This document shows, piece after piece, positions 1 through 64,000 of a DNA stretch of 64,000 bases; position 1 is the first letter of the stretch, and each line of letters opens with the position of its first letter. Made by a program: the position numbers and the translations under genes. Under the pieces are notes generated by a model, which was not told the origin of the DNA, did no database searches, and was given only the letters and a program-made list of their open reading frames with translations. The stretch comes from Halobaculum gomorrense (GTDB lineage Archaea > Halobacteriota > Halobacteria > Halobacteriales > Haloferacaceae). Location of the stretch: NCBI RefSeq assembly GCF_900129775.1, contig NZ_FQWV01000011.1, positions 1 to 64,000 of the forward strand, written 5' to 3'.

Positions 1-129
1 TCTGACGAGTGGTTAAAGTCATTCGCCTTCGCATGGAATCAGCTTATCTGAACACTACCCGCACAGGTCGCGCCGGGATCGGCTCGCCGGCCCGGCCTCG
101 GACCAATCGACCACCGAGTCGGGCGGCCG

Positions 130-747
130 TCACTGGAGGTCCGACCACGCGCCCCAGAAGCGCTGGAGTGCGGTGAGGTGGCCGACGACCGCGAACACGA
201 CGAGCAGGAGCGCGACCGCGCCGAGCCCGACGACGAGCGGACCCGGGACGGCCGCGGCGACGACGCCGACGACGCCGACGAGCGCGAGCCGGTCCGCGCG
301 TCCCAGGAGTCCGCCGTACTCGCGGCCGAGCCCGACGGCCTGGATCTGCGTGCCGAGATACGAGGTCATCAACACGCCCGTGACCGCCGCGAGGCCGAGC
401 CCGTAGCGGCCGATCCCGGCCGCGAGCCCGACCAGCACCGCGATATCGGCGTACCGGTCAAGCACGTGGTCCAGCAGGTCGCCGCCGGAGGAGTCCGTCC
501 CCTGCGCCCGCGCGAGCGCGCCGTCGACGAGGTCGAGCCAGCCGTTCAGGAACACGAGCGCCGACCCGGCGACGTACAACAGCGGCGCCTCCGCGGGCGA
601 TCGGACCCCGAAGGCGACGCCGGCGGCGACCGCACACGCGAAGGCAACGACGCTCACGCCGTCGGGGGACAGGCCGAGGCCGTCGGCGACGCGAACGAAC
701 GGACTGAGCCCCTTCTCCGCCAGCGGTCTGAGCCGGTCCAGCGTCAT
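130..747 (-). CDS. CDP-alcohol phosphatidyltransferase (archaetidylinositol-phosphate synthase-like)
   Basis: A multi-pass membrane enzyme that moves a polar head group onto a CDP-activated ether lipid. The family signature is complete: D72-x2-D75-G76-x2-A79-R80-x8-G89-x3-D93-x3-D97, whose aspartates bind the catalytic metal. The rest is a series of hydrophobic segments, and 205 residues is a normal length. The head group (inositol phosphate, serine or glycerol phosphate) cannot be read from sequence; inositol phosphate is a guess from archaeal relatives. Its ATG overlaps the TGA of the kinase gene upstream (ATGA), so it is the third gene of a tightly coupled operon with hisC and the kinase. 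Confidence 0.85.
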   Translation of the reverse strand: MTLDRLRPLAEKGLSPFVRVADGLGLSPDGVSVVAFACAVAAGVAFGVRSPAEAPLLYVAGSALVFLNGWLDLVDGALARAQGTDSSGGDLLDHVLDRYADIAVLVGLAAGIGRYGLGLAAVTGVLMTSYLGTQIQAVGLGREYGGLLGRADRLALVGVVGVVAAAVPGPLVVGLGAVALLLVVFAVVGHLTALQRFWGAWSDLQ

Positions 748-1325
748 AGGTACTCCACGAAGTCGACCTCGCCGGCCGACGGCTCGCGGCCGCCGTCGAG
801 CACGCGCCCCAACTCGGCGGCGACCCCGTTGGGGTCGCGGTCGGTGGTGTCGATCTCGTAGACCCGCTCGGGGCCGAACCGGTCGACCGCCTCGCCGAGT
901 ATCACGTCCAGCGCCTCGCTCTCGCGGTTTTCGCGGGCGCTCGCCTCCCCCTCGCCGCGCTCGACGAGCCGCTGTTCGAGCACGTCGGGGCGACAGCGCA
1001 ACACTGCGACGCGGTCGGCGTCGAGGTGGTGCGCGAGGTGGGAGTCGACGACGCCGGTCCAGTCACCGAGGTGCGAGGCGGCGGCGTCCAGGTCCGCGAC
1101 GAGCGAGTCGCGCTCCTTGTCGCGCTCGGTGTACAGCCCCTCCTCGCGGATCGCGTCGTTGAGGTGGACGACCTCGATACCGCGCTCGGCCGCGAGCATA
1201 TCCGTCGCGGTCGTCTTGCCCGTTCCGGGGGTTCCCGTGACCGCGAGGCGCTCGACCCGGCCGGTCGGCGCCTCGTCGCCGGCATCGGTGCCGGACTCGT
1301 CGCCCGCGTCGGTCGCGTCGGTCAC
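744..1325 (-). CDS. adenylate kinase family protein (Fap7-like NMP kinase)
   Basis: A 193-residue P-loop kinase of the archaeal adenylate-kinase/Fap7 group. After an acidic N-terminal tail of about 20 residues comes the Walker A motif GTPGTGKTT at 31-39, then a nucleoside-monophosphate-kinase-like core. Fap7 relatives act as NMP kinases or ATPases in late small-subunit ribosome maturation; which applies here is inferred from family only. The GTG start was chosen because it overlaps the hisC stop codon (GTGA) and no better start lies just inside. The gene also overlaps the next lipid gene by four bases, so all three are probably translated by coupling. Confidence 0.8.
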   Translation of the reverse strand: MTDATDAGDESGTDAGDEAPTGRVERLAVTGTPGTGKTTATDMLAAERGIEVVHLNDAIREEGLYTERDKERDSLVADLDAAASHLGDWTGVVDSHLAHHLDADRVAVLRCRPDVLEQRLVERGEGEASARENRESEALDVILGEAVDRFGPERVYEIDTTDRDPNGVAAELGRVLDGGREPSAGEVDFVEYL

Positions 1326-2416
1326 GCTTCGGCCCCGAGGTCCAACTCCGCGAGCACTCCGTTCAGCGTCTCGACCGCCTGGCGGGTCTCGGCCTCGGTG
1401 CCGCAGGAGACGCGCACGCAGTCGGGGAGCCCGAACGACCCGGTGTCGCGGACGATGACGCCGGCCTGTTGGACGCGCTCGGCCACGGCCGCGCCGTCGC
1501 CGACCTCCGCGAGGACGAAGTTGCCGGCGCTGTCGACCGTCGGCGCGTCGAGCTCGTCGGCGATGTACTCGCGCGCCCACCGGGCCGATTCGACGGACTT
1601 CTCGACGTGCTCGTCGTCTCCGAGCGCCGCGAGCGCGGCGTCGAGCGCGACGGCGTTGGCCGCGAACGGCGTGTTCACCCGGGCGTACGCGTCCGCCCAC
1701 GCACCGGGAACGAGCGCGTAGCCGATCCGCAGGCCCGCGAGCCCATACGCCTTCGAGAAGGTGCGCGTGACGGCGACGTTCTCGTACTTGTCGAGCACCC
1801 CCGCGGCCGAGGGCGTCTCCGTGTACTCGCCGTACGCCTCGTCGGCGACGACGAGCGTCTCCTCGTCGACGCCCGCAAGCAGGGCCACCAACTCCTCCCG
1901 CGGGAGTTCCGTCCCGGCGGGGTTGTGCGGCGTCGTCACGTAGACGATCCGCTCGCCGTCGTAGGCGTCGAGGATCGCGTCGGCCGTCTGGGCGAAGCCG
2001 TTGGCCTTCGCGACGGGGTACTGTCGCACCTCGCCGTGGTGGTAGCGCGCGCTCATCGGGTAGTAGGCGAAGCCGGGGTCGGGGACGAGCACGTCGTCGC
2101 CCGGCTCCAGCATCGCCCGCGCGAGGTAGTCGAGCGCGCCGTCTGCGCCGGGGCTCACCCACACCTGCTCGGGCGCGAGCCCCCACTGCTCCGCCAGGGC
2201 CTCGGTGAGGTCGGCGTGCGCCGCCTTCGGGTAGACGTGGGCAGACTCGGTGGCGGCCTTCGCGGCCTCGACGGCCCTCGGCGACGGGCCGAACGGGTTC
2301 TCGTTCGAGGAGAGCTTCACCAGGTCGTCGGGGTCGAGCCCGAGATCGCGGGCCACCTCCTCGACGCCGCGGCCGGGGACGTACGGCGCGTTCGCCGAGA
2401 GGTCGCGCGTGTTCAT
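1322..2416 (-). CDS. hisC: histidinol-phosphate aminotransferase
   Basis: A cytosolic PLP-dependent fold-type I aminotransferase of 364 residues that makes histidinol phosphate from imidazole-acetol phosphate; many homologues also transaminate aromatic keto acids. The PLP-binding lysine is K222 in the FSKAYGLAGLRIG stretch. The Asp that contacts the pyridine nitrogen is D192, and N165 lies in TPHNPAGT. The start ATG is followed by a typical HisC N-terminus and preceded, 27 bases upstream, by a TATA-like cttcttaagc. It is the first gene of the hisC, kinase, phosphatidyltransferase operon. A role in tyrosine or phenylalanine synthesis is possible because aro genes are nearby, but this is inference. 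Confidence 0.93.
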   Translation of the reverse strand: MNTRDLSANAPYVPGRGVEEVARDLGLDPDDLVKLSSNENPFGPSPRAVEAAKAATESAHVYPKAAHADLTEALAEQWGLAPEQVWVSPGADGALDYLARAMLEPGDDVLVPDPGFAYYPMSARYHHGEVRQYPVAKANGFAQTADAILDAYDGERIVYVTTPHNPAGTELPREELVALLAGVDEETLVVADEAYGEYTETPSAAGVLDKYENVAVTRTFSKAYGLAGLRIGYALVPGAWADAYARVNTPFAANAVALDAALAALGDDEHVEKSVESARWAREYIADELDAPTVDSAGNFVLAEVGDGAAVAERVQQAGVIVRDTGSFGLPDCVRVSCGTEAETRQAVETLNGVLAELDLGAEA

Positions 2417-2499
2417 GGTCGCAGAGAGTGCTGGCCGCTTCTTAAGCGTGCTCACACCGGGCGACGTCCACGAGGCGGGATCGAGCGCCCGTGACTCGG

Positions 2500-2895
2500 T
2501 TACCGACCGAGCGCCCGCCGGAGCCGTCCGAGCAGCCCGCCCTCCTCGTCGAACAGTTCGCGCTCGACGGCGTCGAGCTCGTCGTCGCCGAAGCGGTCGT
2601 CGTCGCGCGCCTCGGTCAGCCAGTCGCGCCACTCGTCGTCGGTCAGGACGCCGCGCGATGCCGACCCCCACTGCTCGACCAGCTCGTCGCGGTCCTCGAA
2701 CGGCACGTCCATGTCGCCGCCGCCCCAGTACAGCGGGACGAGCTTGAACGCGTACTCCGGGTGATCGAGCGGAACGAACCGGTAGGGGTAGCCGTTGAAG
2801 CTGAACACCGTCTCCGTGTCGACGGTCTCGCCGGACGGGAGCGGGAGGGTCGGCTCGGCGGACTCGGACGGCGTCGACTGAGCGGGGTCGCTCAT
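2500..2895 (-). CDS. conserved haloarchaeal protein, function unknown
   Basis: A 131-residue acidic cytosolic protein with no signal peptide or membrane segment. Its middle contains FNGYPYRFVPLDHPEYAFKL, followed by an Asp/Glu-rich half and a basic C-terminal tail GLLGRLRRALGR. I do not recognise a named domain. The ATG was chosen because the sequence upstream reads as arginine-rich noise from another frame. It lies 47 bases downstream of hflX and 83 bases upstream of hisC on the same strand, so co-transcription with hflX is possible. Confidence 0.7.
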   Translation of the reverse strand: MSDPAQSTPSESAEPTLPLPSGETVDTETVFSFNGYPYRFVPLDHPEYAFKLVPLYWGGGDMDVPFEDRDELVEQWGSASRGVLTDDEWRDWLTEARDDDRFGDDELDAVERELFDEEGGLLGRLRRALGR

Positions 2896-2942
2896 ACCCG
2901 AGGGGACGCGCCAGGCGGGGATGTGTCTTCGGCCCGCGGCGG

Positions 2943-4283
2943 CTACGTCGCGCCGTCGGTCGTCCCGTCGCGGAGGTCGATCGCGCGGCGTCGCGCCTCC
3001 GCGACGACCGACGGCTTGCCCGAGAAGCGGACCTCGACCGTCTCGGGGCCGTACTCGACGGCGGCGTCGCCGTGTTCGTAGATCCACGAGACGAGCGCCT
3101 GCGCCTCCCCGGACATCGGGAGCGTGAACGCCGCGGTCGCGTCCGGAAGCGCCGAACGCACCGCCGCCCGGAGGTCGTCGACGCCCGCGCCGTCAAGGGC
3201 GCTGATCGCGACCGTGTCGCGCACGTCGGCGTCGCTGTCGCCGAGGACGTCCGCGACGACCGCCTCCGCGGCCGCACGACCCGCCTCGTCGAGGCGGTCC
3301 ACCTTGTTCAATACGGGGACAACCGGCCCCGTCGCGTCGCCTGCGAGCACCTCGACGGTGGTCTCGACGCGCCGGCGAAGCCGTCGATCGTCGGCGCTGG
3401 CGTCGACGACCGCGAGGACCACGTCGCCGGCGGCCACCTCGTCGAGCGTCGCCGAGAACGAGCGCACGAGGTCGTGGGGCAGGTCGGCCACGAGACCGAC
3501 CGTGTCCGTGAGGAGGACGCGCCGGCCGCCGAGCGTCGCCCGCCGGGTCGTCGTCTCGAGCGTCTCGAACAGGCGGTCCTCGACGGAGGCGCTGTCGGCG
3601 AGGTCCGCGTGGCGGCTCGCCCCGTCGGGGTCAGTCGGGTCCAGCGTGAGGTCGTCCGCGAGCCGCCGGAGGAGGGTCGACTTCCCGGCGTTCGTGTAGC
3701 CCGCGAGCGTCACCAAGTCGAACCCCTCCTCGCGGCGACGCTCGCGGCGGTCGGCCGCCGCGTCGGCGAGGTCGTCGAGTTTCGCCTCCAGGTCGTCGAT
3801 GCGCCGCCGCGCGTCCAGCACCGGCGACCCCTTCTCGAAGACCTTCCGGTTCAGCGCCGACTCCCCCTCCATCCGCTCCAGCCGAGGGAGTTCGTACCGG
3901 AGGGTGGCGAGCCGCACCTGCGTCCGCGCGGCCGCGGATCCGGCCCCCTCCGCGAAGACGTCGAGGACCAGGCGGTAGCGGTCCACGAGCGTCGTCCCCG
4001 CGGGGAAGAGGTCGAGGAGGTCGGCGTACTGTCCCGGCGAGAGTTCGCCGTCGTAGACGACGGCGTCGGCGTCCGCATCGGCGACGGTCGCCGCCAGGTC
4101 CCGCGCCTTCCCCGCGCCGAGGTCGTACCGGAGGTCCTCGGTTCGTCGCTGCGTCACCTCGCCGACCACGTCGTAGCCGGCGGCCGCCGCGAGCCGCCGG
4201 ATCTCCGTCGTGTCGGGCGTCGAGTCCGCGTCGCGGGCGGCGACGACCGCGCGCCCGCCCGTGAGTCTGTCTCGTGTGTTCAC
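2943..4283 (-). CDS. hflX: GTPase HflX
   Basis: A translation-factor-class GTPase of 446 residues. HflX proteins bind the large ribosomal subunit and in bacteria split stalled 70S ribosomes. The N-terminal HflX domain (about 10-115) is followed by a charged helical linker (120-185) and the G domain. G1 is GYTNAGKST at 195-203, G3 is DTVG at 260-263 and G4 is NKVD at 326-329, all intact. A short C-terminal domain follows. The GC-rich 219 bases upstream hold nothing coding that I can support, only inverted repeats. Confidence 0.93.
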   Translation of the reverse strand: MNTRDRLTGGRAVVAARDADSTPDTTEIRRLAAAAGYDVVGEVTQRRTEDLRYDLGAGKARDLAATVADADADAVVYDGELSPGQYADLLDLFPAGTTLVDRYRLVLDVFAEGAGSAAARTQVRLATLRYELPRLERMEGESALNRKVFEKGSPVLDARRRIDDLEAKLDDLADAAADRRERRREEGFDLVTLAGYTNAGKSTLLRRLADDLTLDPTDPDGASRHADLADSASVEDRLFETLETTTRRATLGGRRVLLTDTVGLVADLPHDLVRSFSATLDEVAAGDVVLAVVDASADDRRLRRRVETTVEVLAGDATGPVVPVLNKVDRLDEAGRAAAEAVVADVLGDSDADVRDTVAISALDGAGVDDLRAAVRSALPDATAAFTLPMSGEAQALVSWIYEHGDAAVEYGPETVEVRFSGKPSVVAEARRRAIDLRDGTTDGAT

Positions 4284-4502
4284 TGTGTGTCGTGACCGCG
4301 CGCCGGCCGTCGCCGGGAGGGGAGTCCCGGCGGGGGCCGGCCCGCGGTCGATCGATCGGTGGCCGCACGTCCCGGGGCGAGGCCCCGCCGTGCCGACCGC
4401 CGCGCCCTCGCCGACGCGCCGGTCAGCGGGACGGAGAAGTGGTCTCCATTACCGGACCGTTCGCGCGAGCGGTCAAGAGGCTTCCCCCGGCGTGTGGATC
4501 GC

Positions 4503-4862
4503 TCACGCGGCGTCGCGGTCAGTGTCGGCGTCGGGGTCGGCGTCGCCTGCGACGTCGCCGGTCGCGCCGCCGTCGTCGTCCCCGTCGACCGCCTCGATGC
4601 GGTAGTGGTCGGGGTCCTGCTTCACGAGCTCCGCCGGCTCCCGCATGCTGACGACGTACCCCGTCGGGCCGCGCTCCAGTTCGTGGGCGGCATTCACCCG
4701 GACGAGGTTGCCGATCACCTGCGCGGAGGGCGGTCTCTGGGCGGCGCCGCAGTCGTACACGGTCAGGAGTTCGTTGCCGTCGTCGGTCTCGTAGACGATG
4801 ACCCGCGCGTGCGACGCCAGCCGCCAGCGGTCCTCACCGCTGGGCGGGAGCTTCAGCGTCAC
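4503..4862 (-). CDS. conserved haloarchaeal protein, function unknown
   Basis: A 119-residue protein with a compact beta-rich-looking N-terminal 85 residues (for example ARVIVYETDDGNELLTVYDC) and a strongly acidic Asp-rich tail from about residue 90, typical of salt-adapted cytosolic proteins. No known domain is recognised. It starts 9 bases after the stop of the HerA-like ATPase gene on the same strand, so it is probably its operon partner; any functional link is speculation. Confidence 0.65.
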   Translation of the reverse strand: MTLKLPPSGEDRWRLASHARVIVYETDDGNELLTVYDCGAAQRPPSAQVIGNLVRVNAAHELERGPTGYVVSMREPAELVKQDPDHYRIEAVDGDDDGGATGDVAGDADPDADTDRDAA

Positions 4863-4871
4863 GGGCTCACC

Positions 4872-6758
4872 TCACGGCGTCACGTCCGGGTCGAGCCCGG
4901 CGCGCGCCTCGATCTCGGCGATCACCTCGACGAGGTCCTGTTCGTCGGTGTGCTCGCCGTACGCCCGGCGGACCAGGTCGGGGAGCGCGTAGGCGTACTC
5001 GCCGCGGCTGCGGTGCTCCACGAACCCCGCCCGCCGGATCACCTTGTTGCGGGCGTACGCGTACCGCCGGTCGCCCGACCCCTCGGCGGCGCGGTGGGCC
5101 TCGACGGGCGTCGCGCGACCGGCGCGGCGGTAGGCGCCGAGCATCCCGCGGGTCACGTCCTCCAGCGACTCGACCGCGCGGACGAACCCCGCGACGACGG
5201 CCTCCCGGCGGCGCAGTTCGTCGCCGTCGACGAACGCGGCGGCGTCATCGGCTTCGTCGAACCCCGAGCGCGAGCGCGCCGGCGAGATGTCCACGCCGTC
5301 GGTCGGCGGCACCGCGTTCGCGACGCGCTCGTGGCTCGTGCCTGCCGGCGAGTCCGCCCCGTCGCCGGCAGATCCCTCCGACTCGCCCGTCGCCGTCCCG
5401 GTCTCGGTCCCGTTGGCTGCGGCCGTGGCTGCCGGGGGCGCCGGCGGTTTCTCGACGCCCTCGGACGCGCCGCCGTCGCCCTCTCGGTCGCCGCCCCCCT
5501 CGCCCGCGTCCGCCGTGGCGGCGGCCGGCGCGGCATCGGGGCCCTCGTAGTCGTGCAGCTCGGCCTGATCGTCGGACGGAGATCCGCCGCGGGCGGCGTC
5601 ATCGTCGCGACGCTGCGGCTCCGGCGCCGAGCCGTTCGCACCCGGTGCGGCGCCGGTCCCGATCGGCTCGCCTCCGAGGGTCCCCCCGCTCCCGCCGCGG
5701 TAGGGGGCGTCGGCCTTCTGGAGCAGCGCCTGCGCGAAGGTGTCGGCCATGTCCGACATGTCGCGCGCCTCCTCCAGCTCGCGTTCAAGTTGGGTGATGC
5801 GCTGCTTCTTTTTGTCGAGCTCCTGCCTGAGGTCCGCCAGTTCCGATTCAGTGCGCTCGCGCTCGTCGGTGATCGTCTGCAGCTCCGAGACGAGGTCCCC
5901 GGAGACGGACTTGAGGTCGGGGCGCTCGAAGTCGTCGAGGCCGGGTGTCGCGCCCGCGTCGAACGTCTGCTTGCGGCGGAACTGCACCCGGCGGATCGAC
6001 TCGGCCCAGTCGGTCATCAGGAACGCCTCGCCGTCGTCCATATCCTCGATGGCCTCGCCGTAGTCGCTGCCGAGGATCCGCGAGACGACCTTCGTGTCGT
6101 TGTCCCAGGTGAGCCGGTGCCAGCAAAGCCAGTCGCACTGAGTGATGAAGTCCTTCTTTACGTCGGCCGGCCGCTGGGAGATGCCAACGATGCCGAGGCC
6201 GTGTTTGCGCCCCCGCTTGCCGATCTTGATCAGCGTCTTGCCGGTCTTGTCCATCCCGGCGCCCTCGGGGATGTACTCGTGGCACTCCTCGACGAGCATG
6301 AGGAAGGGCTTCTTCAGCTTCTTCTCCTTGGCGAACAGCTGCCTCGCGGTCTCGCGGATCAGCTCGGAGGCCTCGTCCTCGTCGAGATACCCCGATACGT
6401 CGAGGATGATCGGGACGTTGTCCTCCAGCGCGAGCGAGGCGATCTTGCCCGCGTGCTCCGCGGACACCTGGATGTCGCACTCCTCGTCGGCGCCGACGTG
6501 GAGGATCTCGAACTCCTCTTTCAGCCCGTAGTACTCGCCGTCGGAGTCGACGATGAGCACGGGGAAGCTGTTCGAGAGCAGTTTCTCGATGACGACCGAG
6601 GCGGTATTGGACTTCCCGCTGCCGGACTTGCCCGTGATGAACCCGCGGCCGGTCAGGATCTCGACCACCGGGAGCGAGATGGGCGTCCCGGCCGACAGCC
6701 CGGACTCGCCGCCGGTCCCGTCGCTCACGTCCGCGACGGTGATGGTCTCGTCGCTCAT
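4872..6758 (-). CDS. HerA-like ATP-binding protein (FtsK/HerA family)
   Basis: A 628-residue P-loop ATPase of the HerA/FtsK superfamily, whose members form hexameric motors that translocate DNA. Walker A is GKSGSGKS at 43-50. The Walker B strand is LMLVEECHE at about 153-161, and an arginine-bearing stretch GKRGRKHGLG follows. After the core there is a predicted coiled coil (about 310-370, rich in E, L, K and R), then a Gly/Ser/Asp-rich linker of about 130 residues, then a C-terminal winged-helix-like region. No nurA nuclease gene is adjacent, so a DNA-end-resection role is not supported by context. The ATG was chosen where the acidic conserved N-terminus begins. Confidence 0.85.
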   Translation of the reverse strand: MSDETITVADVSDGTGGESGLSAGTPISLPVVEILTGRGFITGKSGSGKSNTASVVIEKLLSNSFPVLIVDSDGEYYGLKEEFEILHVGADEECDIQVSAEHAGKIASLALEDNVPIILDVSGYLDEDEASELIRETARQLFAKEKKLKKPFLMLVEECHEYIPEGAGMDKTGKTLIKIGKRGRKHGLGIVGISQRPADVKKDFITQCDWLCWHRLTWDNDTKVVSRILGSDYGEAIEDMDDGEAFLMTDWAESIRRVQFRRKQTFDAGATPGLDDFERPDLKSVSGDLVSELQTITDERERTESELADLRQELDKKKQRITQLERELEEARDMSDMADTFAQALLQKADAPYRGGSGGTLGGEPIGTGAAPGANGSAPEPQRRDDDAARGGSPSDDQAELHDYEGPDAAPAAATADAGEGGGDREGDGGASEGVEKPPAPPAATAAANGTETGTATGESEGSAGDGADSPAGTSHERVANAVPPTDGVDISPARSRSGFDEADDAAAFVDGDELRRREAVVAGFVRAVESLEDVTRGMLGAYRRAGRATPVEAHRAAEGSGDRRYAYARNKVIRRAGFVEHRSRGEYAYALPDLVRRAYGEHTDEQDLVEVIAEIEARAGLDPDVTP

Positions 6759-6918
6759 TACCCCACCCTGACAGGCCGCTCGGCTTAACTCCAGCTGTCG
6801 CGTCTGACAAGCGTCTGACGCCGGGTCGCCGGCGGCGATCCGGGGGACGCTCTCTGGGGCGCCCCCGATGACGCCGTCGTGCCGTGGATTTAGGTTCGCC
6901 CCTGACGACGGCCCGCGC

Positions 6919-7791
6919 ATGGACACGAGCCTCGAACTCCACGCGGCCGACGCGACCGGCTGGCGCGCCGGGCTGTACGACGACATCCGGTCGACGTTTC
7001 GTGCGCCGGTCGTCAACTGGATCTGGCGGACGGCGACCGCGAACCACCCCGAGTTCACCCGCTACCTCTGGGGGCAGGTGAAGCCGGCGTTCGAGACGCG
7101 CGCGTTCGCGGAGGCGTCGGTCACCTACCGCGACGCGGTGCTGTCGGCCGTCGACAGCCCCCGCTACCGCCCCGGCGACCTCGGCCTCACGCCGGCCGAG
7201 GCGCGAGAGCTTCGTGGACAGGTCGCGACGTTCGACGCCGTCGCGCCCCGGCTCGCGACCCTGTTCGAGCTGGTCGACCGGTCGATGAACGGCGGCGACG
7301 TGGGGACCGAAGTCCCCGACAACCCGGCCGCGACCGGAGCGTATCCCGCCGGACTCGACGCCGACCGCGGGCTCGACCCCTCGATGGTCGCCATCGGCGC
7401 CGTCCCCGACGCCGCGACCGAGGCGGTCGCCGCGATCCGCGCGTTCCACGGCTTCGACGACGACAGCCTCCCGAGTATCTATCGGTGTCTCGCCCAGTGG
7501 CCGGCGTTCCTCGACCGGCTGTGGGCCGATCTCGAACCGGAACTGCGCTCCGAGGACTTCGACGCCGCCGTCGCCGACGCGTCGGCGGTCGTCGACGACT
7601 ACGTCGAGGGGCTGGCCTATCGCCCGGCGCTCTCGCGGGAGGCGGCGATCTCGGCGGGGTTCGACGCCAAGGCCGTCGACGACGTGGCGGGACTGTTCGC
7701 ACGGTTCAACGGCGGTCCCGTCGAGACGGTCATCCCCGCGCTGCCGCTGTTCGCCGACGCCGTCGGCGCGAGCGGACGGCGACGGCTGTAG
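6919..7791 (+). CDS. DehI-family (2-haloacid dehalogenase-like) protein
   Basis: A 290-residue, mostly helical cytosolic protein resembling the DehI family, whose founding member hydrolyses both enantiomers of 2-haloalkanoic acids. Supporting features are the length, the NWIWR stretch around W34, HPEFTRYLWGQVKPAFET at 43-60 and PSIYRCLAQWP at 185-195. In characterised DehI the catalytic Asp follows a Ser in this last stretch; here the position seems to be I187. The gene may therefore encode a family member without dehalogenase activity. The second in-frame ATG was chosen because a TATA-like gatttagg lies 29 bases upstream. It stands alone between minus-strand genes. Confidence 0.6.
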   Translation: MDTSLELHAADATGWRAGLYDDIRSTFRAPVVNWIWRTATANHPEFTRYLWGQVKPAFETRAFAEASVTYRDAVLSAVDSPRYRPGDLGLTPAEARELRGQVATFDAVAPRLATLFELVDRSMNGGDVGTEVPDNPAATGAYPAGLDADRGLDPSMVAIGAVPDAATEAVAAIRAFHGFDDDSLPSIYRCLAQWPAFLDRLWADLEPELRSEDFDAAVADASAVVDDYVEGLAYRPALSREAAISAGFDAKAVDDVAGLFARFNGGPVETVIPALPLFADAVGASGRRRL

Positions 7792-7836
7792 GACGCGAGG
7801 TGTGTCGGCGACGAGCGACGGTGACGGGTGGCCCGA

Positions 7837-8238
7837 TCAGCCGGCCGCCCGGACCGCCTTGACCGCCTCGTGCCACTTGCGCGCCACCTCGTCGGCGCGC
7901 TGCTTCTTGTCCTCGATGTCCTGTTGGTCGCGGAGCCAGTACAGGTCCGTGTAGAAGGCGACCAGCGCCTCCACTTCGTCGTCCGTCAGATGTCCCACGC
8001 GGTCGGCGTTGTTCTCGTACACCTGCGGCGGCTCGACGCTCGCGGCGAGCGCCTCGTAGCGGCCCTCCTCGGCCAAGTCAGCCACGTACGACAGCGCCTC
8101 CAGTTCGGTCCGGAACGCGAGGCGGAGGTGGTCGGTCTCGGCGCGTCGCCGCCGACGGAACACGAAGTACGACCCGGCGGCCGTCGCCACCGCGCCCACG
8201 AGGCTCCCGAGCACCAGTCCGGTCGCGACGCCGACCAT
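7837..8238 (-). CDS. small N-terminally anchored membrane protein, function unknown
   Basis: A 133-residue protein with one N-terminal transmembrane segment (about 2-25) followed by RRRRR, which suggests the helical, acidic C-terminal part stays in the cytoplasm. No domain is recognised. The ATG directly before the hydrophobic segment was preferred over an in-frame ATG 16 codons upstream, because a TATA-like AT stretch lies about 27 bases before it. It is convergent with the DehI-like gene and 69 bases downstream of dinB. Confidence 0.65.
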   Translation of the reverse strand: MVGVATGLVLGSLVGAVATAAGSYFVFRRRRRAETDHLRLAFRTELEALSYVADLAEEGRYEALAASVEPPQVYENNADRVGHLTDDEVEALVAFYTDLYWLRDQQDIEDKKQRADEVARKWHEAVKAVRAAG

Positions 8239-8307
8239 GTTCGACCCGTGTCGCTCGCGCCCGAAAGGGTCGTCGGCGGGCGACAACCCGCCGCCGGCGG
8301 CGACGGC

Positions 8308-9711
8308 TTATCCGAACTCCCCGAGGTCGACTTGTCCGCGTCGGCGTCGCCGGCGGCGCTCCCGCTCGGCGTCGGGGTCGCCCTCGTCGGCCCACTCGTC
8401 GAGCGTGGCGTCGCCGGCGGCCGACCGGCGCGTCACGTCGTCGGCGTCTGCGGCGGCGGGTGCGTCTGCGTCGGCGTCGGTGCCGGCGATGCCATCACCG
8501 CCCTCCTCGGAGTCGGTCGCACACGCGGACGCTGCGCCGTCGTACCCGCCGAGGGTCGCCTGCTCCTCGGCGGCAAAAGAGAGCTTCGACACCCTGACGC
8601 CGAGCTTTCTGACCGCCTCGCCGGCGAACTCCTCCAGCAGGTCCAGCGCCACCTCCTCGACGAGGTCGGGGTCGTCGACCGGTCCGGGCAGCGAGTCCGC
8701 GCGGGTGTTCACGTCGAACGGCGGGCGTACGACCTTCACGCCGATCGTGCGGTACATCGCGCCCCGCGAGCGCGCGCGCTCGGCCACGTCGGCCGCCAGC
8801 GCGCGAACGCGGTCGCGCTGGACCTCGGAATCGGCCGTCCGACCGGCCGACTCCCGCGACAGCGACTTCGGCCGGCCGGTGGGCGTCACCTCGCGGTCGT
8901 CGCGGCCGTTCGCCCGCTCGTGGAACTCTCGGCCCCGCGAACCGAAGCGGGCCTCCAGGTCCGCCGGGTCAGCCGCCGCGAGGTCACCGGCCGTCTCGAT
9001 GCCCATGGCCGCGAGGTCGCTGGCGGTGACCGGGCCGACGCCGTGGATGTCGGAGACGGGAAGCGGCGCGAGGAAGTCGGCCGCCTCGCCGGGCTCGACG
9101 ACCGTCAATCCCTCTGGCTTGTCGTAGTCGGAGGCGACCTTCGCGGTCGCCATGTTCGGCGCGATGCCGACGCTCGCGGGGACGCCCGCCTCCCGCTCGA
9201 TCCGCTCGCGGACGTACCGGGCCACCCCCTCGGCCAGCGGGGCGTCGCCGGCGCCGGCGTCCCACGCCGTCTGGTCGGTCACGTCGAGGTACGCCTCGTC
9301 GATGCTCACCTCCCGGACCGTGTCGGCAACGTCGTGGAGGACCGCCTTTACCTCCGAGGCGACCCTCTTGTAGACATCCATGTCGACGGGACGGTAGTGG
9401 CCCGCCTCAGCGGGGTCGGGCGCCTCCGGGTCGTCGGGGTCCGCGTCGGCGACGCGGGGGAGCCGCTCGAGGGCCCGTGAGATCGGTTGAGCCGACTCGA
9501 CGCCGAACTCGCGCGCCTCGTAGCTCGCGGTCGCGACCGCGCCGATCGTGTCGCCCGGCTCGTACCCCATGCCGACGACGACCGGCTCGCCTGCGAGGGC
9601 CGGTTCCTTCAGCCGTTCGCAGGAGGCGTAAAAGCAGTCCATGTCGACGTGGAGGACGACGCGCTCGCCGCCGCCGGTCGGCGCCGGGGCCCCGGGAAGC
9701 GTCTCCTCCAT
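8308..9711 (-). CDS. dinB: DNA polymerase IV (Y-family translesion polymerase)
   Basis: A 467-residue Y-family polymerase that copies past damaged bases. Palm-domain metal ligands are visible in VDMDCFYASCE near the N-terminus and SIDEAYLD further on. Helix-hairpin-helix (IHGVGPVTASDLAAMGI) and little-finger domains follow. It exceeds the usual 350-residue core because of an acidic insertion after SRALERLPRV and a long Ala/Asp-rich tail. The tail ends in QVDLGEFG, which resembles a PCNA-interacting peptide. The ATG chosen has an AT-rich box about 26 bases upstream. Confidence 0.92.
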   Translation of the reverse strand: MEETLPGAPAPTGGGERVVLHVDMDCFYASCERLKEPALAGEPVVVGMGYEPGDTIGAVATASYEAREFGVESAQPISRALERLPRVADADPDDPEAPDPAEAGHYRPVDMDVYKRVASEVKAVLHDVADTVREVSIDEAYLDVTDQTAWDAGAGDAPLAEGVARYVRERIEREAGVPASVGIAPNMATAKVASDYDKPEGLTVVEPGEAADFLAPLPVSDIHGVGPVTASDLAAMGIETAGDLAAADPADLEARFGSRGREFHERANGRDDREVTPTGRPKSLSRESAGRTADSEVQRDRVRALAADVAERARSRGAMYRTIGVKVVRPPFDVNTRADSLPGPVDDPDLVEEVALDLLEEFAGEAVRKLGVRVSKLSFAAEEQATLGGYDGAASACATDSEEGGDGIAGTDADADAPAAADADDVTRRSAAGDATLDEWADEGDPDAERERRRRRRRGQVDLGEFG

Positions 9712-9821
9712 ACCCCCCGGTTGGGCCGATCGCCCAAAAACCGTCGCCACCCGCGGTGGAAGTGAAGCTGCGGGCCGTCGGGGCGCTCGGTCCGCCGACC
9801 GCCCGCCCGCCTGCTCGACCC

Positions 9822-10250
9822 TTATTTCAGCCGCTCCTGGAGCACGGACGGGTGCGCCGCGGTGACGCCTTCGACGCCGCCGATCTCTTCGGAGATCACC
9901 TCGCCGAGTTCGTCGCCGTCGGCCGCGCGAACCTCGGCCATGAACATGTGGTCACCCGAGGAGGTGTACAGTGAGACGACCGACTCGAGTTCCTTCAGCG
10001 CGCGCGTCGCCTCGACGTAGCGCTCGCTGTCGACGTCGATGCCGACGAGCGCGATGGTCTGTCCGGAGAGCTTCTTGGGGTCGACCTCAGCCGAGTAGCC
10101 CACGATCACCCCGTCGTCTTCGAGCTGATTGATATACTTGCGCACCGTGGGCTTGGAGACGCCGGCGCGTTCGGCGATCTGCGCGTAGGAGGCCTGCGCA
10201 TCCTCCTCCAGCGCTTCGAGGATGCGGTCGGCCGTAGAGGAGGTGCTCAT
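9822..10250 (-). CDS. Lrp/AsnC-family transcriptional regulator
   Basis: A 142-residue regulator. Residues 5-65 form a winged HTH (AQIAERAGVSKPTVRKYINQ holds the recognition helix), and residues 70-140 form the alpha/beta ligand-binding RAM domain (IALVGIDVDSERYVEATRAL). Such proteins assemble as dimers to octamers and respond to amino acids or related metabolites. A strong TATA-like box on the minus strand (aaaaaatacc at 10274-10283 as read on the plus strand) lies 29 bases before the ATG, so it is probably leaderless. It lies downstream of korB on the same strand, but its own promoter suggests separate control; regulation of korAB is an untested possibility. Confidence 0.88.
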   Translation of the reverse strand: MSTSSTADRILEALEEDAQASYAQIAERAGVSKPTVRKYINQLEDDGVIVGYSAEVDPKKLSGQTIALVGIDVDSERYVEATRALKELESVVSLYTSSGDHMFMAEVRAADGDELGEVISEEIGGVEGVTAAHPSVLQERLK

Positions 10251-10273
10251 TGCCGTGATGTTTCGCGCGGCAG

Positions 10274-10283
10274 AAAAAATACC
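10274..10283 (-). promoter_or_regulatory. TATA-like box for the lrp-type regulator
   Basis: An A/T run reading ggtatttttt on the minus strand, centred 29 bases before the ATG at 10250. This is the spacing expected for a haloarchaeal leaderless transcript. Confidence 0.55.
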
Positions 10284-10398
10284 TTGCGAAGAAGAAAACA
10301 GTGCTTCCGTCGGTGCGAACCCGGTCGACAGGGGCGTCGCGGTGGCCGCCGACGGGGCCGCAGTACGACGGTTTCGGCGGCCGATCCCGCTCAGCGAC

Positions 10399-11337
10399 TC
10401 ACTTGTGCTTGTCGATGAAGCGGTCGTACGAGCGCTCCCACTCGTAGTCGCCGTCGAAGTACCGCTCGGCCAGCGGCTCGTCGGGCATCTCGCCGAGGTT
10501 CTGCTTCTCCTGCTGGTAGGAGGGGCGGTCGTCGTCGCGGTAGTAGACGCCCGTGAGCACCTCGCCCTCGTACAGTTTGTCCTCGGTCTCGCGCATGAGT
10601 TCCTGCGCGTCGGCGCGGTTCGTCGGATCGAAGTCGTAGTCCTCGGACTCGTTGATGTCCGTATACGGGACGTACTGCTTCGCGTCCTTGTTCCACGTCG
10701 GACACTGCGTCAGGAAGTCGATGTGGGCGAACCCGTCGTGCTCCATCGCCTCCTTCAGGATGCGCTGGGCCTGGTTCGGGTTCACCGCCGCCGTGCGGGC
10801 GACGAACGACGCGCCCGAGGTCAACGACAGCGACAGCGGGCGGATCGGCGTCTTCGCCGAGCCGTGGGGCTGCGTCTTCGACTTGTGGCCCTTCGGGCTC
10901 GTCGGCGAAGTCTGGCCCTTCGTCAGCCCGAAGATCTCGTTGTTGAACACGACGTACGTCATGTCGTGGTTCTCCCGGGCCGTGTGCATGAAGTGGTTCC
11001 CGCCGATGCCGTAGCCGTCGCCGTCCCCGCCGGCGGCGATCACTTCGACGCCCGGGTTGGCGAGCTTCGCCGCCCGAGCGACGGGCAGCGAGCGGCCGTG
11101 GATCGTGTGGAAGCCGTAGCTGTCGAGGTAACTGTTCAGCTTGCCCGAACAGCCGATCCCCGTGACCAGCAGCGTCTCCTCGGGCGTGCGGCCGACCTCG
11201 GGCAGCGCGCCCTTCAGCGCCTTCAAGACGCCGAAGTCGCCGCAGCCCGGACACCACGTGGGCTGCGGCTCGATGTCGGGGGTGTACTCGTCGCGGTCGA
11301 TCTCTCGCTCCTCACCGATTGCACTGAATGCGCTCAT
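10399..11337 (-). CDS. korB: 2-oxoacid:ferredoxin oxidoreductase, beta subunit
   Basis: The thiamine-diphosphate-binding subunit (312 residues) of a cytosolic 2-oxoacid:ferredoxin oxidoreductase, which oxidatively decarboxylates 2-oxoacids and passes electrons to ferredoxin in place of an NAD-linked dehydrogenase complex. WCPGCGDFGVLKAL lies near the N-terminus, GCSGK follows, and GGDGDGYGIGGNHFMH is the TPP/Mg-binding loop. Similarity to the halobacterial 2-oxoglutarate enzyme suggests a TCA-cycle role, but substrate is not certain from sequence. It begins two bases after the korA stop codon, so the two subunits are co-translated from one mRNA. Confidence 0.88.
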   Translation of the reverse strand: MSAFSAIGEEREIDRDEYTPDIEPQPTWCPGCGDFGVLKALKGALPEVGRTPEETLLVTGIGCSGKLNSYLDSYGFHTIHGRSLPVARAAKLANPGVEVIAAGGDGDGYGIGGNHFMHTARENHDMTYVVFNNEIFGLTKGQTSPTSPKGHKSKTQPHGSAKTPIRPLSLSLTSGASFVARTAAVNPNQAQRILKEAMEHDGFAHIDFLTQCPTWNKDAKQYVPYTDINESEDYDFDPTNRADAQELMRETEDKLYEGEVLTGVYYRDDDRPSYQQEKQNLGEMPDEPLAERYFDGDYEWERSYDRFIDKHK

Positions 11338-11339
11338 AG

Positions 11340-13232
11340 TCAGTCACCTGCCGCGGGCACGAACTTCGTCTCGTTGCCGGGGAGCTCCCCGTCGTCGACG
11401 AGCTTCGTGGTGAACCCCTCCACGATCTCTGCGGGCTCGAAGGGGTTTCCGTTGTACTTCAGCAGCGAGGAGAGCAGCTCCCCGTGCGTGCCGAGCTCTT
11501 TCTGGGTCAGGCCGCGGAACTGCGCCGACGCGTTCATCTCGACGACCAGCGCCTCCTCGACGGAGTCGAGGAAGGCCCGGACCGCATCGGCCGGGTACGG
11601 CGCGAGTTCGGCGACGGTCAGCGCCTTCACCGAATGGCCGTTCTCGTTCAGCCGGTCGACGGCCTCCTCGACGGTCCCCTGCTGGGAGCCGAAGGTGAGG
11701 ACGCCGTACTCGGCGTCTTCCGGGCCGTACTCGACGAGCAGCCCGTCGTCGTCGAGGTCGGCGCGGATGGCGTCGAGCTTCCGCTGGCGGCGGTCCATCT
11801 GCGCGACCCGGTTGTCGGGGTCCTCGCTGATGTGGCCCGCCGGGTTGTGTTCGTTGCCGGTTGCGAGGAAACGCCCACCCTTCTGGCCGGGCACTGAGCG
11901 CGGGGAAACGCCGTCCTCGCCCTCGTGCTGGAAGCGGTGGAACTTCCCGTCGGCCGTGTGCGGCTGGTCCGCGAGCTCGTCCTCGGTGAGCGTCGCCCCG
12001 ATGTCGGGGTTGGGCTCGCGGTCGAAGTGCGAGGCCGGGACGTTCGTCAGCTCGCCCGACAACTTCTGATCGTAGATGATCATCGTCGGGATCTGGTACT
12101 CGTAAGCGAGCTGGAACGCCCGCCGCGACGCCTCGTACGCCTCGGCGACGGTGCCTGGCGCGAGCACGACGCGCTGGGAGTCGCCCTGCGAGGTGTACAG
12201 GACGTGCTCTAAGTCGGCCTGCTCGGGCTTCGTCGGCATCCCGGTCGAGGGACCGGCGCGCATCGCCTCGATGAGCACCAGCGGCGTCTCGGTCATCTCC
12301 GCGAGGCCGAGCGGCTCGCCCATCAGGGCGAACCCGCCGCCGGAGGAGCCGGACATCGCCTTGACGCCCATGTGGGAAGCGCCGATGGCGAGCGCGGCCG
12401 CGGCGATCTCGTCTTCGACCTGCTCGGAGATCCCGCCCAATTCAGGCAGATTCTGGCTCATGATGGTGAACACCTCGGTCCACGGCGTCATGGGGTAGCC
12501 GGCGATGAACCGACAGCCCTCGTCGATGGCGCCGTAGGCGATGGCGTCGGAACCGGACATGAGCACCTGCTCTTCGTCGTGTTCGCCCGTCGGGACGGAC
12601 ACCTCGGCCGCGTCCACGTCGTACTCCTCGCGGACGAGGTCGTACCCCGTCTGCATGATCTCGACGTTCGGCTCGAGGATCTTCTCGGGCATTGCGTCGC
12701 GCATGAGCTCCTCGATGGCACCGAGGGGGATCCCGGTGATGGCGCACGTGACGCCGACGCCGGCGGTGTTGCGCATGACCTCGCGACCCTGCTCGCGCGC
12801 GAGCGAGCGCAGGTCGATGTCGTACACGTGCCAGTCGTTCTCCTCGACGCGCTCCTCGAAGTCCGGGATCTCGGAGGCGTCGAGCAGTCCGGAGTCGTAG
12901 ACGATGACTCCGCCCTCGCGGAGTTCGTCGAGGTTCTCCTCGAGCGGTTTGACCTCCTCGTTGCCGTAGTAGGCCTCTTCCTGTGGGTTACGAGCGAACG
13001 AGTCGCCCAGCGCCAGCAGGAAGTTGTAGCCGTCGCCTCGCGACTTGACGGGGTCGGCGGAGGCGCGGACCTCGACGTACGTGTGGCCGCCGCGGATGCG
13101 CGAGGGGTAGTGTCGATGCGTGAATACGTGGAGCCCCGACCGCATCAGGGCCTTGGCGAAGTTCTGACTGGTGGAGGCGATACCGTCCCCCGACCCGCCA
13201 GCGATCCGCCAGATGAGTTCGTCGTCGGACAT
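11340..13232 (-). CDS. korA: 2-oxoacid:ferredoxin oxidoreductase, fused gamma-alpha subunit
   Basis: A 630-residue partner of KorB. Residues 1-200 are the gamma domain (RIAGGSGDGIASTSQNFAKA and SRIRGGHTYVEVR). Residues 215-630 are the alpha domain carrying the pyrimidine-binding half of the TPP site (GSDAIAYGAIDEGCRFIAGY and SGSSGGGFALMGEPLG). The gamma-alpha fusion is the usual haloarchaeal arrangement. The ATG was chosen because conserved sequence starts there and an AT-rich box (gcagtatttg, 13257-13266) lies 29 bases upstream. First gene of the korAB operon. Confidence 0.9.
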   Translation of the reverse strand: MSDDELIWRIAGGSGDGIASTSQNFAKALMRSGLHVFTHRHYPSRIRGGHTYVEVRASADPVKSRGDGYNFLLALGDSFARNPQEEAYYGNEEVKPLEENLDELREGGVIVYDSGLLDASEIPDFEERVEENDWHVYDIDLRSLAREQGREVMRNTAGVGVTCAITGIPLGAIEELMRDAMPEKILEPNVEIMQTGYDLVREEYDVDAAEVSVPTGEHDEEQVLMSGSDAIAYGAIDEGCRFIAGYPMTPWTEVFTIMSQNLPELGGISEQVEDEIAAAALAIGASHMGVKAMSGSSGGGFALMGEPLGLAEMTETPLVLIEAMRAGPSTGMPTKPEQADLEHVLYTSQGDSQRVVLAPGTVAEAYEASRRAFQLAYEYQIPTMIIYDQKLSGELTNVPASHFDREPNPDIGATLTEDELADQPHTADGKFHRFQHEGEDGVSPRSVPGQKGGRFLATGNEHNPAGHISEDPDNRVAQMDRRQRKLDAIRADLDDDGLLVEYGPEDAEYGVLTFGSQQGTVEEAVDRLNENGHSVKALTVAELAPYPADAVRAFLDSVEEALVVEMNASAQFRGLTQKELGTHGELLSSLLKYNGNPFEPAEIVEGFTTKLVDDGELPGNETKFVPAAGD

Positions 13233-13559
13233 AGGTACTGATCGGCCCTCAGATGGGCAGTATTTGACGGTTGTTCTGCCCGGGTCAAATGCCTTGCTAT
13301 AGGTTCGCAAAGGGACGATCGTGAGGGTTTCGCGGACGACGCGCCGGAGTCGGACCGGTCGCGCTGACTGGAACGGTGGGGGTCGGCCCGCGCACACCAT
13401 CAACGCGGGACCGTGGTCGCCGACGTCTTTTCGGGCGATAGCGCCGCGATGCTCATTGTGGGTCACGCCTCCGACGGACGAGCTGTGCTATCGGAGAGAT
13501 CTAATTTTTAGATCGGATACTGTAAGTTTATATCAGATACCGAATCAACTCCCGCGTGA
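13233..13559. other. divergent intergenic region
   Basis: This 327-base stretch separates korA (leftward) from the PKD-protein gene (rightward). I see the korA TATA-like element near 13261, a second AT-rich spot (gctatagg) near 13300, and a clear TATA box for the rightward gene at 13527-13533. The middle part is GC-rich and I find no convincing gene or RNA in it. Confidence 0.5.
13527..13533 (+). promoter_or_regulatory. TATA box of the PKD-protein gene
   Basis: tttatat lies inside an AT-rich stretch and is centred 30 bases before the ATG at 13560, consistent with a leaderless transcript. Confidence 0.65.
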
Positions 13560-16277
13560 ATGAGATGTGTTTCGCTCGCCGTCGCGCTCCTCGTCGTCGC
13601 GTCGGCCGTCCCCGCGTCGGTCGTCGCCAACGGAGCGTCCGAGAACGAACCCCCGCTCGCGGACGCCGGGCTCGACCAGCGCGTCGATCGGGGCGCCGTC
13701 GTGTGGCTGGACGGCGGCGGCTCGCTCGACCCGGACGGCGAGTTGGTCGCCCACAGGTGGTCGATTCGGACGCCCGACGGACGACAGATCGAACCGAAGA
13801 GCCCCACCGCGGTGTCGACGACGTTCGACGCGTCCGCAGTCGGGCGGTACGAGGTAACGCTGACGGTGACCGACGATCGCGGGACCGTCCGAAGCGACAC
13901 GCTGTACGTCGATGTCGCGGCGTCCGATCCGACCGATCACTCATTTGATGAGAACGGGTCGGAGTCGGGGCCGAATCGTCCGCCGACCGGTCGGATCAGC
14001 GGCCCGGACACTGTCACTCGCGGGGAGTCAGCGACGTTCGCGGCCGACGTGTACGATCCGGACGGCCGAGTCGCCTCTTACGCGTGGTCGAACGGCGAGG
14101 CGGGCAGGTCGAGCACGCGGACCGTCGACGCTCCCGTCGGTGAGACGGTCGCGTTCAGCGTCCGCGTCACCGACGACGACGGAGCTACGGCCGTGTTCCG
14201 GAAATCGGTCACCGTCGTCGCCGGCGCGGACGATGGCGGGGCGACCGCCGATGTTGGCAACGCCGGACCGAGCGCGTGGATCGACGGCCCGGACCGCGTG
14301 GCGGTCGGCGAGGAGGCGGTGTTCGTGCTCCGCGCACGTGACGCCGACGGGACGATCGTCTCGGGGACGTGGTCCGAACCCTCATCGTCTTCCGGGATGG
14401 TGTTCCGACACACGTTCGGTGGAGCCGGAGAACACACCGTCTCCGGTTCGGTCCGCGACGACGACGGCGCGACAGCGACGGCGTCGAAGACGGTCGTCGT
14501 GTACGACGAGGGGCCGCCGGTCGCGTCGATCAGCGGGCCGGACATCAAAGAACGGGGAACGAGCGGAACCTACACCCTAGATGCGGTCGATCCGGACGGC
14601 GGGCAACTGACTGTCTCCTGGAACCCGGCCCAGTCCCAACTGGAACGGGAGTCAACCCGGTTCGTGAACCACGTCGGTATTGAAGGCGTGCTCGGCGAGA
14701 CGGTCTCGGTGAGCGCGACCGTCACCGACGACGAAGGGAACAGTGTGACCGTAACGAAGGAGACGGATGTTGCAGCGTCAACACAGGTCGGTAGCTCGTT
14801 CAGCATTCCGACAGTCTCTCCGATCCGGTATCAATACTACACCCATCGACCGTATCGTACGTCTGACCCGGATACCGTTGAGTTCGGAACGTACGATTTC
14901 TCGACAGCAGTATCGTACGGAGAGGGAAAGCTCGTTCGGGTGACGTGGGAGTTCAACGACAGCACGACGATGACGCAGACGCTCGGCCGGTTCTCCGGCC
15001 GGAAGCGATCGGCCGTCAGGCACACGTTCATCTCACGGAACGGCGGTATGATCACGCGCTCGGTCCGGGTTACGGCGATCGATGCAGACGGGCAATCGAC
15101 GTCCGAAAAGTGGGTGAGCCGCGTCCACTCGGTTGCGACGGACAACCACGTCGTGTTCCGCGCGTTCGAGCCCGGGTCCGACGTTCCGACCGCGCAGCCG
15201 ACGATCGAACCCGGCGAGCGGATCGACTTTCGCATCGGGTCGTATCACGACTACAAGATCGAGTTCGGCGACGGGAGCGAGGTCACCGGACACGGAACCC
15301 CCGGCGGTCGGTTCTACGAACTCTCACACGTGTACGACGACCCCGGAACCTACACCACGCGTCTGTTCTCGTCGCAGGGGAAGCGAGGAAAGGCGATCCG
15401 AACCGTGGTCGTGACGGTCCAGCCGTCATCCTACTGGGAGTACCGGTTCATGATCGAGAGCGGGAAGATTCAGCGTGTCGTTTCTGACACACGACCTGGC
15501 GGAACCGACTGGGCCAAAGTAAGCGTCCATCGGTCCGGCCGGTCGTTCACCGGTCGGACCCGGGAGATCGTGACGACCGGGCCGCGGCAGTCGTTCTCCG
15601 ACGACAACTGGGTCCTGACGGAGACGCAGACGCAGACGCGGACGCGGGACATCTACCGGACGCGTCGGGACGATCCTGACGGGGCCGGAACCGATTGGCG
15701 ACTCCACGAATCGAACGTCCGAAGCGAGACCCGAACGACGTATCGAGACGAGTACCGCTGGCTTGGTTCGCGATACCGATCTCCGGGATGGCGATTCACC
15801 GGGGAGACGCGAACCCGCCGGATCGTCAGGGGCGACGGACACGACCACGACCGGACGCGCCACACCAGAAGCGTCCGCGGGGACTGCACCAACTGGGATC
15901 TCGAACCGAGCCCGTGGGGCGGCTTCTCCCGAAGCTGTTCGCGGTGGGAGTACGACACCGAGGTCTGGTACAGCGGCCACGATCACGACGGCTCGACGAG
16001 ATGGGACACCGACTACGAGTTCCACAGGGAAGTCGCGGAGACGGAACGCGTCTGGTACCACGAGTACGTCGGAACGCGGACGTACACCGTCACGGTCAAG
16101 CGGTTCGCCGAGACCGAAGAGTGGGTCGAGTGGCTCTGGGAGCGTCGCATGACCGATCCGAAGCGGTCGCATTCGCTGACGAGGCCCGATCCCTCGAACT
16201 ACCTCTCCGGGACGCTCGAACGCGTCGAAGTCCGATGCGAGAGCGGCGACGGTCACTACGATCACGTCAAGTGCTGA
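13560..16277 (+). CDS. secreted PKD-repeat surface protein with an aromatic/Arg-rich C-terminal region
   Basis: A 905-residue exported protein with a Sec-type signal peptide (about 1-24, ending SVVANG). PKD-type beta-sandwich repeats lie at about 31-120, 141-221, 236-315 and 318-405 (recurring VTDDDGAT and DPDG motifs). A related region spans 413-527 and a further PKD domain 545-621 (IEFGDGSEVTGHG, HVYDDPGTYTT). Residues 622-905 are unlike the rest: rich in W, Y, R, T and H, with four cysteines (776, 793, 893, 905). No C-terminal membrane anchor or PGF-type sorting signal is present, so how it stays at the surface is unclear. Later codons are less G/C-biased than in neighbouring genes, possibly from transfer. 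Confidence 0.85.
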   Translation: MRCVSLAVALLVVASAVPASVVANGASENEPPLADAGLDQRVDRGAVVWLDGGGSLDPDGELVAHRWSIRTPDGRQIEPKSPTAVSTTFDASAVGRYEVTLTVTDDRGTVRSDTLYVDVAASDPTDHSFDENGSESGPNRPPTGRISGPDTVTRGESATFAADVYDPDGRVASYAWSNGEAGRSSTRTVDAPVGETVAFSVRVTDDDGATAVFRKSVTVVAGADDGGATADVGNAGPSAWIDGPDRVAVGEEAVFVLRARDADGTIVSGTWSEPSSSSGMVFRHTFGGAGEHTVSGSVRDDDGATATASKTVVVYDEGPPVASISGPDIKERGTSGTYTLDAVDPDGGQLTVSWNPAQSQLERESTRFVNHVGIEGVLGETVSVSATVTDDEGNSVTVTKETDVAASTQVGSSFSIPTVSPIRYQYYTHRPYRTSDPDTVEFGTYDFSTAVSYGEGKLVRVTWEFNDSTTMTQTLGRFSGRKRSAVRHTFISRNGGMITRSVRVTAIDADGQSTSEKWVSRVHSVATDNHVVFRAFEPGSDVPTAQPTIEPGERIDFRIGSYHDYKIEFGDGSEVTGHGTPGGRFYELSHVYDDPGTYTTRLFSSQGKRGKAIRTVVVTVQPSSYWEYRFMIESGKIQRVVSDTRPGGTDWAKVSVHRSGRSFTGRTREIVTTGPRQSFSDDNWVLTETQTQTRTRDIYRTRRDDPDGAGTDWRLHESNVRSETRTTYRDEYRWLGSRYRSPGWRFTGETRTRRIVRGDGHDHDRTRHTRSVRGDCTNWDLEPSPWGGFSRSCSRWEYDTEVWYSGHDHDGSTRWDTDYEFHREVAETERVWYHEYVGTRTYTVTVKRFAETEEWVEWLWERRMTDPKRSHSLTRPDPSNYLSGTLERVEVRCESGDGHYDHVKC

Positions 16278-16287
16278 ACACCGGAAC

Positions 16288-16296
16288 AAATATATT
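16288..16296 (+). promoter_or_regulatory. TATA box serving the mini-ORF and CAP lipoprotein
   Basis: aaatatatt is centred 26 bases before the ATG at 16318, but about 73 bases before the GTG of the lipoprotein gene. The predicted transcript therefore begins at the mini-ORF. Confidence 0.65.
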
Positions 16297-16317
16297 CACA
16301 ATCGAAATCAGAAAACT

Positions 16318-16368
16318 ATGGATCAATCAAGGCACACACTTCCGGGCAGGATCGTGATCCGACGGTGA
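16318..16368 (+). CDS. leaderless mini-ORF (16 aa) overlapping the next gene's start
   Basis: ATG at 16318 opens a frame encoding MDQSRHTLPGRIVIRR, ending in TGA at 16366-16368. That stop overlaps the GTG start of the CAP lipoprotein (GTGA at 16365-16368). The ATG lies exactly where a leaderless transcript from the TATA box at 16288-16296 should begin. The likely role is translational coupling, a cis-acting leader rather than a functional peptide. No translation evidence is available. Confidence 0.45.
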   Translation: MDQSRHTLPGRIVIRR

Positions 16369-17039
16369 TCCGGAGACGTGCGATCGCGACCGTTCTCGTC
16401 GTCATCGCGGTGGCGTCCGCGGGCTGTCTGTCCGGAGAACGGACGACGGCGGAAGCAGGAAGTATCGACGCCCACACGCCGGCATTCGGATCCGGCGAAC
16501 ACACCACGGTGCTGCGATACGGACACAACCAGTCGGATTCGTCGGTCGTCACACCGAAGCCGTTGGATCGGAAGACGCCGAGAACGGATGTCAACGTGAC
16601 ACAGATTGAGCGACTGCTCGCTGAAAAACTAAATGACTATCGTGCGGTCGACGACGCTCAACCCCTCGTCAGCGATCCCCGTCTCGCGGTCATCGCGCGG
16701 AATCACTCCTACGACATGGCGACCCGAGAGTTCTTCAACCACACCAATCCGGACGGGGTGACTTACGACGACCGGCTACGCCGGAGTGAATACCTCTGCT
16801 CGGGTGGTGCAGAAAATATTCACGCGACGTTCTGGAAGATGGAGCGAAAAACGACTGAGAAAGACATGGCGCGAGAAATTCTCTATTCGTTCATGCGCTC
16901 CGCTGACCACAACACTGCCATGATCCGACCCGACCTCACCACGGTCGGGATCGGAATCTACATCACCGCAGACCGTCGGACCTACGTCACCATGGCCCTC
17001 TGTGACGGGACCGTCGAGTCGGACCCGGGGGACGCATGA
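16365..17039 (+). CDS. CAP/SCP-domain (YkwD-like) lipoprotein
   Basis: A 224-residue exported lipoprotein. The N-terminus is a short basic region, a hydrophobic stretch and the lipobox VASAGC with Cys21. The CAP domain occupies about 77-215. Candidate cavity residues are H113 (ARNHSYDMA), H126 (FNHTNPDG), E150 (GGAENIH) and H182 (DHNTAM). Bacterial and archaeal CAP proteins are extracytoplasmic and their activity is largely undefined. C145 and C213 could form a disulfide. The GTG start overlaps the stop of an upstream mini-ORF, and the gene's TGA overlaps the next gene's ATG (ATGA). The DNA is visibly less GC-rich than the flanking housekeeping genes. Confidence 0.8.
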   Translation: MIRRRAIATVLVVIAVASAGCLSGERTTAEAGSIDAHTPAFGSGEHTTVLRYGHNQSDSSVVTPKPLDRKTPRTDVNVTQIERLLAEKLNDYRAVDDAQPLVSDPRLAVIARNHSYDMATREFFNHTNPDGVTYDDRLRRSEYLCSGGAENIHATFWKMERKTTEKDMAREILYSFMRSADHNTAMIRPDLTTVGIGIYITADRRTYVTMALCDGTVESDPGDA

Positions 17040-17761
17040 ACGACGACTCCCCGGTCCCATCGATCGATCGAACCCGGCGCAGTGTACTCGCGGCGATCGG
17101 AAGCGGCACGCTCGCCGGCACCGCGGGGTGCCTGGGCATCTTCGGCGGCGACGCATCCTCGGCAGAACCACAAAGCGGCTGGCACACCGAGGAGTTCACG
17201 ACTGCAGCGGGGACCGAGACGTTCAGCCACCGAGAGGGAACTCGGACCCCGTACGCCGGCGTCGAGCAGATCTACGCCGGGGAAGGCACCCTCGTGATCG
17301 TCTACTTCGACTACGCCCACGAACCGTCGATCCGGTGGTGGCGCGAGGAGTTCCCGAGGCTCTCGGACCTCCTCACTGACGGCGCGTTCCGTCCAACGCT
17401 GTTGATGTTCCCGATTCTGGTCAACGAGTGGTCGATGCTCCTGCCGAGCGCGTTGTTCGAGGTTCGCGCCCGCGGCACCCGCGCCGACGCGTGGGCCTTC
17501 CACGAGGCACTCGTCGAGGCGGCGCCCGCGTACTCGTTCGACCTGCTTCGCAACCTCGCCGCGGAGGTGGGCGTCGACGGCGACGCGGTCGTCGAGGCCG
17601 CGCGGACCCGGCGGCGGCGCAACCAGACGCTGTCGGACCGCACGTTCGGCCGTCAAAGCGGCGTCGACGGCGACGAGCTCCCCGCCTTCCGCTGGGGGAG
17701 CGAGCCGATCGACGCGGAGTCGACGGCCGAACTCCGGGCCTTTCTCGAAGAACAGCGGTAG
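17036..17761 (+). CDS. Tat-exported lipoprotein, thioredoxin-like without CxxC
   Basis: A 241-residue protein with a twin-arginine signal (TRRSVLAAIG, R14-R15) ending in the lipobox AGTAGC with Cys32, so it should be exported folded and lipid-anchored. The body resembles DsbA/thioredoxin-fold lipoproteins in layout (LVIVYFDYAHEPS where a DsbA has its strand and CxxC). No CxxC is present there, so it is probably not an oxidoreductase. It overlaps the CAP gene by four bases, suggesting the two exported proteins work together. The fold call is tentative. Confidence 0.6.
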   Translation: MNDDSPVPSIDRTRRSVLAAIGSGTLAGTAGCLGIFGGDASSAEPQSGWHTEEFTTAAGTETFSHREGTRTPYAGVEQIYAGEGTLVIVYFDYAHEPSIRWWREEFPRLSDLLTDGAFRPTLLMFPILVNEWSMLLPSALFEVRARGTRADAWAFHEALVEAAPAYSFDLLRNLAAEVGVDGDAVVEAARTRRRRNQTLSDRTFGRQSGVDGDELPAFRWGSEPIDAESTAELRAFLEEQR

Positions 17762-17792
17762 CGGCGGGGTCGCAGTCGAGAGCCAGAACGGG

Positions 17793-18980
17793 TTACTTCT
17801 CGTCCTCCGGCCGCTCCGCGTGGTACTCGGTATCGTACTCGCCGACCTGCCCGTCCAGCCTGTCTGGGTTGATCCGGCCGCCGAGCAGCATGAAGTCGAG
17901 TACCGTGCAGTACAGCATCGCCTCGACGACCGGGACCGCCCGCGGCGGGAGCACCGGGTCGTGGCGGCCGACGACCTGCACCTGTTTCTCCTCACCCGTC
18001 TCCCAGTCGGCGGTCGTCTGCTCTTTCGGGATCGAGGTCGGTGCGTGCCACGTCACCTCGCCGTAGATCGGCTCGCCGGTCGTGATCCCGCCCTGTAAGC
18101 CGCCGTGGTCGTTACCGACCGGGACCGGGTCGCCCTCCTCGCTGACCGTCTCAGGGTGGTCGCCCTCGTCGAACTCCCAGTCCTCGTTGCGGTCGTGGCC
18201 CGCGACCTCGCGGGCGTCGCGGCCGAGGCCGAACTCGAATGCCGTCGTCGCGGGGATGGACATCATCGCCTGTCCGAGACGCGCGGGAAAGGCGTCGAAC
18301 CGCGGCGCGCCGAGGCCGCGCGGGACGCCGCGCGCCTCGAACTCGATGGCGCCGCCGATCGAGTCGCCGGCCTCCTGGTACTCGTCGATGAGATCGCGCA
18401 TCTCCGCGGCCGTCTCCGGGTGGCCACAGCGCACCTCGTTGTCCTCGCTGTGCTCCAGCATCTCCTCGAAGCTGACCTCCGGCGCGACGATGTCGCCGAT
18501 CTGGGTGACGTGCGCTTTGATCTGCACGTCATAGTCGCTCTGGTCGAGCACTGCCTTGGCGACGGCGCCGCCGGCGACCCAGTTCACCGTCTCCCGGGCC
18601 GAGGAACGGCCGCCGCCGCCCCAGTTGCGCGTGCCGAACTTCGCAGAGTAGGTGTAGTCGCCGTGGCTGGGTCGGGGGGCGGTGACGAACGGCTCGTACT
18701 TGCCCGAGCGGGCGTCCTTGTTCTGGATGACCATCCCGATCGGCGTGCCGGTCGTGTAGCCGTCTTGCAGCCCGGAGTTGATCGTCACCTCGTCTGGCTC
18801 GCCGCGGCTGGTCGTGATCATCGACTGGCCCGGCTTGCGCCGGTCGAGTTCGCGCTGGATGCGCTCCTCGTCCAACTCGACGCCCGCGGGTACCCCGGAG
18901 ACCGTACAGCCCATGGCCTCGCCGTGGCTCTCGCCGTAGGTGGTCAGCCGGAACAGCCGGCCGAACTCGTTGCCGTTCAT
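17793..18980 (-). CDS. aroC: chorismate synthase
   Basis: A cytosolic enzyme of 395 residues that converts 5-enolpyruvylshikimate-3-phosphate to chorismate using reduced FMN. Signatures are GESHGEAMGCTVSGVPAG near the N-terminus, RRKPGQS, GGGRSSARETVNWVAGGAVA in the middle and NDHGGLQGGITTG later. The length is typical. A textbook TATA box (ctataaaat on the plus strand, 19003-19011) lies 27 bases before the ATG, so it is probably leaderless. A P450 and an iron-ADH-like gene lie between it and aroA on the same strand. Confidence 0.96.
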   Translation of the reverse strand: MNGNEFGRLFRLTTYGESHGEAMGCTVSGVPAGVELDEERIQRELDRRKPGQSMITTSRGEPDEVTINSGLQDGYTTGTPIGMVIQNKDARSGKYEPFVTAPRPSHGDYTYSAKFGTRNWGGGGRSSARETVNWVAGGAVAKAVLDQSDYDVQIKAHVTQIGDIVAPEVSFEEMLEHSEDNEVRCGHPETAAEMRDLIDEYQEAGDSIGGAIEFEARGVPRGLGAPRFDAFPARLGQAMMSIPATTAFEFGLGRDAREVAGHDRNEDWEFDEGDHPETVSEEGDPVPVGNDHGGLQGGITTGEPIYGEVTWHAPTSIPKEQTTADWETGEEKQVQVVGRHDPVLPPRAVPVVEAMLYCTVLDFMLLGGRINPDRLDGQVGEYDTEYHAERPEDEK

Positions 18981-19002
18981 GTGCGTGTTCGGGGAGTCGG
19001 CG

Positions 19003-19011
19003 CTATAAAAT
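19003..19011 (-). promoter_or_regulatory. TATA box of aroC
   Basis: The minus strand reads attttatag, centred 27 bases before the aroC ATG at 18980, one of the clearest promoters in the window. Confidence 0.7.
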
Positions 19012-19082
19012 GCGGCGAACGTGCGAAGAACCGCCGGCGGAGAACAGGTACTGGTCGGCGAGGGAGCAGAGGTTCGCCGCGG

Positions 19083-20459
19083 TCAGCGCTCGTGGAGCCG
19101 CATCCGAACCGGCCGCGTCGGGCGCGTGGTGATGCTCGCCTCGAGGTTCGCTTCGAGATTCACCGGATCGACGACCTCGAACGCGAACCGCCGCAGCAGC
19201 GTCGCGAGGATCAGTTTGGCCTCAAGCAGCGCGAAGCGGTCGCCGACACAGCGCCGCGGACCCGACGAGAACGGGAAGTACGCCAGCGGGTGGAGGTCCG
19301 CCTCCAGGTCGTCGGTCCACCGCTCGGGCCGGAACGCGAGCGGGTCGTCGTAGTGGGCGGGGTCGCGGTGGACGACCCACTGGCTGATCGCCAGCGGGGT
19401 TCCCTCGGGGACTCGATAGCCGCCGAGGTCGACAGCCTCGGTCGGCTCGCGGAGGATGCCGTGGACCGGTGGGAGCAGCCGCATCGACTCGGTGACAACC
19501 CGATCGAGGTAGTCGAGGTCGCGGACGGTGTCGAACCCGGCGGCGGCGCCGCCGAGCTCCGCCTCCAGTTCGTCGAGGAGCCGGCGTTCGACCTCCGGAT
19601 GTTGCGCGAGCAGGTGGAGAGTGAAGGTGAGCGACAGCGCCGTCGTCTCGTGGCCCGCCAGTAGCAGCGTCTTCACCTCGTCGCGGACCTGCTCGGCTGC
19701 CATCCGCTCGCCGTCGTCGTCCTCGGCGGTCAGCAGCGCAGAGACCACGTCCGCGTCCGGCTCGGTCTCGCCCTCGCGCAGCGCGCGGCGCTTCTCGTCG
19801 ACCAGCTCGTCGACGATGCGGTCGAGCGAGGCGGTCGCCTCGCGAAGCTTCTCCCGGCCGGGGGTCGGCACCGACGGCGGGAGGAGATCGAGCAGGCTCC
19901 CGCCCGCGGACTGCTCCATGACGGTGTCGAGCGCGCCGCCGATCGCGGGCGTACGGTCGCGGATGTCGACGCCCATCAGCGCGCGAGCGACGATGTCGAG
20001 CGTCAGCCCCATCATGTCGCGGTGCACGTCGCGGACCTCGCCGTCGTCCCAGCGGGCGCTCGTCCGCTCGGCCGTCTCGACCATCATGTCGGCGTACCCC
20101 GCGATGCGGTCGGGCGTGAACGCCGGCTGGATCAGGTGCCGCTGCCGGCGCCAGAAGTCGCCCTCGCTGTTGAGCAGGCCGTTGCCGAGGACCGGTCGGA
20201 GCTGCTGTTGGAACAGCTCGCCCTTCACGTACCGTTCGTTCTCGGTGACGAGGACCCGTTGAATCGCGTCGGGGTCGGTCAGGAGGAACACCTCCTGGCC
20301 GAGGACCCGGTAGCGCGCGACGCCGCCGTACTCCGCGGCGACCCGGTCGCGGAAGGCGAAGAAGTCGCGCCGGGTTTCGAGGAACGAACCGAGGACGGGC
20401 AGCCCATCCGGGCCGGGCGCGGCCTCCGACGGGCGAGGGCGATCGGGGGTGTCGCTCAT
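19083..20459 (-). CDS. cytochrome P450
   Basis: A 458-residue soluble P450 monooxygenase. The heme-ligand loop FSSGPRRCVGDRFA (Cys thiolate), the I-helix oxygen-activation motif AGHETTAL and the K-helix ExxR (ESMR) are all present. There is no N-terminal membrane anchor, as in prokaryotic P450s. It resembles the haloarchaeal CYP174-type enzymes by overall sequence. The substrate is unknown. The ATG was preferred over a GTG/ATG extension that reads as noise. It lies between aroC and an iron-ADH-like gene on the same strand; ferredoxin partners are not adjacent. Confidence 0.9.
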   Translation of the reverse strand: MSDTPDRPRPSEAAPGPDGLPVLGSFLETRRDFFAFRDRVAAEYGGVARYRVLGQEVFLLTDPDAIQRVLVTENERYVKGELFQQQLRPVLGNGLLNSEGDFWRRQRHLIQPAFTPDRIAGYADMMVETAERTSARWDDGEVRDVHRDMMGLTLDIVARALMGVDIRDRTPAIGGALDTVMEQSAGGSLLDLLPPSVPTPGREKLREATASLDRIVDELVDEKRRALREGETEPDADVVSALLTAEDDDGERMAAEQVRDEVKTLLLAGHETTALSLTFTLHLLAQHPEVERRLLDELEAELGGAAAGFDTVRDLDYLDRVVTESMRLLPPVHGILREPTEAVDLGGYRVPEGTPLAISQWVVHRDPAHYDDPLAFRPERWTDDLEADLHPLAYFPFSSGPRRCVGDRFALLEAKLILATLLRRFAFEVVDPVNLEANLEASITTRPTRPVRMRLHER

Positions 20460-20591
20460 GGAAACCGATCCGTGTCGAGGGGGCAAAGCGGTTGGTGAAC
20501 GACGGACCGGTTTCGCGCGGTTGTCGGCGGGCGAACGACGCCCCGAGACGGCCCGGAGTATCGGTGTGAGGTTGCGGCGCGACGCGGCGGC

Positions 20592-21824
20592 TCAGAAGGC
20601 GGCGTCGAGCACCGTCCGCGCGTCCGCCTCCGAGAGCTCGTACCCCTCGGGCGCGTACGACAGCAGCGAGTCGGTGGCGGTCACGCGCGCCGCCTCGTCG
20701 AGTCCGTCCGCGTCGACGCCGTCGATCGCCGACAGCGACGCGGGCAGGCCGAGCGCGTCGCGGACCCGTTCGACCTCGGCGATCGCTTCCTCGACCCGGT
20801 CGCCGCCGACCTCGTCGCCCTCGACGTCGTCGGTCCCATCGATGTCGAACGCCGCCGTCAGCATCGAGAGGTCGACGCCGGCATCGACCATCACCCGCAG
20901 CACATGGGGGGCGACGGCCGCGTGCGCCAGCCCCTGTTGGATCCCGAAGGCGTCGCGCAGGCCGTGGCCGAACGCGTGGATCACGTTGATCGTCATGTCG
21001 CCCGGGCGCGAGATGCCGTACTGCGCGAGGACGATCCCCGCGACCGCGCGGTCCATCGCGGCCTCGTCGTCCGTCATCTCGGGGAGGCCGTCCGCCAGCA
21101 GGCGGACCGCTCGCGTCGCGGTCGCGTCCGTGACCGCGGTTCGAGTGCGGGCGTACAGCGACTCGATCGCCTTGTCGAAGCCGTTCATCGCCGAGCCCGC
21201 GAGCACGCCCTCCGGGGTCGTCTCGAAGAGGTCGGGGTCGTAGAACAGCGCCTCCGGCATCAGGTCGGCGCCGCCGACGCCCGTGGAGACGACCTCGGTG
21301 CCGCCCGCGCCGTCGTCCACCTCGGCGGCGATGCCGGCGATCACCGACAGGTCCGCGCCCGCCAGCGTCGTCGGCACCGGGAACAGCGGCGTCAGCGCGT
21401 CCGAATCGTCGGGCGTCGAGATGCCGCCGGTCTCGGCCACCTCCGCGCGGGCGTCCGAGAGCGACAGGTCGCGGGCCCGGAGCACCGACGCGACCGTCGC
21501 CACGTCGAGGCTGGAGCCGCCGCCGACGGGGACGAACGCGTCGGCGCCGAGGTCGTCGGCGCGCTCGGCGGCGCGGGCGGCCTCGCGGAGACGCTTGTCG
21601 GGCGTCGTGCCGGCGAACACCTCCGCGAGCCGGTCGCCGAGGCCGTCGCCGACGGCGTCCATCAGGGCGGCGTTGCCGGCGACGTTCGACCCGCAGACGA
21701 CGAGCACGGTGTCCAGCCCGCGCCCGGCGAGCGCGTCGCCGATGGCGGCGATGCAGCCGCGACCGTAGTGGATCGCGCCGGGGTCGTAGTCGAACGCGAA
21801 CGGGGGCGTGTCGAGGTCGGTCAC
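20592..21824 (-). CDS. iron-containing alcohol dehydrogenase family protein with altered metal site
   Basis: A 410-residue protein of the iron-dependent ADH / dehydroquinate-synthase-like fold. The dinucleotide-binding GGGSSLDVA is at 101-109. Aligned by eye to E. coli FucO, the metal ligands D196, H200, H263 and H277 correspond to N214, K218, H283 and Q297. Three of four are lost, although surrounding motifs (MNGFDKAIESLY and IHAFGHGLRDAFGIQQGLAHA) are kept. It may be metal-independent or not a dehydrogenase. It lies 102 bases downstream of aroA and 132 upstream of the P450 on the same strand. Confidence 0.8.
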   Translation of the reverse strand: MTDLDTPPFAFDYDPGAIHYGRGCIAAIGDALAGRGLDTVLVVCGSNVAGNAALMDAVGDGLGDRLAEVFAGTTPDKRLREAARAAERADDLGADAFVPVGGGSSLDVATVASVLRARDLSLSDARAEVAETGGISTPDDSDALTPLFPVPTTLAGADLSVIAGIAAEVDDGAGGTEVVSTGVGGADLMPEALFYDPDLFETTPEGVLAGSAMNGFDKAIESLYARTRTAVTDATATRAVRLLADGLPEMTDDEAAMDRAVAGIVLAQYGISRPGDMTINVIHAFGHGLRDAFGIQQGLAHAAVAPHVLRVMVDAGVDLSMLTAAFDIDGTDDVEGDEVGGDRVEEAIAEVERVRDALGLPASLSAIDGVDADGLDEAARVTATDSLLSYAPEGYELSEADARTVLDAAF

Positions 21825-21926
21825 GCCAGCAGCATCGCCCGCCCGGGCGAAAACGGTAGCGGCGGCGGAAGCGGCATCGACGGCGGAAGCGCGACCGGGG
21901 TGTCCGGCCGTCCCGGGTGGGCCGGG

Positions 21927-23261
21927 CTACGCGACGGAGACATCCGCGCCCAGCGCCGCCATCGTCTCGAAGAAGCCGGGGAACGAGACATCCACGTGCT
22001 CGGCGCCGGTGACGGTCGTCTCCCCGTCGGCGACGAGGCCCGCGACGGCCAGCGCCATCACGAGCCGGTGGTCGCCGCGGCCGTGGACCGTCGCGCCCGA
22101 GAGCGCGGAGTCGCCGCCGTGGACGATCAGGGCGTCGGGCTCCTCGGTCACCTCCGCGCCCAGTTTCTCCAGCGACTCGGCCATCGCCGCCACGCGGTCG
22201 GTCTCCTTGTAGCGGACGTGCTCGGCGTTGACGATGCGCGTCTCTCCGTCGGCGACGGCGCCCAGGACGGCGATCGTCGGGAGCAGGTCCGGCGTGTCGC
22301 CCACGTCGACCTCGACCCCCGAGAGCGACGACGCGCGGACGGTGATCTCGCCGGCGTCCTCGTCCCACTCGATGTCGGCGCCCATGCGGTCGAGCACGTC
22401 GACGATGGCGGAGTCGCCCTGCGCGCTCGGTCGAGCGCCCTCGACGACGACCGCCTCGCCGTCGGCGGCGGCGACCGCGCCCGCCGCAAGCAGGTACGAC
22501 ATCGACGAGAAGTCGCCGGGGACGGCATACTCGTCGGCCGCGTACGTCTGCCCGCCGTGCACCCGGAACCCCGTCTCCGTACGCTCGCTGTCGACGCCGA
22601 AGTCCGCGAGCACCTCGCGGGTTATCTCGACGTACGGCGCGGACTTGAGTTCGGTCTCCAGATCGACCTCGATCCCCTCGTCGGTGACCGCGCCGGCCAT
22701 GAGCAGGGCAGTGACGAACTGCGAGGACACGTCGCCGGGGATGGCGACCGTCCCGCTGCCCATGGCGTCGCCGACGACGAGGGGCGCCTGCCCGTTCCGG
22801 CGGGTCGACTCCGCCCGCCCGCCGAGATCCGCGACGGCGTCGAGGAGCGGCCCCTGCGGGCGCGAGCGCAGCGACCCGTCGCCGGTGAGGACGGCGAGGC
22901 CGTTGGTCAGCCCCGCCGCGGCGGTGACAAGGCGCATCGTCGTCCCCGAGTTCGCGCAGTCGATCACGTCGTCGGGGGTGCCCGGCCGGCCGGCGAAGCC
23001 CGCGACCTCGACGGCGGTCGCGCCGCCCTCGGCGCTGTCTGCGTCCCGGTCGTCCGCGTCGTCGCCGCCGACCCACGTGACCTCGCCGCCGAACGCCTCG
23101 ACCGCGCGGCCGGTGGCTCTGGGGTCCGCGGAGTCGAGGGGGTCCGTGACGGTCGTGCCCGCGCCGTAGCCGGCGGCGAGGATCGCGCGGTGCGTGTAGC
23201 TCTTCGACGGCGGGGCGCGCGCGCGGCCGGCGACCCGCGACGGGGAGACGTGTGCGTCCAT
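21927..23261 (-). CDS. aroA: 3-phosphoshikimate 1-carboxyvinyltransferase (EPSP synthase)
   Basis: A 444-residue cytosolic enzyme joining shikimate-3-phosphate and phosphoenolpyruvate. [14 protein letters not shown] at the N-terminus binds shikimate-3-phosphate and [12 protein letters not shown] contains the conserved glycine region, [14 protein letters not shown] follows, and [14 protein letters not shown] and [12 protein letters not shown] come from the C-terminal half. The ATG chosen starts the conserved N-terminus; sequence upstream reads in frame but looks non-coding. It provides the substrate for aroC, 3 kb away on the same strand. Confidence 0.95.
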
Positions 23262-23613
23262 GTCCCGGAGGTGCGCCCGGCCGGGCAAGTGTGTACCGAC
23301 CGCGACAGCGGTTGCGGCTGCTCGGGGGGAGCCCTCGCCGGCGGAGCCGACGGCCACGCGTTCGACATCCTGCTCGACGAGCTGCTCGGTAACGGGCCGG
23401 TCCCCGACGGCCGAATCGGCGGCGTGGATTCCGCTCTGCGCGGCGGCGCGGGTCTGGCACGCGCTCGGGGACCCGGTGAACGGCGCGATCGGCGACCGGG
23501 GGTCGGCCGAGCGCGAGCCCTCGACCCGGGACCCGGCGACTGCTCGGTCGGTCTGGACCGTCGGCGTCCCCACGACGAAAACGACTATCCCGCCGGTCGC
23601 CGCACCCTCCACC

Positions 23614-24813
23614 ATGACACGCAGTCTCGCCGCGCTTGACGACCTGCTCGCGGCGACGGGCGCCGACGCGTACTGCATCGACGCCGGAAGCGCCGATTCG
23701 AACCAGCTGTACCTCTCGGGGTTCGACGCGCCGGACCCGTTCTTCACCGCGTACACGGGCGAGGGGCTCGCGGTGCTCGTCTCCGGACTCGAATACGGGA
23801 GAGCGACGAAGGAGTCGCACGCCGATACCGTCGCTCGGCTCTCCACGTACGACTACGCCGAGCGCGCCGCCGACGAGGGACAGGCCGCGGCGCAGTCGGG
23901 CGTGTACGCGGATTTCCTGTCGGACCTGGGCATCGAGTCGACGCTCGTCCCCGAGCGCTTCCCGGTCGGTATCGCCGACGGTCTGCGCGAGGCCGGGGTC
24001 GCCGTCGACGTGGACCGCGACGACGTGATCGAGACAGTCCGCGCGACCAAGACCGACGAGGAACTCGACGCCGTCCGCCGCGCGACCGAGGCCAACGAGG
24101 CCGCTATGGCGGCCGCAGAGGATCTCATCGCCGCCGCCGAGGTGGCCGACGACGGCACGCTGGTGATCGCCGAGGGTGAGGAGGGGGAAGCGGTCCCGCT
24201 CACCAGCGAGCGCGTGAAAGAGGAGATCGAGGTCACCCTCCTCCGGCACGGCTGCGCGCTCGACGAGACGATCGTCGCCTGCGGCGCCGACGCCGCCGAC
24301 CCCCACGACCGCGGGTCGGGCCCGCTCGAAGCCGGCGAGAGCATCGTCGTCGACATCTTCCCGCGCGAGAAGGCGAGCAAGTACCACTCGGACATGACGC
24401 GCACCTTCGCGAAGGGCGGGACGAGCGACGCGCTCGTCGAGCGGTTCGACCTGACCGAGGAAGCGCTGTCGGCCGCGCTGGACGCGGTCGAACCGGGCGC
24501 CACCGGCGCCGAGGTCCACGCGGCCGCCTGCGACGTGTACGAGGCCGCCGGCCACCCGACGCTGCGCTCGGACCCGGACGCGGAGACGGGCTTCATCCAC
24601 TCAACCGGCCACGGCGTCGGCCTCGACGTGCACGAGCAGCCGGGGCTCAACCCCCGCGGCGAGGAACTGGAGCCGGGGCACGTGATCACCGTCGAGCCCG
24701 GCCTGTACGACCCCGAGGTCGGCGGCGTCCGTATCGAGGACATCGTGATCGTCACCGAGGACGGCTCCGAGAACCTCACCGCCGGCTACCCGGTGGAGCT
24801 GGTGATCGAGTGA
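23614..24813 (+). CDS. M24-family peptidase (Xaa-Pro dipeptidase-like)
   Basis: A 399-residue metallopeptidase of the pita-bread fold. An N-terminal creatinase-like domain (about 1-150) precedes the catalytic domain. Metal ligands are visible in order: VVDIFPRE (Asp), HSDMTRTFA (Asp), [12 protein letters not shown] (His), VEPGLYDP (Glu) and VRIEDIV (Glu), so it should be active. Family members cleave X-Pro bonds in short peptides in the cytosol. An AT-rich box (aaaacgactat) lies about 30 bases before the ATG. It is divergent from aroA. Confidence 0.88.
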
Positions 24814-24903
24814 GCGCCCGCATCCCTACCCCGGTCGGTGACCACGACCGCCGTGAGCGGGGCCGCCGACGCGGCTTTGGTCACCGCGCCCCGTCGTCGT
24901 GGT

Positions 24904-25392
24904 ATGAGCCTGTTCGAGCGCGTCACCGATGCGTTCCGCGAGTCGGGCGCCCGGGAGGATCCAGAGCGCGACGCGGGGGAGCCGGTGACTGACTCGGACG
25001 GCGCCGGCGGCTCCGGCGACGGGCCGGTGGGCGGGGGTCCCGCGAACGAGCGGACCGACGCCATCGTCGCCGTCTGCCAGCGGGCGACGGACGGCGTCCG
25101 GACCTACACGATCGAGATCGACGCCGCGGGCGCCGAGATCACCGAGGTCGCGCCCGGCCTGCTGGAGGCGCACTTCGAGGTCGCCGAGGGCGGCGTCGGC
25201 GCGGACCACGTCACCGTCCGCGCGGTCGACTTCCGCGGCGAGGCGCGTACGGTCGAGGCCGAGACGCTCGTCGGCGTGCGGTTCGCCGAGTCGGTGCCGC
25301 TGTCCGACGTGCAGATGCGCCTCGTCGCCGCCGAGGACCACGGCGGCGACACGCTCCCGTCGGAGCTGTTCCGGATCGCGGCCGTGGAGTAG
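24904..25392 (+). CDS. conserved haloarchaeal protein, function unknown
   Basis: A 162-residue cytosolic protein. An N-terminal helix (MSLFERVTDAFRESG) is followed by a Gly/Asp-rich linker and a C-terminal alpha/beta-looking domain of about 100 residues with many acidic side chains. I do not recognise a family. The internal ATG was selected because the upstream in-frame part is unlike a haloarchaeal N-terminus. It lies between the M24 peptidase and tyrA on the same strand with about 110 bases to tyrA. Confidence 0.65.
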   Translation: MSLFERVTDAFRESGAREDPERDAGEPVTDSDGAGGSGDGPVGGGPANERTDAIVAVCQRATDGVRTYTIEIDAAGAEITEVAPGLLEAHFEVAEGGVGADHVTVRAVDFRGEARTVEAETLVGVRFAESVPLSDVQMRLVAAEDHGGDTLPSELFRIAAVE

Positions 25393-25503
25393 CGACGGCC
25401 GCCCGGCGGGCGACGCGGTCGCGTCCGGCGTCGCCGAGTCCGGCGCGGTCCCCCCACCGCCGCGACCGATACCCTTTCGGTCGCCACACTGATAGCGGGT
25501 GGC

Positions 25504-26292
25504 ATGAAGTTGCTCGTCGTCGGCGCCGGGGAGATGGGTCGGTGGGTCGCGCGGACCCTCCACCCGGTCAGCGAGCGGGTCGCGCTCGCAGACACCAACC
25601 CTCAGGCCGCGATGGACGCCGCCGAGGCGGTCGTCGACGGCCGCGTCGTCCCCCTCGACACCGACGAGTCATTCGACTGCGTCGCGCTCGCGGTGCCGAT
25701 CCCGGCGGTCGCCGACGCGGTCGCGGCGTACGTCGAGAACGCCGCCGACGGGGCGATCGTCGACGTCTCCGGCGTGATGGCCGACCCGCTGGCCGCGATG
25801 GCCGAGCACGCCGTCGGCGAGTACGCCAGCTTCCACCCGCTGTTCGCGCCGCCGCGCGGCCCCGGCCGGATCGCGTACGTCCCCGGCGAGGCCGGTCCGG
25901 TCGTCGAGCGCGTCCGCGAGCAGTTCGCCGCCGTCGGCAACGACGTGTTCGAGACGACGGCCGCCGAGCACGACGAAGCGATGGCGAAGGTCCAGACGGG
26001 CGCACACACGGCCGTGCTCGCGTACGCGCTGGCCGCCGGCGACGTGGACGAGCGCTTCCACACGCCCGTCTCCGAGCCGCTCGCGGACCTGGCGCGAACC
26101 GTCACCGAGGGCGAGCCCCGCGTGTACGCCGACATCCGGGAGGCGTTCGACGGCGCCGAGGGGGTCGCGGCGGCCGCCGACGCGCTGGCGACCGCCGACC
26201 GCGACGGGTTCGCGGCGCTGTTCGAGCGCGCCGGCGACGCGGTGGGCGTCGACTCGCGGGTCGACGGCGACGGTCCGCCCGCCGACGAGTGA
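25504..26292 (+). CDS. tyrA: prephenate dehydrogenase
   Basis: A 262-residue NAD(P)-binding enzyme that oxidatively decarboxylates prephenate to 4-hydroxyphenylpyruvate, the tyrosine branch. The Rossmann motif VVGAGEMGRWVARTL (GxGxxG) is at the start. VDVSGVMADPL and SFHPLFAPPRGPGRIAYVPG (active-site His region) follow, then a helical dimerisation domain. No ACT domain is present, so feedback inhibition by tyrosine through that module is unlikely. The chorismate mutase that would supply its substrate is a separate gene at 34901-35212. Confidence 0.88.
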   Translation: MKLLVVGAGEMGRWVARTLHPVSERVALADTNPQAAMDAAEAVVDGRVVPLDTDESFDCVALAVPIPAVADAVAAYVENAADGAIVDVSGVMADPLAAMAEHAVGEYASFHPLFAPPRGPGRIAYVPGEAGPVVERVREQFAAVGNDVFETTAAEHDEAMAKVQTGAHTAVLAYALAAGDVDERFHTPVSEPLADLARTVTEGEPRVYADIREAFDGAEGVAAAADALATADRDGFAALFERAGDAVGVDSRVDGDGPPADE

Positions 26293-26341
26293 GCCCCTCG
26301 AGACAGAACCGTTACCCACGCCGACCGAGTAGCCGCCGGCA

Positions 26342-26473
26342 ATGAGCCCATCGCCGCACTCGCGCCCGAGCCGGCGCCCGCACTCCCACTCGGACACGCG
26401 GTCGCGGGCGCGCTCGGTCAGCGCTCGCCGCGCCGCCTCGCGGTCGCCGACGCCCGCCGGGTGGTCGCCGTGA
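26342..26473 (+). CDS. possible leader ORF (43 aa) overlapping the Rsm22-like gene
   Basis: An ATG at 26342, about 27 bases after a weak promoter-like ccgttaccc, opens a 43-codon frame rich in Ser, Arg and Pro. Its TGA (26471-26473) overlaps a GTG start (26470-26472) of the Rsm22-like gene. The peptide is basic and unlike a halophilic protein, so any role would be in translation control. In GC-rich DNA a frame of this length can arise by chance. Confidence 0.25.
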   Translation: MSPSPHSRPSRRPHSHSDTRSRARSVSARRAASRSPTPAGWSP

Positions 26474-27894
26474 GCGTCGACCGCGAGGCGCTGCGCGACA
26501 CCGCAAAGTACCTCCGCAACGCCCGCCCCGTCGATCCCGACGAGGTGTACGAGTACCTCCCCGACCGACCGCACCCGGCGGTCGTGCGCACCGCACTCCG
26601 CGAGGAGGCGTTCGACCTCGGACTCTACGAGCGCGAGGACGGCACGTTCGTCCCCGCGAGCGAGAGACCGGTCGACCCGCCGGGGTGGTCGCCCGAGGCG
26701 TTCCCCGACGGGCACGCCGAGACGATCGAGGACCTGCTGTTCGAGACGTACGGCCTCGACTGGCACGAGGGCGACTCGGGCGACGCGCTCCGCGAGACGA
26801 TCGACCGCCTGAAAGAGGACTACTACCGCGGGCGGCCCGTCGAGTACGACGCCGACGCCGCGCTCGCGTACGCGCTCTACCACCAGCCGGACTTCTACGC
26901 CGCCGTCGGCTACGTGCTCGACCGGCTCGCCGACCGCGGTCTGCTGCCCCGGACTCTGTGCGTGCTCGACGTGGGCGCGGGCACCGGCGGTCCCGCGCTG
27001 GGCCTGTTTGACTACCTCCCTGACGACGCAGTGGTCGACTACCACGCGGTCGAGCCGAGCGACAACGCGGACGTGCTCGCCGAGGTGCTCGCGGACACCC
27101 GGCGGAACGTCCACACGACGATCCACCGCGAGACCGCCGAGGCGTTCGACCCGGAGGCAGTCGGCGACGTGAACCTCCTCTTGTTCGGCAATGTTCTCTC
27201 TGAGTTGGACGACCCCGAAGCGGTCACCTCCCGCTGCCTCGACGCGCTCGCCGCCGACGGTTCCTGCGTCATGCTGGCGCCGGCGGACCTGAACACCTCG
27301 ACCGAGCTGCGCCGCGTCGAGCGGGCACTGACGCCGCCCGACGGCGACGTGAGCGTGTACGCGCCGGACCTTCGCCTCTGGCCCGGGGACGCCCCGGACG
27401 ACCGCGGGTGGTCCTTCGAGGAGCGCCCGGATCTCGCCGTCCCCTCGTTCCAGCGGAAGCTGGACGACGCGGCGACGCGCGCGTACGACGAGGAGCCGGG
27501 CACCTACCTCAACACGGACGTGAAGTTCTCGTGGGCGGTGCTCCGCCCCGACGGCGAGCGCCGCCACCCGGTCGTCGCCGGCGCCGACCGTCACCACCGC
27601 ATGGCCGAGTCGGAGGCCCACGTCACTGACCGGGTGAACCTCCTCGCGGTGAAGCTCTCGGCCGACCTCGCGCCCGACGACGCGAACCCGCTGTTCAAGA
27701 TCGGCGACGGGAGCGAGCGGGTGGAGCACTACCTCGTCGTGACGGGCGAGTCGGCGCTCAACCGCGACCTGCGGGAGGCGCCGTACGGCGCGGTCCTGTC
27801 GGTCGAGAACGTCCTGATCCTCTGGAACGACGACGAGGGCGCGTACAACCTCGTGTGCGGGAAGGAGACGGTCGTGGACGTGGTCGCGACCTGA
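26470..27894 (+). CDS. Rsm22-like small-ribosomal-subunit methyltransferase family protein
   Basis: A 474-residue SAM-dependent methyltransferase-fold protein. The SAM-binding motif I is LCVLDVGAGTGGPALGLFDY; NLLLFGNVLSELDDPE resembles the post-II region. The Rsm22 family is linked to small ribosomal subunit assembly in mitochondria and many prokaryotes; the exact target is unknown. The start is uncertain: GTG codons at 26461 and 26470 are both possible, and the second overlaps the stop of an upstream small ORF. It is on the same strand as tyrA, with convergent ABC genes to the right. Confidence 0.75.
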   Translation: MSVDREALRDTAKYLRNARPVDPDEVYEYLPDRPHPAVVRTALREEAFDLGLYEREDGTFVPASERPVDPPGWSPEAFPDGHAETIEDLLFETYGLDWHEGDSGDALRETIDRLKEDYYRGRPVEYDADAALAYALYHQPDFYAAVGYVLDRLADRGLLPRTLCVLDVGAGTGGPALGLFDYLPDDAVVDYHAVEPSDNADVLAEVLADTRRNVHTTIHRETAEAFDPEAVGDVNLLLFGNVLSELDDPEAVTSRCLDALAADGSCVMLAPADLNTSTELRRVERALTPPDGDVSVYAPDLRLWPGDAPDDRGWSFEERPDLAVPSFQRKLDDAATRAYDEEPGTYLNTDVKFSWAVLRPDGERRHPVVAGADRHHRMAESEAHVTDRVNLLAVKLSADLAPDDANPLFKIGDGSERVEHYLVVTGESALNRDLREAPYGAVLSVENVLILWNDDEGAYNLVCGKETVVDVVAT

Positions 27895-27943
27895 GTCGCA
27901 TCGCGGCAGCGGTGCGGGTGCCGCCGATGTGCTCGCCGCCCTC

Positions 27944-29149
27944 TCAGGCCGGGCCGTAGCGCGCCACGCCAGCGCGCGCCACCCAGACGGCGACGCCGCC
28001 CGCGACGAGCACGGCGACGACCACGAGGTACGACGCCGGGTCGGCGCTCCCGACGGCCAGTTTGGCGGCGACGTTCGCGGGGTTCGCGGGCGACAGCGCC
28101 GCCGCCCCGAACAGCCCGAGCACGCCCAGCGAATACACCGTCTGTGCGGCTCTGCGGTCGGGCGCGGTGAGCGCGAGCGCGGCTCCCAGCGCCGTCACCA
28201 GCGCCGCCAGCCCGGCCGTCAGGCCGAGCAGCCCGACCACCCCGGCCGCCGTCACAAGCGCGCTCGGTGCGGGGGCGATGGCGGTGCCGTTTACCGACAG
28301 CAGCGCGAGCCACAGCGCCGCCTGCACCGGCGCGAGGCCGGCGGCCGCCAGCAGCTTCCCCTCGACGATGTTGGTCATCGTCACCGGCGCGACCCGGAGC
28401 AGTTCCAGCGTCCCGCGCTCCAGTTCCTCGGTGAGCGAGTCGACCGTCACCGAGCCGGCGATGAACACCGGGAGGAACAGCAACAGGGGAACGAGCACCG
28501 TGTAGGTGAAGCCGAAGTACGGCGAGGACCCCGCCTGCGGCGGCAGCGCGAGCGTCTCGGCCGACAGCGACGCCGAGCGCTGATCGCGCTCCAGGCGCTC
28601 GAACGCCCGCAGCGCCTCGCGCGCGCGCACCACGACCAGGGTCGTGCCGACGCTCCCCTCCGGGACGAGCACGCGAACCTCCACGGTACCGCGCTCGGTC
28701 GCCGTCGCCAGCATCGCCGCGTCGACCCGTCCGTCGGCGAACGCGTCGGCGGCGGCCTGTCGGGTCGGGTAGCGACGCGGCTCCATCCCGTCGGTCCGCT
28801 CCAGCGCGAGCGCGAGGTCGCCGGTGTCGTCGCCGGCGACGGCCGTCTCGACCGAGTAGCCCGCCGCGGCGCCGGGGTCGTACAGCGACACCAGCCCGAC
28901 GACGAGGAACGACGAGAACGCCGCGACGAACAGCTGTATCACCAGCGCGAGCAGGATCGTCTTCTCCGAGCGCAGCGACGCCAGCTCCCGCCTGGCGATC
29001 GTCCAGCGGGGGTCGCGCCCTGTGCGATCGCCCGCGGCGACGGTGCCCGGGATCGGGTTCGGGGCGTCGGCCGACGGCGCGTCTGCTCGGCGGTGACCGC
29101 CGTCGCCGGCGCCACTCCCGCCGCGGTCCGCCTCGCGGTCGTTATCCAA
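27944..29149 (-). CDS. ABC-2 type transporter permease
   Basis: A 401-residue integral membrane permease. After an acidic cytoplasmic tail (about 1-50) there is one transmembrane segment (LLALVIQLFVAAFSSFLVVG), a large extracytoplasmic domain (about 85-230), and five or so further helices including VPLLLFLPVFIAGSVTVDSL. The topology matches NatB/ABC-2 exporters. It is the third gene of an operon with an ATPase and a permease-protease fusion, overlapping the latter by eight bases. Substrate unknown. Confidence 0.82.
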   Translation of the reverse strand: MDNDREADRGGSGAGDGGHRRADAPSADAPNPIPGTVAAGDRTGRDPRWTIARRELASLRSEKTILLALVIQLFVAAFSSFLVVGLVSLYDPGAAAGYSVETAVAGDDTGDLALALERTDGMEPRRYPTRQAAADAFADGRVDAAMLATATERGTVEVRVLVPEGSVGTTLVVVRAREALRAFERLERDQRSASLSAETLALPPQAGSSPYFGFTYTVLVPLLLFLPVFIAGSVTVDSLTEELERGTLELLRVAPVTMTNIVEGKLLAAAGLAPVQAALWLALLSVNGTAIAPAPSALVTAAGVVGLLGLTAGLAALVTALGAALALTAPDRRAAQTVYSLGVLGLFGAAALSPANPANVAAKLAVGSADPASYLVVVAVLVAGGVAVWVARAGVARYGPA

Positions 29150-30968
29150 GGGCGCTCACCACCGTGAGGTCGTAGGTGAAGTGGATCGCCATCGCGACGA
29201 GCAGGGTTCCGGCCCACGCGCGCCGCCCCCGCGTCGCGCCGACGGCGCCGACCGCCGCCGTGACGACGTGCAAGAGGAGCGGGAGCGCCACCAGCGCGAG
29301 CCCGGCCGCCGGGCCGAGGCCGCTGCCGACGCCCGCGGTACCGAACGCCGCCTCGCCCAACGGGAGCGAGCCGAGACCGACGACCTGCACGACCACGGTG
29401 GCCTTCTCCGCGAGGAAGAAGCCGGCGCCCGACAGCGCCCCCAGTTTCAGCGCCGTGGGGAGGTCGCGCTCGAAGCGCGACCTGTGGAAGCCGGCGTACA
29501 CGCCGACGCCCTTGGCGACCTCCTCAACCACCGCGACGACGACGAGCAGGGCGACGATGGCCGCGCCCTCCGGCAGCGCGAATAGCACCGCGACGCCGAG
29601 CAACTCGGCGACGAACACGAACGGGACCGACAGCGCCGACAGCAGCGCCACGTCGCGGGGGCGGTGCAGGCGCACCGCGAGCGCGTCGAGGAACTTCAGC
29701 GGCACCGCCCGCTGGGTGAACATGTCTTCCTCGCGGTAAACGCCGATGCCCGTCGCGAACAGGGTGCCCGCGACGAGGTAGAACGGCCCCGTCGAGAACA
29801 GGTACTCCGCGATCGACACCGCCTCCCCCTGCAGGTCGCGGACGACGAGCGTGAGCGGCGAGATGAGCGCGACGGGCGTCACGGTCGAGAAGATCGCCGG
29901 CACGAACGCATACGTCGTCAGCGCGACCGAGACCGTGACCGTGACGAAGGTGAGCTCCTTGAACGACCGCGCGAACATCGCGCCGACGAACGTCGCCGCG
30001 AGGAACACGAGCGCGATTGGGAACACCGCCGCCACCGAGAGCGGGCCACCCCCGACGGCGAGGGCGATGACCGTCGTCGCCGCGAGCGCGACCCCCGCGT
30101 ACGGGAGCGTCTTCCCCGCGACGATGTCCGTCCGCGACAGCGGCGCGACGAGCAGCAGTTCCCCCCGGCGGTTGATCCGCTCGTTGAGGATCGTCGAGCC
30201 GTACGCCTGGATGACGAAGTTCATCGGCACGAGGAAGGCGAACGCGAGCACGAGCGAGGAGAACGGAAACGGCGGCGCGATCTCCGCCGGCGACCCGGTC
30301 GGCTGCCCCCCGAACAGCGACCCCGCGATGCCGCCGAAGTCGGGGACGCCGAGGCCGCTCCCCGCGCCGCCGTCGCTGGCAGTTCCCGAACCGGCCGATC
30401 TGTCGCCCGCGTCGTCACCGGCACCGTCGCTATCGCCGGTGCCGTCGCCGCCGATCGCGCCGTCGTCGTTCTCGCCGGCGGATCCGTCGCTGGCGCCGAC
30501 GCGCTCGCTGGCGCGCTCGACGTAGCTGAGGGTCACGCCGACCGGGAACGCGGCCGACTGGTTCTCCTCGGCCGCGAGCAGGCGAGCGTTGTGGCGCTCG
30601 ACGGCCGACCGGAACGCGCCGAGGGCGGCCTGCCCCTTCCGGGTGTTCGCGACGGAGACGGTCGCCTCGCGGTCGCTCGGGTCGCGGTCGTCGACGTACA
30701 CGTCCGCGTTCGGTGCGCCGACCGGGACCGCCTCCAGCGGCGTCGAGTCAGTCACGGACTCGTGGTACGGGCTGTCGGAGCTGACCGCGACCGCGTAGAT
30801 GTCCTCGTCGAGCGCGACGCCGCCGGCGAGCAGGCCGCCCGCGGCGACGCCGAGGGTCAACAGCAGGGCGACGGCGCCGAGGACTGCGGTCTTCCGGTCG
30901 ACGGTGCCGACCGTCCGGGACACCTCCCAGCGCGCGACCCGGAGCAGCTTCCGGGGGGAGACGTTCAC
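29142..30968 (-). CDS. ABC-2 permease fused to a PrsW-type intramembrane metalloprotease
   Basis: A 608-residue membrane protein in two parts. Residues 1-410 are an ABC-2 permease: first helix about 28-50, an extracytoplasmic domain containing a disordered Gly/Asp/Ser tract at 158-205, then several helices. Residues 435-608 are a PrsW-like domain with the full set of family motifs: E482-E483-x2-K486, F517-x3-E521, H567 and H596-x3-D600. PrsW proteins cut membrane-bound anti-sigma factors in bacteria; the archaeal substrate is unknown. Its start overlaps the ATPase stop (ATGA) and its end overlaps the second permease gene, so all three are made together. Confidence 0.82.
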   Translation of the reverse strand: MNVSPRKLLRVARWEVSRTVGTVDRKTAVLGAVALLLTLGVAAGGLLAGGVALDEDIYAVAVSSDSPYHESVTDSTPLEAVPVGAPNADVYVDDRDPSDREATVSVANTRKGQAALGAFRSAVERHNARLLAAEENQSAAFPVGVTLSYVERASERVGASDGSAGENDDGAIGGDGTGDSDGAGDDAGDRSAGSGTASDGGAGSGLGVPDFGGIAGSLFGGQPTGSPAEIAPPFPFSSLVLAFAFLVPMNFVIQAYGSTILNERINRRGELLLVAPLSRTDIVAGKTLPYAGVALAATTVIALAVGGGPLSVAAVFPIALVFLAATFVGAMFARSFKELTFVTVTVSVALTTYAFVPAIFSTVTPVALISPLTLVVRDLQGEAVSIAEYLFSTGPFYLVAGTLFATGIGVYREEDMFTQRAVPLKFLDALAVRLHRPRDVALLSALSVPFVFVAELLGVAVLFALPEGAAIVALLVVVAVVEEVAKGVGVYAGFHRSRFERDLPTALKLGALSGAGFFLAEKATVVVQVVGLGSLPLGEAAFGTAGVGSGLGPAAGLALVALPLLLHVVTAAVGAVGATRGRRAWAGTLLVAMAIHFTYDLTVVSALG

Positions 30969-31933
30969 TCCGCGGCCTCCGGCGCTTCGGGCGGTTCCGA
31001 CGGTTCCGACGGGTCGCGTTCCCGGTCACCCTCGACGGCGCCGGGGGCGACCCGGCGGCTCCCGGGCATCGGCTGGCCGGCCACGTCGAGGAAGATCTCC
31101 TCCAGCGTCGACTCGCGCGTGCGGATGTCGATCACCTCGCCGCCCGCGGCGGCCGCCGCCTCGCGGACCTCCTCGACGGCGTCCATCGAGTCGACGGTCG
31201 TGACGTGCCGGTCGCCGTCCGGTTCGCTGCGTTCGACGGGGACCGTCGTGAACACGCGGTACGTCGTCTCCCCGTGCTCGGCGCGGATCTCCTCGACGGT
31301 GCCGCGCGCGACGATCTCGCCCTCGTTCATGATCACGACGCGATCGCAGACCGACTCGACGTGATAGAGGTTGTGCGCCGAGAACAGCACGGTCTTGCCC
31401 GCGTCGGCGAGGTCGCGAACGTACTCCAGGACGTAGTTGGTGGTGAGCGGATCCAGCCCGGACGCCGGTTCGTCGTAGATCAGCACGTCCGGATCGTTGA
31501 CCAGCGACCGCGCGATCGCGACCTTCCGCTTCATCCCCTTCGACACGTCCCCCAGCCGGCGATCGCGGTGCTCCAGTTCGAGGTCGTCGAGCGCGGTTTC
31601 GATGCGCTGATTCGCGGTCTCGCGCGGCACGTCGTACAGATCCGCGAAGAAGCGGAGGTAGCTCCGCGCGGTCATGTCCTCGTACAGCGGCGACTCCTCC
31701 GGGAGAAAGCCCAACGCGGTTCGCGTCTCCGGGTCGCCCGCGGGCTCGCCGGCGACGCGGACGGTTCCGGCGGTCGGCTCGATGAGCCCCGCGAGCGTCT
31801 TGAGCGTCGTCGTCTTGCCCGCCCCGTTCGGGCCGACGACGCCGAATATTTCCCCCGGCTCCACGTCGAAGGTACTCCCGTGCACGGCGACGAAGTCGCC
31901 GTACACCTTCCGCAGGCCGTCGACGGTTATCAC
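30965..31933 (-). CDS. ABC transporter ATP-binding protein
   Basis: A 322-residue cytosolic ATPase of the CcmA/NatA exporter type. Walker A is GPNGAGKTTTLK, the signature is DVSKGMKRKVAIARS (a variant of LSGGQ), Walker B is DVLIYDEPASGLDP and the switch His follows in FSAHN. A C-terminal domain of about 100 residues ends in a Pro/Glu-rich tail. First gene of the operon that also encodes the PrsW-fused permease and a second ABC-2 permease. Confidence 0.92.
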   Translation of the reverse strand: MITVDGLRKVYGDFVAVHGSTFDVEPGEIFGVVGPNGAGKTTTLKTLAGLIEPTAGTVRVAGEPAGDPETRTALGFLPEESPLYEDMTARSYLRFFADLYDVPRETANQRIETALDDLELEHRDRRLGDVSKGMKRKVAIARSLVNDPDVLIYDEPASGLDPLTTNYVLEYVRDLADAGKTVLFSAHNLYHVESVCDRVVIMNEGEIVARGTVEEIRAEHGETTYRVFTTVPVERSEPDGDRHVTTVDSMDAVEEVREAAAAAGGEVIDIRTRESTLEEIFLDVAGQPMPGSRRVAPGAVEGDRERDPSEPSEPPEAPEAAE

Positions 31934-32037
31934 ACGGGTGCGTTCGCCCGCGAGGGTATAGTGGCGTCGGCGCGCCTATCGACAGTGAGAACGCGGCAGC
32001 GGCTGCGCCCTCGATCGAGTCCGGGTTCCGTCTCGCC

Positions 32038-32283
32038 TCACGCCCGCTCGGGCGGGCGGAAATCGACGCAGCCGAACGTCACGTACCGGCCGTCGTCCGA
32101 GGGGTCGCTCGACTCACCCTCCGTGCGACGGCCCTCTCTGACCTTGTCGGAATCGCTCCCGGCCGCAGGGTACGGATCCGTCGGGAATGCCGGCCGGACC
32201 GCCCGCTCGTCGGGGACCCAAGCGCCGTCCGCATCGTTCGCGACTGCCGTGCCGTATGACGTGAATGTCCGCTGCTCTGACAT
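32038..32283 (-). CDS. small haloarchaeal protein, function unknown
   Basis: An 81-residue hydrophilic acidic protein beginning MSEQRTFTSYGTAVANDADG and ending DGRYVTFGCVDFRPPERA, with one cysteine. It has no recognised domain. A strong TATA box (gtatatatt on the minus strand, 32306-32314) sits 27 bases before the ATG, which is good support that it is expressed as a leaderless mRNA. Confidence 0.6.
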   Translation of the reverse strand: MSEQRTFTSYGTAVANDADGAWVPDERAVRPAFPTDPYPAAGSDSDKVREGRRTEGESSDPSDDGRYVTFGCVDFRPPERA

Positions 32284-32305
32284 ACAATACTAGTACACCT
32301 CGTCC

Positions 32306-32314
32306 AATATATAC
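32306..32314 (-). promoter_or_regulatory. TATA box of the 81-aa protein gene
   Basis: The minus strand reads gtatatatt, centred 27 bases before the ATG at 32283. Confidence 0.65.
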
Positions 32315-32449
32315 GTTTCCATCGATTACTCGGATTCGAGTAAATAATTATCACGATCGGCACGATCGCTCACTGAGCCAGAGACCCCGCCGTCGACGGC
32401 GCGGTCGCTCGCGAACGTTCGATCGGGTAGTACGTCGGAGTCAGGAGTG

Positions 32450-32575
32450 TTACTCGTCGTCTTCGCCGCCGTCGGTCCGCGCGTCGAGTTTCTCGTTGCC
32501 TCGTTCCCACACTCGGTCGGCTGATGCTCCGTTCGGTGCTGTGTGACTGACCTCTCGCATCGTTCGTTTCGCCAT
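32450..32575 (-). CDS. 41-residue small protein, function unknown
   Basis: A short complete frame starting MAKRTMREVSHTAPNGASAD and ending in an acidic GGEDDE tail, with one Trp. The composition (basic start, acidic halophilic end) and a TATA-like gaaataccc on the minus strand centred 27 bases before the ATG support a real leaderless gene. No homology can be assigned. Confidence 0.5.
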   Translation of the reverse strand: MAKRTMREVSHTAPNGASADRVWERGNEKLDARTDGGEDDE

Positions 32576-32597
32576 CGTGACACAGTGGAGCACGTCC

Positions 32598-32606
32598 GGG
32601 TATTTC
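32598..32606 (-). promoter_or_regulatory. TATA-like box of the 41-aa small gene
   Basis: The minus strand reads gaaataccc, centred 27 bases before the ATG at 32575. Confidence 0.45.
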
Positions 32607-32757
32607 AACGTTGCATGGAATTCCCTTAGAGACTCTGTACCATATTAGGACAATAATATTTTGGGCGATCGCCGCCGACCGACCGATCAGTTCCGCCGGC
32701 GTTCGTTCCCCAAACCATGAGAGAACGCATTTGACTGAAGCCGCAGTGAACAGGCGT

Positions 32758-33447
32758 ATGAACCGGACGATCGTCGACCTGTTGGCCGACAACGCCGAGC
32801 ACGCCCGAGCGTTCGCCGGGCGCTTCGACGAGGTACAGGACGGACAGTATCCCGAGGCTGTGACGGTCTGCTGTTCGGACTCGCGGGTGCTCCAGGATCA
32901 GATCTTCGGCAACGAGACGCCTGGACGACTGTTCACCTGCGGGAACATCGGGAACCGCGTCGTCCAGCGAACCGACGCCCGCGAGGTGGTCTCCGGCGAC
33001 GTGCTCTACCCGCTGGCGCACGCGGGGACGCGGACGGCCGTCGTCGTCGGTCACACCGGCTGCGGCGCCGTGACGGCGACCTACGACGCGCTCGCGGGAG
33101 GGCTCGCCGCGGACAGCGAGCCGCCGGGGATCGAACACTGCATCGACCTGCTCGCTCCCCACATCGAGCCGGGCGTCGACCTGCTCCCCGAGGGGCTCGA
33201 CGACGCCGAGGCCGTGAACCACCTCGTCGAATACAACGTCGACCGCCAGGTCGATGAGCTCCTCGGCAGCGACGACGTGCCGGACGACACCGATGTCGTC
33301 GGCGTCGTCTACGACTTCCAAGACGTGTACGGCGGCGAGCGAGGGGAAGTTCACCTGATCAACGTCGACGGCGAGCGCGACCCCACGGCGTTGCGGGCCG
33401 AGCACGAGGTGGTCGACGACCGGATCGCTCGCCTCTGGACGTACTGA
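32758..33447 (+). CDS. beta-type carbonic anhydrase
   Basis: A 229-residue cytosolic zinc enzyme interconverting CO2 and bicarbonate. Zinc ligands and the catalytic Asp-Arg pair lie in AVTVCCSDSR and VVVGHTGCGAVTA (Cys, Asp, His, Cys); GNIGNRV is the conserved neighbour of the active site. The C-terminal third is very acidic. The ATG chosen lies about 27 bases after a weak TATA-like gcatttgac. The AT-rich aataatatttt near 32652 is further upstream and could be a second promoter or a binding site. Confidence 0.9.
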   Translation: MNRTIVDLLADNAEHARAFAGRFDEVQDGQYPEAVTVCCSDSRVLQDQIFGNETPGRLFTCGNIGNRVVQRTDAREVVSGDVLYPLAHAGTRTAVVVGHTGCGAVTATYDALAGGLAADSEPPGIEHCIDLLAPHIEPGVDLLPEGLDDAEAVNHLVEYNVDRQVDELLGSDDVPDDTDVVGVVYDFQDVYGGERGEVHLINVDGERDPTALRAEHEVVDDRIARLWTY

Positions 33448-33517
33448 CCGCGGCGACGGGTGCGACCCGATACCACGGAGTCGATCGATTGAACTCGACC
33501 GCCGCAGATCCGGCCGT

Positions 33518-34429
33518 ATGAACGATCTCTCGCCGCCGGACGACCAGACGCTCGTCGCGGATCGCGCCGACTGGGTCGACGCCGACGCGGCCGCACACCT
33601 GACCGCCCACCCGCTTGACGGCGTCGGCACCGAGTACCCCCACGCGACGGGCGCCGTCGACGGCCCCGGTGACGTGACGCCGCCGCGCGAGCGCCACCCC
33701 GTCTTCTATGGCTGCTTCGACTGGCACTCGGCGGTCCACAGCCACTGGTGTCTCGTGCGTGCGCTGCGCGTGTTCCCCGAGCACCCCGATCGCGAGGCGA
33801 TCGTCGCGGGGATCGACGAGCAGTTGACCCCCGACGGCGTCGCCGGCGAGATCGCGTGGTTCGACGAACACGAGACGTTTGAGCGACCCTACGGCTGGGC
33901 GTGGCTGCTCGCGCTCGCCGCCGAACTCGACCGGTGGGACGACCCGCGGGCGGCGCGCTGGAGCGACGCGCTCGACCCGCTGGAGGAGCAGATCCGCGAC
34001 CGCGTCGCCGAGCGGTTCCTTCCGATGGGTCGACCGTTCCGCGTCGGCACGCACGGCAACTCCGCGTTCGCGCTCTCGCTGGTCCTCGATTACGCGCGGA
34101 CGGTGGGCGACGGCGCGCTCAATCGGAGCGCGACCGAGACGGCGCTGGCGTTCTCCCGCGACGACGCCGACGCGCCAATCGGACTCGAACCGCTCGGGTG
34201 GGACTTCCTCTCGCCCGCGCTCGTGGAGGCCGACCTCATGCGCCGGGTGCTCGACGGCGACGCCTTCGTCCGCTGGCTCGACGGCTACCTCCCCGACGCG
34301 GATGCGCTCCCCGCGCCCGCGTCCGTCGACGAGGCGTTCACGGACGACTACGCCGGGTCGCACTGGCTGTCCTCGTTCGTCTGCTACCTCCTCACACGCA
34401 ACGAGGGCGGGATCGCGGTCTCAACGTAG
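33518..34429 (+). CDS. DUF2891 family protein
   Basis: A 303-residue, largely helical cytosolic protein. HPVFYGCFDWHSAVHSHW, RPYGWAWLLALAAEL, GTHGNSAFALSL and DYAGSHWLSSFVCYLLTR are characteristic of DUF2891, a family with an (alpha/alpha)-barrel-like look but no assigned function. From memory of the family, a middle C-terminal stretch including a GLNLSRAW-type motif is normally present between the LDGYLP region and DYAGSHW; here these are only about 25 residues apart, so an internal deletion is possible. It stands alone downstream of carbonic anhydrase. Confidence 0.75.
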   Translation: MNDLSPPDDQTLVADRADWVDADAAAHLTAHPLDGVGTEYPHATGAVDGPGDVTPPRERHPVFYGCFDWHSAVHSHWCLVRALRVFPEHPDREAIVAGIDEQLTPDGVAGEIAWFDEHETFERPYGWAWLLALAAELDRWDDPRAARWSDALDPLEEQIRDRVAERFLPMGRPFRVGTHGNSAFALSLVLDYARTVGDGALNRSATETALAFSRDDADAPIGLEPLGWDFLSPALVEADLMRRVLDGDAFVRWLDGYLPDADALPAPASVDEAFTDDYAGSHWLSSFVCYLLTRNEGGIAVST

Positions 34430-34449
34430 CAAGGGACGCGGGAACGGCC

Positions 34450-34827
34450 CTACACCGCCGATTTGAGATCCCAGATCAGCGATCGAATCTTGTATCCGAC
34501 GGAGTCATTCTGGTAACCCTTCCAGCCACTGATGCCGCCTGCGAGCGTCGCCGCGTCGTACCCGGCGGCGTCGAGCACGCTCGTCGCGCGCTTGGCGACG
34601 ACACCCATCTTGCACACGACGACCACGTCCTCACCGCGGGGGATCTCGTTGAGGTGCGCGCGGAGCGCGGCGTCGTCGCCGCCGCGAAGGTCATGGTAGA
34701 CGGGGACGTTGTGACTCCCGTCGATCGCGGTGCGCTGGTAGTCCGAGTGCGGCCGGATGTCCAGCACGAACGGGGCGGCGCCGCGGTCGAGGCGGTCGTC
34801 CAGTTCCTCGGGGCGAATGCTGCTCAT
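34450..34827 (-). CDS. rhodanese-like sulfurtransferase
   Basis: A 125-residue single-domain rhodanese. The catalytic cysteine lies in VVVVCKMGVVAKRAT, and LDIRPHSDYQRTAIDGSHNVP is the CH2A-like region. Such proteins carry sulfane sulfur to acceptors in the cytosol, for example in thiolation or detoxification. The ATG at 34827 was chosen over an in-frame extension. It is convergent with the DUF2891 gene and 73 bases downstream of the chorismate mutase gene. Confidence 0.88.
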   Translation of the reverse strand: MSSIRPEELDDRLDRGAAPFVLDIRPHSDYQRTAIDGSHNVPVYHDLRGGDDAALRAHLNEIPRGEDVVVVCKMGVVAKRATSVLDAAGYDAATLAGGISGWKGYQNDSVGYKIRSLIWDLKSAV

Positions 34828-34900
34828 TGTTGCTGTCTTGTGCTCGGCGGTCAAATCCGTGGCGTTCGTCGGGCCGATCTCCCTCGGCGGCGACCGCCGA

Positions 34901-35212
34901 CTACCGACTCTCCCGCTGTTCGACCTTGTTCAATTCGATCAACAGCCGGAAGATCGCCTTCACGAGGTTCGAGTCCACCTCGAACCGCTCGGCGTTCTCG
35001 CCGGCGCGGTCCATCACGGCCTGCTCTTGGGTCTCGTCTGTCGTCGGCAGGTCGCGCCGCGCTTTCACGTCGGCGATGGTGTCAGCGACGTACGTGCGCC
35101 GAGCGATGAGTTCGACCAGTTCGCGGTCGATGTCGGCGATCTCTCCGCGCAGTTCGTCCAGGCTCATCGCCTCCAGTTCCTCCGGTTCCTGACTCGTGTC
35201 GTCGTAGCTCAT
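34901..35212 (-). CDS. aroQ: chorismate mutase (AroQ class)
   Basis: A 103-residue all-helical protein that rearranges chorismate to prephenate. It begins with an acidic tail, then LDELRGEIADIDRELVELIARR, the first AroQ helix with its active-site Arg, and ends with a helix NLVKAIFRLLIELNKVEQ. Stand-alone monofunctional type. It lies 27 bases downstream of aroK, so the two are probably one operon. Its product feeds tyrA at 25504. Confidence 0.9.
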   Translation of the reverse strand: MSYDDTSQEPEELEAMSLDELRGEIADIDRELVELIARRTYVADTIADVKARRDLPTTDETQEQAVMDRAGENAERFEVDSNLVKAIFRLLIELNKVEQRESR

Positions 35213-35239
35213 TGTCTGAGATTGTCCGCTCGTCGCCAG

Positions 35240-36115
35240 TCACAGCACACGCGCGCCGGTCTCGCGGGTCCGCGTCAGGCGCGTCTCGCCGTCCCGCGCG
35301 GCCCACCGCTCGCGGACCGCCGCCAGCGCGTCGCGGTCGCCGACGGCGACGACGCTCGGGCCGGTTCCCGACAGCGAGACGCCGGCGCAGTCGGCCATCG
35401 CCTCGACCGCGGGGTCGCTCGGGAACCCCAGCGCCGCCGAAAAGGCGAGGCCGTTGACGGTCATCGCCCGCGCGTAGTCGCCGTTGAGCGCCAGTTCGGT
35501 CGCCAGCTCTGCCATCGGTGCGACCCGCTCGCACGCGCCCACGTCCGCGTCCGCCGAGTACGCCCGCTCGAGCGGCGTCCACACGAGCGCGTGCTCGGCG
35601 AACGGGTCGCCGCTGGCAAGCAGGTCGTCCTCGCGGTTGTCGGTGACGGTGACGCCGCCGAGCATCGACGCCGAGGCGTCGTCGAACGCCCCCGTCACGG
35701 TGACGCCGGCGTCGCGCGCGGCGCGGACGCCGACCCGGCACGCCTCGGTCTTGGTCACGTCGGCGTCGGGGTCGTTCGCCACCTCCAGCCCCAGCGCCGA
35801 CAGCGTCGCCACCACGGTCGCGTTCGCGGCCGCGCTGGAGCTCTTGAGCCCCGCCGCCGTCGGCACTTCGCTGTCGGTCTCGACCGTGCCGCCCTCATCG
35901 GCGCCGTAGCGGTCGACGACGCGCTCGACGCACCGCTCGATCAGCGTCGTGTCGCCGTCAGGCGCACCCGCGATGGTGCCCGACACACCGTCGGCGTCCG
36001 GGTCGAGCCGGACCGTCGCGGTCGTCTCCAGATCCAGCGCGAACGCGGCGCCGCGGCCCGTCGCGAGGGCGTTGACAACGGTCCCGGCGCCCGGCGCGGC
36101 GGCGCGTCCTTCCAT
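35240..36115 (-). CDS. aroK: archaeal (GHMP-type) shikimate kinase
   Basis: A 291-residue GHMP-superfamily kinase that phosphorylates shikimate, replacing the unrelated bacterial AroK. The phosphate-binding loop is PTAAGLKSSSAAANA; GAFDDASASMLGG and LSGTGPSVVAVG (the third GHMP motif) follow. The start is supported by a promoter-like gctttaccc on the minus strand 27 bases upstream. First gene of the aroK-aroQ pair. Confidence 0.93.
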   Translation of the reverse strand: MEGRAAAPGAGTVVNALATGRGAAFALDLETTATVRLDPDADGVSGTIAGAPDGDTTLIERCVERVVDRYGADEGGTVETDSEVPTAAGLKSSSAAANATVVATLSALGLEVANDPDADVTKTEACRVGVRAARDAGVTVTGAFDDASASMLGGVTVTDNREDDLLASGDPFAEHALVWTPLERAYSADADVGACERVAPMAELATELALNGDYARAMTVNGLAFSAALGFPSDPAVEAMADCAGVSLSGTGPSVVAVGDRDALAAVRERWAARDGETRLTRTRETGARVL

Positions 36116-36136
36116 GGGTCGACGCGCGCGTTCGCC

Positions 36137-36146
36137 GGGGTAAAGC
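36137..36146 (-). promoter_or_regulatory. promoter element of aroK-aroQ
   Basis: The minus strand reads gctttacccc, centred about 27 bases before the aroK ATG at 36115; a moderate match to a haloarchaeal TATA box. Confidence 0.45.
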
Positions 36147-36164
36147 GTGGCGGTCGCGTCAATG

Positions 36165-36258
36165 TCGCTTCGCTCGCGTCACGCTCTCATCGTGGGCGGC
36201 TCGCCCACGAGCTCGCCGCCGTCCCCCGTGACGCTCGCTTCGCTCGCGTCACGCTCTC
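36165..36258. repeat. 24-bp direct repeat flanking a GC-rich hairpin
   Basis: Identical 24-base copies rich in cgcttcgctcgcg lie at 36165-36188 and 36235-36258. Between them is a perfect 9-bp stem with loop gct (36190-36198 and 36202-36210; arm tcgtgggcg). It sits between aroK and the rightward DUF gene. Similar hairpin-rich patches occur at about 43700 and inside acs. Confidence 0.6.
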
Positions 36259-36294
36259 GCCGCGCTTATTCGCATCCGCGACCCACTCGGAGCT

Positions 36295-36804
36295 ATGAGC
36301 GCTCCCCACCGCAACGACATCGCCCCCGCGAGCGTCTCGGTCGCCCTCCGCGAGGAGGGCGTCGAGGTCGAGTACCTCGACGACCGGGTCACCTTCTACC
36401 ACGGCGTCCCGCAGGTCGTCGAGGACACCCTCACAACCTCGCCGGGCAAGGAAACCCACGTGCTCGTCACCGACCCCTCCGAGACCGAGGGCGTCCTGCT
36501 GTACGTGAACGACCTGAAGACCCACGATGACATCCTCGAACAGACCGGCGTCGGCCGCGTCATCCTCGGCGAGGGCGAGGAGGAGGAGCTGTTCCCCGGC
36601 GTCACCGCCCGGCGCCCCGGGGGGCAGCGCACCGAGATCGAGGCAGACCCCGAGGTCGCGGGCGGGCGTGTATTCGCCTTCGTCGAGGACGACTGGGGCG
36701 AGGAGAGCTACGAGTTCGTCGCGGACGACGGCGGCGCCGAGGAGCCGACGACCGACGCGGACCGCGCCGGCGACGATGACGCCCACGCAGACGGAGCCCA
36801 GTGA
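36295..36804 (+). CDS. conserved haloarchaeal protein (probably DUF5796)
   Basis: A 169-residue cytosolic protein. The N-terminal 125 residues look like a compact beta-rich domain (VEVEYLDDRVTFYHGVPQVV, THVLVTDPSETEGVLLYVND), and the tail is an Asp/Ala/Glu-rich extension. The family assignment is from memory. A TATA-like cgcttattcg lies 27 bases before the ATG. The next gene starts one base after its stop codon, so they form an operon. Confidence 0.7.
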   Translation: MSAPHRNDIAPASVSVALREEGVEVEYLDDRVTFYHGVPQVVEDTLTTSPGKETHVLVTDPSETEGVLLYVNDLKTHDDILEQTGVGRVILGEGEEEELFPGVTARRPGGQRTEIEADPEVAGGRVFAFVEDDWGEESYEFVADDGGAEEPTTDADRAGDDDAHADGAQ

Positions 36805-36805
36805 G

Positions 36806-37039
36806 ATGAGCCTCCGCAAGCCGTGGCGCGACCTCGATCGATCGGCGGCCGCGGCCGCGCCCGACCGCTACGGCGTCTACGAGCTGGGCGACGGGGAGGG
36901 GGAGCCCGTCGGGCACGGGGTCGGCGTCGTCCGCGACGAGGTGAAGGAGGCGCTGGCCTACGGAGACGCCGCGACGGTTCGGTGGGCCGTCGCGGAGTCG
37001 CGGGAACACGCCGAGCGGCTCGCGGACGACCGTTTCTGA
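36806..37039 (+). CDS. small conserved haloarchaeal protein
   Basis: A 77-residue protein, MSLRKPWRDLDRSAAAAAPD at the start, then a compact GVYELGDGEGEPVGHGVGVV strand region and a helical end. The pattern is reminiscent of GIY-like or other small alpha/beta domains but no catalytic residues are evident; I do not assign a function. It starts one base after the preceding stop and is probably co-translated with it. Confidence 0.65.
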   Translation: MSLRKPWRDLDRSAAAAAPDRYGVYELGDGEGEPVGHGVGVVRDEVKEALAYGDAATVRWAVAESREHAERLADDRF

Positions 37040-37085
37040 GCGGCTCGGCGTCCGGCGAGGCGACGGGGGCCGCGGCAGCGACGGC

Positions 37086-37220
37086 TCACTGGAGGTACGA
37101 GGGGTCCTCCGCGTCGCAGTGCTTCTCGTGCTGTTCGGCGTCGTCGGGGTCGTCGAACAGCAGGCCGCAGGCGTCACACTGGTACCAAGTCATGTCGTCA
37201 CGCTCCGTTGCCGTGACCAT
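37086..37220 (-). CDS. 44-residue zinc-finger protein (DUF7128-like)
   Basis: A complete small frame encoding a C2H2/C2HC-type finger: C15-x2-C18 in TWYQCDACGLLFDD, then H31, H34 and C35 in EQHEKHC. Small stand-alone zinc fingers of this kind are common and widely conserved in haloarchaea; roles in regulation are known for a few. A promoter-like gatttaccc on the minus strand lies 26 bases before the ATG. Confidence 0.75.
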   Translation of the reverse strand: MVTATERDDMTWYQCDACGLLFDDPDDAEQHEKHCDAEDPSYLQ

Positions 37221-37366
37221 AGGTAGCATTCGACGCGCCGAGGGTAAATCGCTACCGGCGCCGCACCGGCGGCGAAGACGTTGTCGTCGCCGCGGATGCC
37301 GCGGCGGGTGTCACAGCGGGTGTCGCGGCGGTCGGCCCGGCCATCGGCACCGACACCGTCGCCGAC

Positions 37367-37819
37367 TCAGAAGTCTGGGAGGTCGTCGGGCGCCTCGAAC
37401 TCGCTCTCCCAGTCGACGTACTCAGCCTTCAGCACCTCGCAGACGACCTGCCCGAACTCGGTCAAGGCGGCGTTGATCGACGACACCTGCTCCCAGCTGT
37501 CGAGCTCCGGGTGAGGGTCGCGCTCCTTCCAGTCCTCGGGGATCCCGGGAGCGTGGTAGCCGACGCGATCGGCGAAGTCGTCCCAGAAGAAGTCGAACCG
37601 CTCGAACAACCCCAGGTCCCCGGCGATGCGCCACGTCTCGGCGTCGATGTCTGCGTCGGCGGACCACCGGTCGAACGCCTCCGCCCAGGCGCCCTCCCGG
37701 AGGAACGCCTCCAGTTCCTCGCGGTGGTACTCGTCGCCGGCGACCTCGGTGTCGTCGTACTGGCTCGGGTCGACCGTCGAGAGGGTCGGCAGCGGCGGCG
37801 TGTCGGCGTCGAGGCTCAT
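37367..37819 (-). CDS. conserved haloarchaeal protein, function unknown
   Basis: A 150-residue, highly acidic cytosolic protein rich in Trp and Asp (FDFFWDDFADRVGYHAPGIP, WKERDPHPELDSWEQVSSIN). Predominantly helical by eye, no known domain recognised. The ATG was chosen before the acidic N-terminus; an in-frame extension upstream is low-complexity. Divergent from the HtrA-like gene with about 150 bases between the starts. Confidence 0.7.
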   Translation of the reverse strand: MSLDADTPPLPTLSTVDPSQYDDTEVAGDEYHREELEAFLREGAWAEAFDRWSADADIDAETWRIAGDLGLFERFDFFWDDFADRVGYHAPGIPEDWKERDPHPELDSWEQVSSINAALTEFGQVVCEVLKAEYVDWESEFEAPDDLPDF

Positions 37820-37970
37820 GCTAGGGCGTACCCCCGCGCCGGGCAAATGCCTGCCGGAGTGCTCATGCCCCCGGCCGGAGATTCCCGGCCAGCGGATCCC
37901 GGCCGGACCGACCGACACGTGCGTAGACGAGAGCGCCGGAGTTATTCGGATCAGGGTCGTACCGTGGGTC

Positions 37971-39074
37971 ATGCCAACACGACGCGACTTGCTCGCGGGG
38001 CTCGCGAGCTCGGGCGCCGCCGCCAGCGCCGGCTGCGTGCGCTTGGGCGCCTCGGAGGCCGCGCCACGGGCCGCGGCCGGGTCCGAGAGCGACGGGTCGG
38101 GCGCCGGAACCGGTGGCCGGTCGCCGGCGACCGAGACCGACGTGTACCGGTCGACCATCCAGTCGGTCGTCGGTATCCTAAACTACGGTCAGAACGGCCC
38201 GCAGGGCAGCGGCTCCGGCTTCGTTGCGGGCGACGGCTACATCGTCACGAACCAGCACGTCGTGGCCGGCGCGACCGAGGTGAAGCTCCGATTCCAGGGC
38301 AACACGTGGCGCGACGCGGCGATCGTCGGCACCGACGCCTACTCGGATCTGGCGGTCCTGCGCGCCGAGGACCGTCCCGAGGCGGCGACGCCGCTCTCGT
38401 GGGTCGCCACCGACCCCGAGCCGCCGGTCGGAACGTCGGTCATGGCGATCGGATCGCCGTACGGCTTCAGCGGCTCCGCCTCCACCGGCGTCATCTCCGG
38501 CGTCGACCGCGTGCTGTCGGCGCCGAACAACTTCACCGTCGCCGACTCCGTGCAGACGGACGCCGCGCTCAACCCCGGCAACTCCGGCGGGCCGATCGTC
38601 ACGTACGGCGGCGACGTGGCCGCGGTCGCCGCCCGCGGCGGCGGCGACAACCTCGGCTTCGGCGTCTCGGCGGCGCTGTCGAAGCGCGTCATCCCCGCGC
38701 TCGCGGCGGATGGGGAGTACGACCACTCCTACATGGGCGTGCGTCTGGTCGAGGTGTCACCGCTCATCGCCGAGGCGTACGGCATCGACGACGTGGGCGG
38801 CGTGCTCATCGTCGAGGCGGTCGAGGGCGGCCCAGCCGACGGCACCCTCCGGGGCACCGACGGATCGACCACCGTCGACGGGGTCAGCGTCCCCACCGGC
38901 GGCGACGTGGTCGTCGGGGTCGGCGGCACGGATGTGGAGGTGCAGGCGGACCTCTCGAACTACCTCGCGCTGGAGACCTCCCCGGGCGACACCGTCGAGT
39001 TCACCGTGCTGCGCGACGGGAGCGAACGGACCGTCTCGTTCGAACTCGGGGAGCGCCCCGAACCCGACGCCTGA
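37971..39074 (+). CDS. HtrA/Deg-like serine protease lipoprotein
   Basis: A 367-residue exported protease. A twin-arginine signal (MPTRRDLLAGLASSG) ends with lipobox Cys22, so it should be lipid-anchored outside the membrane. A Gly/Ser-rich spacer leads to the trypsin-like domain with catalytic triad H96 (VTNQHVV), D126 (YSDLAVL) and S205 (NPGNSGGP). A PDZ domain (about 230-360) completes the Deg architecture, suggesting quality control of exported proteins. A TATA-like gttattcgg lies 27 bases before the ATG. Confidence 0.92.
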   Translation: MPTRRDLLAGLASSGAAASAGCVRLGASEAAPRAAAGSESDGSGAGTGGRSPATETDVYRSTIQSVVGILNYGQNGPQGSGSGFVAGDGYIVTNQHVVAGATEVKLRFQGNTWRDAAIVGTDAYSDLAVLRAEDRPEAATPLSWVATDPEPPVGTSVMAIGSPYGFSGSASTGVISGVDRVLSAPNNFTVADSVQTDAALNPGNSGGPIVTYGGDVAAVAARGGGDNLGFGVSAALSKRVIPALAADGEYDHSYMGVRLVEVSPLIAEAYGIDDVGGVLIVEAVEGGPADGTLRGTDGSTTVDGVSVPTGGDVVVGVGGTDVEVQADLSNYLALETSPGDTVEFTVLRDGSERTVSFELGERPEPDA

Positions 39075-39083
39075 GCGCCGTCG

Positions 39084-39332
39084 TTACCGGTCTTCGCGAC
39101 CTCCCTGGTCCGCCTCGTAGGCTCTTCGGGCCGCCTCGCCGCCGTTGGTCGCCGCCGAGACGCCGTCCGCCTCCGCGGCAGCCTCCTCGCTGACGGTCGT
39201 GACCTGGTCGGTCAGCGTCGCGGCGACCTGCCCCTGGAGGACGACGCCCGTGACGACCAACAGCGTCGCCAGCGTGAGCGCCGTGAACTTCCGGAGGTCC
39301 GCCCGTCAGAGGATGTCTGAAATACGGCCCAT
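39084..39332 (-). pseudogene. small membrane-anchored protein gene interrupted by an in-frame TGA
   Basis: An 83-codon frame (stop included) starts MGRISDIL, meets TGA at codon 9 (39306-39308), and then continues openly as RADLRKFTALTLATLLVVTG, a transmembrane segment, and a hydrophilic tail to TAA at 39084-39086. The promoter-like gtaaatac on the minus strand is 25 bases before the ATG. A single CGA-to-TGA change would explain it. No alternative start lies between the TGA and the membrane segment. Convergent with the HtrA-like gene. Confidence 0.6.
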
Positions 39333-39352
39333 GTCACCCGCTTCAGAAAAGC

Positions 39353-39360
39353 GTATTTAC
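39353..39360 (-). promoter_or_regulatory. TATA-like box of the interrupted small gene
   Basis: The minus strand reads gtaaatac, centred about 25 bases before the ATG at 39332, supporting that this was an expressed gene. Confidence 0.45.
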
Positions 39361-39446
39361 GATCAGCCCCGACCATCAGTTCAGAAAACGTTCACGTTTG
39401 ATGTGTGCTACCGCCGAACACGGACACCGGCTCCGGCGCGCGGGCC

Positions 39447-39989
39447 TCACCCGAGCCGTTCGCTCACGTCTGCCAACTGCGACCGCCGCTCCTCGGTCGC
39501 CCCCTCGCGAAGCGCCGCCTCCTCGGGCGTCGGACACTCGAGGTCCGGCACGGGCGTCGGCGAGCCCTCCTCGTCGAGCGCGACGAAGGTAAGAAACGAG
39601 GTGGTCGTCCGGCGCTCCTCGCCCGTCCGTGGGTTCTCCGCGCGAACGTCGACTTTCACGTCGACGCTCGTGCGCCCGGTGTTGAACACGTACGCCTCCA
39701 GCACCGCGACCTCCCCCAGGTCGATCGGTGCGATGAAATCGACGTGGTCGAGCGACGCCGTCACGCACTGGCGTCGCGAGAACCGCATCGCCGCGATGGC
39801 GCCACAGATGTCCATCCAGTGGAGCACCGCGCCCCCGAGGGCGCGCCCGAGGTTGTTCGTGTCGTTGGGAAGCAGTAACTCCGTCATCTCCGTGTACGAT
39901 GCCGCGAGCGTCCTCTCGTCGTCCTCGCGGGCGCCCTCCTTGGGTGCGGCGTCGACACCCCCATCGACGGATTCGTCGGCGTCGGTCAT
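39447..39989 (-). CDS. acyl-CoA thioesterase (hotdog fold)
   Basis: A 180-residue hotdog-fold thioesterase resembling the YciA/BACH acyl-CoA hydrolases. MTELLLPNDTNNLGRALGGA holds the conserved N and G positions before the hot-dog helix, and CVTASLDHVDFIAPIDLGEV is the active-site Asp region. An acidic N-terminal tail (about 1-28) and C-terminal extension are halophilic additions. Predicted cytosolic oligomer. The substrate chain length cannot be told. Confidence 0.85.
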   Translation of the reverse strand: MTDADESVDGGVDAAPKEGAREDDERTLAASYTEMTELLLPNDTNNLGRALGGAVLHWMDICGAIAAMRFSRRQCVTASLDHVDFIAPIDLGEVAVLEAYVFNTGRTSVDVKVDVRAENPRTGEERRTTTSFLTFVALDEEGSPTPVPDLECPTPEEAALREGATEERRSQLADVSERLG

Positions 39990-40144
39990 ACTGGGTCGTC
40001 CGGCGGCGTCGGTATCAACCCCTTCGGTATCACGTCTCCGAGGGCGCGAGCGCCGCGACTGGCGGGGCAGGTGCGGCGGCGCTCGGGTTCGCTCGCTCGC
40101 GACTCGCCCGAACCGTTATGGGGCGCTTGACCGAACATTGCCAC

Positions 40145-40345
40145 ATGATAACGAACCGCGATATCTCGTCGCGAGCGCTGCTGGAGGAGGCCCTCGACGA
40201 GCTGGTCGAGTCGGCGAGCGAGAACGGCGTCTCCGACGAGGTACTGGCGGAGGCGTTGCGCGTGCGGGCGTCCGAGGTCGACGAGAGCGGCGACGGGGGA
40301 TCGAACGGGACCGGGAGCGGCGGTCCCGACGACCCTCACCGGTAG
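40145..40345 (+). CDS. small conserved protein, function unknown
   Basis: A 66-residue protein whose first 45 residues form two likely helices (SRALLEEALDELVESASENG) followed by a Gly/Ser/Asp-rich tail. No domain recognised. The ATG at 40145 was chosen over one at 40118 because a promoter-like cgttatgg lies about 30 bases before it. Its last ten bases overlap the end of the convergent nuclease-family gene. Confidence 0.6.
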   Translation: MITNRDISSRALLEEALDELVESASENGVSDEVLAEALRVRASEVDESGDGGSNGTGSGGPDDPHR

Positions 40346-40872
40346 CGGAAGTCGTCGTCCGGGTCCGACCCCGATCGTTCCGGATCGCGGTCGCGCGGAT
40401 CGGAGCCGGTCGGGCGGTCGTCGGGGTCCTCGGCGCCGCCGTCGACGTCGATCGACTCTGGGGGCTGTCCCGCGGCGTCGACGACCTCGTCGCTCACGTG
40501 GATGGGACACTCCAGGCGGGCGGCGATGGCGATGGCGTCGCTCGGGCGGGCGTCGAAGACGAACCGGTCGGGCTCGCCGTCGACGTAGCGCTCGGCGGTT
40601 AGCTTACCGTAGAAGGTCCCCTCGGCGATGTCGTCGATGCGAACGGAGTCGACCGCGCCGCCGAACTCCGTCACCATCTCGACGAGCAGGTCGTGGGTGA
40701 GCGGGCGGTCGAACTGCTCGCCCGCGAGCGCGCCGCGGATGGAGCGCGCCTGGTCCGGGGTCACGAAGATCGGGAGGAACTCCCCGCGGGCGCGGAGCAC
40801 GACCGCGGGCACCTCCTCGCCGCCCGGCCCTGAGCCCACGCCGATGCCAGCGACCTCGGCCTCGTGGTCCAT
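40336..40872 (-). CDS. bifunctional nuclease family protein (DUF151)
   Basis: A 178-residue cytosolic protein. Residues 1-135 match the DUF151/BFN fold, with LPIFVTPDQARSIRGALAGE, RPLTHDLLVEMV and FDARPSDAIAIAARLECPI, the last being the family hallmark. Plant and bacterial relatives show DNase/RNase activity; the archaeal role is unknown. An Asp/Arg/Pro-rich disordered tail follows. The ATG at 40872 was chosen over one eight codons upstream because the family N-terminus begins there. Confidence 0.85.
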   Translation of the reverse strand: MDHEAEVAGIGVGSGPGGEEVPAVVLRARGEFLPIFVTPDQARSIRGALAGEQFDRPLTHDLLVEMVTEFGGAVDSVRIDDIAEGTFYGKLTAERYVDGEPDRFVFDARPSDAIAIAARLECPIHVSDEVVDAAGQPPESIDVDGGAEDPDDRPTGSDPRDRDPERSGSDPDDDFRYR

Positions 40873-41019
40873 ACGCACTCCACGGGGCCCGGACATGAAT
40901 ACCTACCGTGGCGTTCCGAGCCGAGGCAAACGCGGGGGCCCGCGCCGGCCGCGCGAGCACGCCGATCTGACGCCTCGGAACGGCCGCCCAGCGGCCCTCT
41001 GAGTCGGGACTCCGACAGG

Positions 41020-41027
41020 CGTATACG
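41020..41027 (+). promoter_or_regulatory. TATA-like box upstream of the TraB mini-ORF
   Basis: cgtatacg is centred 27 bases before the ATG at 41051, not before the GTG of the TraB gene, so transcription probably starts at the mini-ORF. Confidence 0.5.
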
Positions 41028-41050
41028 GGCTGGACCGGAACACGCGGCCA

Positions 41051-41092
41051 ATGACCACCGGAACCGGCACGTGCGGGGGGTGTGGGCCGTGA
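41051..41092 (+). CDS. leaderless mini-ORF (13 aa) overlapping the TraB-family start
   Basis: ATG at 41051 encodes MTTGTGTCGGCGP and stops with TGA at 41090-41092, overlapping the GTG (41089-41091) of the TraB-family gene. The ATG lies at the leaderless distance from a TATA-like box. The peptide contains a CGGC pair. It probably brings ribosomes to the downstream start. Confidence 0.45.
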   Translation: MTTGTGTCGGCGP

Positions 41093-42915
41093 GTCGCGAT
41101 CCCGACGCCCCGGACTCCCGCATCTCCGACGCGGGCGGCGATCCCGCGACGGACGCCGCCGCCGACCCCGCGCCCGGCGGCGCGCCGCGCCCCTCCAATG
41201 AGCGCGGCGAGGGGAGCGTCCGCGTCGTCGGCACGGCACACGTCTCGGAGGCGTCCGTCCGCGAGGTCGAGGAGACGGTCGCCGAGGAGCGTCCCGACGT
41301 CGTCGCCGTCGAGCTCGACGAGGGGCGCTACCGGCAGATGAAAGGCGAGACGCCCGACGACCTCGATCCGGGCGACCTCCTCACGGGGAACACCGTCTTC
41401 CAGTTCCTCGCGTACTGGATGCTCTCGTACGTCCAGACGCGGATGGGCGACCGCTTCGACATCGAGCCCGGCGCCGAGCTGCTGGCGGCCGTCGAGACCG
41501 CCGAGGACCTCGGCATCTCCGTGGCACTCGTCGACCGGGACATCCAGGTGACGATCCAGCGCTTCTGGGCGCGGCTCTCTGGAATGGAGAAGCTGCGGAT
41601 GGTCGGCGCGCTCGCGTTCGGCGTCACCGATCCGCGGGTCGCCGGGATCACGTTCGGCCTGATCGTCGGCGTCCTGCTCGGCCCGGCGATCGGGCTGTTC
41701 GGCGGCGCCGTCGGGATCACAGACGCGGTGCTCACGCGCGTCGGCGTCGGCGCGCTCGCGGGACTCGTCGCGGGCTACCTCGGCTTCCGCGCCGCGTCGC
41801 TCTCGCTGGGCGGCGGCGCTGGTAGGAGTGGCGCGGGCGGAGTAGACGGGGACGCCGCAGATGCGCCCGACGGCGTGAGGACCCTCGGCGTCGCCGCGGT
41901 CGTCGCCGTCGCTGTCGCCGGCGCGGTGACGGTCACCGGCGTCGGCGTCGACGCGGTCGCGGGGCTGCTCTCGGGCACCATCGTCCGTGCGGTCGGGAGC
42001 CTCGGGCTCGGCCTCCTCGCGGGGGTGGGCGTCGGCGCGCTGACGGCCGTCGCCATCGACGCGCTCGGCGTCGCGCCCGACGCCGCCGAGGCGGAGTACG
42101 AGGAGTTCGACCCCGACGACCTCACCGACACCGACGTGGTGACGGCGATGATGGAGGAGTTCCGCCAGTTCTCGCCGGGCGGTGCGGAGGCGCTCATCGA
42201 CGAGCGCGACGCCTACATCGCCCACCAGCTCGTCGGCCTCCGCGAGGAGGGGTACGACGTGGTCGCCGTCGTCGGCGCGGGCCACCGCGCGGGGATCGAG
42301 TCGTACCTCGCCGAGCCCGCGTCGCTGCCGCCGATGGACTCGCTGGTCGGGACGGCGAAGTCGGGCGGGATCCCGTGGGGGAAGATCGCCGCGTTCGGGA
42401 TCTCCGCCGCGTTCATCGCCTTTTTCGTGTTGCTGGCGATGGCGGGCGTGCGCAACGAGCAGCTGCTCACGCTGTTCGCCGCGTGGTTCCTCATCAACGG
42501 CGTGTTCGCCGCCGGACTGGCGAAGCTCGCGGGCGCGCGCTGGCGCTCGGCGGGCGTCGGCGGCGCCGTCGCGTGGATGACCTCGGTGAATCCCCTGCTC
42601 GCGCCGGGGTGGTTCACGGGCTACATGGAGCTTCGCCACCTGACGGTGAACGTCTCCGACATCGGCACGCTGAACGAGCTGCTGTCAGACGAGACGCGGC
42701 CGGTGCGCGCGATCTTCTCGGACATGCTCGACGTGCCGCTGTTCCGGCTGATCGTCGTCGTCGCGGCGACGAACGTCGGGAGCGTCATCGCGTCGCTGCT
42801 GTTCGCGGCGTACGTCGTCCCGGTGTTCGCGGGGTCGCTCGACGCGAGCATCGCCGACCTCATGATTCGGGGCGCCCGCGAATCGGCGCGGATCCTCTGG
42901 GGGGCCGTCACGTGA
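41089..42915 (+). CDS. TraB family membrane protein
   Basis: A 608-residue protein. An acidic tail (about 1-38) leads to a TraB domain (RVVGTAHVSEASVREVEETV at the start, VVGAGHRAGIESYL at the end), which is interrupted by a membrane region containing several helices and a Gly-rich loop (about 190-330). A second group of helices occupies the C-terminal 180 residues. TraB proteins, named for pheromone shutdown in Enterococcus, resemble a putative protease fold. Its start is coupled to a mini-ORF and its TGA overlaps the GTG of an M50 protease. Confidence 0.85.
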   Translation: MSRDPDAPDSRISDAGGDPATDAAADPAPGGAPRPSNERGEGSVRVVGTAHVSEASVREVEETVAEERPDVVAVELDEGRYRQMKGETPDDLDPGDLLTGNTVFQFLAYWMLSYVQTRMGDRFDIEPGAELLAAVETAEDLGISVALVDRDIQVTIQRFWARLSGMEKLRMVGALAFGVTDPRVAGITFGLIVGVLLGPAIGLFGGAVGITDAVLTRVGVGALAGLVAGYLGFRAASLSLGGGAGRSGAGGVDGDAADAPDGVRTLGVAAVVAVAVAGAVTVTGVGVDAVAGLLSGTIVRAVGSLGLGLLAGVGVGALTAVAIDALGVAPDAAEAEYEEFDPDDLTDTDVVTAMMEEFRQFSPGGAEALIDERDAYIAHQLVGLREEGYDVVAVVGAGHRAGIESYLAEPASLPPMDSLVGTAKSGGIPWGKIAAFGISAAFIAFFVLLAMAGVRNEQLLTLFAAWFLINGVFAAGLAKLAGARWRSAGVGGAVAWMTSVNPLLAPGWFTGYMELRHLTVNVSDIGTLNELLSDETRPVRAIFSDMLDVPLFRLIVVVAATNVGSVIASLLFAAYVVPVFAGSLDASIADLMIRGARESARILWGAVT

Positions 42916-43604
42916 GTCGGGCGGGCGCGGGCGGCGGCCGAGCGACCGGAAGCGACGCCGTCGCGTCGGTCGCGGGCCTGTCGTTCTCCGGGCGGGAGCT
43001 TCGCGACCTCCTGGTGGCGTGGGTCGCGCTGTCGGTCGCGTTCGCGGTGTTTTTCGCCGGCGGCGGCAGCGTGGTCGTGAACTCGCTGGCGGCGGGAGCG
43101 GTCGGCTCGCTGGGCGGCCTGTTCGCCGTGAGCCTCGTCACCGCCGGCGTCGCGTTCCTGCTGCACGAGCTGGGCCACAAGGTCACGGCGGTCCGGTTCG
43201 GCCAGCGGGCCGCGTTCCGCGCGGACTACGGCATGCTGTTTCTCGCGGTCGTCGCCGCGCTCGGCGGGTTCCTGTTCGCCGCGCCGGGCGCGGTCCACCA
43301 CGTCGGGCGGATCACCAAGCGCCAGAACGGACTCATCGCGCTGGCCGGTCCGGTCGTGAACCTCGTCCTCGCGGCCGTGTTCGTCCCGCTGCTGGCGATC
43401 GGGATGGCTGGGTTCTCGGCGCTCGCGCTGACGCTCGGAACCTACGGCGTCGCGGTGAACCTCCTCCTGGCGGCGTTCAACCTCATCCCCTTCGGCCCGC
43501 TCGACGGCGCGACCGTCCGGTCGTGGTCGACGCCAGTGTGGCTCGCGGCGTTCCTCCCGAGCGCCGCCCTCGCGGTCGGATTCGCCCTGTTCGTGTTGTT
43601 CTGA
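42912..43604 (+). CDS. M50-family intramembrane zinc metalloprotease
   Basis: A 230-residue site-2-protease-like membrane protein. The zinc motif HExxH is FLLHELGHKVTAVRFG, and the second metal-binding region is NLIPFGPLDGATV (NPxxDG-like). Around six transmembrane helices, no PDZ domain. The GTG start overlaps the TraB stop (GTGA), so the two membrane proteins are likely made in stoichiometric amounts and may share a task in membrane protein turnover. Confidence 0.85.
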   Translation: MSRAGAGGGRATGSDAVASVAGLSFSGRELRDLLVAWVALSVAFAVFFAGGGSVVVNSLAAGAVGSLGGLFAVSLVTAGVAFLLHELGHKVTAVRFGQRAAFRADYGMLFLAVVAALGGFLFAAPGAVHHVGRITKRQNGLIALAGPVVNLVLAAVFVPLLAIGMAGFSALALTLGTYGVAVNLLLAAFNLIPFGPLDGATVRSWSTPVWLAAFLPSAALAVGFALFVLF

Positions 43605-43694
43605 GACGCCGCGGCGACGCTCCCCCGTCGAGCCGTCCACCGTTCGCCGTTCGCTCCAAGGCGCTCACCGCGTTCGTGCCTCGCTGGGCCCGTG

Positions 43695-43753
43695 GGCGGA
43701 GCGGCATGGGACCGCTCCGCCGCCCTCCGAGGTGCTCGCTTCGCTCACACCTC
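43695..43753. repeat. pair of GC-rich hairpins in the intergenic region
   Basis: Two inverted repeats lie between the M50 gene and purM: a perfect 10-bp stem with 7-base loop (ggcggagcgg at 43695-43704, complement at 43712-43721), and gaggtg at 43729-43734 with cacctc at 43748-43753 enclosing ctcgcttcgctc. The first could terminate the TraB-M50 transcript; the second shares its core with the repeats near 36.2 kb. Confidence 0.55.
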
Positions 43754-43795
43754 GCTGTCGGTGCGCTTTTGCTCCCGCCCGAACCCCTCTCGACC

Positions 43796-44815
43796 ATGAC
43801 CGACGACGCCGGGAACGAGGACGCCCACACCGAGGAGACGGAGGAAGGACTCACGTACGCCGACGCGGGCGTCGACATCGACGCCAGCGAGGCCGCGACC
43901 GCGGCGCTCGTGTCGGCCGTCGGCGACGCCGGCGCCGAGGGAAGCGACTACGCCGGCCTGCTCGACATCGGCGACCGCTACCTCGCGCTCGCGACCGACG
44001 GCGTCGGGACGAAGCTGCTCGTCGCCGAGGCGCTGGGGGACTACTCGACGGTCGGCATCGACTGCATCGCGATGAACGCCAACGATCTGGTCGCCGCCGG
44101 CGTCGACCCCGTCGCGTTCGTCGACTACCTCGCGGTCGACGAGCCCGACGAGCGGTTCTCCGAGCAGGTCGGCGCCGGCCTCCGCGAGGGAGCCGAGCGC
44201 GCGGGGATCGCGCTCGTCGGCGGCGAGACCGCGGTGATGCCCGAGGTGATCAAGGGACTGGATCTGGCCGGCACCTGCGCGGGCCTCGTCGCGAAGGACG
44301 CCGTCTTCGACGGGCGCGCCGAGCCGGGCGACGCGCTCGTCGGGTGGGAGTCGTCGGGCATCCACTCGAACGGCCTCACGCTCGCGCGAGAGGCCGCGAC
44401 CCGCGAGCACGAGTACACCGATCCCTGTCCGTTCGAGGGGTACGACACCGTCGGTGAGGCGCTGCTGGAGCCGACGCGCATCTACGCCAACCTGCTGGAA
44501 CCGATGCGCGAGCACGGCGTCCGCGGCGCCGCCCACGTCACCGGCGGCGGCTGGACCAACTTGGAGCGACTGGGCGAGCACCGCTACGAGATCGCGGACC
44601 CGTGGCCGGTCCAGCCGGTGTTCAAGTTCGTGCAAGAGCAGGGGAACGTCGCCGACGAGGAGATGCACCGCACGTTCAACATGGGGACGGGCTTCGTCGC
44701 AGCCGTCGACCCCGACGAGGCCGAGTCGCTGGCGGCCGAGACCGACGGCCGGGTGATCGGCGAGGTCGCCGAGGGCGAGGGCGACGGCGTCGCGATCCGC
44801 GGGCTGGAGCTGTAG
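43796..44815 (+). CDS. purM: phosphoribosylformylglycinamidine cyclo-ligase
   Basis: A 339-residue cytosolic enzyme that closes the imidazole ring in purine synthesis (FGAM to AIR) using ATP. TYADAGVDIDASEAA, LATDGVGTKLLVA, the Mg-binding IDCIAMNANDLVAAGVDPV, GGETAVMPEV and WESSGIHSNGLTLAR are hallmark segments. An acidic N-terminal tail of about 18 residues precedes the domain. A promoter-like gcgcttttgc lies 28 bases before the ATG. Confidence 0.95.
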   Translation: MTDDAGNEDAHTEETEEGLTYADAGVDIDASEAATAALVSAVGDAGAEGSDYAGLLDIGDRYLALATDGVGTKLLVAEALGDYSTVGIDCIAMNANDLVAAGVDPVAFVDYLAVDEPDERFSEQVGAGLREGAERAGIALVGGETAVMPEVIKGLDLAGTCAGLVAKDAVFDGRAEPGDALVGWESSGIHSNGLTLAREAATREHEYTDPCPFEGYDTVGEALLEPTRIYANLLEPMREHGVRGAAHVTGGGWTNLERLGEHRYEIADPWPVQPVFKFVQEQGNVADEEMHRTFNMGTGFVAAVDPDEAESLAAETDGRVIGEVAEGEGDGVAIRGLEL

Positions 44816-44849
44816 CGTCGGTCGAAGCGGCGTCATCGTCCGTCCCGAG

Positions 44850-45809
44850 TCAGCGGTCCCGTGTCGATTCGGCGGACCGACCGGCGTCCAACGCCGTCCC
44901 GTCCCCGTCGACCGAACCTCGAACCCGTCCGGCCTCGACTTCGACGCGGCCGCGCGCGTCGATCCGCGGGAGGAACCGCCCGAGCGCGGTCGCGACCGCA
45001 TCGAGGTCGTCGACCGCGTCGGCGTCGACGGTGACGGCCGGGCGGAGTCGTCCGGACCGGGGAAGCACCACCTCGTCGTCCTCGATGCGGTAGCCCTCGA
45101 ATTCGTCCCACTCGTGGAGCGCGCGGTCGACCCGGAGTCCGGCGTCGGTGACGACGTACTCCGTGTCGTCGTCCCCCAGGGCCGCGAAGACCGTCGTCAC
45201 GGATCCGAGCAGGGTCGTGAGCGCCGTCGTTGACGGAACGAGCGTGTCGAGCGGGACCGCGATGACGCCGACCGACCCGGCGACTACGGCCGCGCCGGCG
45301 CTGACGGCAACGATCCCGGCGACCACGAGCAGCGTCGCCGCGACCGGCCCCGTCGGCCTCGCTCCGTTCCCGGTTCCGTCACCGTCGCCTCCGTCGAACT
45401 GGGCGTACTCCGTCGCTCCGTCGAGCGCCGACCACGTCCGGAGGCGGTCGGCCAGCACGACCGCGACGACCACGGGGACGACCGCGAGCACCCCGACGAG
45501 AGCCAGCGCCGCCTCGGGGGACTCCGGGGAGGTGAACAGCAGCAGCACGGCGAACCAGACGGCGGGCGGAGCCAGGGCCGCCGCGAGCGGCGCCACCGGC
45601 GACCGAGACGACAGCGCGGCGGGGAGGTCGTCCGCGGACGCCGCACCCGCGAACGCGACCGCGAACACGCCCGCGCCCGCACCGGCGATGAAGGCAGGGG
45701 CGACGGGGACCCCCGGCGAGAACCCGACGGCCGGAACGACCGCGAACACGACGTAGAGGGCGACGCTGGCGGGAAGGGACCGACGAGCGAACCGCTGGAG
45801 GGCGGACAT
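44850..45809 (-). CDS. polytopic membrane protein with C-terminal soluble domain
   Basis: A 319-residue protein. Four hydrophobic segments lie in the first 120 residues, a short charged loop follows, then two more (about 157-210). The last 100 residues are soluble (EYVVTDAGLRVDRALHEWDE and EGYRIEDDEVVLPRSGRL), resembling a small PH-like beta domain as in other archaeal membrane proteins. No function can be assigned. Convergent with purM and divergent from the AMP-binding relative. Confidence 0.7.
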   Translation of the reverse strand: MSALQRFARRSLPASVALYVVFAVVPAVGFSPGVPVAPAFIAGAGAGVFAVAFAGAASADDLPAALSSRSPVAPLAAALAPPAVWFAVLLLFTSPESPEAALALVGVLAVVPVVVAVVLADRLRTWSALDGATEYAQFDGGDGDGTGNGARPTGPVAATLLVVAGIVAVSAGAAVVAGSVGVIAVPLDTLVPSTTALTTLLGSVTTVFAALGDDDTEYVVTDAGLRVDRALHEWDEFEGYRIEDDEVVLPRSGRLRPAVTVDADAVDDLDAVATALGRFLPRIDARGRVEVEAGRVRGSVDGDGTALDAGRSAESTRDR

Positions 45810-45926
45810 CGTTCCGAGTTGTCAGTCGTAGCGTCAAAAGCGTCACGGCGGCGTGGGGTCGTCGGATATCCGTCGGGGCCCGCGTCGTGCCGTGTCGCTC
45901 TTGGCTCCCGCGTGCCTCGATCCGGC

Positions 45927-46679
45927 ATGGCCGACCCAACGCTCGTCGGGGATCTCGTCACCCGCGAGCGCCGCTCGGACCGGCTCGCGCTCCACGCCGC
46001 GGAGCTCGACCGCACGTACAGCTACTTCGACCTCTGCAACACCGCCTGCAAGGCGGGCAACGTCCTCAGCCACCTCGGCGTCCGCGAGGGCGACCGCGTC
46101 GCCGTCGCTCCCGAGCCGCTGCCGGAGCCGGTGCTCACGTTCCTCGGCGCCGCGCTCCTCGGCGCGGTGACGGAGTTCGACGCCGACATCGACCCCGAGA
46201 GCGACGCCCGCGCGGTCGTCGTCCCGGCCGAGCGCGAGTCGGAGTTCGACCTCCCCGGCGGCTCGAAGCTGTGCGTCTTCGGGGGCGCCCCCGACCGACC
46301 GGACACCACCCACTGGGAGCAGGAGGTGTGGAGCGAGAACCCCGCGTTCCCGCCGACGTTCCACGACCCGGCCGACCCGGTGCTCGGGGACGCGGACGGC
46401 GACCGGACGTACTCGCACGCCGACCTCCTCGAGGCGGCGCGGGGTGTCGCCGACGCGCTCGATCTCGGTGCGGACTCGCGGGTCGCCGTCAGGGCATCCC
46501 TGTCGGACCCCCGGGCGGTCGCCGCGGGCGTGCTCGCGCCGCTGCGTGTCGGCGGGGCGATCGCGCTGCCCGACGGCGACGCGGGGCTGGACGCGACGGC
46601 CGCGGTCGTGCCCGGCGACGCGGACGACGCGGACGTGCCGGAAGGACGGTCGATCGGGGTCGGGTCGGTGTCGCTCTAG
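45927..46679 (+). CDS. short AMP-binding (acyl-CoA synthetase-like) protein
   Basis: A 250-residue protein related to the N-terminal part of acyl-adenylate enzymes: LHAAELDRTYSYFDLCNTAC and LGVREGDRVAVAPEPLPEPV mirror the start of acetyl-CoA synthetases. It lacks the P-loop-like SSGTTGTPKG, the adenylate-binding core and the catalytic lysine domain, so it should not make acyl-CoA. It may be a regulatory or decayed paralogue. Convergent with the full acs gene, their ends nine bases apart. Confidence 0.65.
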   Translation: MADPTLVGDLVTRERRSDRLALHAAELDRTYSYFDLCNTACKAGNVLSHLGVREGDRVAVAPEPLPEPVLTFLGAALLGAVTEFDADIDPESDARAVVVPAERESEFDLPGGSKLCVFGGAPDRPDTTHWEQEVWSENPAFPPTFHDPADPVLGDADGDRTYSHADLLEAARGVADALDLGADSRVAVRASLSDPRAVAAGVLAPLRVGGAIALPDGDAGLDATAAVVPGDADDADVPEGRSIGVGSVSL

Positions 46680-46688
46680 CCGGCGGTT

Positions 46689-48764
46689 CTACCTCGCTTC
46701 CTTCAGCGCCTCAAGCGCCTCGGGGTTCTCCATTGACGAGAGGTCGCCGGGGTCCTCGCCCTCGTGCACCGACGCGATCGCGCGGCGGATGATCTTCCCC
46801 GACTGCGTCTTCGGAAACGCGTCGACGAACAGGATCTCGCGGGGGCGGAACGGCTTGCCGTGCTTCTCACCGACGAGGTCGCGAAGCTCCTCGCGCAGTT
46901 CGTCGCTCGGGTCGACCCCCGGTTCGAGCACGACGTACGCGACGACGGCGGTGCCGGTGGTGTCGTCGTCGACGCCGACCGCGGCGGCGGCGTTGACCGC
47001 CTCGTGATCGATGAGGACGCCTTCGATCTCGGCGGGGCCGACCTTCCGGCCTGCGACGTTGAGCGTGTCGTCCGCGCGGCCGTGGAGGAACCAGAAGCCG
47101 TCCTCGTCTTTCTGGGCCCAGTCGCCGTGGTTCCACATCGGCGGGTCGGTGAACGTCGACCAGTACTCGGCCAGGTAGCGCTCGTCGCCGGACCAGAGGC
47201 TCTTGGTCATGCTCGGGCAGGAGTCGCGCGCGACGAGGTAGCCCCGCTCGTGGCTGTCGGCGATGCTCTCACCGTCCTCGTCGATGATGTCGATGTCCAT
47301 GCCGAGCCCCGGGCCGCCGAGCGTGCACGGCTTCAGCGGCTGATCCGGCATCGGCATGAGGAAACAGCCGCAGATCTCGGTGCCCCCGGAGATGTTGACG
47401 ATCGGCACCTCCCCGCCGCCGACGTGCTCGTAGAACCACAGCCAGCTCTCGGGGTCCCACGGCTCCCCCGTCGACCCGAGGACGCGGAGGCTCGAGAGGT
47501 CGTGGCCCTCGACGTGCTCGTCGCCGTGCTTGCGCAGCGCGCGGATCGCGGTCGGCGAGATGCCGAACTGCGTCACGTCGTGGCGGTCGATCATCTCCCA
47601 GAAGCGGTCCGGTCCGGGGTAGTCGGGCGCGCCCTCGTACATGAGCACCGTGCCGCCGAAGGTGTGGTTCCCGATGAGTGTCCACGGACCCATCATCCAG
47701 CCGATATCCGAGACCCACCAGAACACGTCGTCGGGCTTCTGATCGAAGCCGAAGTGGATCTCCTTGGCGCACTGCACCTGCACGCCGGCGTGGGTGTGAA
47801 CGATCCCCTTCGGCGTCCCGGTCGTCCCCGACGAGTACAGCAGCATCGACACCTGATCCGAGGGCAGGGACTTCGTCTCGTACTCCGGAGCCCGCTCGGC
47901 GACCGCATCGGCCCACCACGAATCGCGGTCGTCGTCCCACGGGATCGCGAGGTCGGAGTCGGGGTCGCTCCGCTCGCGGGTCGCTCCGCCCCCCGCTCGC
48001 GTGTCCGAGGCGCTTCGCGCCTCGCTACCCAATCGGTCGTACACGACCACGTGCTCGACGTGGCCGGCCTCCGCGATGGCCTCGTCGGCGGTGTCCTTCA
48101 GCCTCACCTCGCTGCCGCGGCGGTAGAAGCCGTCGCCGGTGAACAGCACCGTACACGCCGAGTCGTCGATCCGCGTCGCGGTCGCGTCGACGCCGAAGCC
48201 CGAGAAGATCGGCACCGCGATGGCGCCGACTTTGAAGCAGCCGTAGAGGATGCTCATCACCTCTGGCACCATCGGCATGTAGAGACCGACGGTGTCGCCC
48301 GTCCCGACGCCCCGCAACTCCAGGTAGTTGGCGACCCGGTTCGACTGCTCGTGGAGGTCGCCGAACGTCACCTCGCGGGTGTCGCCGGGCTCGCCCTCCC
48401 AGACGCAGGCCACGTCGTCGCGGGCGTCGCCGGCGGCGTGGCGGTCGACGACGTTGTGCGCGAGGTTGATCTCCCCGCCCGGGTACCAATCGGAGAACTG
48501 CGGCCCGTCCGCGTCGTCGCGGACCGTGTCGTACGCCTCGAAGAAGTCGATGCCGAGGTACTCGACCAGCTCGTCCCAGAACCACTCGACGCCCGAGTCC
48601 GGCTTACCCGGCAGCTCGGTCGTCGTGCGCTCGATGAGCGCCTCGTAGCCGTCGATACCGTACTCGCGTTCGAACGCGCGGACGTTCGTCGACTCGGCGA
48701 ACGCCTCGCTGGGCTCGTGGACCACGGTGTCGGTGCCGACCGCTGGGTCCGTCTCGTCGCGCAT
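46689..48764 (-). CDS. acs: acetyl-CoA synthetase (AMP-forming)
   Basis: A 691-residue cytosolic enzyme activating acetate to acetyl-CoA. MLLYSSGTTGTPKGIVHTHA is the AMP-binding motif, GRADDTLNVAGRKVGPAEIE marks the hinge, and FPKTQSGKIIRRAI carries the catalytic lysine. An unusual Arg/Gly/Ser-rich insert (about residues 249-272, encoded around 47950-48025) lies in a surface loop and is made of short GC-rich repeats. A TATA-like agtaatttta (48791-48800, plus-strand reading) is about 32 bases before the ATG. Confidence 0.92.
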   Translation of the reverse strand: MRDETDPAVGTDTVVHEPSEAFAESTNVRAFEREYGIDGYEALIERTTTELPGKPDSGVEWFWDELVEYLGIDFFEAYDTVRDDADGPQFSDWYPGGEINLAHNVVDRHAAGDARDDVACVWEGEPGDTREVTFGDLHEQSNRVANYLELRGVGTGDTVGLYMPMVPEVMSILYGCFKVGAIAVPIFSGFGVDATATRIDDSACTVLFTGDGFYRRGSEVRLKDTADEAIAEAGHVEHVVVYDRLGSEARSASDTRAGGGATRERSDPDSDLAIPWDDDRDSWWADAVAERAPEYETKSLPSDQVSMLLYSSGTTGTPKGIVHTHAGVQVQCAKEIHFGFDQKPDDVFWWVSDIGWMMGPWTLIGNHTFGGTVLMYEGAPDYPGPDRFWEMIDRHDVTQFGISPTAIRALRKHGDEHVEGHDLSSLRVLGSTGEPWDPESWLWFYEHVGGGEVPIVNISGGTEICGCFLMPMPDQPLKPCTLGGPGLGMDIDIIDEDGESIADSHERGYLVARDSCPSMTKSLWSGDERYLAEYWSTFTDPPMWNHGDWAQKDEDGFWFLHGRADDTLNVAGRKVGPAEIEGVLIDHEAVNAAAAVGVDDDTTGTAVVAYVVLEPGVDPSDELREELRDLVGEKHGKPFRPREILFVDAFPKTQSGKIIRRAIASVHEGEDPGDLSSMENPEALEALKEAR
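47965..48024. repeat. GC-rich repeat/hairpin patch inside acs
   Basis: Within the acs coding region tcgctccg occurs at 47965-47972 and 47981-47988, cgctcgcg at 47971-47978 and 47994-48001, and a perfect 8-bp stem with loop ttc (cgaggcgcttcgcgcctcg) at 48006-48024. The reading frame stays open and the patch adds an Arg-rich loop to the protein. Confidence 0.6.
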
Positions 48765-48790
48765 GCTCGGCCGTTTTTGCGGGGAGGGCA

Positions 48791-48800
48791 AGTAATTTTA
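48791..48800 (-). promoter_or_regulatory. TATA-like box of acs
   Basis: The minus strand reads taaaattact, about 32 bases before the acs ATG at 48764, in otherwise GC-rich DNA. Confidence 0.5.
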
Positions 48801-48877
48801 CACGACCGCGGGACGCCGCGTCGGGGCTGCCCGCCTCCGCGGCAAGAGCGAAGTACCGCCGCCGAGTGCGACGGGGC

Positions 48878-49693
48878 ATGCGCGACGATACGGCCGCCGA
48901 ACCCGGCTCCGAAACCGCCGTCGATCCCGCGACCGCCTTCGACCTCTCCGACCGCGTCGCCGTCGTCACCGGCGGCACGCGCGGCATCGGCCGCGCGATC
49001 GCGCTCGGTCTGGCGAACGCCGGCGCCGACGTGGTCCCGACGAGCCGGACCGCCGCGGACGTGGAGGACGCCGTCGCCGCGGTCGAGTCCTGCGGCGTCG
49101 ACTCACTTGCGCGTCCGACCGACGTGACTGATACCGACGACGTGACCGCGCTGATGGGGGCCGTCGCCGACGGGCTCGGCGGCCCGGAGATCGTCGTCAA
49201 CAACGCCGGCGTCAACCCCGACGGTGCGCTCGGGCCGCCGGAGGCGACGACCGAGGACGCCGAGGAGTTCGTGCTCGACGTGAACCTCCGCGGCGCGCTC
49301 CGGTGCGCCCGCGCGGCCGCCGAGTCGCTGCGCGCGAGCGACGGCGGGAGCCTGATCAACGTCGCCTCCGTGGGCGGGCTGGTGGGGCTCCCCCGACAGC
49401 ACCCGTACGTCGCCTCGAAGCACGGCCTCGTCGGCGTGACGAAGTCGATGGCGCTCGACTGGGCGCCCGAGGTGCGCGTGAACGCCGTCGCCCCCGGCTA
49501 CGTCTTCACCGACCTCACGGCCGACATCGCGGATGACGAACGCCTCATGGAGTCGATCCGCGACCGCACGCCCCTCGGTCGGTTCGCCGACCCCGCGGAG
49601 GTCGCCGGCCCGGTCGTCTTCCTCGCGAGCGACGCTGCCAGCTACGTGACGGGCGCGTGCCTCGCGGTCGATGGCGGGTGGACGGCGCGGTGA
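48878..49693 (+). CDS. short-chain dehydrogenase/reductase
   Basis: A 271-residue classical SDR. The NAD(P)-binding VVTGGTRGIGRAIALGL, the NNAGVNP motif, the catalytic Ser region LINVASVGG and YVASKHGLVG (YxxxK) are all intact, followed by VNAVAPGYVFTDL. It resembles 3-oxoacyl-ACP reductase (FabG)-type enzymes, but haloarchaea lack classical fatty-acid synthesis, so the substrate is open. Divergent from acs. Confidence 0.9.
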   Translation: MRDDTAAEPGSETAVDPATAFDLSDRVAVVTGGTRGIGRAIALGLANAGADVVPTSRTAADVEDAVAAVESCGVDSLARPTDVTDTDDVTALMGAVADGLGGPEIVVNNAGVNPDGALGPPEATTEDAEEFVLDVNLRGALRCARAAAESLRASDGGSLINVASVGGLVGLPRQHPYVASKHGLVGVTKSMALDWAPEVRVNAVAPGYVFTDLTADIADDERLMESIRDRTPLGRFADPAEVAGPVVFLASDAASYVTGACLAVDGGWTAR

Positions 49694-49735
49694 GGCGGTG
49701 CAGGCGGCCGGGTCGACGCTTCCCGTCCCCGCTCC

Positions 49736-49790
49736 CTCGCCGTCTCCGACTCCCTCACCGTCTCCGACTCCCTCGCCGTCTCCGTCCTCC
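49736..49790. repeat. 18-bp tandem repeat, nearly three copies
   Basis: ctcgccgtctccgactcc at 49736-49753 is followed by a copy with one change at 49754-49771 and a diverging third copy from 49772. It lies in the 162-base gap between the SDR and GNAT genes. Confidence 0.6.
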
Positions 49791-49855
49791 TCCCGCGCCC
49801 TCGTCGCGTCGGTTCCTCCACAAACGGTAACACACCGGACCGCGTACCGCTCGAT

Positions 49856-50440
49856 ATGTACGTCCGCGACGCCAAAAACCGGGACGAGGCGTGGCTGCTC
49901 GACTACATCGAAGAGATGGGCCTCGACGAGCGGTCCTTCCGATCGCGCGACTACGTCATCGCGGTCGACGAGGGGTCGAACACCCGAGCTGGGTTCGGCC
50001 GCCTGCGGATCCACAAGACCGACGACGGCGACTTCGTCGAGTTGACGGGGATCGGGGTGCTGGAGTCGTGGCGCGGACAGGGCGTCGGGGCGCACGTCGT
50101 CGAGCGGCTGGTCGAGAAGGCCGGCGACGAGGAGTTCGAGGCGGTATACTGCTTCACGCCGACGGCGTCGTACCTCGAACAGTTCGGCTTCGAGCCCCTC
50201 GACGAGGACGTTCCCGAGGCGCTGGCCGACCGGCTCGATCAGGTCCGCGCCGACGAGGGCGAGGACGCGACCGCGATGCGGCTCGACCGCGAGGCGTTCG
50301 TGCTGCCCGAGCGCTTCCGCGAACGGTTCAAGAACGCCTCGCCCGACGGGAGCGCCGCCGAGCCGGAGGTGAAAGAGACGGCCGAGGACTTCGGTATCGA
50401 CCCGGAGCAGGCAACATACAAGTACGACACCGGCGGGTGA
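49856..50440 (+). CDS. GNAT-family N-acetyltransferase
   Basis: A 194-residue protein. The acetyl-CoA-binding motif A is IGVLESWRGQGVGAHVVERL, preceded by FGRLRIHKTDDGDFVELTGI; YLEQFGFEPLD is motif B. The C-terminal 60 residues are an extra charged region ending EQATYKYDTGG. Substrate unknown. A promoter-like cggtaacac lies about 27 bases before the ATG. Confidence 0.85.
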   Translation: MYVRDAKNRDEAWLLDYIEEMGLDERSFRSRDYVIAVDEGSNTRAGFGRLRIHKTDDGDFVELTGIGVLESWRGQGVGAHVVERLVEKAGDEEFEAVYCFTPTASYLEQFGFEPLDEDVPEALADRLDQVRADEGEDATAMRLDREAFVLPERFRERFKNASPDGSAAEPEVKETAEDFGIDPEQATYKYDTGG

Positions 50441-50502
50441 GCGCAGCGCCGGGCGGGCCGAACGCGGCGACGCGCCCCATCCCGGTGGGTCGGCGAGCCG
50501 AC

Positions 50503-50763
50503 TCAGGTCCGGCCTTCGAGGAAGTCCGTCGAGAACACGAGGTACGCCAGCACCGAACAGAACAGGATCGGCGGGAGGATCGCGAAGCCCCACAGCGGGT
50601 CGATCCCCCAGGTCAGGAGCAACACCACGTCCGCGAGGCCGATCGCGAGAAACGGGAGCACCGCGAGGACGGCCCAGAGCCGTCCGCGGCCCACCTCCTC
50701 GTCCGACGCGTCGTCTGGCTCCGAACCGGATACGTCGGCCGACTCGGTCGCACTCGTCGCCAT
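50503..50763 (-). CDS. small two-helix membrane protein
   Basis: An 86-residue protein with an acidic N-terminal tail (about 1-26) and two hydrophobic segments (WAVLAVLPFLAIGLADVVLL and FAILPPILFCSVLAYLVFST). No domain recognised. Same strand as, and 81 bases downstream of, another small membrane protein; the pair may be co-transcribed. Confidence 0.65.
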   Translation of the reverse strand: MATSATESADVSGSEPDDASDEEVGRGRLWAVLAVLPFLAIGLADVVLLLTWGIDPLWGFAILPPILFCSVLAYLVFSTDFLEGRT

Positions 50764-50844
50764 GTCCGAACTCGCCGCCGCGGCCACAAAAGCACCCCGC
50801 TCGCCGGCGGTCCAACCCGAGTCCGGAGCGTCCATCGAGTCGGC

Positions 50845-51171
50845 TCAGTTCACCGCGTCGTCGTCGAACCGGGAGGCGACGGCGACGAGTCCGAAGAGGG
50901 CGCTGAGGATGAGCGCGGAGAGCACCCCCCCGTACACCGCCATCGCCGCGGGCGACCCCGGAAGCGTGACGAGGTCGAACACCGTCACGGCGTCGACCTC
51001 GTTGTTCGCAGCGACGACGTAGCCCGCGGCCGCGGCGAACAGCGTCACGGTCCCGCCGGCGCCCAGCAGGTACGGTCGCCCGGACGCCTCGACGGCGCTC
51101 GACTCGCCCTCGATCAGGCCGTTCGCGTCGCCGCCGCGCTCGTCGTCGGCCGCGGTCGCTCGATCGGTCAC
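50845..51171 (-). CDS. small membrane protein (possibly DUF7520)
   Basis: A 108-residue protein with a hydrophilic acidic tail and two hydrophobic segments (YLLGAGGTVTLFAAAAGYVV and AAMAVYGGVLSALILSALFG). The layout resembles a small haloarchaeal membrane family, from memory. The GTG start at 51171 was preferred over a TTG nine codons upstream. Confidence 0.55.
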   Translation of the reverse strand: MTDRATAADDERGGDANGLIEGESSAVEASGRPYLLGAGGTVTLFAAAAGYVVAANNEVDAVTVFDLVTLPGSPAAMAVYGGVLSALILSALFGLVAVASRFDDDAVN

Positions 51172-51314
51172 GGGCGGTCGTTGGGCTCCCGCGGTCAAGG
51201 CGCTGTCGGGCCCGCCACGCGTCCGACGGGGAGCCGCCGCGACGGCGACGGCGACACTGACGCCGACGACACCGACGACACACGATTAAGTACGCGCGGG
51301 CGGTTCGCTCGGGT

Positions 51315-51773
51315 ATGACCGACGACACCGGGGCAAAGCCGCGCGACCCCGCAGACGATCCCCTCGTGGCCGCCGCCCGCGACGCCTTCGCGGATGCGTA
51401 CGTCCCCTACTCCGAGTACCCCGTCGGCGCCGCGCTCCGAACGGCCGACGGCACCGTCTTCGTCGGCTGCAACATCGAGAACGCGAACTACTCCAACTCG
51501 CTGCACGCCGAGGAGGTCGCGGTCGCGGAGGCGGTCAAGCAGGGGTACACCGAGTTCGACCGCCTCGGGGTCGCCTCCGCCGCCGAGGACGGCGTCACCC
51601 CGTGCGGGATGTGCCGCCAGACGCTCGCGGAGTTCTGCGACGCCGACCTCGAGGTCGTCTGCGACGAGGGCGACACCGTGTCCACCTACACGCTCGGGGA
51701 ACTCATCCCCGAGACGATCAGTCTCGAGACGCTCACCGACGCCGCCGACGGTCGCGAACGGGGGCAGCGGTAG
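51315..51773 (+). CDS. cdd: cytidine deaminase
   Basis: A 152-residue zinc hydrolase converting cytidine to uridine in pyrimidine salvage. The catalytic motif is SLHAEEVAVAEAV (HAE, or CAE in others) with the second zinc motif TPCGMCRQTLAEF (PCxxC), and GCNIENANYSNSLHAEE shows the substrate-binding NxENxxY pattern. A TATA-like gattaagta (51284-51292) lies 27 bases before the ATG. Uridine phosphorylase, the next step, lies 1.3 kb downstream. Confidence 0.95.
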   Translation: MTDDTGAKPRDPADDPLVAAARDAFADAYVPYSEYPVGAALRTADGTVFVGCNIENANYSNSLHAEEVAVAEAVKQGYTEFDRLGVASAAEDGVTPCGMCRQTLAEFCDADLEVVCDEGDTVSTYTLGELIPETISLETLTDAADGRERGQR

Positions 51774-51785
51774 CCGTCGACCGCG

Positions 51786-52928
51786 TCACACGCCCGCCAG
51801 CAGTCGATCGAAGAAGCGGTCCTGGTTCGGCAGATCCTCGCGGTCGGCGCGGTCGTCCGACAGCGCGAGCCACCGCAGCACGACCACGAGGTCGTGTTCG
51901 GGGTCGACCCACACCACGTTCTGCCCGTGCCCGAGCATCGCGTACGCCGATTCCGGCGCAGACGGCCACAGCGTCCGGTCGGCGTTGCGCCACAGCAGGA
52001 ACCCGTAGTTCGGGTTCACCTCGCACGGCGCGGTCGCGGCGTCGACCCACTCCGCCGAGAGGAGCCGCTGACCCCCCCACCGCCCCCGGTTCAACAGGAG
52101 GTGCCCGGCCCGTGCGAGATCGCGGGCGGAGCCCCAGAAGCCGCCGCCCCAGTGGCCGCCCCCGGAGACGGACTTCATCGTCCGGCCCTCGACGGTCACG
52201 TCGGAGTTGTGGTAGCCGTGCCACCCCCACGTCCGCGTCGCGCCCGCGGGATCCATGACCTCGTGGGCGAGCACGCGCGGCAGCGGCTTCGCCCACAGGC
52301 GCAACAGCGACAGCGCGAGGCGGTTGATCCGCACGTCGTTGTACTCCCAGTGGGTGCCCGGCGCCTGCAGTTCTCGGTGTTCTCCCTTCCCCGGGCCGCC
52401 GGTCTTGCCGACGCCGCGGTTGCGGTCGATGCTGTCGGGGCGGTCGAACAGCGTGCCCTCCCACTCGCTGGTCTGCTGCAGGAGATGGCGCCACGTGATC
52501 GACGCGTTCTGCTCGGAGTCGAAGCCGCCGTCCTCGGCGTGTCCCGCGGCGTCGGCCACCCGCTCGTCTAGTTCGAACAGCCCGCGGTCCCACGCGGCGC
52601 CCGCGACGATGGAGAGGAACGACTTCGCCACCGAGAAGGAGTGGTCGACGCGGCGGGTGTCGCCCCACTCGGCGACGAGGCGACCCCCCTTGAGGATCAG
52701 GCCGGCAGGGCCGCCGCGGCGGTCGGGCATCGGCCCGAGCGTGTACCCCAACTCCCCCTCGGATTCGTCCCACGGCTCCTGGTTCGAGAAGTCGTACGCG
52801 ACCTGCGCGGGCGGCGTGCCGGTCGTCAGGTGGAACTCGGCGGCCTCGCGGACGGCGTCGGGGTCGAGGCCGACCGCCGCCGGGTCGACCGACTCGAACC
52901 GCTCGTCGCCCGCGTCTGGAAACTCCAT
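51786..52928 (-). CDS. serine hydrolase of the beta-lactamase/class C family
   Basis: A 380-residue penicillin-binding-protein-like hydrolase. The nucleophile motif SxxK is FSVAKSFLS, the YxN-type motif is WEYNDVRINRL, and the third motif is probably MLGHGQN. No signal peptide, so it is probably cytosolic. These enzymes are often esterases or peptidases. It lies, in the opposite orientation, between cdd and udp. Confidence 0.82.
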   Translation of the reverse strand: MEFPDAGDERFESVDPAAVGLDPDAVREAAEFHLTTGTPPAQVAYDFSNQEPWDESEGELGYTLGPMPDRRGGPAGLILKGGRLVAEWGDTRRVDHSFSVAKSFLSIVAGAAWDRGLFELDERVADAAGHAEDGGFDSEQNASITWRHLLQQTSEWEGTLFDRPDSIDRNRGVGKTGGPGKGEHRELQAPGTHWEYNDVRINRLALSLLRLWAKPLPRVLAHEVMDPAGATRTWGWHGYHNSDVTVEGRTMKSVSGGGHWGGGFWGSARDLARAGHLLLNRGRWGGQRLLSAEWVDAATAPCEVNPNYGFLLWRNADRTLWPSAPESAYAMLGHGQNVVWVDPEHDLVVVLRWLALSDDRADREDLPNQDRFFDRLLAGV

Positions 52929-53069
52929 GCGTGGCGCTCCCGGCCGCGGGACAAAAACGGCCGGGAGCCGGCGGTCGACGCCGGAGATCTGTGCGTGCGG
53001 TCGCGGTCGCACGCCGCGGCGCCGCCGAAACGAGCGGACTTACAAGGCACCTCACAGAAGTGCGCGGAC

Positions 53070-53906
53070 ATGAGCGATCGCGACCCCAGCGACGACAGCG
53101 AGGACCCGAACGCCGAGGTCCAGTACCACATTGAGGTCGGTCCCGGCGACGTGGCAGACACCGTCCTCCTCCCGGGTAACCCCGAGCGCGTCGACAAGGT
53201 GACGGCGCTGTGGGACGACCACGAGGAGGTCGCACAGCACCGCGAGTACCGCACCGCCACCGGCGCGTACGACGGCGAGCCGCTGTCGGTCACCTCCACC
53301 GGGATCGGCTCCCCTTCGACGGCGATCGCCGTCGAGGAGCTCGCGCGCGTCGGCGCGGACACCTTCATCCGCGTGGGCTCCTGCGGCGCCATCCAGGAGG
53401 GGATGGACGTGGGCGATCTGGTCATCACCTCCGGCGCGGTGCGCCAGGAGGGCACGAGCAAGGAGTACGTCCGCGAGGACTACCCCGCCGCGGCCGACCA
53501 CGAGGTCGTCTCCGCGCTCGTTGCCGCCGCCGAACGCCTCGGCTACGATTACCACGTCGGGATCACGATGTCGGCGGACTCCTTTTACGCCGGGCAGGGG
53601 CGCCCCGGGTTCGAGGGGTTTGAGGCCGCCGGCAGCGACGCGCTCGTCGAGGAACTCCGCGAGGCGAACGTGAAGAACATCGAGATGGAGGCCGCCTCGA
53701 TTCTCACGATCGCGAACGTGTACGGCCTCCGTGCCGGCGCTGTCTGTGCGGTGTACGCCAACCGCGTCACCGGCGAGTTCCGCACCGAGGGCGAGTCGCG
53801 GGCGGCCGAGTGCGCCAGCCTCGCGGCGGCGCTGCTCGCGCGCATGGACGAGGTGAAGCGCGAGGCGGGCGTCGACCGCTGGCACGCCGGCCTGTCGATG
53901 GAGTAG
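53070..53906 (+). CDS. udp: uridine phosphorylase-type nucleoside phosphorylase
   Basis: A 278-residue member of the NP-I family cleaving uridine to uracil and ribose-1-phosphate. VLLPGNPERVDKVT, STGIGSPSTAIAVEELARVG (phosphate binding), RVGSCGAIQEGMDVGDLVI and NIEMEAASILTIANVYGLRA are signature segments. It fits with cdd upstream in pyrimidine nucleoside salvage and, in haloarchaea, entry of ribose-1-phosphate into carbon metabolism. A TATA-like acttacaag lies 27 bases before the ATG. Confidence 0.92.
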   Translation: MSDRDPSDDSEDPNAEVQYHIEVGPGDVADTVLLPGNPERVDKVTALWDDHEEVAQHREYRTATGAYDGEPLSVTSTGIGSPSTAIAVEELARVGADTFIRVGSCGAIQEGMDVGDLVITSGAVRQEGTSKEYVREDYPAAADHEVVSALVAAAERLGYDYHVGITMSADSFYAGQGRPGFEGFEAAGSDALVEELREANVKNIEMEAASILTIANVYGLRAGAVCAVYANRVTGEFRTEGESRAAECASLAAALLARMDEVKREAGVDRWHAGLSME

Positions 53907-53962
53907 CTGCGACCACAGTCGATCGGAGGCTGAACCGTCCGTTGCTGGCGGTTTCAACACGC

Positions 53963-53970
53963 ATTTATCC
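53963..53970 (+). promoter_or_regulatory. TATA-like box of the NDH-2 gene
   Basis: atttatcc is centred 26 bases before the ATG at 53992. Confidence 0.55.
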
Positions 53971-53991
53971 TCCGCCCGGGAACGAACGGCC

Positions 53992-55242
53992 ATGAGCCAG
54001 CAGGTCGTCGTCGTCGGGGCCGGGTACGCCGGTGCCGGGACGGTGAAGGCGTTCGAGGACGCGATCGAACCGGGCGAGGCGGAGTTGACGTGGGTGTCGG
54101 ACACCGACTACCACCTCGTGCTTCACGAGGCCCACCGGGTCATCCGCAAGCCGGAGGTCGAGTCGAAGGTCGCCATCCCGGTCGAGGAGATCAAAGGCGA
54201 CGACACGAACTTCCTGAAGGGTCGCGTCACCGACATCGACACCGACGAGCGCGTCGTCCACACCCGCGACGGCGACGAGATCGACTACGACTACCTCCTC
54301 GTCGCGGTCGGGTCGGCGACGGCGTTCTTCGGCATCGATGGGCTGCGCGAGCACGCGCTCACGCTCAAGACGCTCGACGACGCCCGCGAGATCCACCAGG
54401 CGGTCAAGACCGCCGGGCAGGAGGCCACCACCACCGATCCCGCGAAGGTGCTGATCGGGGGTGCCGGCCTCTCGGGGATCCAGTCGGCCGGCGAGATCGC
54501 TGAGTACCGCGACGATCACAAGGCGCCCATCGACATCGAGATCGTCGAGGGGCTCGACTCCGTGTTCCCGAACAACGACCCTGAGGTGCAGGGCGCCATC
54601 CGCAAGCGCCTCGACCAGAAGGGGATCGCGGTTTCCACCGGCGAGTTCATCTCGAAGGTCGACGAGCACGCCGTCTACCTCGGCGGCGCCGAGGCGGAGT
54701 ACTACGGTGAGGACGGGGAGGGTGACGCGCCCGACTACGAGGAGATCGACTTCTCCGAGGACCTCGTGATGGAGTACGACGTGCTGCTGTGGACCGGGGG
54801 CATCACGGGCCAGCCGGAGATCGATGACTTCCACCTCGACGCCGACGAGCGCTCCAACCGCGTGTACGCCGAGTCGACGTTCGAGACGAGCGACGACCGC
54901 GTGTTCGCCATCGGCGACACCGCGCTCGTCGACCAGGGCGACGACGATGTCGCCCCGCCGACCGCGCAGGCCGCCTGGCAGGCCGCCGAGGTCGCCGGTG
55001 AGAACCTCGCGCGCGCCGTCCGCGGCGCCCCCCTGAAGTCGTGGCGCCACGAGGACAAGGGGACGCTCATCTCCGTCGGCGAGGAGGCCGTCGCCCACGA
55101 CGTGCAGGCGGGCGGGGTCGAGGTCCCGATCAACACCTTCGGCGGCCCGACCGCCAAGGCGCTGAAGAAGGCGGTCGCGAGCCGCTGGATCGCCGACGTG
55201 TCGGGCTACGGGCGCGCGCTCAACGCCTGGAGCGACATGTGA
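53992..55242 (+). CDS. type II NADH dehydrogenase-like FAD oxidoreductase
   Basis: A 416-residue flavoprotein of the NDH-2 family, which passes electrons from NADH to quinone at the inner face of the membrane without pumping protons. The FAD-binding GxGxxG is VVVVGAGYAGAGTVKAF, the NAD-binding one is VLIGGAGLSGIQSAGEIAEY, and the second FAD motif is DDRVFAIGDTALVD. An acidic insertion around GEDGEGDAPDYEEIDF is halophilic. No transmembrane segment; probably peripheral. Confidence 0.9.
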   Translation: MSQQVVVVGAGYAGAGTVKAFEDAIEPGEAELTWVSDTDYHLVLHEAHRVIRKPEVESKVAIPVEEIKGDDTNFLKGRVTDIDTDERVVHTRDGDEIDYDYLLVAVGSATAFFGIDGLREHALTLKTLDDAREIHQAVKTAGQEATTTDPAKVLIGGAGLSGIQSAGEIAEYRDDHKAPIDIEIVEGLDSVFPNNDPEVQGAIRKRLDQKGIAVSTGEFISKVDEHAVYLGGAEAEYYGEDGEGDAPDYEEIDFSEDLVMEYDVLLWTGGITGQPEIDDFHLDADERSNRVYAESTFETSDDRVFAIGDTALVDQGDDDVAPPTAQAAWQAAEVAGENLARAVRGAPLKSWRHEDKGTLISVGEEAVAHDVQAGGVEVPINTFGGPTAKALKKAVASRWIADVSGYGRALNAWSDM

Positions 55243-55518
55243 TGTCGGCGGAGTAGCACGCGACGACCGACCGACCGAACACGTCCCCTCGGTTCTTCAC
55301 AGATATCGACCGCCAGCCAGCGGCGGCACTCGCGTGGTGGACCCCCCCAGACCGGTCGGCTCGTCTTCGACGCCGTCTCGACGGCTCGAACACCGGACAC
55401 TCGTTCACAGCGCTGCACGCTCGCTCCCAGTTCGGTACGTGCGCCGGCGTTGCGTGCTCGGCGCCCGCTCGGCCGTACCATTCGCCCACTCGACGCGGCG
55501 CGCTCGCCCCGCGTCGGA
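55243..55518. other. convergent intergenic region, nothing recognised
   Basis: These 276 bases between the ends of the NDH-2 and HTH regulator genes hold no open frame with a halophilic composition and no RNA gene that I recognise. Short inverted repeats are present, as expected at the ends of convergent transcripts. Confidence 0.4.
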
Positions 55519-56052
55519 TCAGTGTTCTGGCGGCTCCGAGGGCGCCTCCATCCCGTCGATCTTGAGGATGAGGACGGACGCGGTGTCGTCCTTGCCGTCG
55601 ACGGTGCCGTCGATGACCAACTTCGACAGCGGCGTGGGTCCGACGCTGACGGAGTCGCCCTCGTGGAAGTCGCGAACCGACCCCTGCACGTGGATCTCCG
55701 CGCGGCACAACTCCGGGTGGTGGACGGACGTGAGATTGATCTCCTGAACGTTGACGTTGTCGAGGCGCTCGCCCTCGTGGAACAGCGGCGTCGACGCTGG
55801 CTCGTCGAGGTTCTGGAGGTCCAGCGCCTCGAAGGCGGTCGCGGTTGGCTTGTACCCCCCCTTCGGCCCCGGTACGCCCTCGACCAACTGCAGCGCCTTC
55901 AGGCTCTGCATCTGGTTGCGGATCGTGCCGGCGTTGCGGCCGACGGCGTCGGCGATCGTCTCGCCCTTGACGGCGTCCTCCTCCTCGCGGTAGAGGTTCA
56001 CCAGTTCGTTGAGGATCTTCCGCTGACTGTCGGTGAGTTCGATGGACGACAT
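55519..56052 (-). CDS. HTH transcriptional regulator
   Basis: A 177-residue regulator conserved in haloarchaea. The N-terminal winged HTH (about 1-75) includes KGETIADAVGRNAGTIRNQM and LQLVEGVPGPKGGYKPTA (wing). The C-terminal part (about 85-170) is a beta-rich domain (INLTSVHHPELCRAEIHVQG) that probably senses a ligand or mediates oligomers. A TATA-like ggttttatg on the minus strand is about 30 bases before the ATG. It is divergent from the epimerase gene, with paired palindromes between them that could be its operator. Confidence 0.82.
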   Translation of the reverse strand: MSSIELTDSQRKILNELVNLYREEEDAVKGETIADAVGRNAGTIRNQMQSLKALQLVEGVPGPKGGYKPTATAFEALDLQNLDEPASTPLFHEGERLDNVNVQEINLTSVHHPELCRAEIHVQGSVRDFHEGDSVSVGPTPLSKLVIDGTVDGKDDTASVLILKIDGMEAPSEPPEH

Positions 56053-56133
56053 TTGTTCATGGTCGTCCGGGAACCCGCATAAAACCATGGACCCGGACCA
56101 CCCGCGGGGACGATCCGCACGGAGGCGTCGCGA

Positions 56134-56178
56134 CCGTCCGATCAGATCGACCGCCGCCGTCCGATCAGATCGACCGCC
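56134..56178. promoter_or_regulatory. paired palindromic repeats, candidate operator
   Basis: Two identical 22-base copies at 56134-56155 and 56157-56178 each contain the perfect palindrome cgatcagatcg. Their 23-base period is close to two helical turns, as for cooperatively bound dimers. They sit between the divergent HTH regulator (ATG at 56052) and epimerase (ATG at 56269). Confidence 0.5.
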
Positions 56179-56268
56179 GGGCGCGGTTTCGACACCCTCT
56201 GAGTCGACCGACTCGATCCCAGTCAGTCAACCGACACGGCTTTTTGCCCGGGCGGGGCCATCTCGGGT

Positions 56269-57195
56269 ATGAACGACACACGTGTGCTGGTGACCGGCGG
56301 TGCGGGGTTCATCGGCTCGAACCTCGCGAACACGCTGGCGGCGGCGGGCAACGACGTGATCGCCCTCGACAACGGCTACCTCGGGACGCCCGAGAACCTC
56401 TCGGCGGACGTAGAGTTCGTCGAAGCGGACGTACTGGACGACGACCTCCCGACGGACGTGGACATCGTATTCCACCTCGCGGCGCTGTCCTCGCGGCAGA
56501 TGCTCGAGGAGAACCCCCGACAGGGCGCCCGCGTCAACATCGAGGGGTTCGTGAACGTCGTCGAGCAGGCCCGCGACGACGGCTGCGACACGGTCGTGTA
56601 CGCCTCGACCTCCTCCGCGTACGGGAGCCGGACGGAGCCGTCGCCGGAGGACATGGAGCTAGAGGCGTCGACAGGGTACGACGCCTCGATGCTCGGCCGG
56701 GAGCGCTACGCCGAGTACTACAACGACTTCTACGACGACCTGACGTGCGCCGGCGCGCGCTTTTTCTCGGTGTACCAGGGGTACGGCGGCGCCGAAGGGC
56801 ACAAAGGCGAGTACGCCAACACCGTCTCGCAGTTCACCGACGACATCGCCAACGGCGAGTCGCCGGTGCTGTGGGGCGACGGCTCGCAGACCCGCGACTT
56901 TACTCACGTCGACGACATCGTTCGCGGACTGGAGTCGATCGCCGACCACGAGCTGACCGGCGTGTACAACCTCGGGACGGGCGATCCGTACTCGTTCAAC
57001 GAGATGGTCGAGCTGATCAACGACGCGCTCGGTACCGACGTGGAGCCGGAGTACGAGCCGATCCCGCTGGAGAACTACGTCCACGACACCTGCGCCGACA
57101 TCACGAAGATCCGCGAGGCGACCGGCTGGGAGCCCGAGGTCGATTTCGAGGAGGGCGTCCGCCGCGTGTGCGCGCCGTACCTCGACGACGAGTAG
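56269..57195 (+). CDS. NAD-dependent sugar epimerase/dehydratase
   Basis: A 308-residue extended-SDR nucleotide-sugar enzyme resembling UDP-glucose 4-epimerases. The NAD motif is TGGAGFIGSNLANTL (GxxGxxG), FHLAALSS and YASTSSAYG (S115) follow, and the usual YxxxK is Y137-D-A-S-M141, so the catalytic lysine is replaced by methionine. GSQTRDFTHVDDIVRG and NLGTGDPYSFNEMVELI are family C-terminal segments. It is probably part of a surface-glycan locus with wecB downstream. A weak T-rich box lies 26 bases before the ATG. Confidence 0.82.
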   Translation: MNDTRVLVTGGAGFIGSNLANTLAAAGNDVIALDNGYLGTPENLSADVEFVEADVLDDDLPTDVDIVFHLAALSSRQMLEENPRQGARVNIEGFVNVVEQARDDGCDTVVYASTSSAYGSRTEPSPEDMELEASTGYDASMLGRERYAEYYNDFYDDLTCAGARFFSVYQGYGGAEGHKGEYANTVSQFTDDIANGESPVLWGDGSQTRDFTHVDDIVRGLESIADHELTGVYNLGTGDPYSFNEMVELINDALGTDVEPEYEPIPLENYVHDTCADITKIREATGWEPEVDFEEGVRRVCAPYLDDE

Positions 57196-57246
57196 GCGAG
57201 GGCGACCGACGACCGAGCGGCGAGAATTCTCGACATCCGGGGTTCC

Positions 57247-58630
57247 TCAACAGGTGCCGCCGAGGTCGGCGGCTTCCGGGTCACCGACCGCCGCCGGCAG
57301 CGTCGCGACGACGGGGTCGAAGCCGCCGGCGTCGTACACGAGCGAGCGCTGGACGAGCCAACGGTCGTAGCTTGCCGGCTGGATCGTCGCCGGCGCGGCC
57401 GGGAACAGGTGCGCACCGGTCGTCGTCCACGACCGCTGGGATATCACCGGACACGACGGCGAGGGGCCCCCGCGGAGCCACGACGCCGTCGGCATCGCGA
57501 ACGCGGAGGAGCAGCGTCGCGTTCGGCGGCCCGCGGTCGGGGAGTGGCCCGAGCGTGAGCGCCCCCGCCGTCGCGTTCCCGACCCGTATCGTCCGCGTGA
57601 GATCGCCGGCGGAGACGGCGATCGTACCGGGCGCGCCCGTCTCGGCGGCGACCGGGACCGTCGCGTCGTCGCCGGGGCCGAGCGTCACCTCTCGCTCGAT
57701 CGTCCGGTTCCCCACGGCGATCGGAAATGTCGCAGTCGTCCGATCGTCCCGGACGTTCTCGACGACGACAGTCGCCTCGACCGTGGAGTTCGGTTCCGCG
57801 CGGGCCGGGACGCGGATCCCGATGACGCGGATCGACCGCGCGTCGATGCCGCCGTCGGGGAGCCGCTCGGCGCGCACGAACTGCGCCTTCCCCGGCGGCT
57901 TCCCGGTCAGCACGCGCGCCGTCGCCAGCGGGACGATCAGCTGGTCGTCGAACGGTCCCGGCGCCGTGAACACGCCGACGACCTCGACGCGTGCGAGTCC
58001 CAGGCGGGTCGTCCCGCCGAACGTCAGGTGGTCGCCGATCTCCACGCCCATCGTCCGCGCGAGGTCGGCGCCGATCACGGCCTCGTCCGCGGTCGCCGGC
58101 CGACGGCCGTCGACGATCGCCGCGTCGGTGACGGAGGCGAACGCGCCGAAGCCGGCGCCGCGGACCGTGTACGTCCGGCTGTCGCGCACCTCGAACAGGA
58201 GCAACTCGGGGCTGGCAGCGATCCCGCGCTCGCGCAGCGCGTCGGCGTACGTCGTCGGGACAGTACTTGCGATCGGGTGGGCGGCTCCCGGCTCGGTGAT
58301 CGTCGCTCCGTCGCCCCCGGAGAGGGGAGCGACGATCCCGGCCATCGACCCCACGAGCACGACGAACGCGACGAACGCTGCGAGCGTCGCGGCCGTCGGT
58401 ACAACCGTCCGCGCGTCGGACACTGTCGGCGCGGCGACCGATCGAAGGCGGGAGAAGCGACCGTCAGTCGATCGGGGACGGGTGGGTGCTTCGGGTTCCA
58501 GTGGTGCACCTCAGACCGCCGGGACGGCAGTGAGCACGCCGCTCGCGCCGCCGAACGCGACGACGGCCGCGAGGATCGGCGCGATGACGCCCGCCGCGGC
58601 CGGCGCACCGCCAATCAGTACGGCGGCCAT
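57247..58630 (-). pseudogene. degraded FtsX/MacB-like permease gene
   Basis: A chain of broken pieces on the minus strand. A 39-codon hydrophobic piece (ATG 58630) ends in TGA at 58511-58513. The same frame continues without a proper start into TDGRFSRLRSVAAPTVSDAR, a transmembrane segment (LAAFVAFVVLVGSMAGIVAP) and an extracytoplasmic domain like the MacB periplasmic core (VIGADLARTMGVEIGDHLTF). Near 57415-57435 the frame runs into Arg-rich noise, while the frame one base away continues sensibly (GAHLFPAAPATIQPASYDRW) to TGA at 57247. The C-terminal FtsX helices are missing. Confidence 0.55.
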
Positions 58631-58847
58631 ACGCGAACCCGCATAGCGGGCTGTTCGCCGGCTCTCTCTCGAGATACGCCTTCGAGATCACTAACAAAGC
58701 GACTTCGGGACGCTTCCGACAGTATTGTGAGACGAGACCGAATCGAGATGCCGCGATCCACCGTCCGGGAGCCTCCCGGGTGCCCCCTGACGGGAGGGCG
58801 CGGGGCGGACAGCCAACGCGTCCCCATCGGCGATCGGAGGGGCGCAG

Positions 58848-59954
58848 ATGGGTAGCGACGCGCCGACGCTGCTGGTGCTCGGGACGCGCCCGGAGGTGAT
58901 CAAGCTCGCGCCCGTCGTCCGGGAGTTGGCCGCCCGCGACCGACCCCATGTGATCGTCCACACGGGCCAGCACTACGACGAGTCGCTGCGCGATGCGATC
59001 TACGACCAACTCGGGCTCCCGGAGCCGGACCACGCGCTCGGCGTCGGCTCCGACTCCCAGGAGCGGCAGGTCGGCGCGATCCTCCAGCGACTGGGCGACG
59101 TGTTCGACGCCGAATCGCCGAGCATCGTGATCGTCCAAGGCGACACCAACTCCGCGCTCGCCGGGGCGCTCGCGGCCGCGAAGCACGGGATCGACGTTGG
59201 TCACGTTGAGGCCGGCCTCCGCTGTGGCGACCGGACGATGCCCGAGGAGCTGAACCGCATCCTGATCGACCACGCCGCCGAGGACCTGTTCGCGCCCACG
59301 GAGGCCGCTCGGCGCAACCTCCGACGGGAGGGCCGCGGCGAGGACTGCCTCGTGACCGGCAACACGATCGTCGACGCGGTCCGCGAGCACGCGTCGCTCG
59401 CGGGCGAGCGCGCGGCCGTCCTCGACGACCTCGGCCTTCGGTCGGGCGAGTACGCGCTGGCGACGCTGCACCGCGCTGAGAACGTCGACGACGCCGACAC
59501 CTTCGGGCAGATCTTGGCGGGCATCGGCCGCTTCACGGCCGAGACCGGGCTGGAGTGCGTCTATCCGGTCCATCCCCGCGCTCGCGACCGGCTCGCGTCC
59601 GGGTCGGTCTCCGTTCCCGAGGGGATCCGCCTCGTCGACCCCGTGGACTTCCTGGGGTTCCTCGCGCTGGAACGGGACGCGGCGGTCGTGTTCACCGACT
59701 CCGGCGGGGTACAGGAGGAGACGTGCATCCTCCAGGTGCCGTGCGTGACCGTCCGCGAGCACACCGAGCGCCCCGAGTCGGTCGCCGTCGGCGCGAACGT
59801 CGTTGCCGGCACCGACCCCGATGCGGTCCACAAGGCCGGCGTGAAGATGCTCGAAACGCCCCGCGAGTGGCCGTGTCCGTTCGGCGCCGGCGACGCCGCC
59901 GAACGGATCGTCTCGGCGCTCGCCGAGCGACGGACCGCGGAGGTGTCGCCGTGA
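58848..59954 (+). CDS. wecB: UDP-N-acetylglucosamine 2-epimerase (non-hydrolysing)
   Basis: A 368-residue cytosolic enzyme converting UDP-GlcNAc to UDP-ManNAc for surface polysaccharide or glycoprotein glycans. LGTRPEVIKLAPVVREL, HTGQHYDESL, VQGDTNSALAGALAA, GHVEAGLRCGD (catalytic acidic residues), PEELNRILIDH and FTDSGGVQEETCILQVPCVT are hallmark segments. Unusually for this window a Shine-Dalgarno-like ggagg lies 7 bases before the ATG. Its TGA overlaps the GTG of the next gene, which should be wecC but is a chimera. Confidence 0.93.
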   Translation: MGSDAPTLLVLGTRPEVIKLAPVVRELAARDRPHVIVHTGQHYDESLRDAIYDQLGLPEPDHALGVGSDSQERQVGAILQRLGDVFDAESPSIVIVQGDTNSALAGALAAAKHGIDVGHVEAGLRCGDRTMPEELNRILIDHAAEDLFAPTEAARRNLRREGRGEDCLVTGNTIVDAVREHASLAGERAAVLDDLGLRSGEYALATLHRAENVDDADTFGQILAGIGRFTAETGLECVYPVHPRARDRLASGSVSVPEGIRLVDPVDFLGFLALERDAAVVFTDSGGVQEETCILQVPCVTVREHTERPESVAVGANVVAGTDPDAVHKAGVKMLETPREWPCPFGAGDAAERIVSALAERRTAEVSP

Positions 59955-60235
59955 CGGTAGCCGGCGGCGACGCAGCCGACGAGCGCGAGAGCGAGCGCGT
60001 GTGCGTCCACAGCCTCGGCCACATCGGGCTGCCGACGGCCGCCGTGCTCGCCGAGGCGGGGTACGACGTGGCCGACGCGACTCAGGACTCCACCGAGACG
60101 ATGCAAGAGCCCTGTCCGGCCGAGGACTGCGACAGCGACCGGGCCCACTACGAGATGATTCCGAAGCCGGGCGGCTCCTACGAGGTTCGGCTGTTCACCT
60201 GCGTCGAGTGCGGCCACAAGTGGCGCGAATCCTGA
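59951..60235 (+). CDS. chimera: wecC 5' end joined to an RNA-polymerase zinc-ribbon (TFS/RPA12-like) 3' end
   Basis: A 94-residue frame starting with GTG inside the wecB stop (GTGA). Residues 17-40 (VCVHSLGHIGLPTAAVLAEA and GYDV) match the N-terminal Rossmann start of UDP-ManNAc dehydrogenase WecC, with the first motif glycine changed to S21. From about residue 40 the sequence becomes ADATQDSTETMQEPCPAEDC and YEVRLFTCVECGHKWRES, the C-terminal zinc ribbon of haloarchaeal TFS/RPA12-like proteins, with Cys 55, 60, 84 and 87. The acidic RSADE-type tip of cleavage-active TFS is replaced by PKPGGS. Nearly 400 residues of WecC are missing, so the dehydrogenase cannot work. Confidence 0.8.
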   Translation: MTVAGGDAADERESERVCVHSLGHIGLPTAAVLAEAGYDVADATQDSTETMQEPCPAEDCDSDRAHYEMIPKPGGSYEVRLFTCVECGHKWRES

Positions 60236-60274
60236 ACCCGTCTCCACCCGATACTCGGCGCATCCTGCCGCCCG

Positions 60275-61114
60275 TCAGCCTCCCTGTTGTCGGAACGCCG
60301 CCACACGCCGAGCGAGTGCACTCCGGAGTTCCTCGATATCGAACGACGTCTCACCGTGGGTGAGCTGCCCGAACTCCGCTCGCAGCGTTCGATCGAGTAC
60401 GGCATCGGTCAGGGTCGACACGCTCGCTGAGGAGTCGCGCTCCTCGACGAGCGACGTGAGCACCTCCGGTGATGCGACCGCCGCGGCGTACTCGTCGACA
60501 GCCGAACGAACCGGCGTAGCCGTTGGCGGCTCACCGGCATACTCGCTCGCCACCGTCAGTGCGACGCCACCGCCCTTTTTACGATACAGTCTCCCGTAGG
60601 CGGTCCCCTCGCCCCACCGTGTCTCAGGTAGTGTGTCCCCACTCGAATCGATATCCCGGACGTGAACTTCCGTATCGAGTGTCGGCAGGGTGGGAACGCC
60701 AAACTCCTCGAATACTCGGTCGAGTTCGTGTGGGAGCAACTCCGCCCCCAGGTAGGCGATATCGACGCCCACGACCGGCGGCGTCTTCGACCAGTCGTAC
60801 CCGCGGTGGCGACGATGGACCGCGAGACAGCCGAGCCTGACCGCTGTCGGGTCATCGACCGCACGTCGGATGGCACTCCGATCGAGGTGCGTCGTGAGCG
60901 CTCGGACGGCAAACCCGAACACCGGAGGGACCTCCTCAGCATCGACCCACCGACGGGGCTGTCCCGACTGTTCGCCGGCAGCGAACGCGAACTGCAGTCG
61001 GTTGGCGGCGTCGAGCCGCGCCTCGAACGGCGTCCCGTCAGGGTACTCGTACAGCCAGACGTGGCCTGTTTCGAGGAACTCCGCACCGACGGAGCTCAGT
61101 CGCGGTGGGACCAT
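60275..61114 (-). CDS. RNA-ligase-like haloarchaeal protein with altered motif I
   Basis: A 279-residue cytosolic protein resembling, from memory, a haloarchaeal group annotated with an RNA ligase domain: ETGHVWLYEYPDGTPFEARL, RRAVDDPTAVRLGCLAVHRR, YDWSKTPPVVGVDIAYLG and YRKKGGGVALTVASEY fall at corresponding places. The nucleotidyltransferase motif I KxDG appears as YPDG, so the adenylated lysine would be missing. ATG at 61114 was chosen over an in-frame GTG eight codons upstream. Convergent with the chimera; DNA here is less GC-biased. Confidence 0.5.
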   Translation of the reverse strand: MVPPRLSSVGAEFLETGHVWLYEYPDGTPFEARLDAANRLQFAFAAGEQSGQPRRWVDAEEVPPVFGFAVRALTTHLDRSAIRRAVDDPTAVRLGCLAVHRRHRGYDWSKTPPVVGVDIAYLGAELLPHELDRVFEEFGVPTLPTLDTEVHVRDIDSSGDTLPETRWGEGTAYGRLYRKKGGGVALTVASEYAGEPPTATPVRSAVDEYAAAVASPEVLTSLVEERDSSASVSTLTDAVLDRTLRAEFGQLTHGETSFDIEELRSALARRVAAFRQQGG

Positions 61115-61333
61115 CTTGTCGACGGGCGGCGCTGGCACAGGCGTCCGATCGCTCGGCCTCGATGTGAAGCTTCGGTCTGCCCCAGCGCGTGTCGATACTG
61201 CAACCAGCGGCGACTACTCGACAGTCGGTGACTCGGTCTCCGGCGGGAGTCCGGCGCCGTGGACGGTCGGTGGGTCGCGATGCGCGGGGCGGTCACCGCG
61301 GTGGATCACCTCGGGACTTGACCCCGAGGCGGT

Positions 61334-64000
61334 TCACAGTGACGTGAACGGGATCGTCGCAAGGCGCTCGGTACTGTATGCGAGTGCCTCCGCTTGCGTG
61401 ATGCCCTCGGGAGTCAACAGGTCGATGACAGACGGTGCGTTCTCGACGGCAGCTGGGTCCGCCCCACCGAAGGTGAACGCGCTCCGGTCGACGGCGACAT
61501 CCCGGAACGAGCCGAAGTCTTCAGACCCGACGATCGGTGCGACAGACACCGACTGGGGATCGAGATCGTCCAGCGTCTCCTTCGGAACTGAGAGGATCGC
61601 CGTGTTTCCGTTCAGGTCGACAAGCCGCTCTGGCGTCCCAAGGTCCGTGCCCTGATCGTCGACGACGGTTGTACTGAAGCCACTGGCCGACACGCGGTAG
61701 TCCCACGCCGAGTCGAACTCCACAGTGGGATTCAGATCGTCCAGTTGCGTTCTCCGGCCACCGTCAATCGAGGTATCGCTGAGGTAGACGACAAAAAAGT
61801 GTGGCGAGAATGCACCGCCGAAGGCGTCATACAGGTTTGCAACCTCGAACGAGAAGAGGTAGGCTGTCTCCGACTCGTACACTGCGAATCGACGCAGGTC
61901 GAACGCGCCATCCTGGAACGCGCCGTCAGTCGGGTAGGTGTACCCCCCTGGCCCGGCATCATCGCCGCTCGGGTCGGTGAATTCGGCGATGAGTTCGCCC
62001 GGATTGATGTCGACCGTTTGGGCGGCCAAGACAGCGCCGTCGTCGTGGTCTAGTAGCTCCACCGAATACGTGCCCCGCGAGGCGATGGTAAACCCGAACG
62101 TGAAGGTCGCATCGCTGCTGTTGGGTGGCAGCCGGACGTTCTCGGTCGCAACGATGTCACCGTCGACACGCAAATCGACGGTGCGGCCGCCGATATAGTC
62201 GCCGCTGTTACTGCCCGTTGCAGTGATGAACGGTTCGTCGAGTGCCGCGTCTGCGGAGATATCGAACGAGAGGTCTTGCTCTGGAAGGGTGTACTCCGGG
62301 AGGTCGTTGATCTCGGTTCCTCGTGCTGGCCGAAGGCGAACGGCTGTCCCGCCGCTGCGGGTCATTGAGGCCAACACAGCGGTGCTCGGGTCGACGATGG
62401 CGACGTCTTTCCTGAGGGCGGTCTGGTCGGCATCGACGCCACCACCGATCCCGTCGGAGTAGATCTCGGCGACGAACTTCGGTCCCTGCGGGGTGCCCTT
62501 TCCGCGACCATTCTCGTCGCGGGGGCTGAGGAACTCCAGCGGGATCTCGATCGCGCGGCCGTTGCCGTCCGACATGGCACCCACGTACCACTCGTCGCCG
62601 TGCTTCCGAGCGGTGACCGAGTACTCGCCGATATCGCCGTCGACGGCGACCGAATCGTCCCACCCGCCAGCCGGGATCGCCTCGATGAACTCGAAGCCAG
62701 TCTTCGTCTCGACGTTTTCGTTCGCGATGTGGGCCTCAGTGAGATCGGTATACGCAGCTGGAAACGGTGCCGGATCTCCCTGCTCGGTCACACCGACCGT
62801 GTTGAGATTCAAGCCACCGACATCACCAGCGAATGTGGTGCCGGAGTCATCGTACTCCAAGATGAACGCGAGTGTGTTGTCCCCCGCTTGGAGATCCACA
62901 TCGAGTGAGTACACGCCCCACTCGTCCCAGCCGGTGGTAAACGAGGGGCTGACTGATTGCGTAGTGCCGTTGACCGACAGCGTGAATTCGGGGCTGCCGT
63001 TGTCGATGACGCGACCGGCGTTTTCATCAGGAGCGCTGGCGTAGCGGAAGTGCAGCGTGTAGGTGCCAGCGCCGTCGAAATCGCGTACCGTGAACGACGC
63101 CGACGCTCCAGACGGCTCGCGGTTGGGGTCCAACGGGACATAGTTCGTTCCGAAGGCGTTGCGCCAGTTGTCCGCGGTGATGATTCCGCCGGTGAGATCG
63201 CCGGATGCGGCCTGGACGTACTCGCCGACCTCGAAGGTCTCATCGACGTATGCTTCGACTCGGTCGGCAGCCATCTGGAGACCCGCATTGTACGAGGGGT
63301 ACATGGCGAGTTGTTTGGCGAGCGTCGTCTGGACCTTCCCGCCGGTGTCCTCGGTGAACTCCAGATCGAAGATTCCCGGCTGGAAGCTGGTCGGCCCGGC
63401 AAGCATGCGCGTATAGGGGAGCGTGACGTGATGGTCACGACCGACATTCGACGCCAGCGCCCCGAAGCCGTCGTACTCTTGGGCTTTCACGACTTCACGC
63501 GCCCCCACGTTGGGGTACGTCCGACGTTCTCCAGTCGGGACGATCCCCTCGTGGATCTCCAGCCACTGTCGTTCACCGGCGGCCTCGGCGATGACGCGTC
63601 GGTTGTGCTTGACCGCGAGCTGGCAGTGCTGGGTGTGTGTCGCCTGTGCCCCAGTACCCTCAAAGCTGAGTCCAGGGTCCGAGACGTAGCCGTTTTTGAT
63701 CGATCGGATGCCCTCAGCCTCGTACCCCTCGAAGATATCATTCTCGAAGACCTCGTCTTCGTAGTTGACGATGTTGCCCGCGGTCTCGTTGTGGATCGTC
63801 ATCTCCACAGGGGCAGAGCGGTCAGCCCCGTAGTCGGTGACCTCCGGGACGTCGAAGTCCGGATAGGAGTCGTTGACGCCCATCTCGAAACCCGTACCAT
63901 CTCCTGGGTACGTGTCCCAGCCCTGGTTCCACCCTTCGGCAAGGACACTCTCGATGCCGTTGTGTGCAGCAAAATGCATGTACCGCTTCATCCGTTCGGT
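61334..64000 (-). CDS. GH97-family glycoside hydrolase, partial (5' end beyond the window)
   Basis: The visible part (about 889 codons) enters in mid catalytic barrel (MKRYMHFAAHNGIESVLAEG). GH97 hallmarks are IHNETAGNIVNYEDEVFEND, HEGIVPTGERRTYPNVGARE and TLPYTRMLAGPTSFQPG; known members are alpha-glucosidases or alpha-galactosidases. A module resembling CBM6/35 (ASFTVRDFDGAGTYTLHFRY to GGLNLNTVGV) is inserted before the rest of the GH97 C-terminal domain. The last 230 residues (EFTDPSGDDAGPGGYTYPTD onward) resemble the C-terminal binding module of glucodextranase. Probably secreted, but the signal peptide lies off the edge. Codon third positions look less G/C-rich than elsewhere. Confidence 0.8.
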   Translation of the reverse strand, partial: TERMKRYMHFAAHNGIESVLAEGWNQGWDTYPGDGTGFEMGVNDSYPDFDVPEVTDYGADRSAPVEMTIHNETAGNIVNYEDEVFENDIFEGYEAEGIRSIKNGYVSDPGLSFEGTGAQATHTQHCQLAVKHNRRVIAEAAGERQWLEIHEGIVPTGERRTYPNVGAREVVKAQEYDGFGALASNVGRDHHVTLPYTRMLAGPTSFQPGIFDLEFTEDTGGKVQTTLAKQLAMYPSYNAGLQMAADRVEAYVDETFEVGEYVQAASGDLTGGIITADNWRNAFGTNYVPLDPNREPSGASASFTVRDFDGAGTYTLHFRYASAPDENAGRVIDNGSPEFTLSVNGTTQSVSPSFTTGWDEWGVYSLDVDLQAGDNTLAFILEYDDSGTTFAGDVGGLNLNTVGVTEQGDPAPFPAAYTDLTEAHIANENVETKTGFEFIEAIPAGGWDDSVAVDGDIGEYSVTARKHGDEWYVGAMSDGNGRAIEIPLEFLSPRDENGRGKGTPQGPKFVAEIYSDGIGGGVDADQTALRKDVAIVDPSTAVLASMTRSGGTAVRLRPARGTEINDLPEYTLPEQDLSFDISADAALDEPFITATGSNSGDYIGGRTVDLRVDGDIVATENVRLPPNSSDATFTFGFTIASRGTYSVELLDHDDGAVLAAQTVDINPGELIAEFTDPSGDDAGPGGYTYPTDGAFQDGAFDLRRFAVYESETAYLFSFEVANLYDAFGGAFSPHFFVVYLSDTSIDGGRRTQLDDLNPTVEFDSAWDYRVSASGFSTTVVDDQGTDLGTPERLVDLNGNTAILSVPKETLDDLDPQSVSVAPIVGSEDFGSFRDVAVDRSAFTFGGADPAAVENAPSVIDLLTPEGITQAEALAYSTERLATIPFTSL

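Follow-up and report, generated by a model that had tools for sequence, protein, structure and literature searches.

Part of the gene reported here can be compared with TFS4 of Sulfolobus, an inhibitor of RNA polymerase whose inhibition needs three lysines at the tip of the hairpin (PMC5715097). In the structure of TFS4 with RNA polymerase, the N-terminal zinc ribbon and the linker contact the lobe and the (upper) jaw (PMC8448823). Moreover, tfs-like genes have multiplied independently in Halobacteria (PMC5715097). As for the joining of broken DNA, wild-type Haloferax volcanii repairs cut plasmids for the most part through microhomology end joining that does not depend on Ku, with microhomologies of 3-5 bp and deletions of 6-977 bp (PMC2700283; for haloarchaeal microhomology end joining see also PMC7521656).

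The window analysed here is a stretch of 64,000 bases (bases 1-64000 of the 65,727-base contig C3) from a draft genome of 3.2 Mb in 16 contigs, which is 99.89% complete. In this window wecB (58848..59954, + strand) encodes a non-hydrolysing UDP-GlcNAc 2-epimerase of 368 aa that is apparently intact, scoring 351 bits against TIGR00236 (cut-off 210) and being 53-59% identical to its best haloarchaeal relatives. The 94-aa reading frame under study (59951..60235, + strand; translation VTVAGGDAADERESERVCVHSLGHIGLPTAAVLAEAGYDVADATQDSTETMQEPCPAEDCDSDRAHYEMIPKPGGSYEVRLFTCVECGHKWRES) is coupled to it as had been predicted, its GTG start overlapping the TGA of wecB, and in Halorussus limi the wecC gene overlaps wecB by stop and start in the same manner. 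Since the open frame overlaps the wecB stop, it could be translated together with wecB. A scan of 58600-60400 for promoters and terminators of the bacterial type, which does not cover archaeal promoters, gave no hit.

The surroundings merit a short description. Just upstream of wecB, on the minus strand (57281-58423), lies a frame with a MacB-type periplasmic core and an arginine-rich low-complexity end, in which no FtsX domain was found and which is possibly a frameshifted ABC permease gene. Beyond the 94-codon frame, a convergent gene (60275..61138, - strand) encodes a 287-aa protein of a haloarchaeal family which has no Pfam or NCBIfam match, is found in 96 of the 170 family genomes, and has a 75% identical second copy in the same genome, on contig C9 (G000:C9:41975-42820). 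Further on, a very large GH97 glycosidase (61334-64000, - strand, continuing to C3:65320; longest frame 1,328 aa) carries GH97_C and glucodextranase C-terminal modules.

A wecC start joined to a TFS-like zinc ribbon

It is confirmed that the frame after wecB is a chimera of the start of wecC and the 3' half of a TFS-like gene. In blastn against haloarchaeal loci, the wecC homologues (L168, L028 and L026) match the frame up to its base 119/120, that is window position 60069/60070, and over 72 bp the remnant shares 83% DNA identity with L168 and L028, stopping at the same place; in a separate blastn against plasmid records, the match to wecB-wecC of Halorussus limi also stops at 60069. From the other side, about 100 TFS-like loci match from base 114 of the frame (60064) to base 285, the stop, with 82-95% DNA identity, and base by base this match is almost absent at 60060-60063 and near-complete from 60064 on, except at 60066. 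The original prediction, which held that the beginning of wecC had been joined in frame near 60066-60072 to a zinc ribbon of the TFS/RPA12 kind, is thus borne out by the two blastn tracts meeting at 60064-60070, with the switch of homology at 60064-60069/60070. Across the join the GC content goes from about 0.73 to 0.65.

The protein matches show the same two origins. The 5' remnant of wecC (59996..60070, + strand) is the start of a Rossmann domain, residues 16-40 (PF03721, residues 16-41), while the TFS-like 3' part (60064..60235, + strand) comprises the end of the linker and the C-terminal zinc ribbon of an RPA12/RPB9/RPC11-type donor of 105 aa. The Pfam matches are UDPG_MGDP_dh_N (residues 16-41) and Zn_ribbon_TFIIS (residues 80-92); neither reaches the gathering score, the domain being a fragment in both cases. 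NCBIfam finds two fragments too, the NAD-binding start of a sugar dehydrogenase and, at the end of the frame, a TFIIS-type ribbon. Against the WecC profiles only residues 16-42 match, with 17.3 bits versus 750 for NF040825 and 16.3 versus 189.8 for TIGR03026; against TIGR01384 (archaeal transcription factor S) the score is 15.7 bits with a cut-off of 64.75, the N-terminal ribbon being absent. The zinc cysteines are C55, C60, C84 and C87, just as predicted, and the first Rossmann glycine is indeed changed (SLGHIG in the chimera versus GLGxxG in all five wecC homologues compared), a change that supports relaxed constraint on the Rossmann motif.

At the junction itself the wecC and TFS-like tracts overlap by 6-7 bp (CGACGTG, 60064..60070, + strand, from the blastn overlap and the codon alignment). 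The wecC-type codons at the break are GAC GTG or GAC GTC, for example GAC GTG TTC in L028 and GGG TAC GAC GTC in L026, and in the codon alignment many TFS-like genes read CCC GAC GTG GCC GAC GCG at this point, so that CGACGTG is plausibly a microhomology common to both parents.

The TFS-like parent family

The donor is a 105-aa haloarchaeal TFS paralogue with two zinc ribbons, annotated as 'DNA-directed RNA polymerase subunit M' or 'RPA12/RPB9/RPC11 RNA polymerase family protein', and no functional study of this family was found in the literature. The predicted TFS/RPA12 origin therefore holds for the type of ribbon, but the donor is a non-catalytic paralogue of TFS and not TFS itself. In fact, the two TFS proteins of the host genome keep the catalytic Asp-Glu (SADESE and GAADEPP), whereas in the donor family as well as in the chimera the hairpin tip reads PKPGGSY without the Asp-Glu pair, from which the family should not stimulate transcript cleavage. 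In alignment the chimera fits the C-terminal ribbon of the family, with C-X4-C, C-X2-C and the conserved PKPGGSYEVR all present, and it keeps the strongly conserved PKPGGSYEVRLFTC stretch; it is without the N-terminal ribbon (CDECGSMMH...CRSC), and the conserved promoter block of the full-length genes, AAGTTAACACATATATCCGAC, is absent upstream of the 94-codon frame. Nor is the ribbon a copy of the genome's own TFS genes, for its nearest intact relative in the host genome is just 42% identical, compared with 88-96% in other genomes. The chimera is the only member of the donor family in its genome. A second near-identical copy was sought genome-wide and none was found, the DNA matches at C16, C6 and C11 being short and that at C16 lying at the start of an unrelated gene.

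Across haloarchaea, copies of the paralogue occur in many genera, often on plasmids and in gene contexts that bear no relation to one another (L053-L132, L149-L167); Haloferax larsenii and Haloferax marinum are among the carriers of a full-length copy, and even among the Halobaculum genomes examined the full-length genes occupy differing contexts. The loci (for example L068:7851-8165 with about 60 upstream bases) carry a conserved promoter-like block, GGAAGTTAACACATATATCCGACAACCGTGTATTCC, many of the genes have a conserved 25-nt 3' tail, and at third codon positions of the C-terminal ribbon the copies agree by 83-86%, versus 74% in a small sample of canonical TFS. This suggests a gene that spread by horizontal transfer as a solo cassette. 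No match to it was found in IMG/VR or phage records, and its matches to defence-system models were negligible. In six loci (L091, L113, L116, L130, L021 and L023) the N-terminal ribbon is apparently broken or missing and the C-terminal part kept, hence losing the first half may be a recurrent event. Being non-catalytic, furnished with its own promoter and very similar between distant haloarchaeal genera, the parent family seems to us more interesting than the fusion.

Uniqueness and origin of the chimera

The fusion was not found in any other genome of the sets searched, namely 60 relatives, 392 genomes of the order, a GTDB-based contig set of 85,000 species and the PLSDB plasmids, where coverage of the query stays below 80% in every record; and among the loci fetched, a degenerate pattern spanning the junction matches only this locus. 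In the 392-genome search the matches listed, other than that of the window itself, start at residue 35-39 with one at 21. A conserved family with this exact arrangement is accordingly rejected and the chimeric reading stands. Two loci matching residues 16-94 (L079 and L093) were considered as relatives of the fusion and dismissed as ordinary 105-aa genes whose N-terminal similarity is due to chance.

As regards the missing pieces, the remaining part of wecC is absent from the host assembly, in keeping with the prediction that WecC had been removed. The search for an intact wecC elsewhere in the genome returned nothing but AglM, a UDP-glucose dehydrogenase, and one further nucleotide sugar dehydrogenase, both on C5, with 33% and 40% identity to wecC. 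Likewise, no TFS-like N-terminal ribbon is left in the genome apart from those of the two DE-bearing TFS genes. An intact wecC beside an intact TFS-like gene, as would have stood there before the event, was seen in no genome; a local tandem ancestor of wecB, wecC and the TFS-like gene was also tried and rejected, with wecB in the flanks (up to 8 kb each) of none of the 80 contig-set TFS-like loci.

We consider it quite probable that the frame is a deletion end-joining scar in a Halobaculum lineage, lying in frame behind wecB and probably doing little. In the mechanism that we infer, wecC and the TFS-like gene would have stood on the same strand, and a deletion, or a deletion after rearrangement, would have joined codon 39/40 of the wecC frame to codon 50 of the TFS-like gene at the 6-7 bp microhomology, much as happens in the microhomology-mediated end joining of haloarchaea. 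Such a deletion would have destroyed both genes, WecC and the only TFS-like copy of the genome, by taking away the first ribbon, the greater part of the linker and the TFS-like promoter, with a 94-codon in-frame scar left behind wecB. Most likely, WecB would stay while its partner dehydrogenase is lost, and the product, if made, would amount to a loose zinc ribbon behind a disordered first half, playing no significant part. Counting against the scar are the undecayed ribbon half, the open frame overlapping the wecB stop and the fact that the arrangement before the deletion was seen in no genome.

The ribbon half appears free of decay when its sequence is set against the family. It departs from the family majority at four positions, and all four residues are present in 12-28% of members; compared with its ten nearest relatives it has on average 4.6 silent and 4.8 replacement differences, a typical N/S ratio (rank 51 of 94). 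In an AlphaFold2 model of the frame, the ribbon has pLDDT of 78-93 (block means) from residue 51 while residues 1-45 are disordered, and the best Foldseek matches of this model are RPA12 and RPB9 chains, though weak. A leftover function of this half, which is predicted to fold, is possible. The young age that we infer for the event would account for the undecayed ribbon equally well, and we read the intact ribbon as reflecting youth rather than selection. Between a decayed junction and a new small protein, the two readings offered by the original prediction, the scar is likelier, although the ribbon half itself has not decayed.

It is unlikely, in our judgement, that the chimera works as a small protein, in the form of one non-catalytic TFS-type C-terminal ribbon that would be made with WecB, enter the RNA polymerase funnel and dampen transcription like a weak TFS4. 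The retained zinc cysteines and conserved stretch, the confident prediction of the ribbon and the lack of excess amino-acid change are in its favour, as is the precedent of Sulfolobus TFS4, a naturally occurring non-catalytic inhibitor that works through the tip of its C-terminal ribbon (PMC5715097). However, the chimera is without the N-terminal ribbon and the larger part of the linker by which TFS4 is anchored to the polymerase (PMC8448823), so that little or no polymerase function is to be expected from it; moreover its tip has one lysine and not three, and it is known from one genome only. A join of this sort falls in frame by chance in one case out of three. For this reason, together with the loss of the N-terminal ribbon and most of the linker, the earlier suggestion that the fusion meaningfully puts a zinc ribbon under the control of a sugar operon is not upheld. 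It seems highly improbable that selection maintains the fusion as a newly arisen protein whose stand-alone non-catalytic ribbon, co-translated with WecB, ties the synthesis of surface sugars to the activity of RNA polymerase.

Whether two unrelated DNA ends were joined by an assembly or library artefact deserves attention too, as the fusion is known from one draft assembly (16 contigs), has no relative, and the GC content shifts at the join. A misjoin should nevertheless leave the missing parts of both genes at other contig ends, but they are nowhere in the 99.9%-complete assembly, which favours a real event; assemblers usually work with overlaps much longer than 6-7 bp, and the join lies inside the contig, some 5.6 kb from its end. 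An assembly join at about 60070, against which the prediction had cautioned, is hence improbable. It would also be conceivable that the TFS-like gene entered wecC as a spreading cassette and was trimmed later, instead of being a neighbour joined by one deletion, in view of the contexts of the full-length genes, unrelated even within Halobaculum, and of their conserved 5' flanks; yet neither the 5' flank nor either of the common 3' flanks is present at the locus, and no remainder of wecC lies downstream, making such an entry very unlikely. The chimera is, as far as the assembly shows, real, resolved to the base, so far confined to a single genome, and ordinary in kind. As a scar it would offer a clean archaeal case of a spontaneous in-frame gene chimera, the raw material for new genes.

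Comparison with known systems

Compared with the 105-aa RPA12/RPB9/RPC11 family or 'RNA polymerase subunit M' (for example WP_222609304.1 of Halobaculum magnesiiphilum), residues 39-94 of the chimera are 77-96% identical in most relatives, right to the stop codon; however, the family proteins have an N-terminal zinc ribbon, a linker and their own promoter, instead of which the chimera has 38 residues from the wecC frame. With WecC, the nucleotide sugar dehydrogenase (M0R89_RS20540 of Halorussus limi), it shares the place after wecB, the stop/start overlap and residues 16-40, whereas it lacks nearly 400 residues along with the catalytic machinery, and its GxGxxG motif reads SLGHIG. Sulfolobus TFS4 is likewise a TFS paralogue whose C-terminal ribbon hairpin is without the catalytic Asp-Glu, but it possesses both ribbons and a tip of three lysines (KKK; PMC5715097), while the chimera has one ribbon and the tip PKPGGSY.
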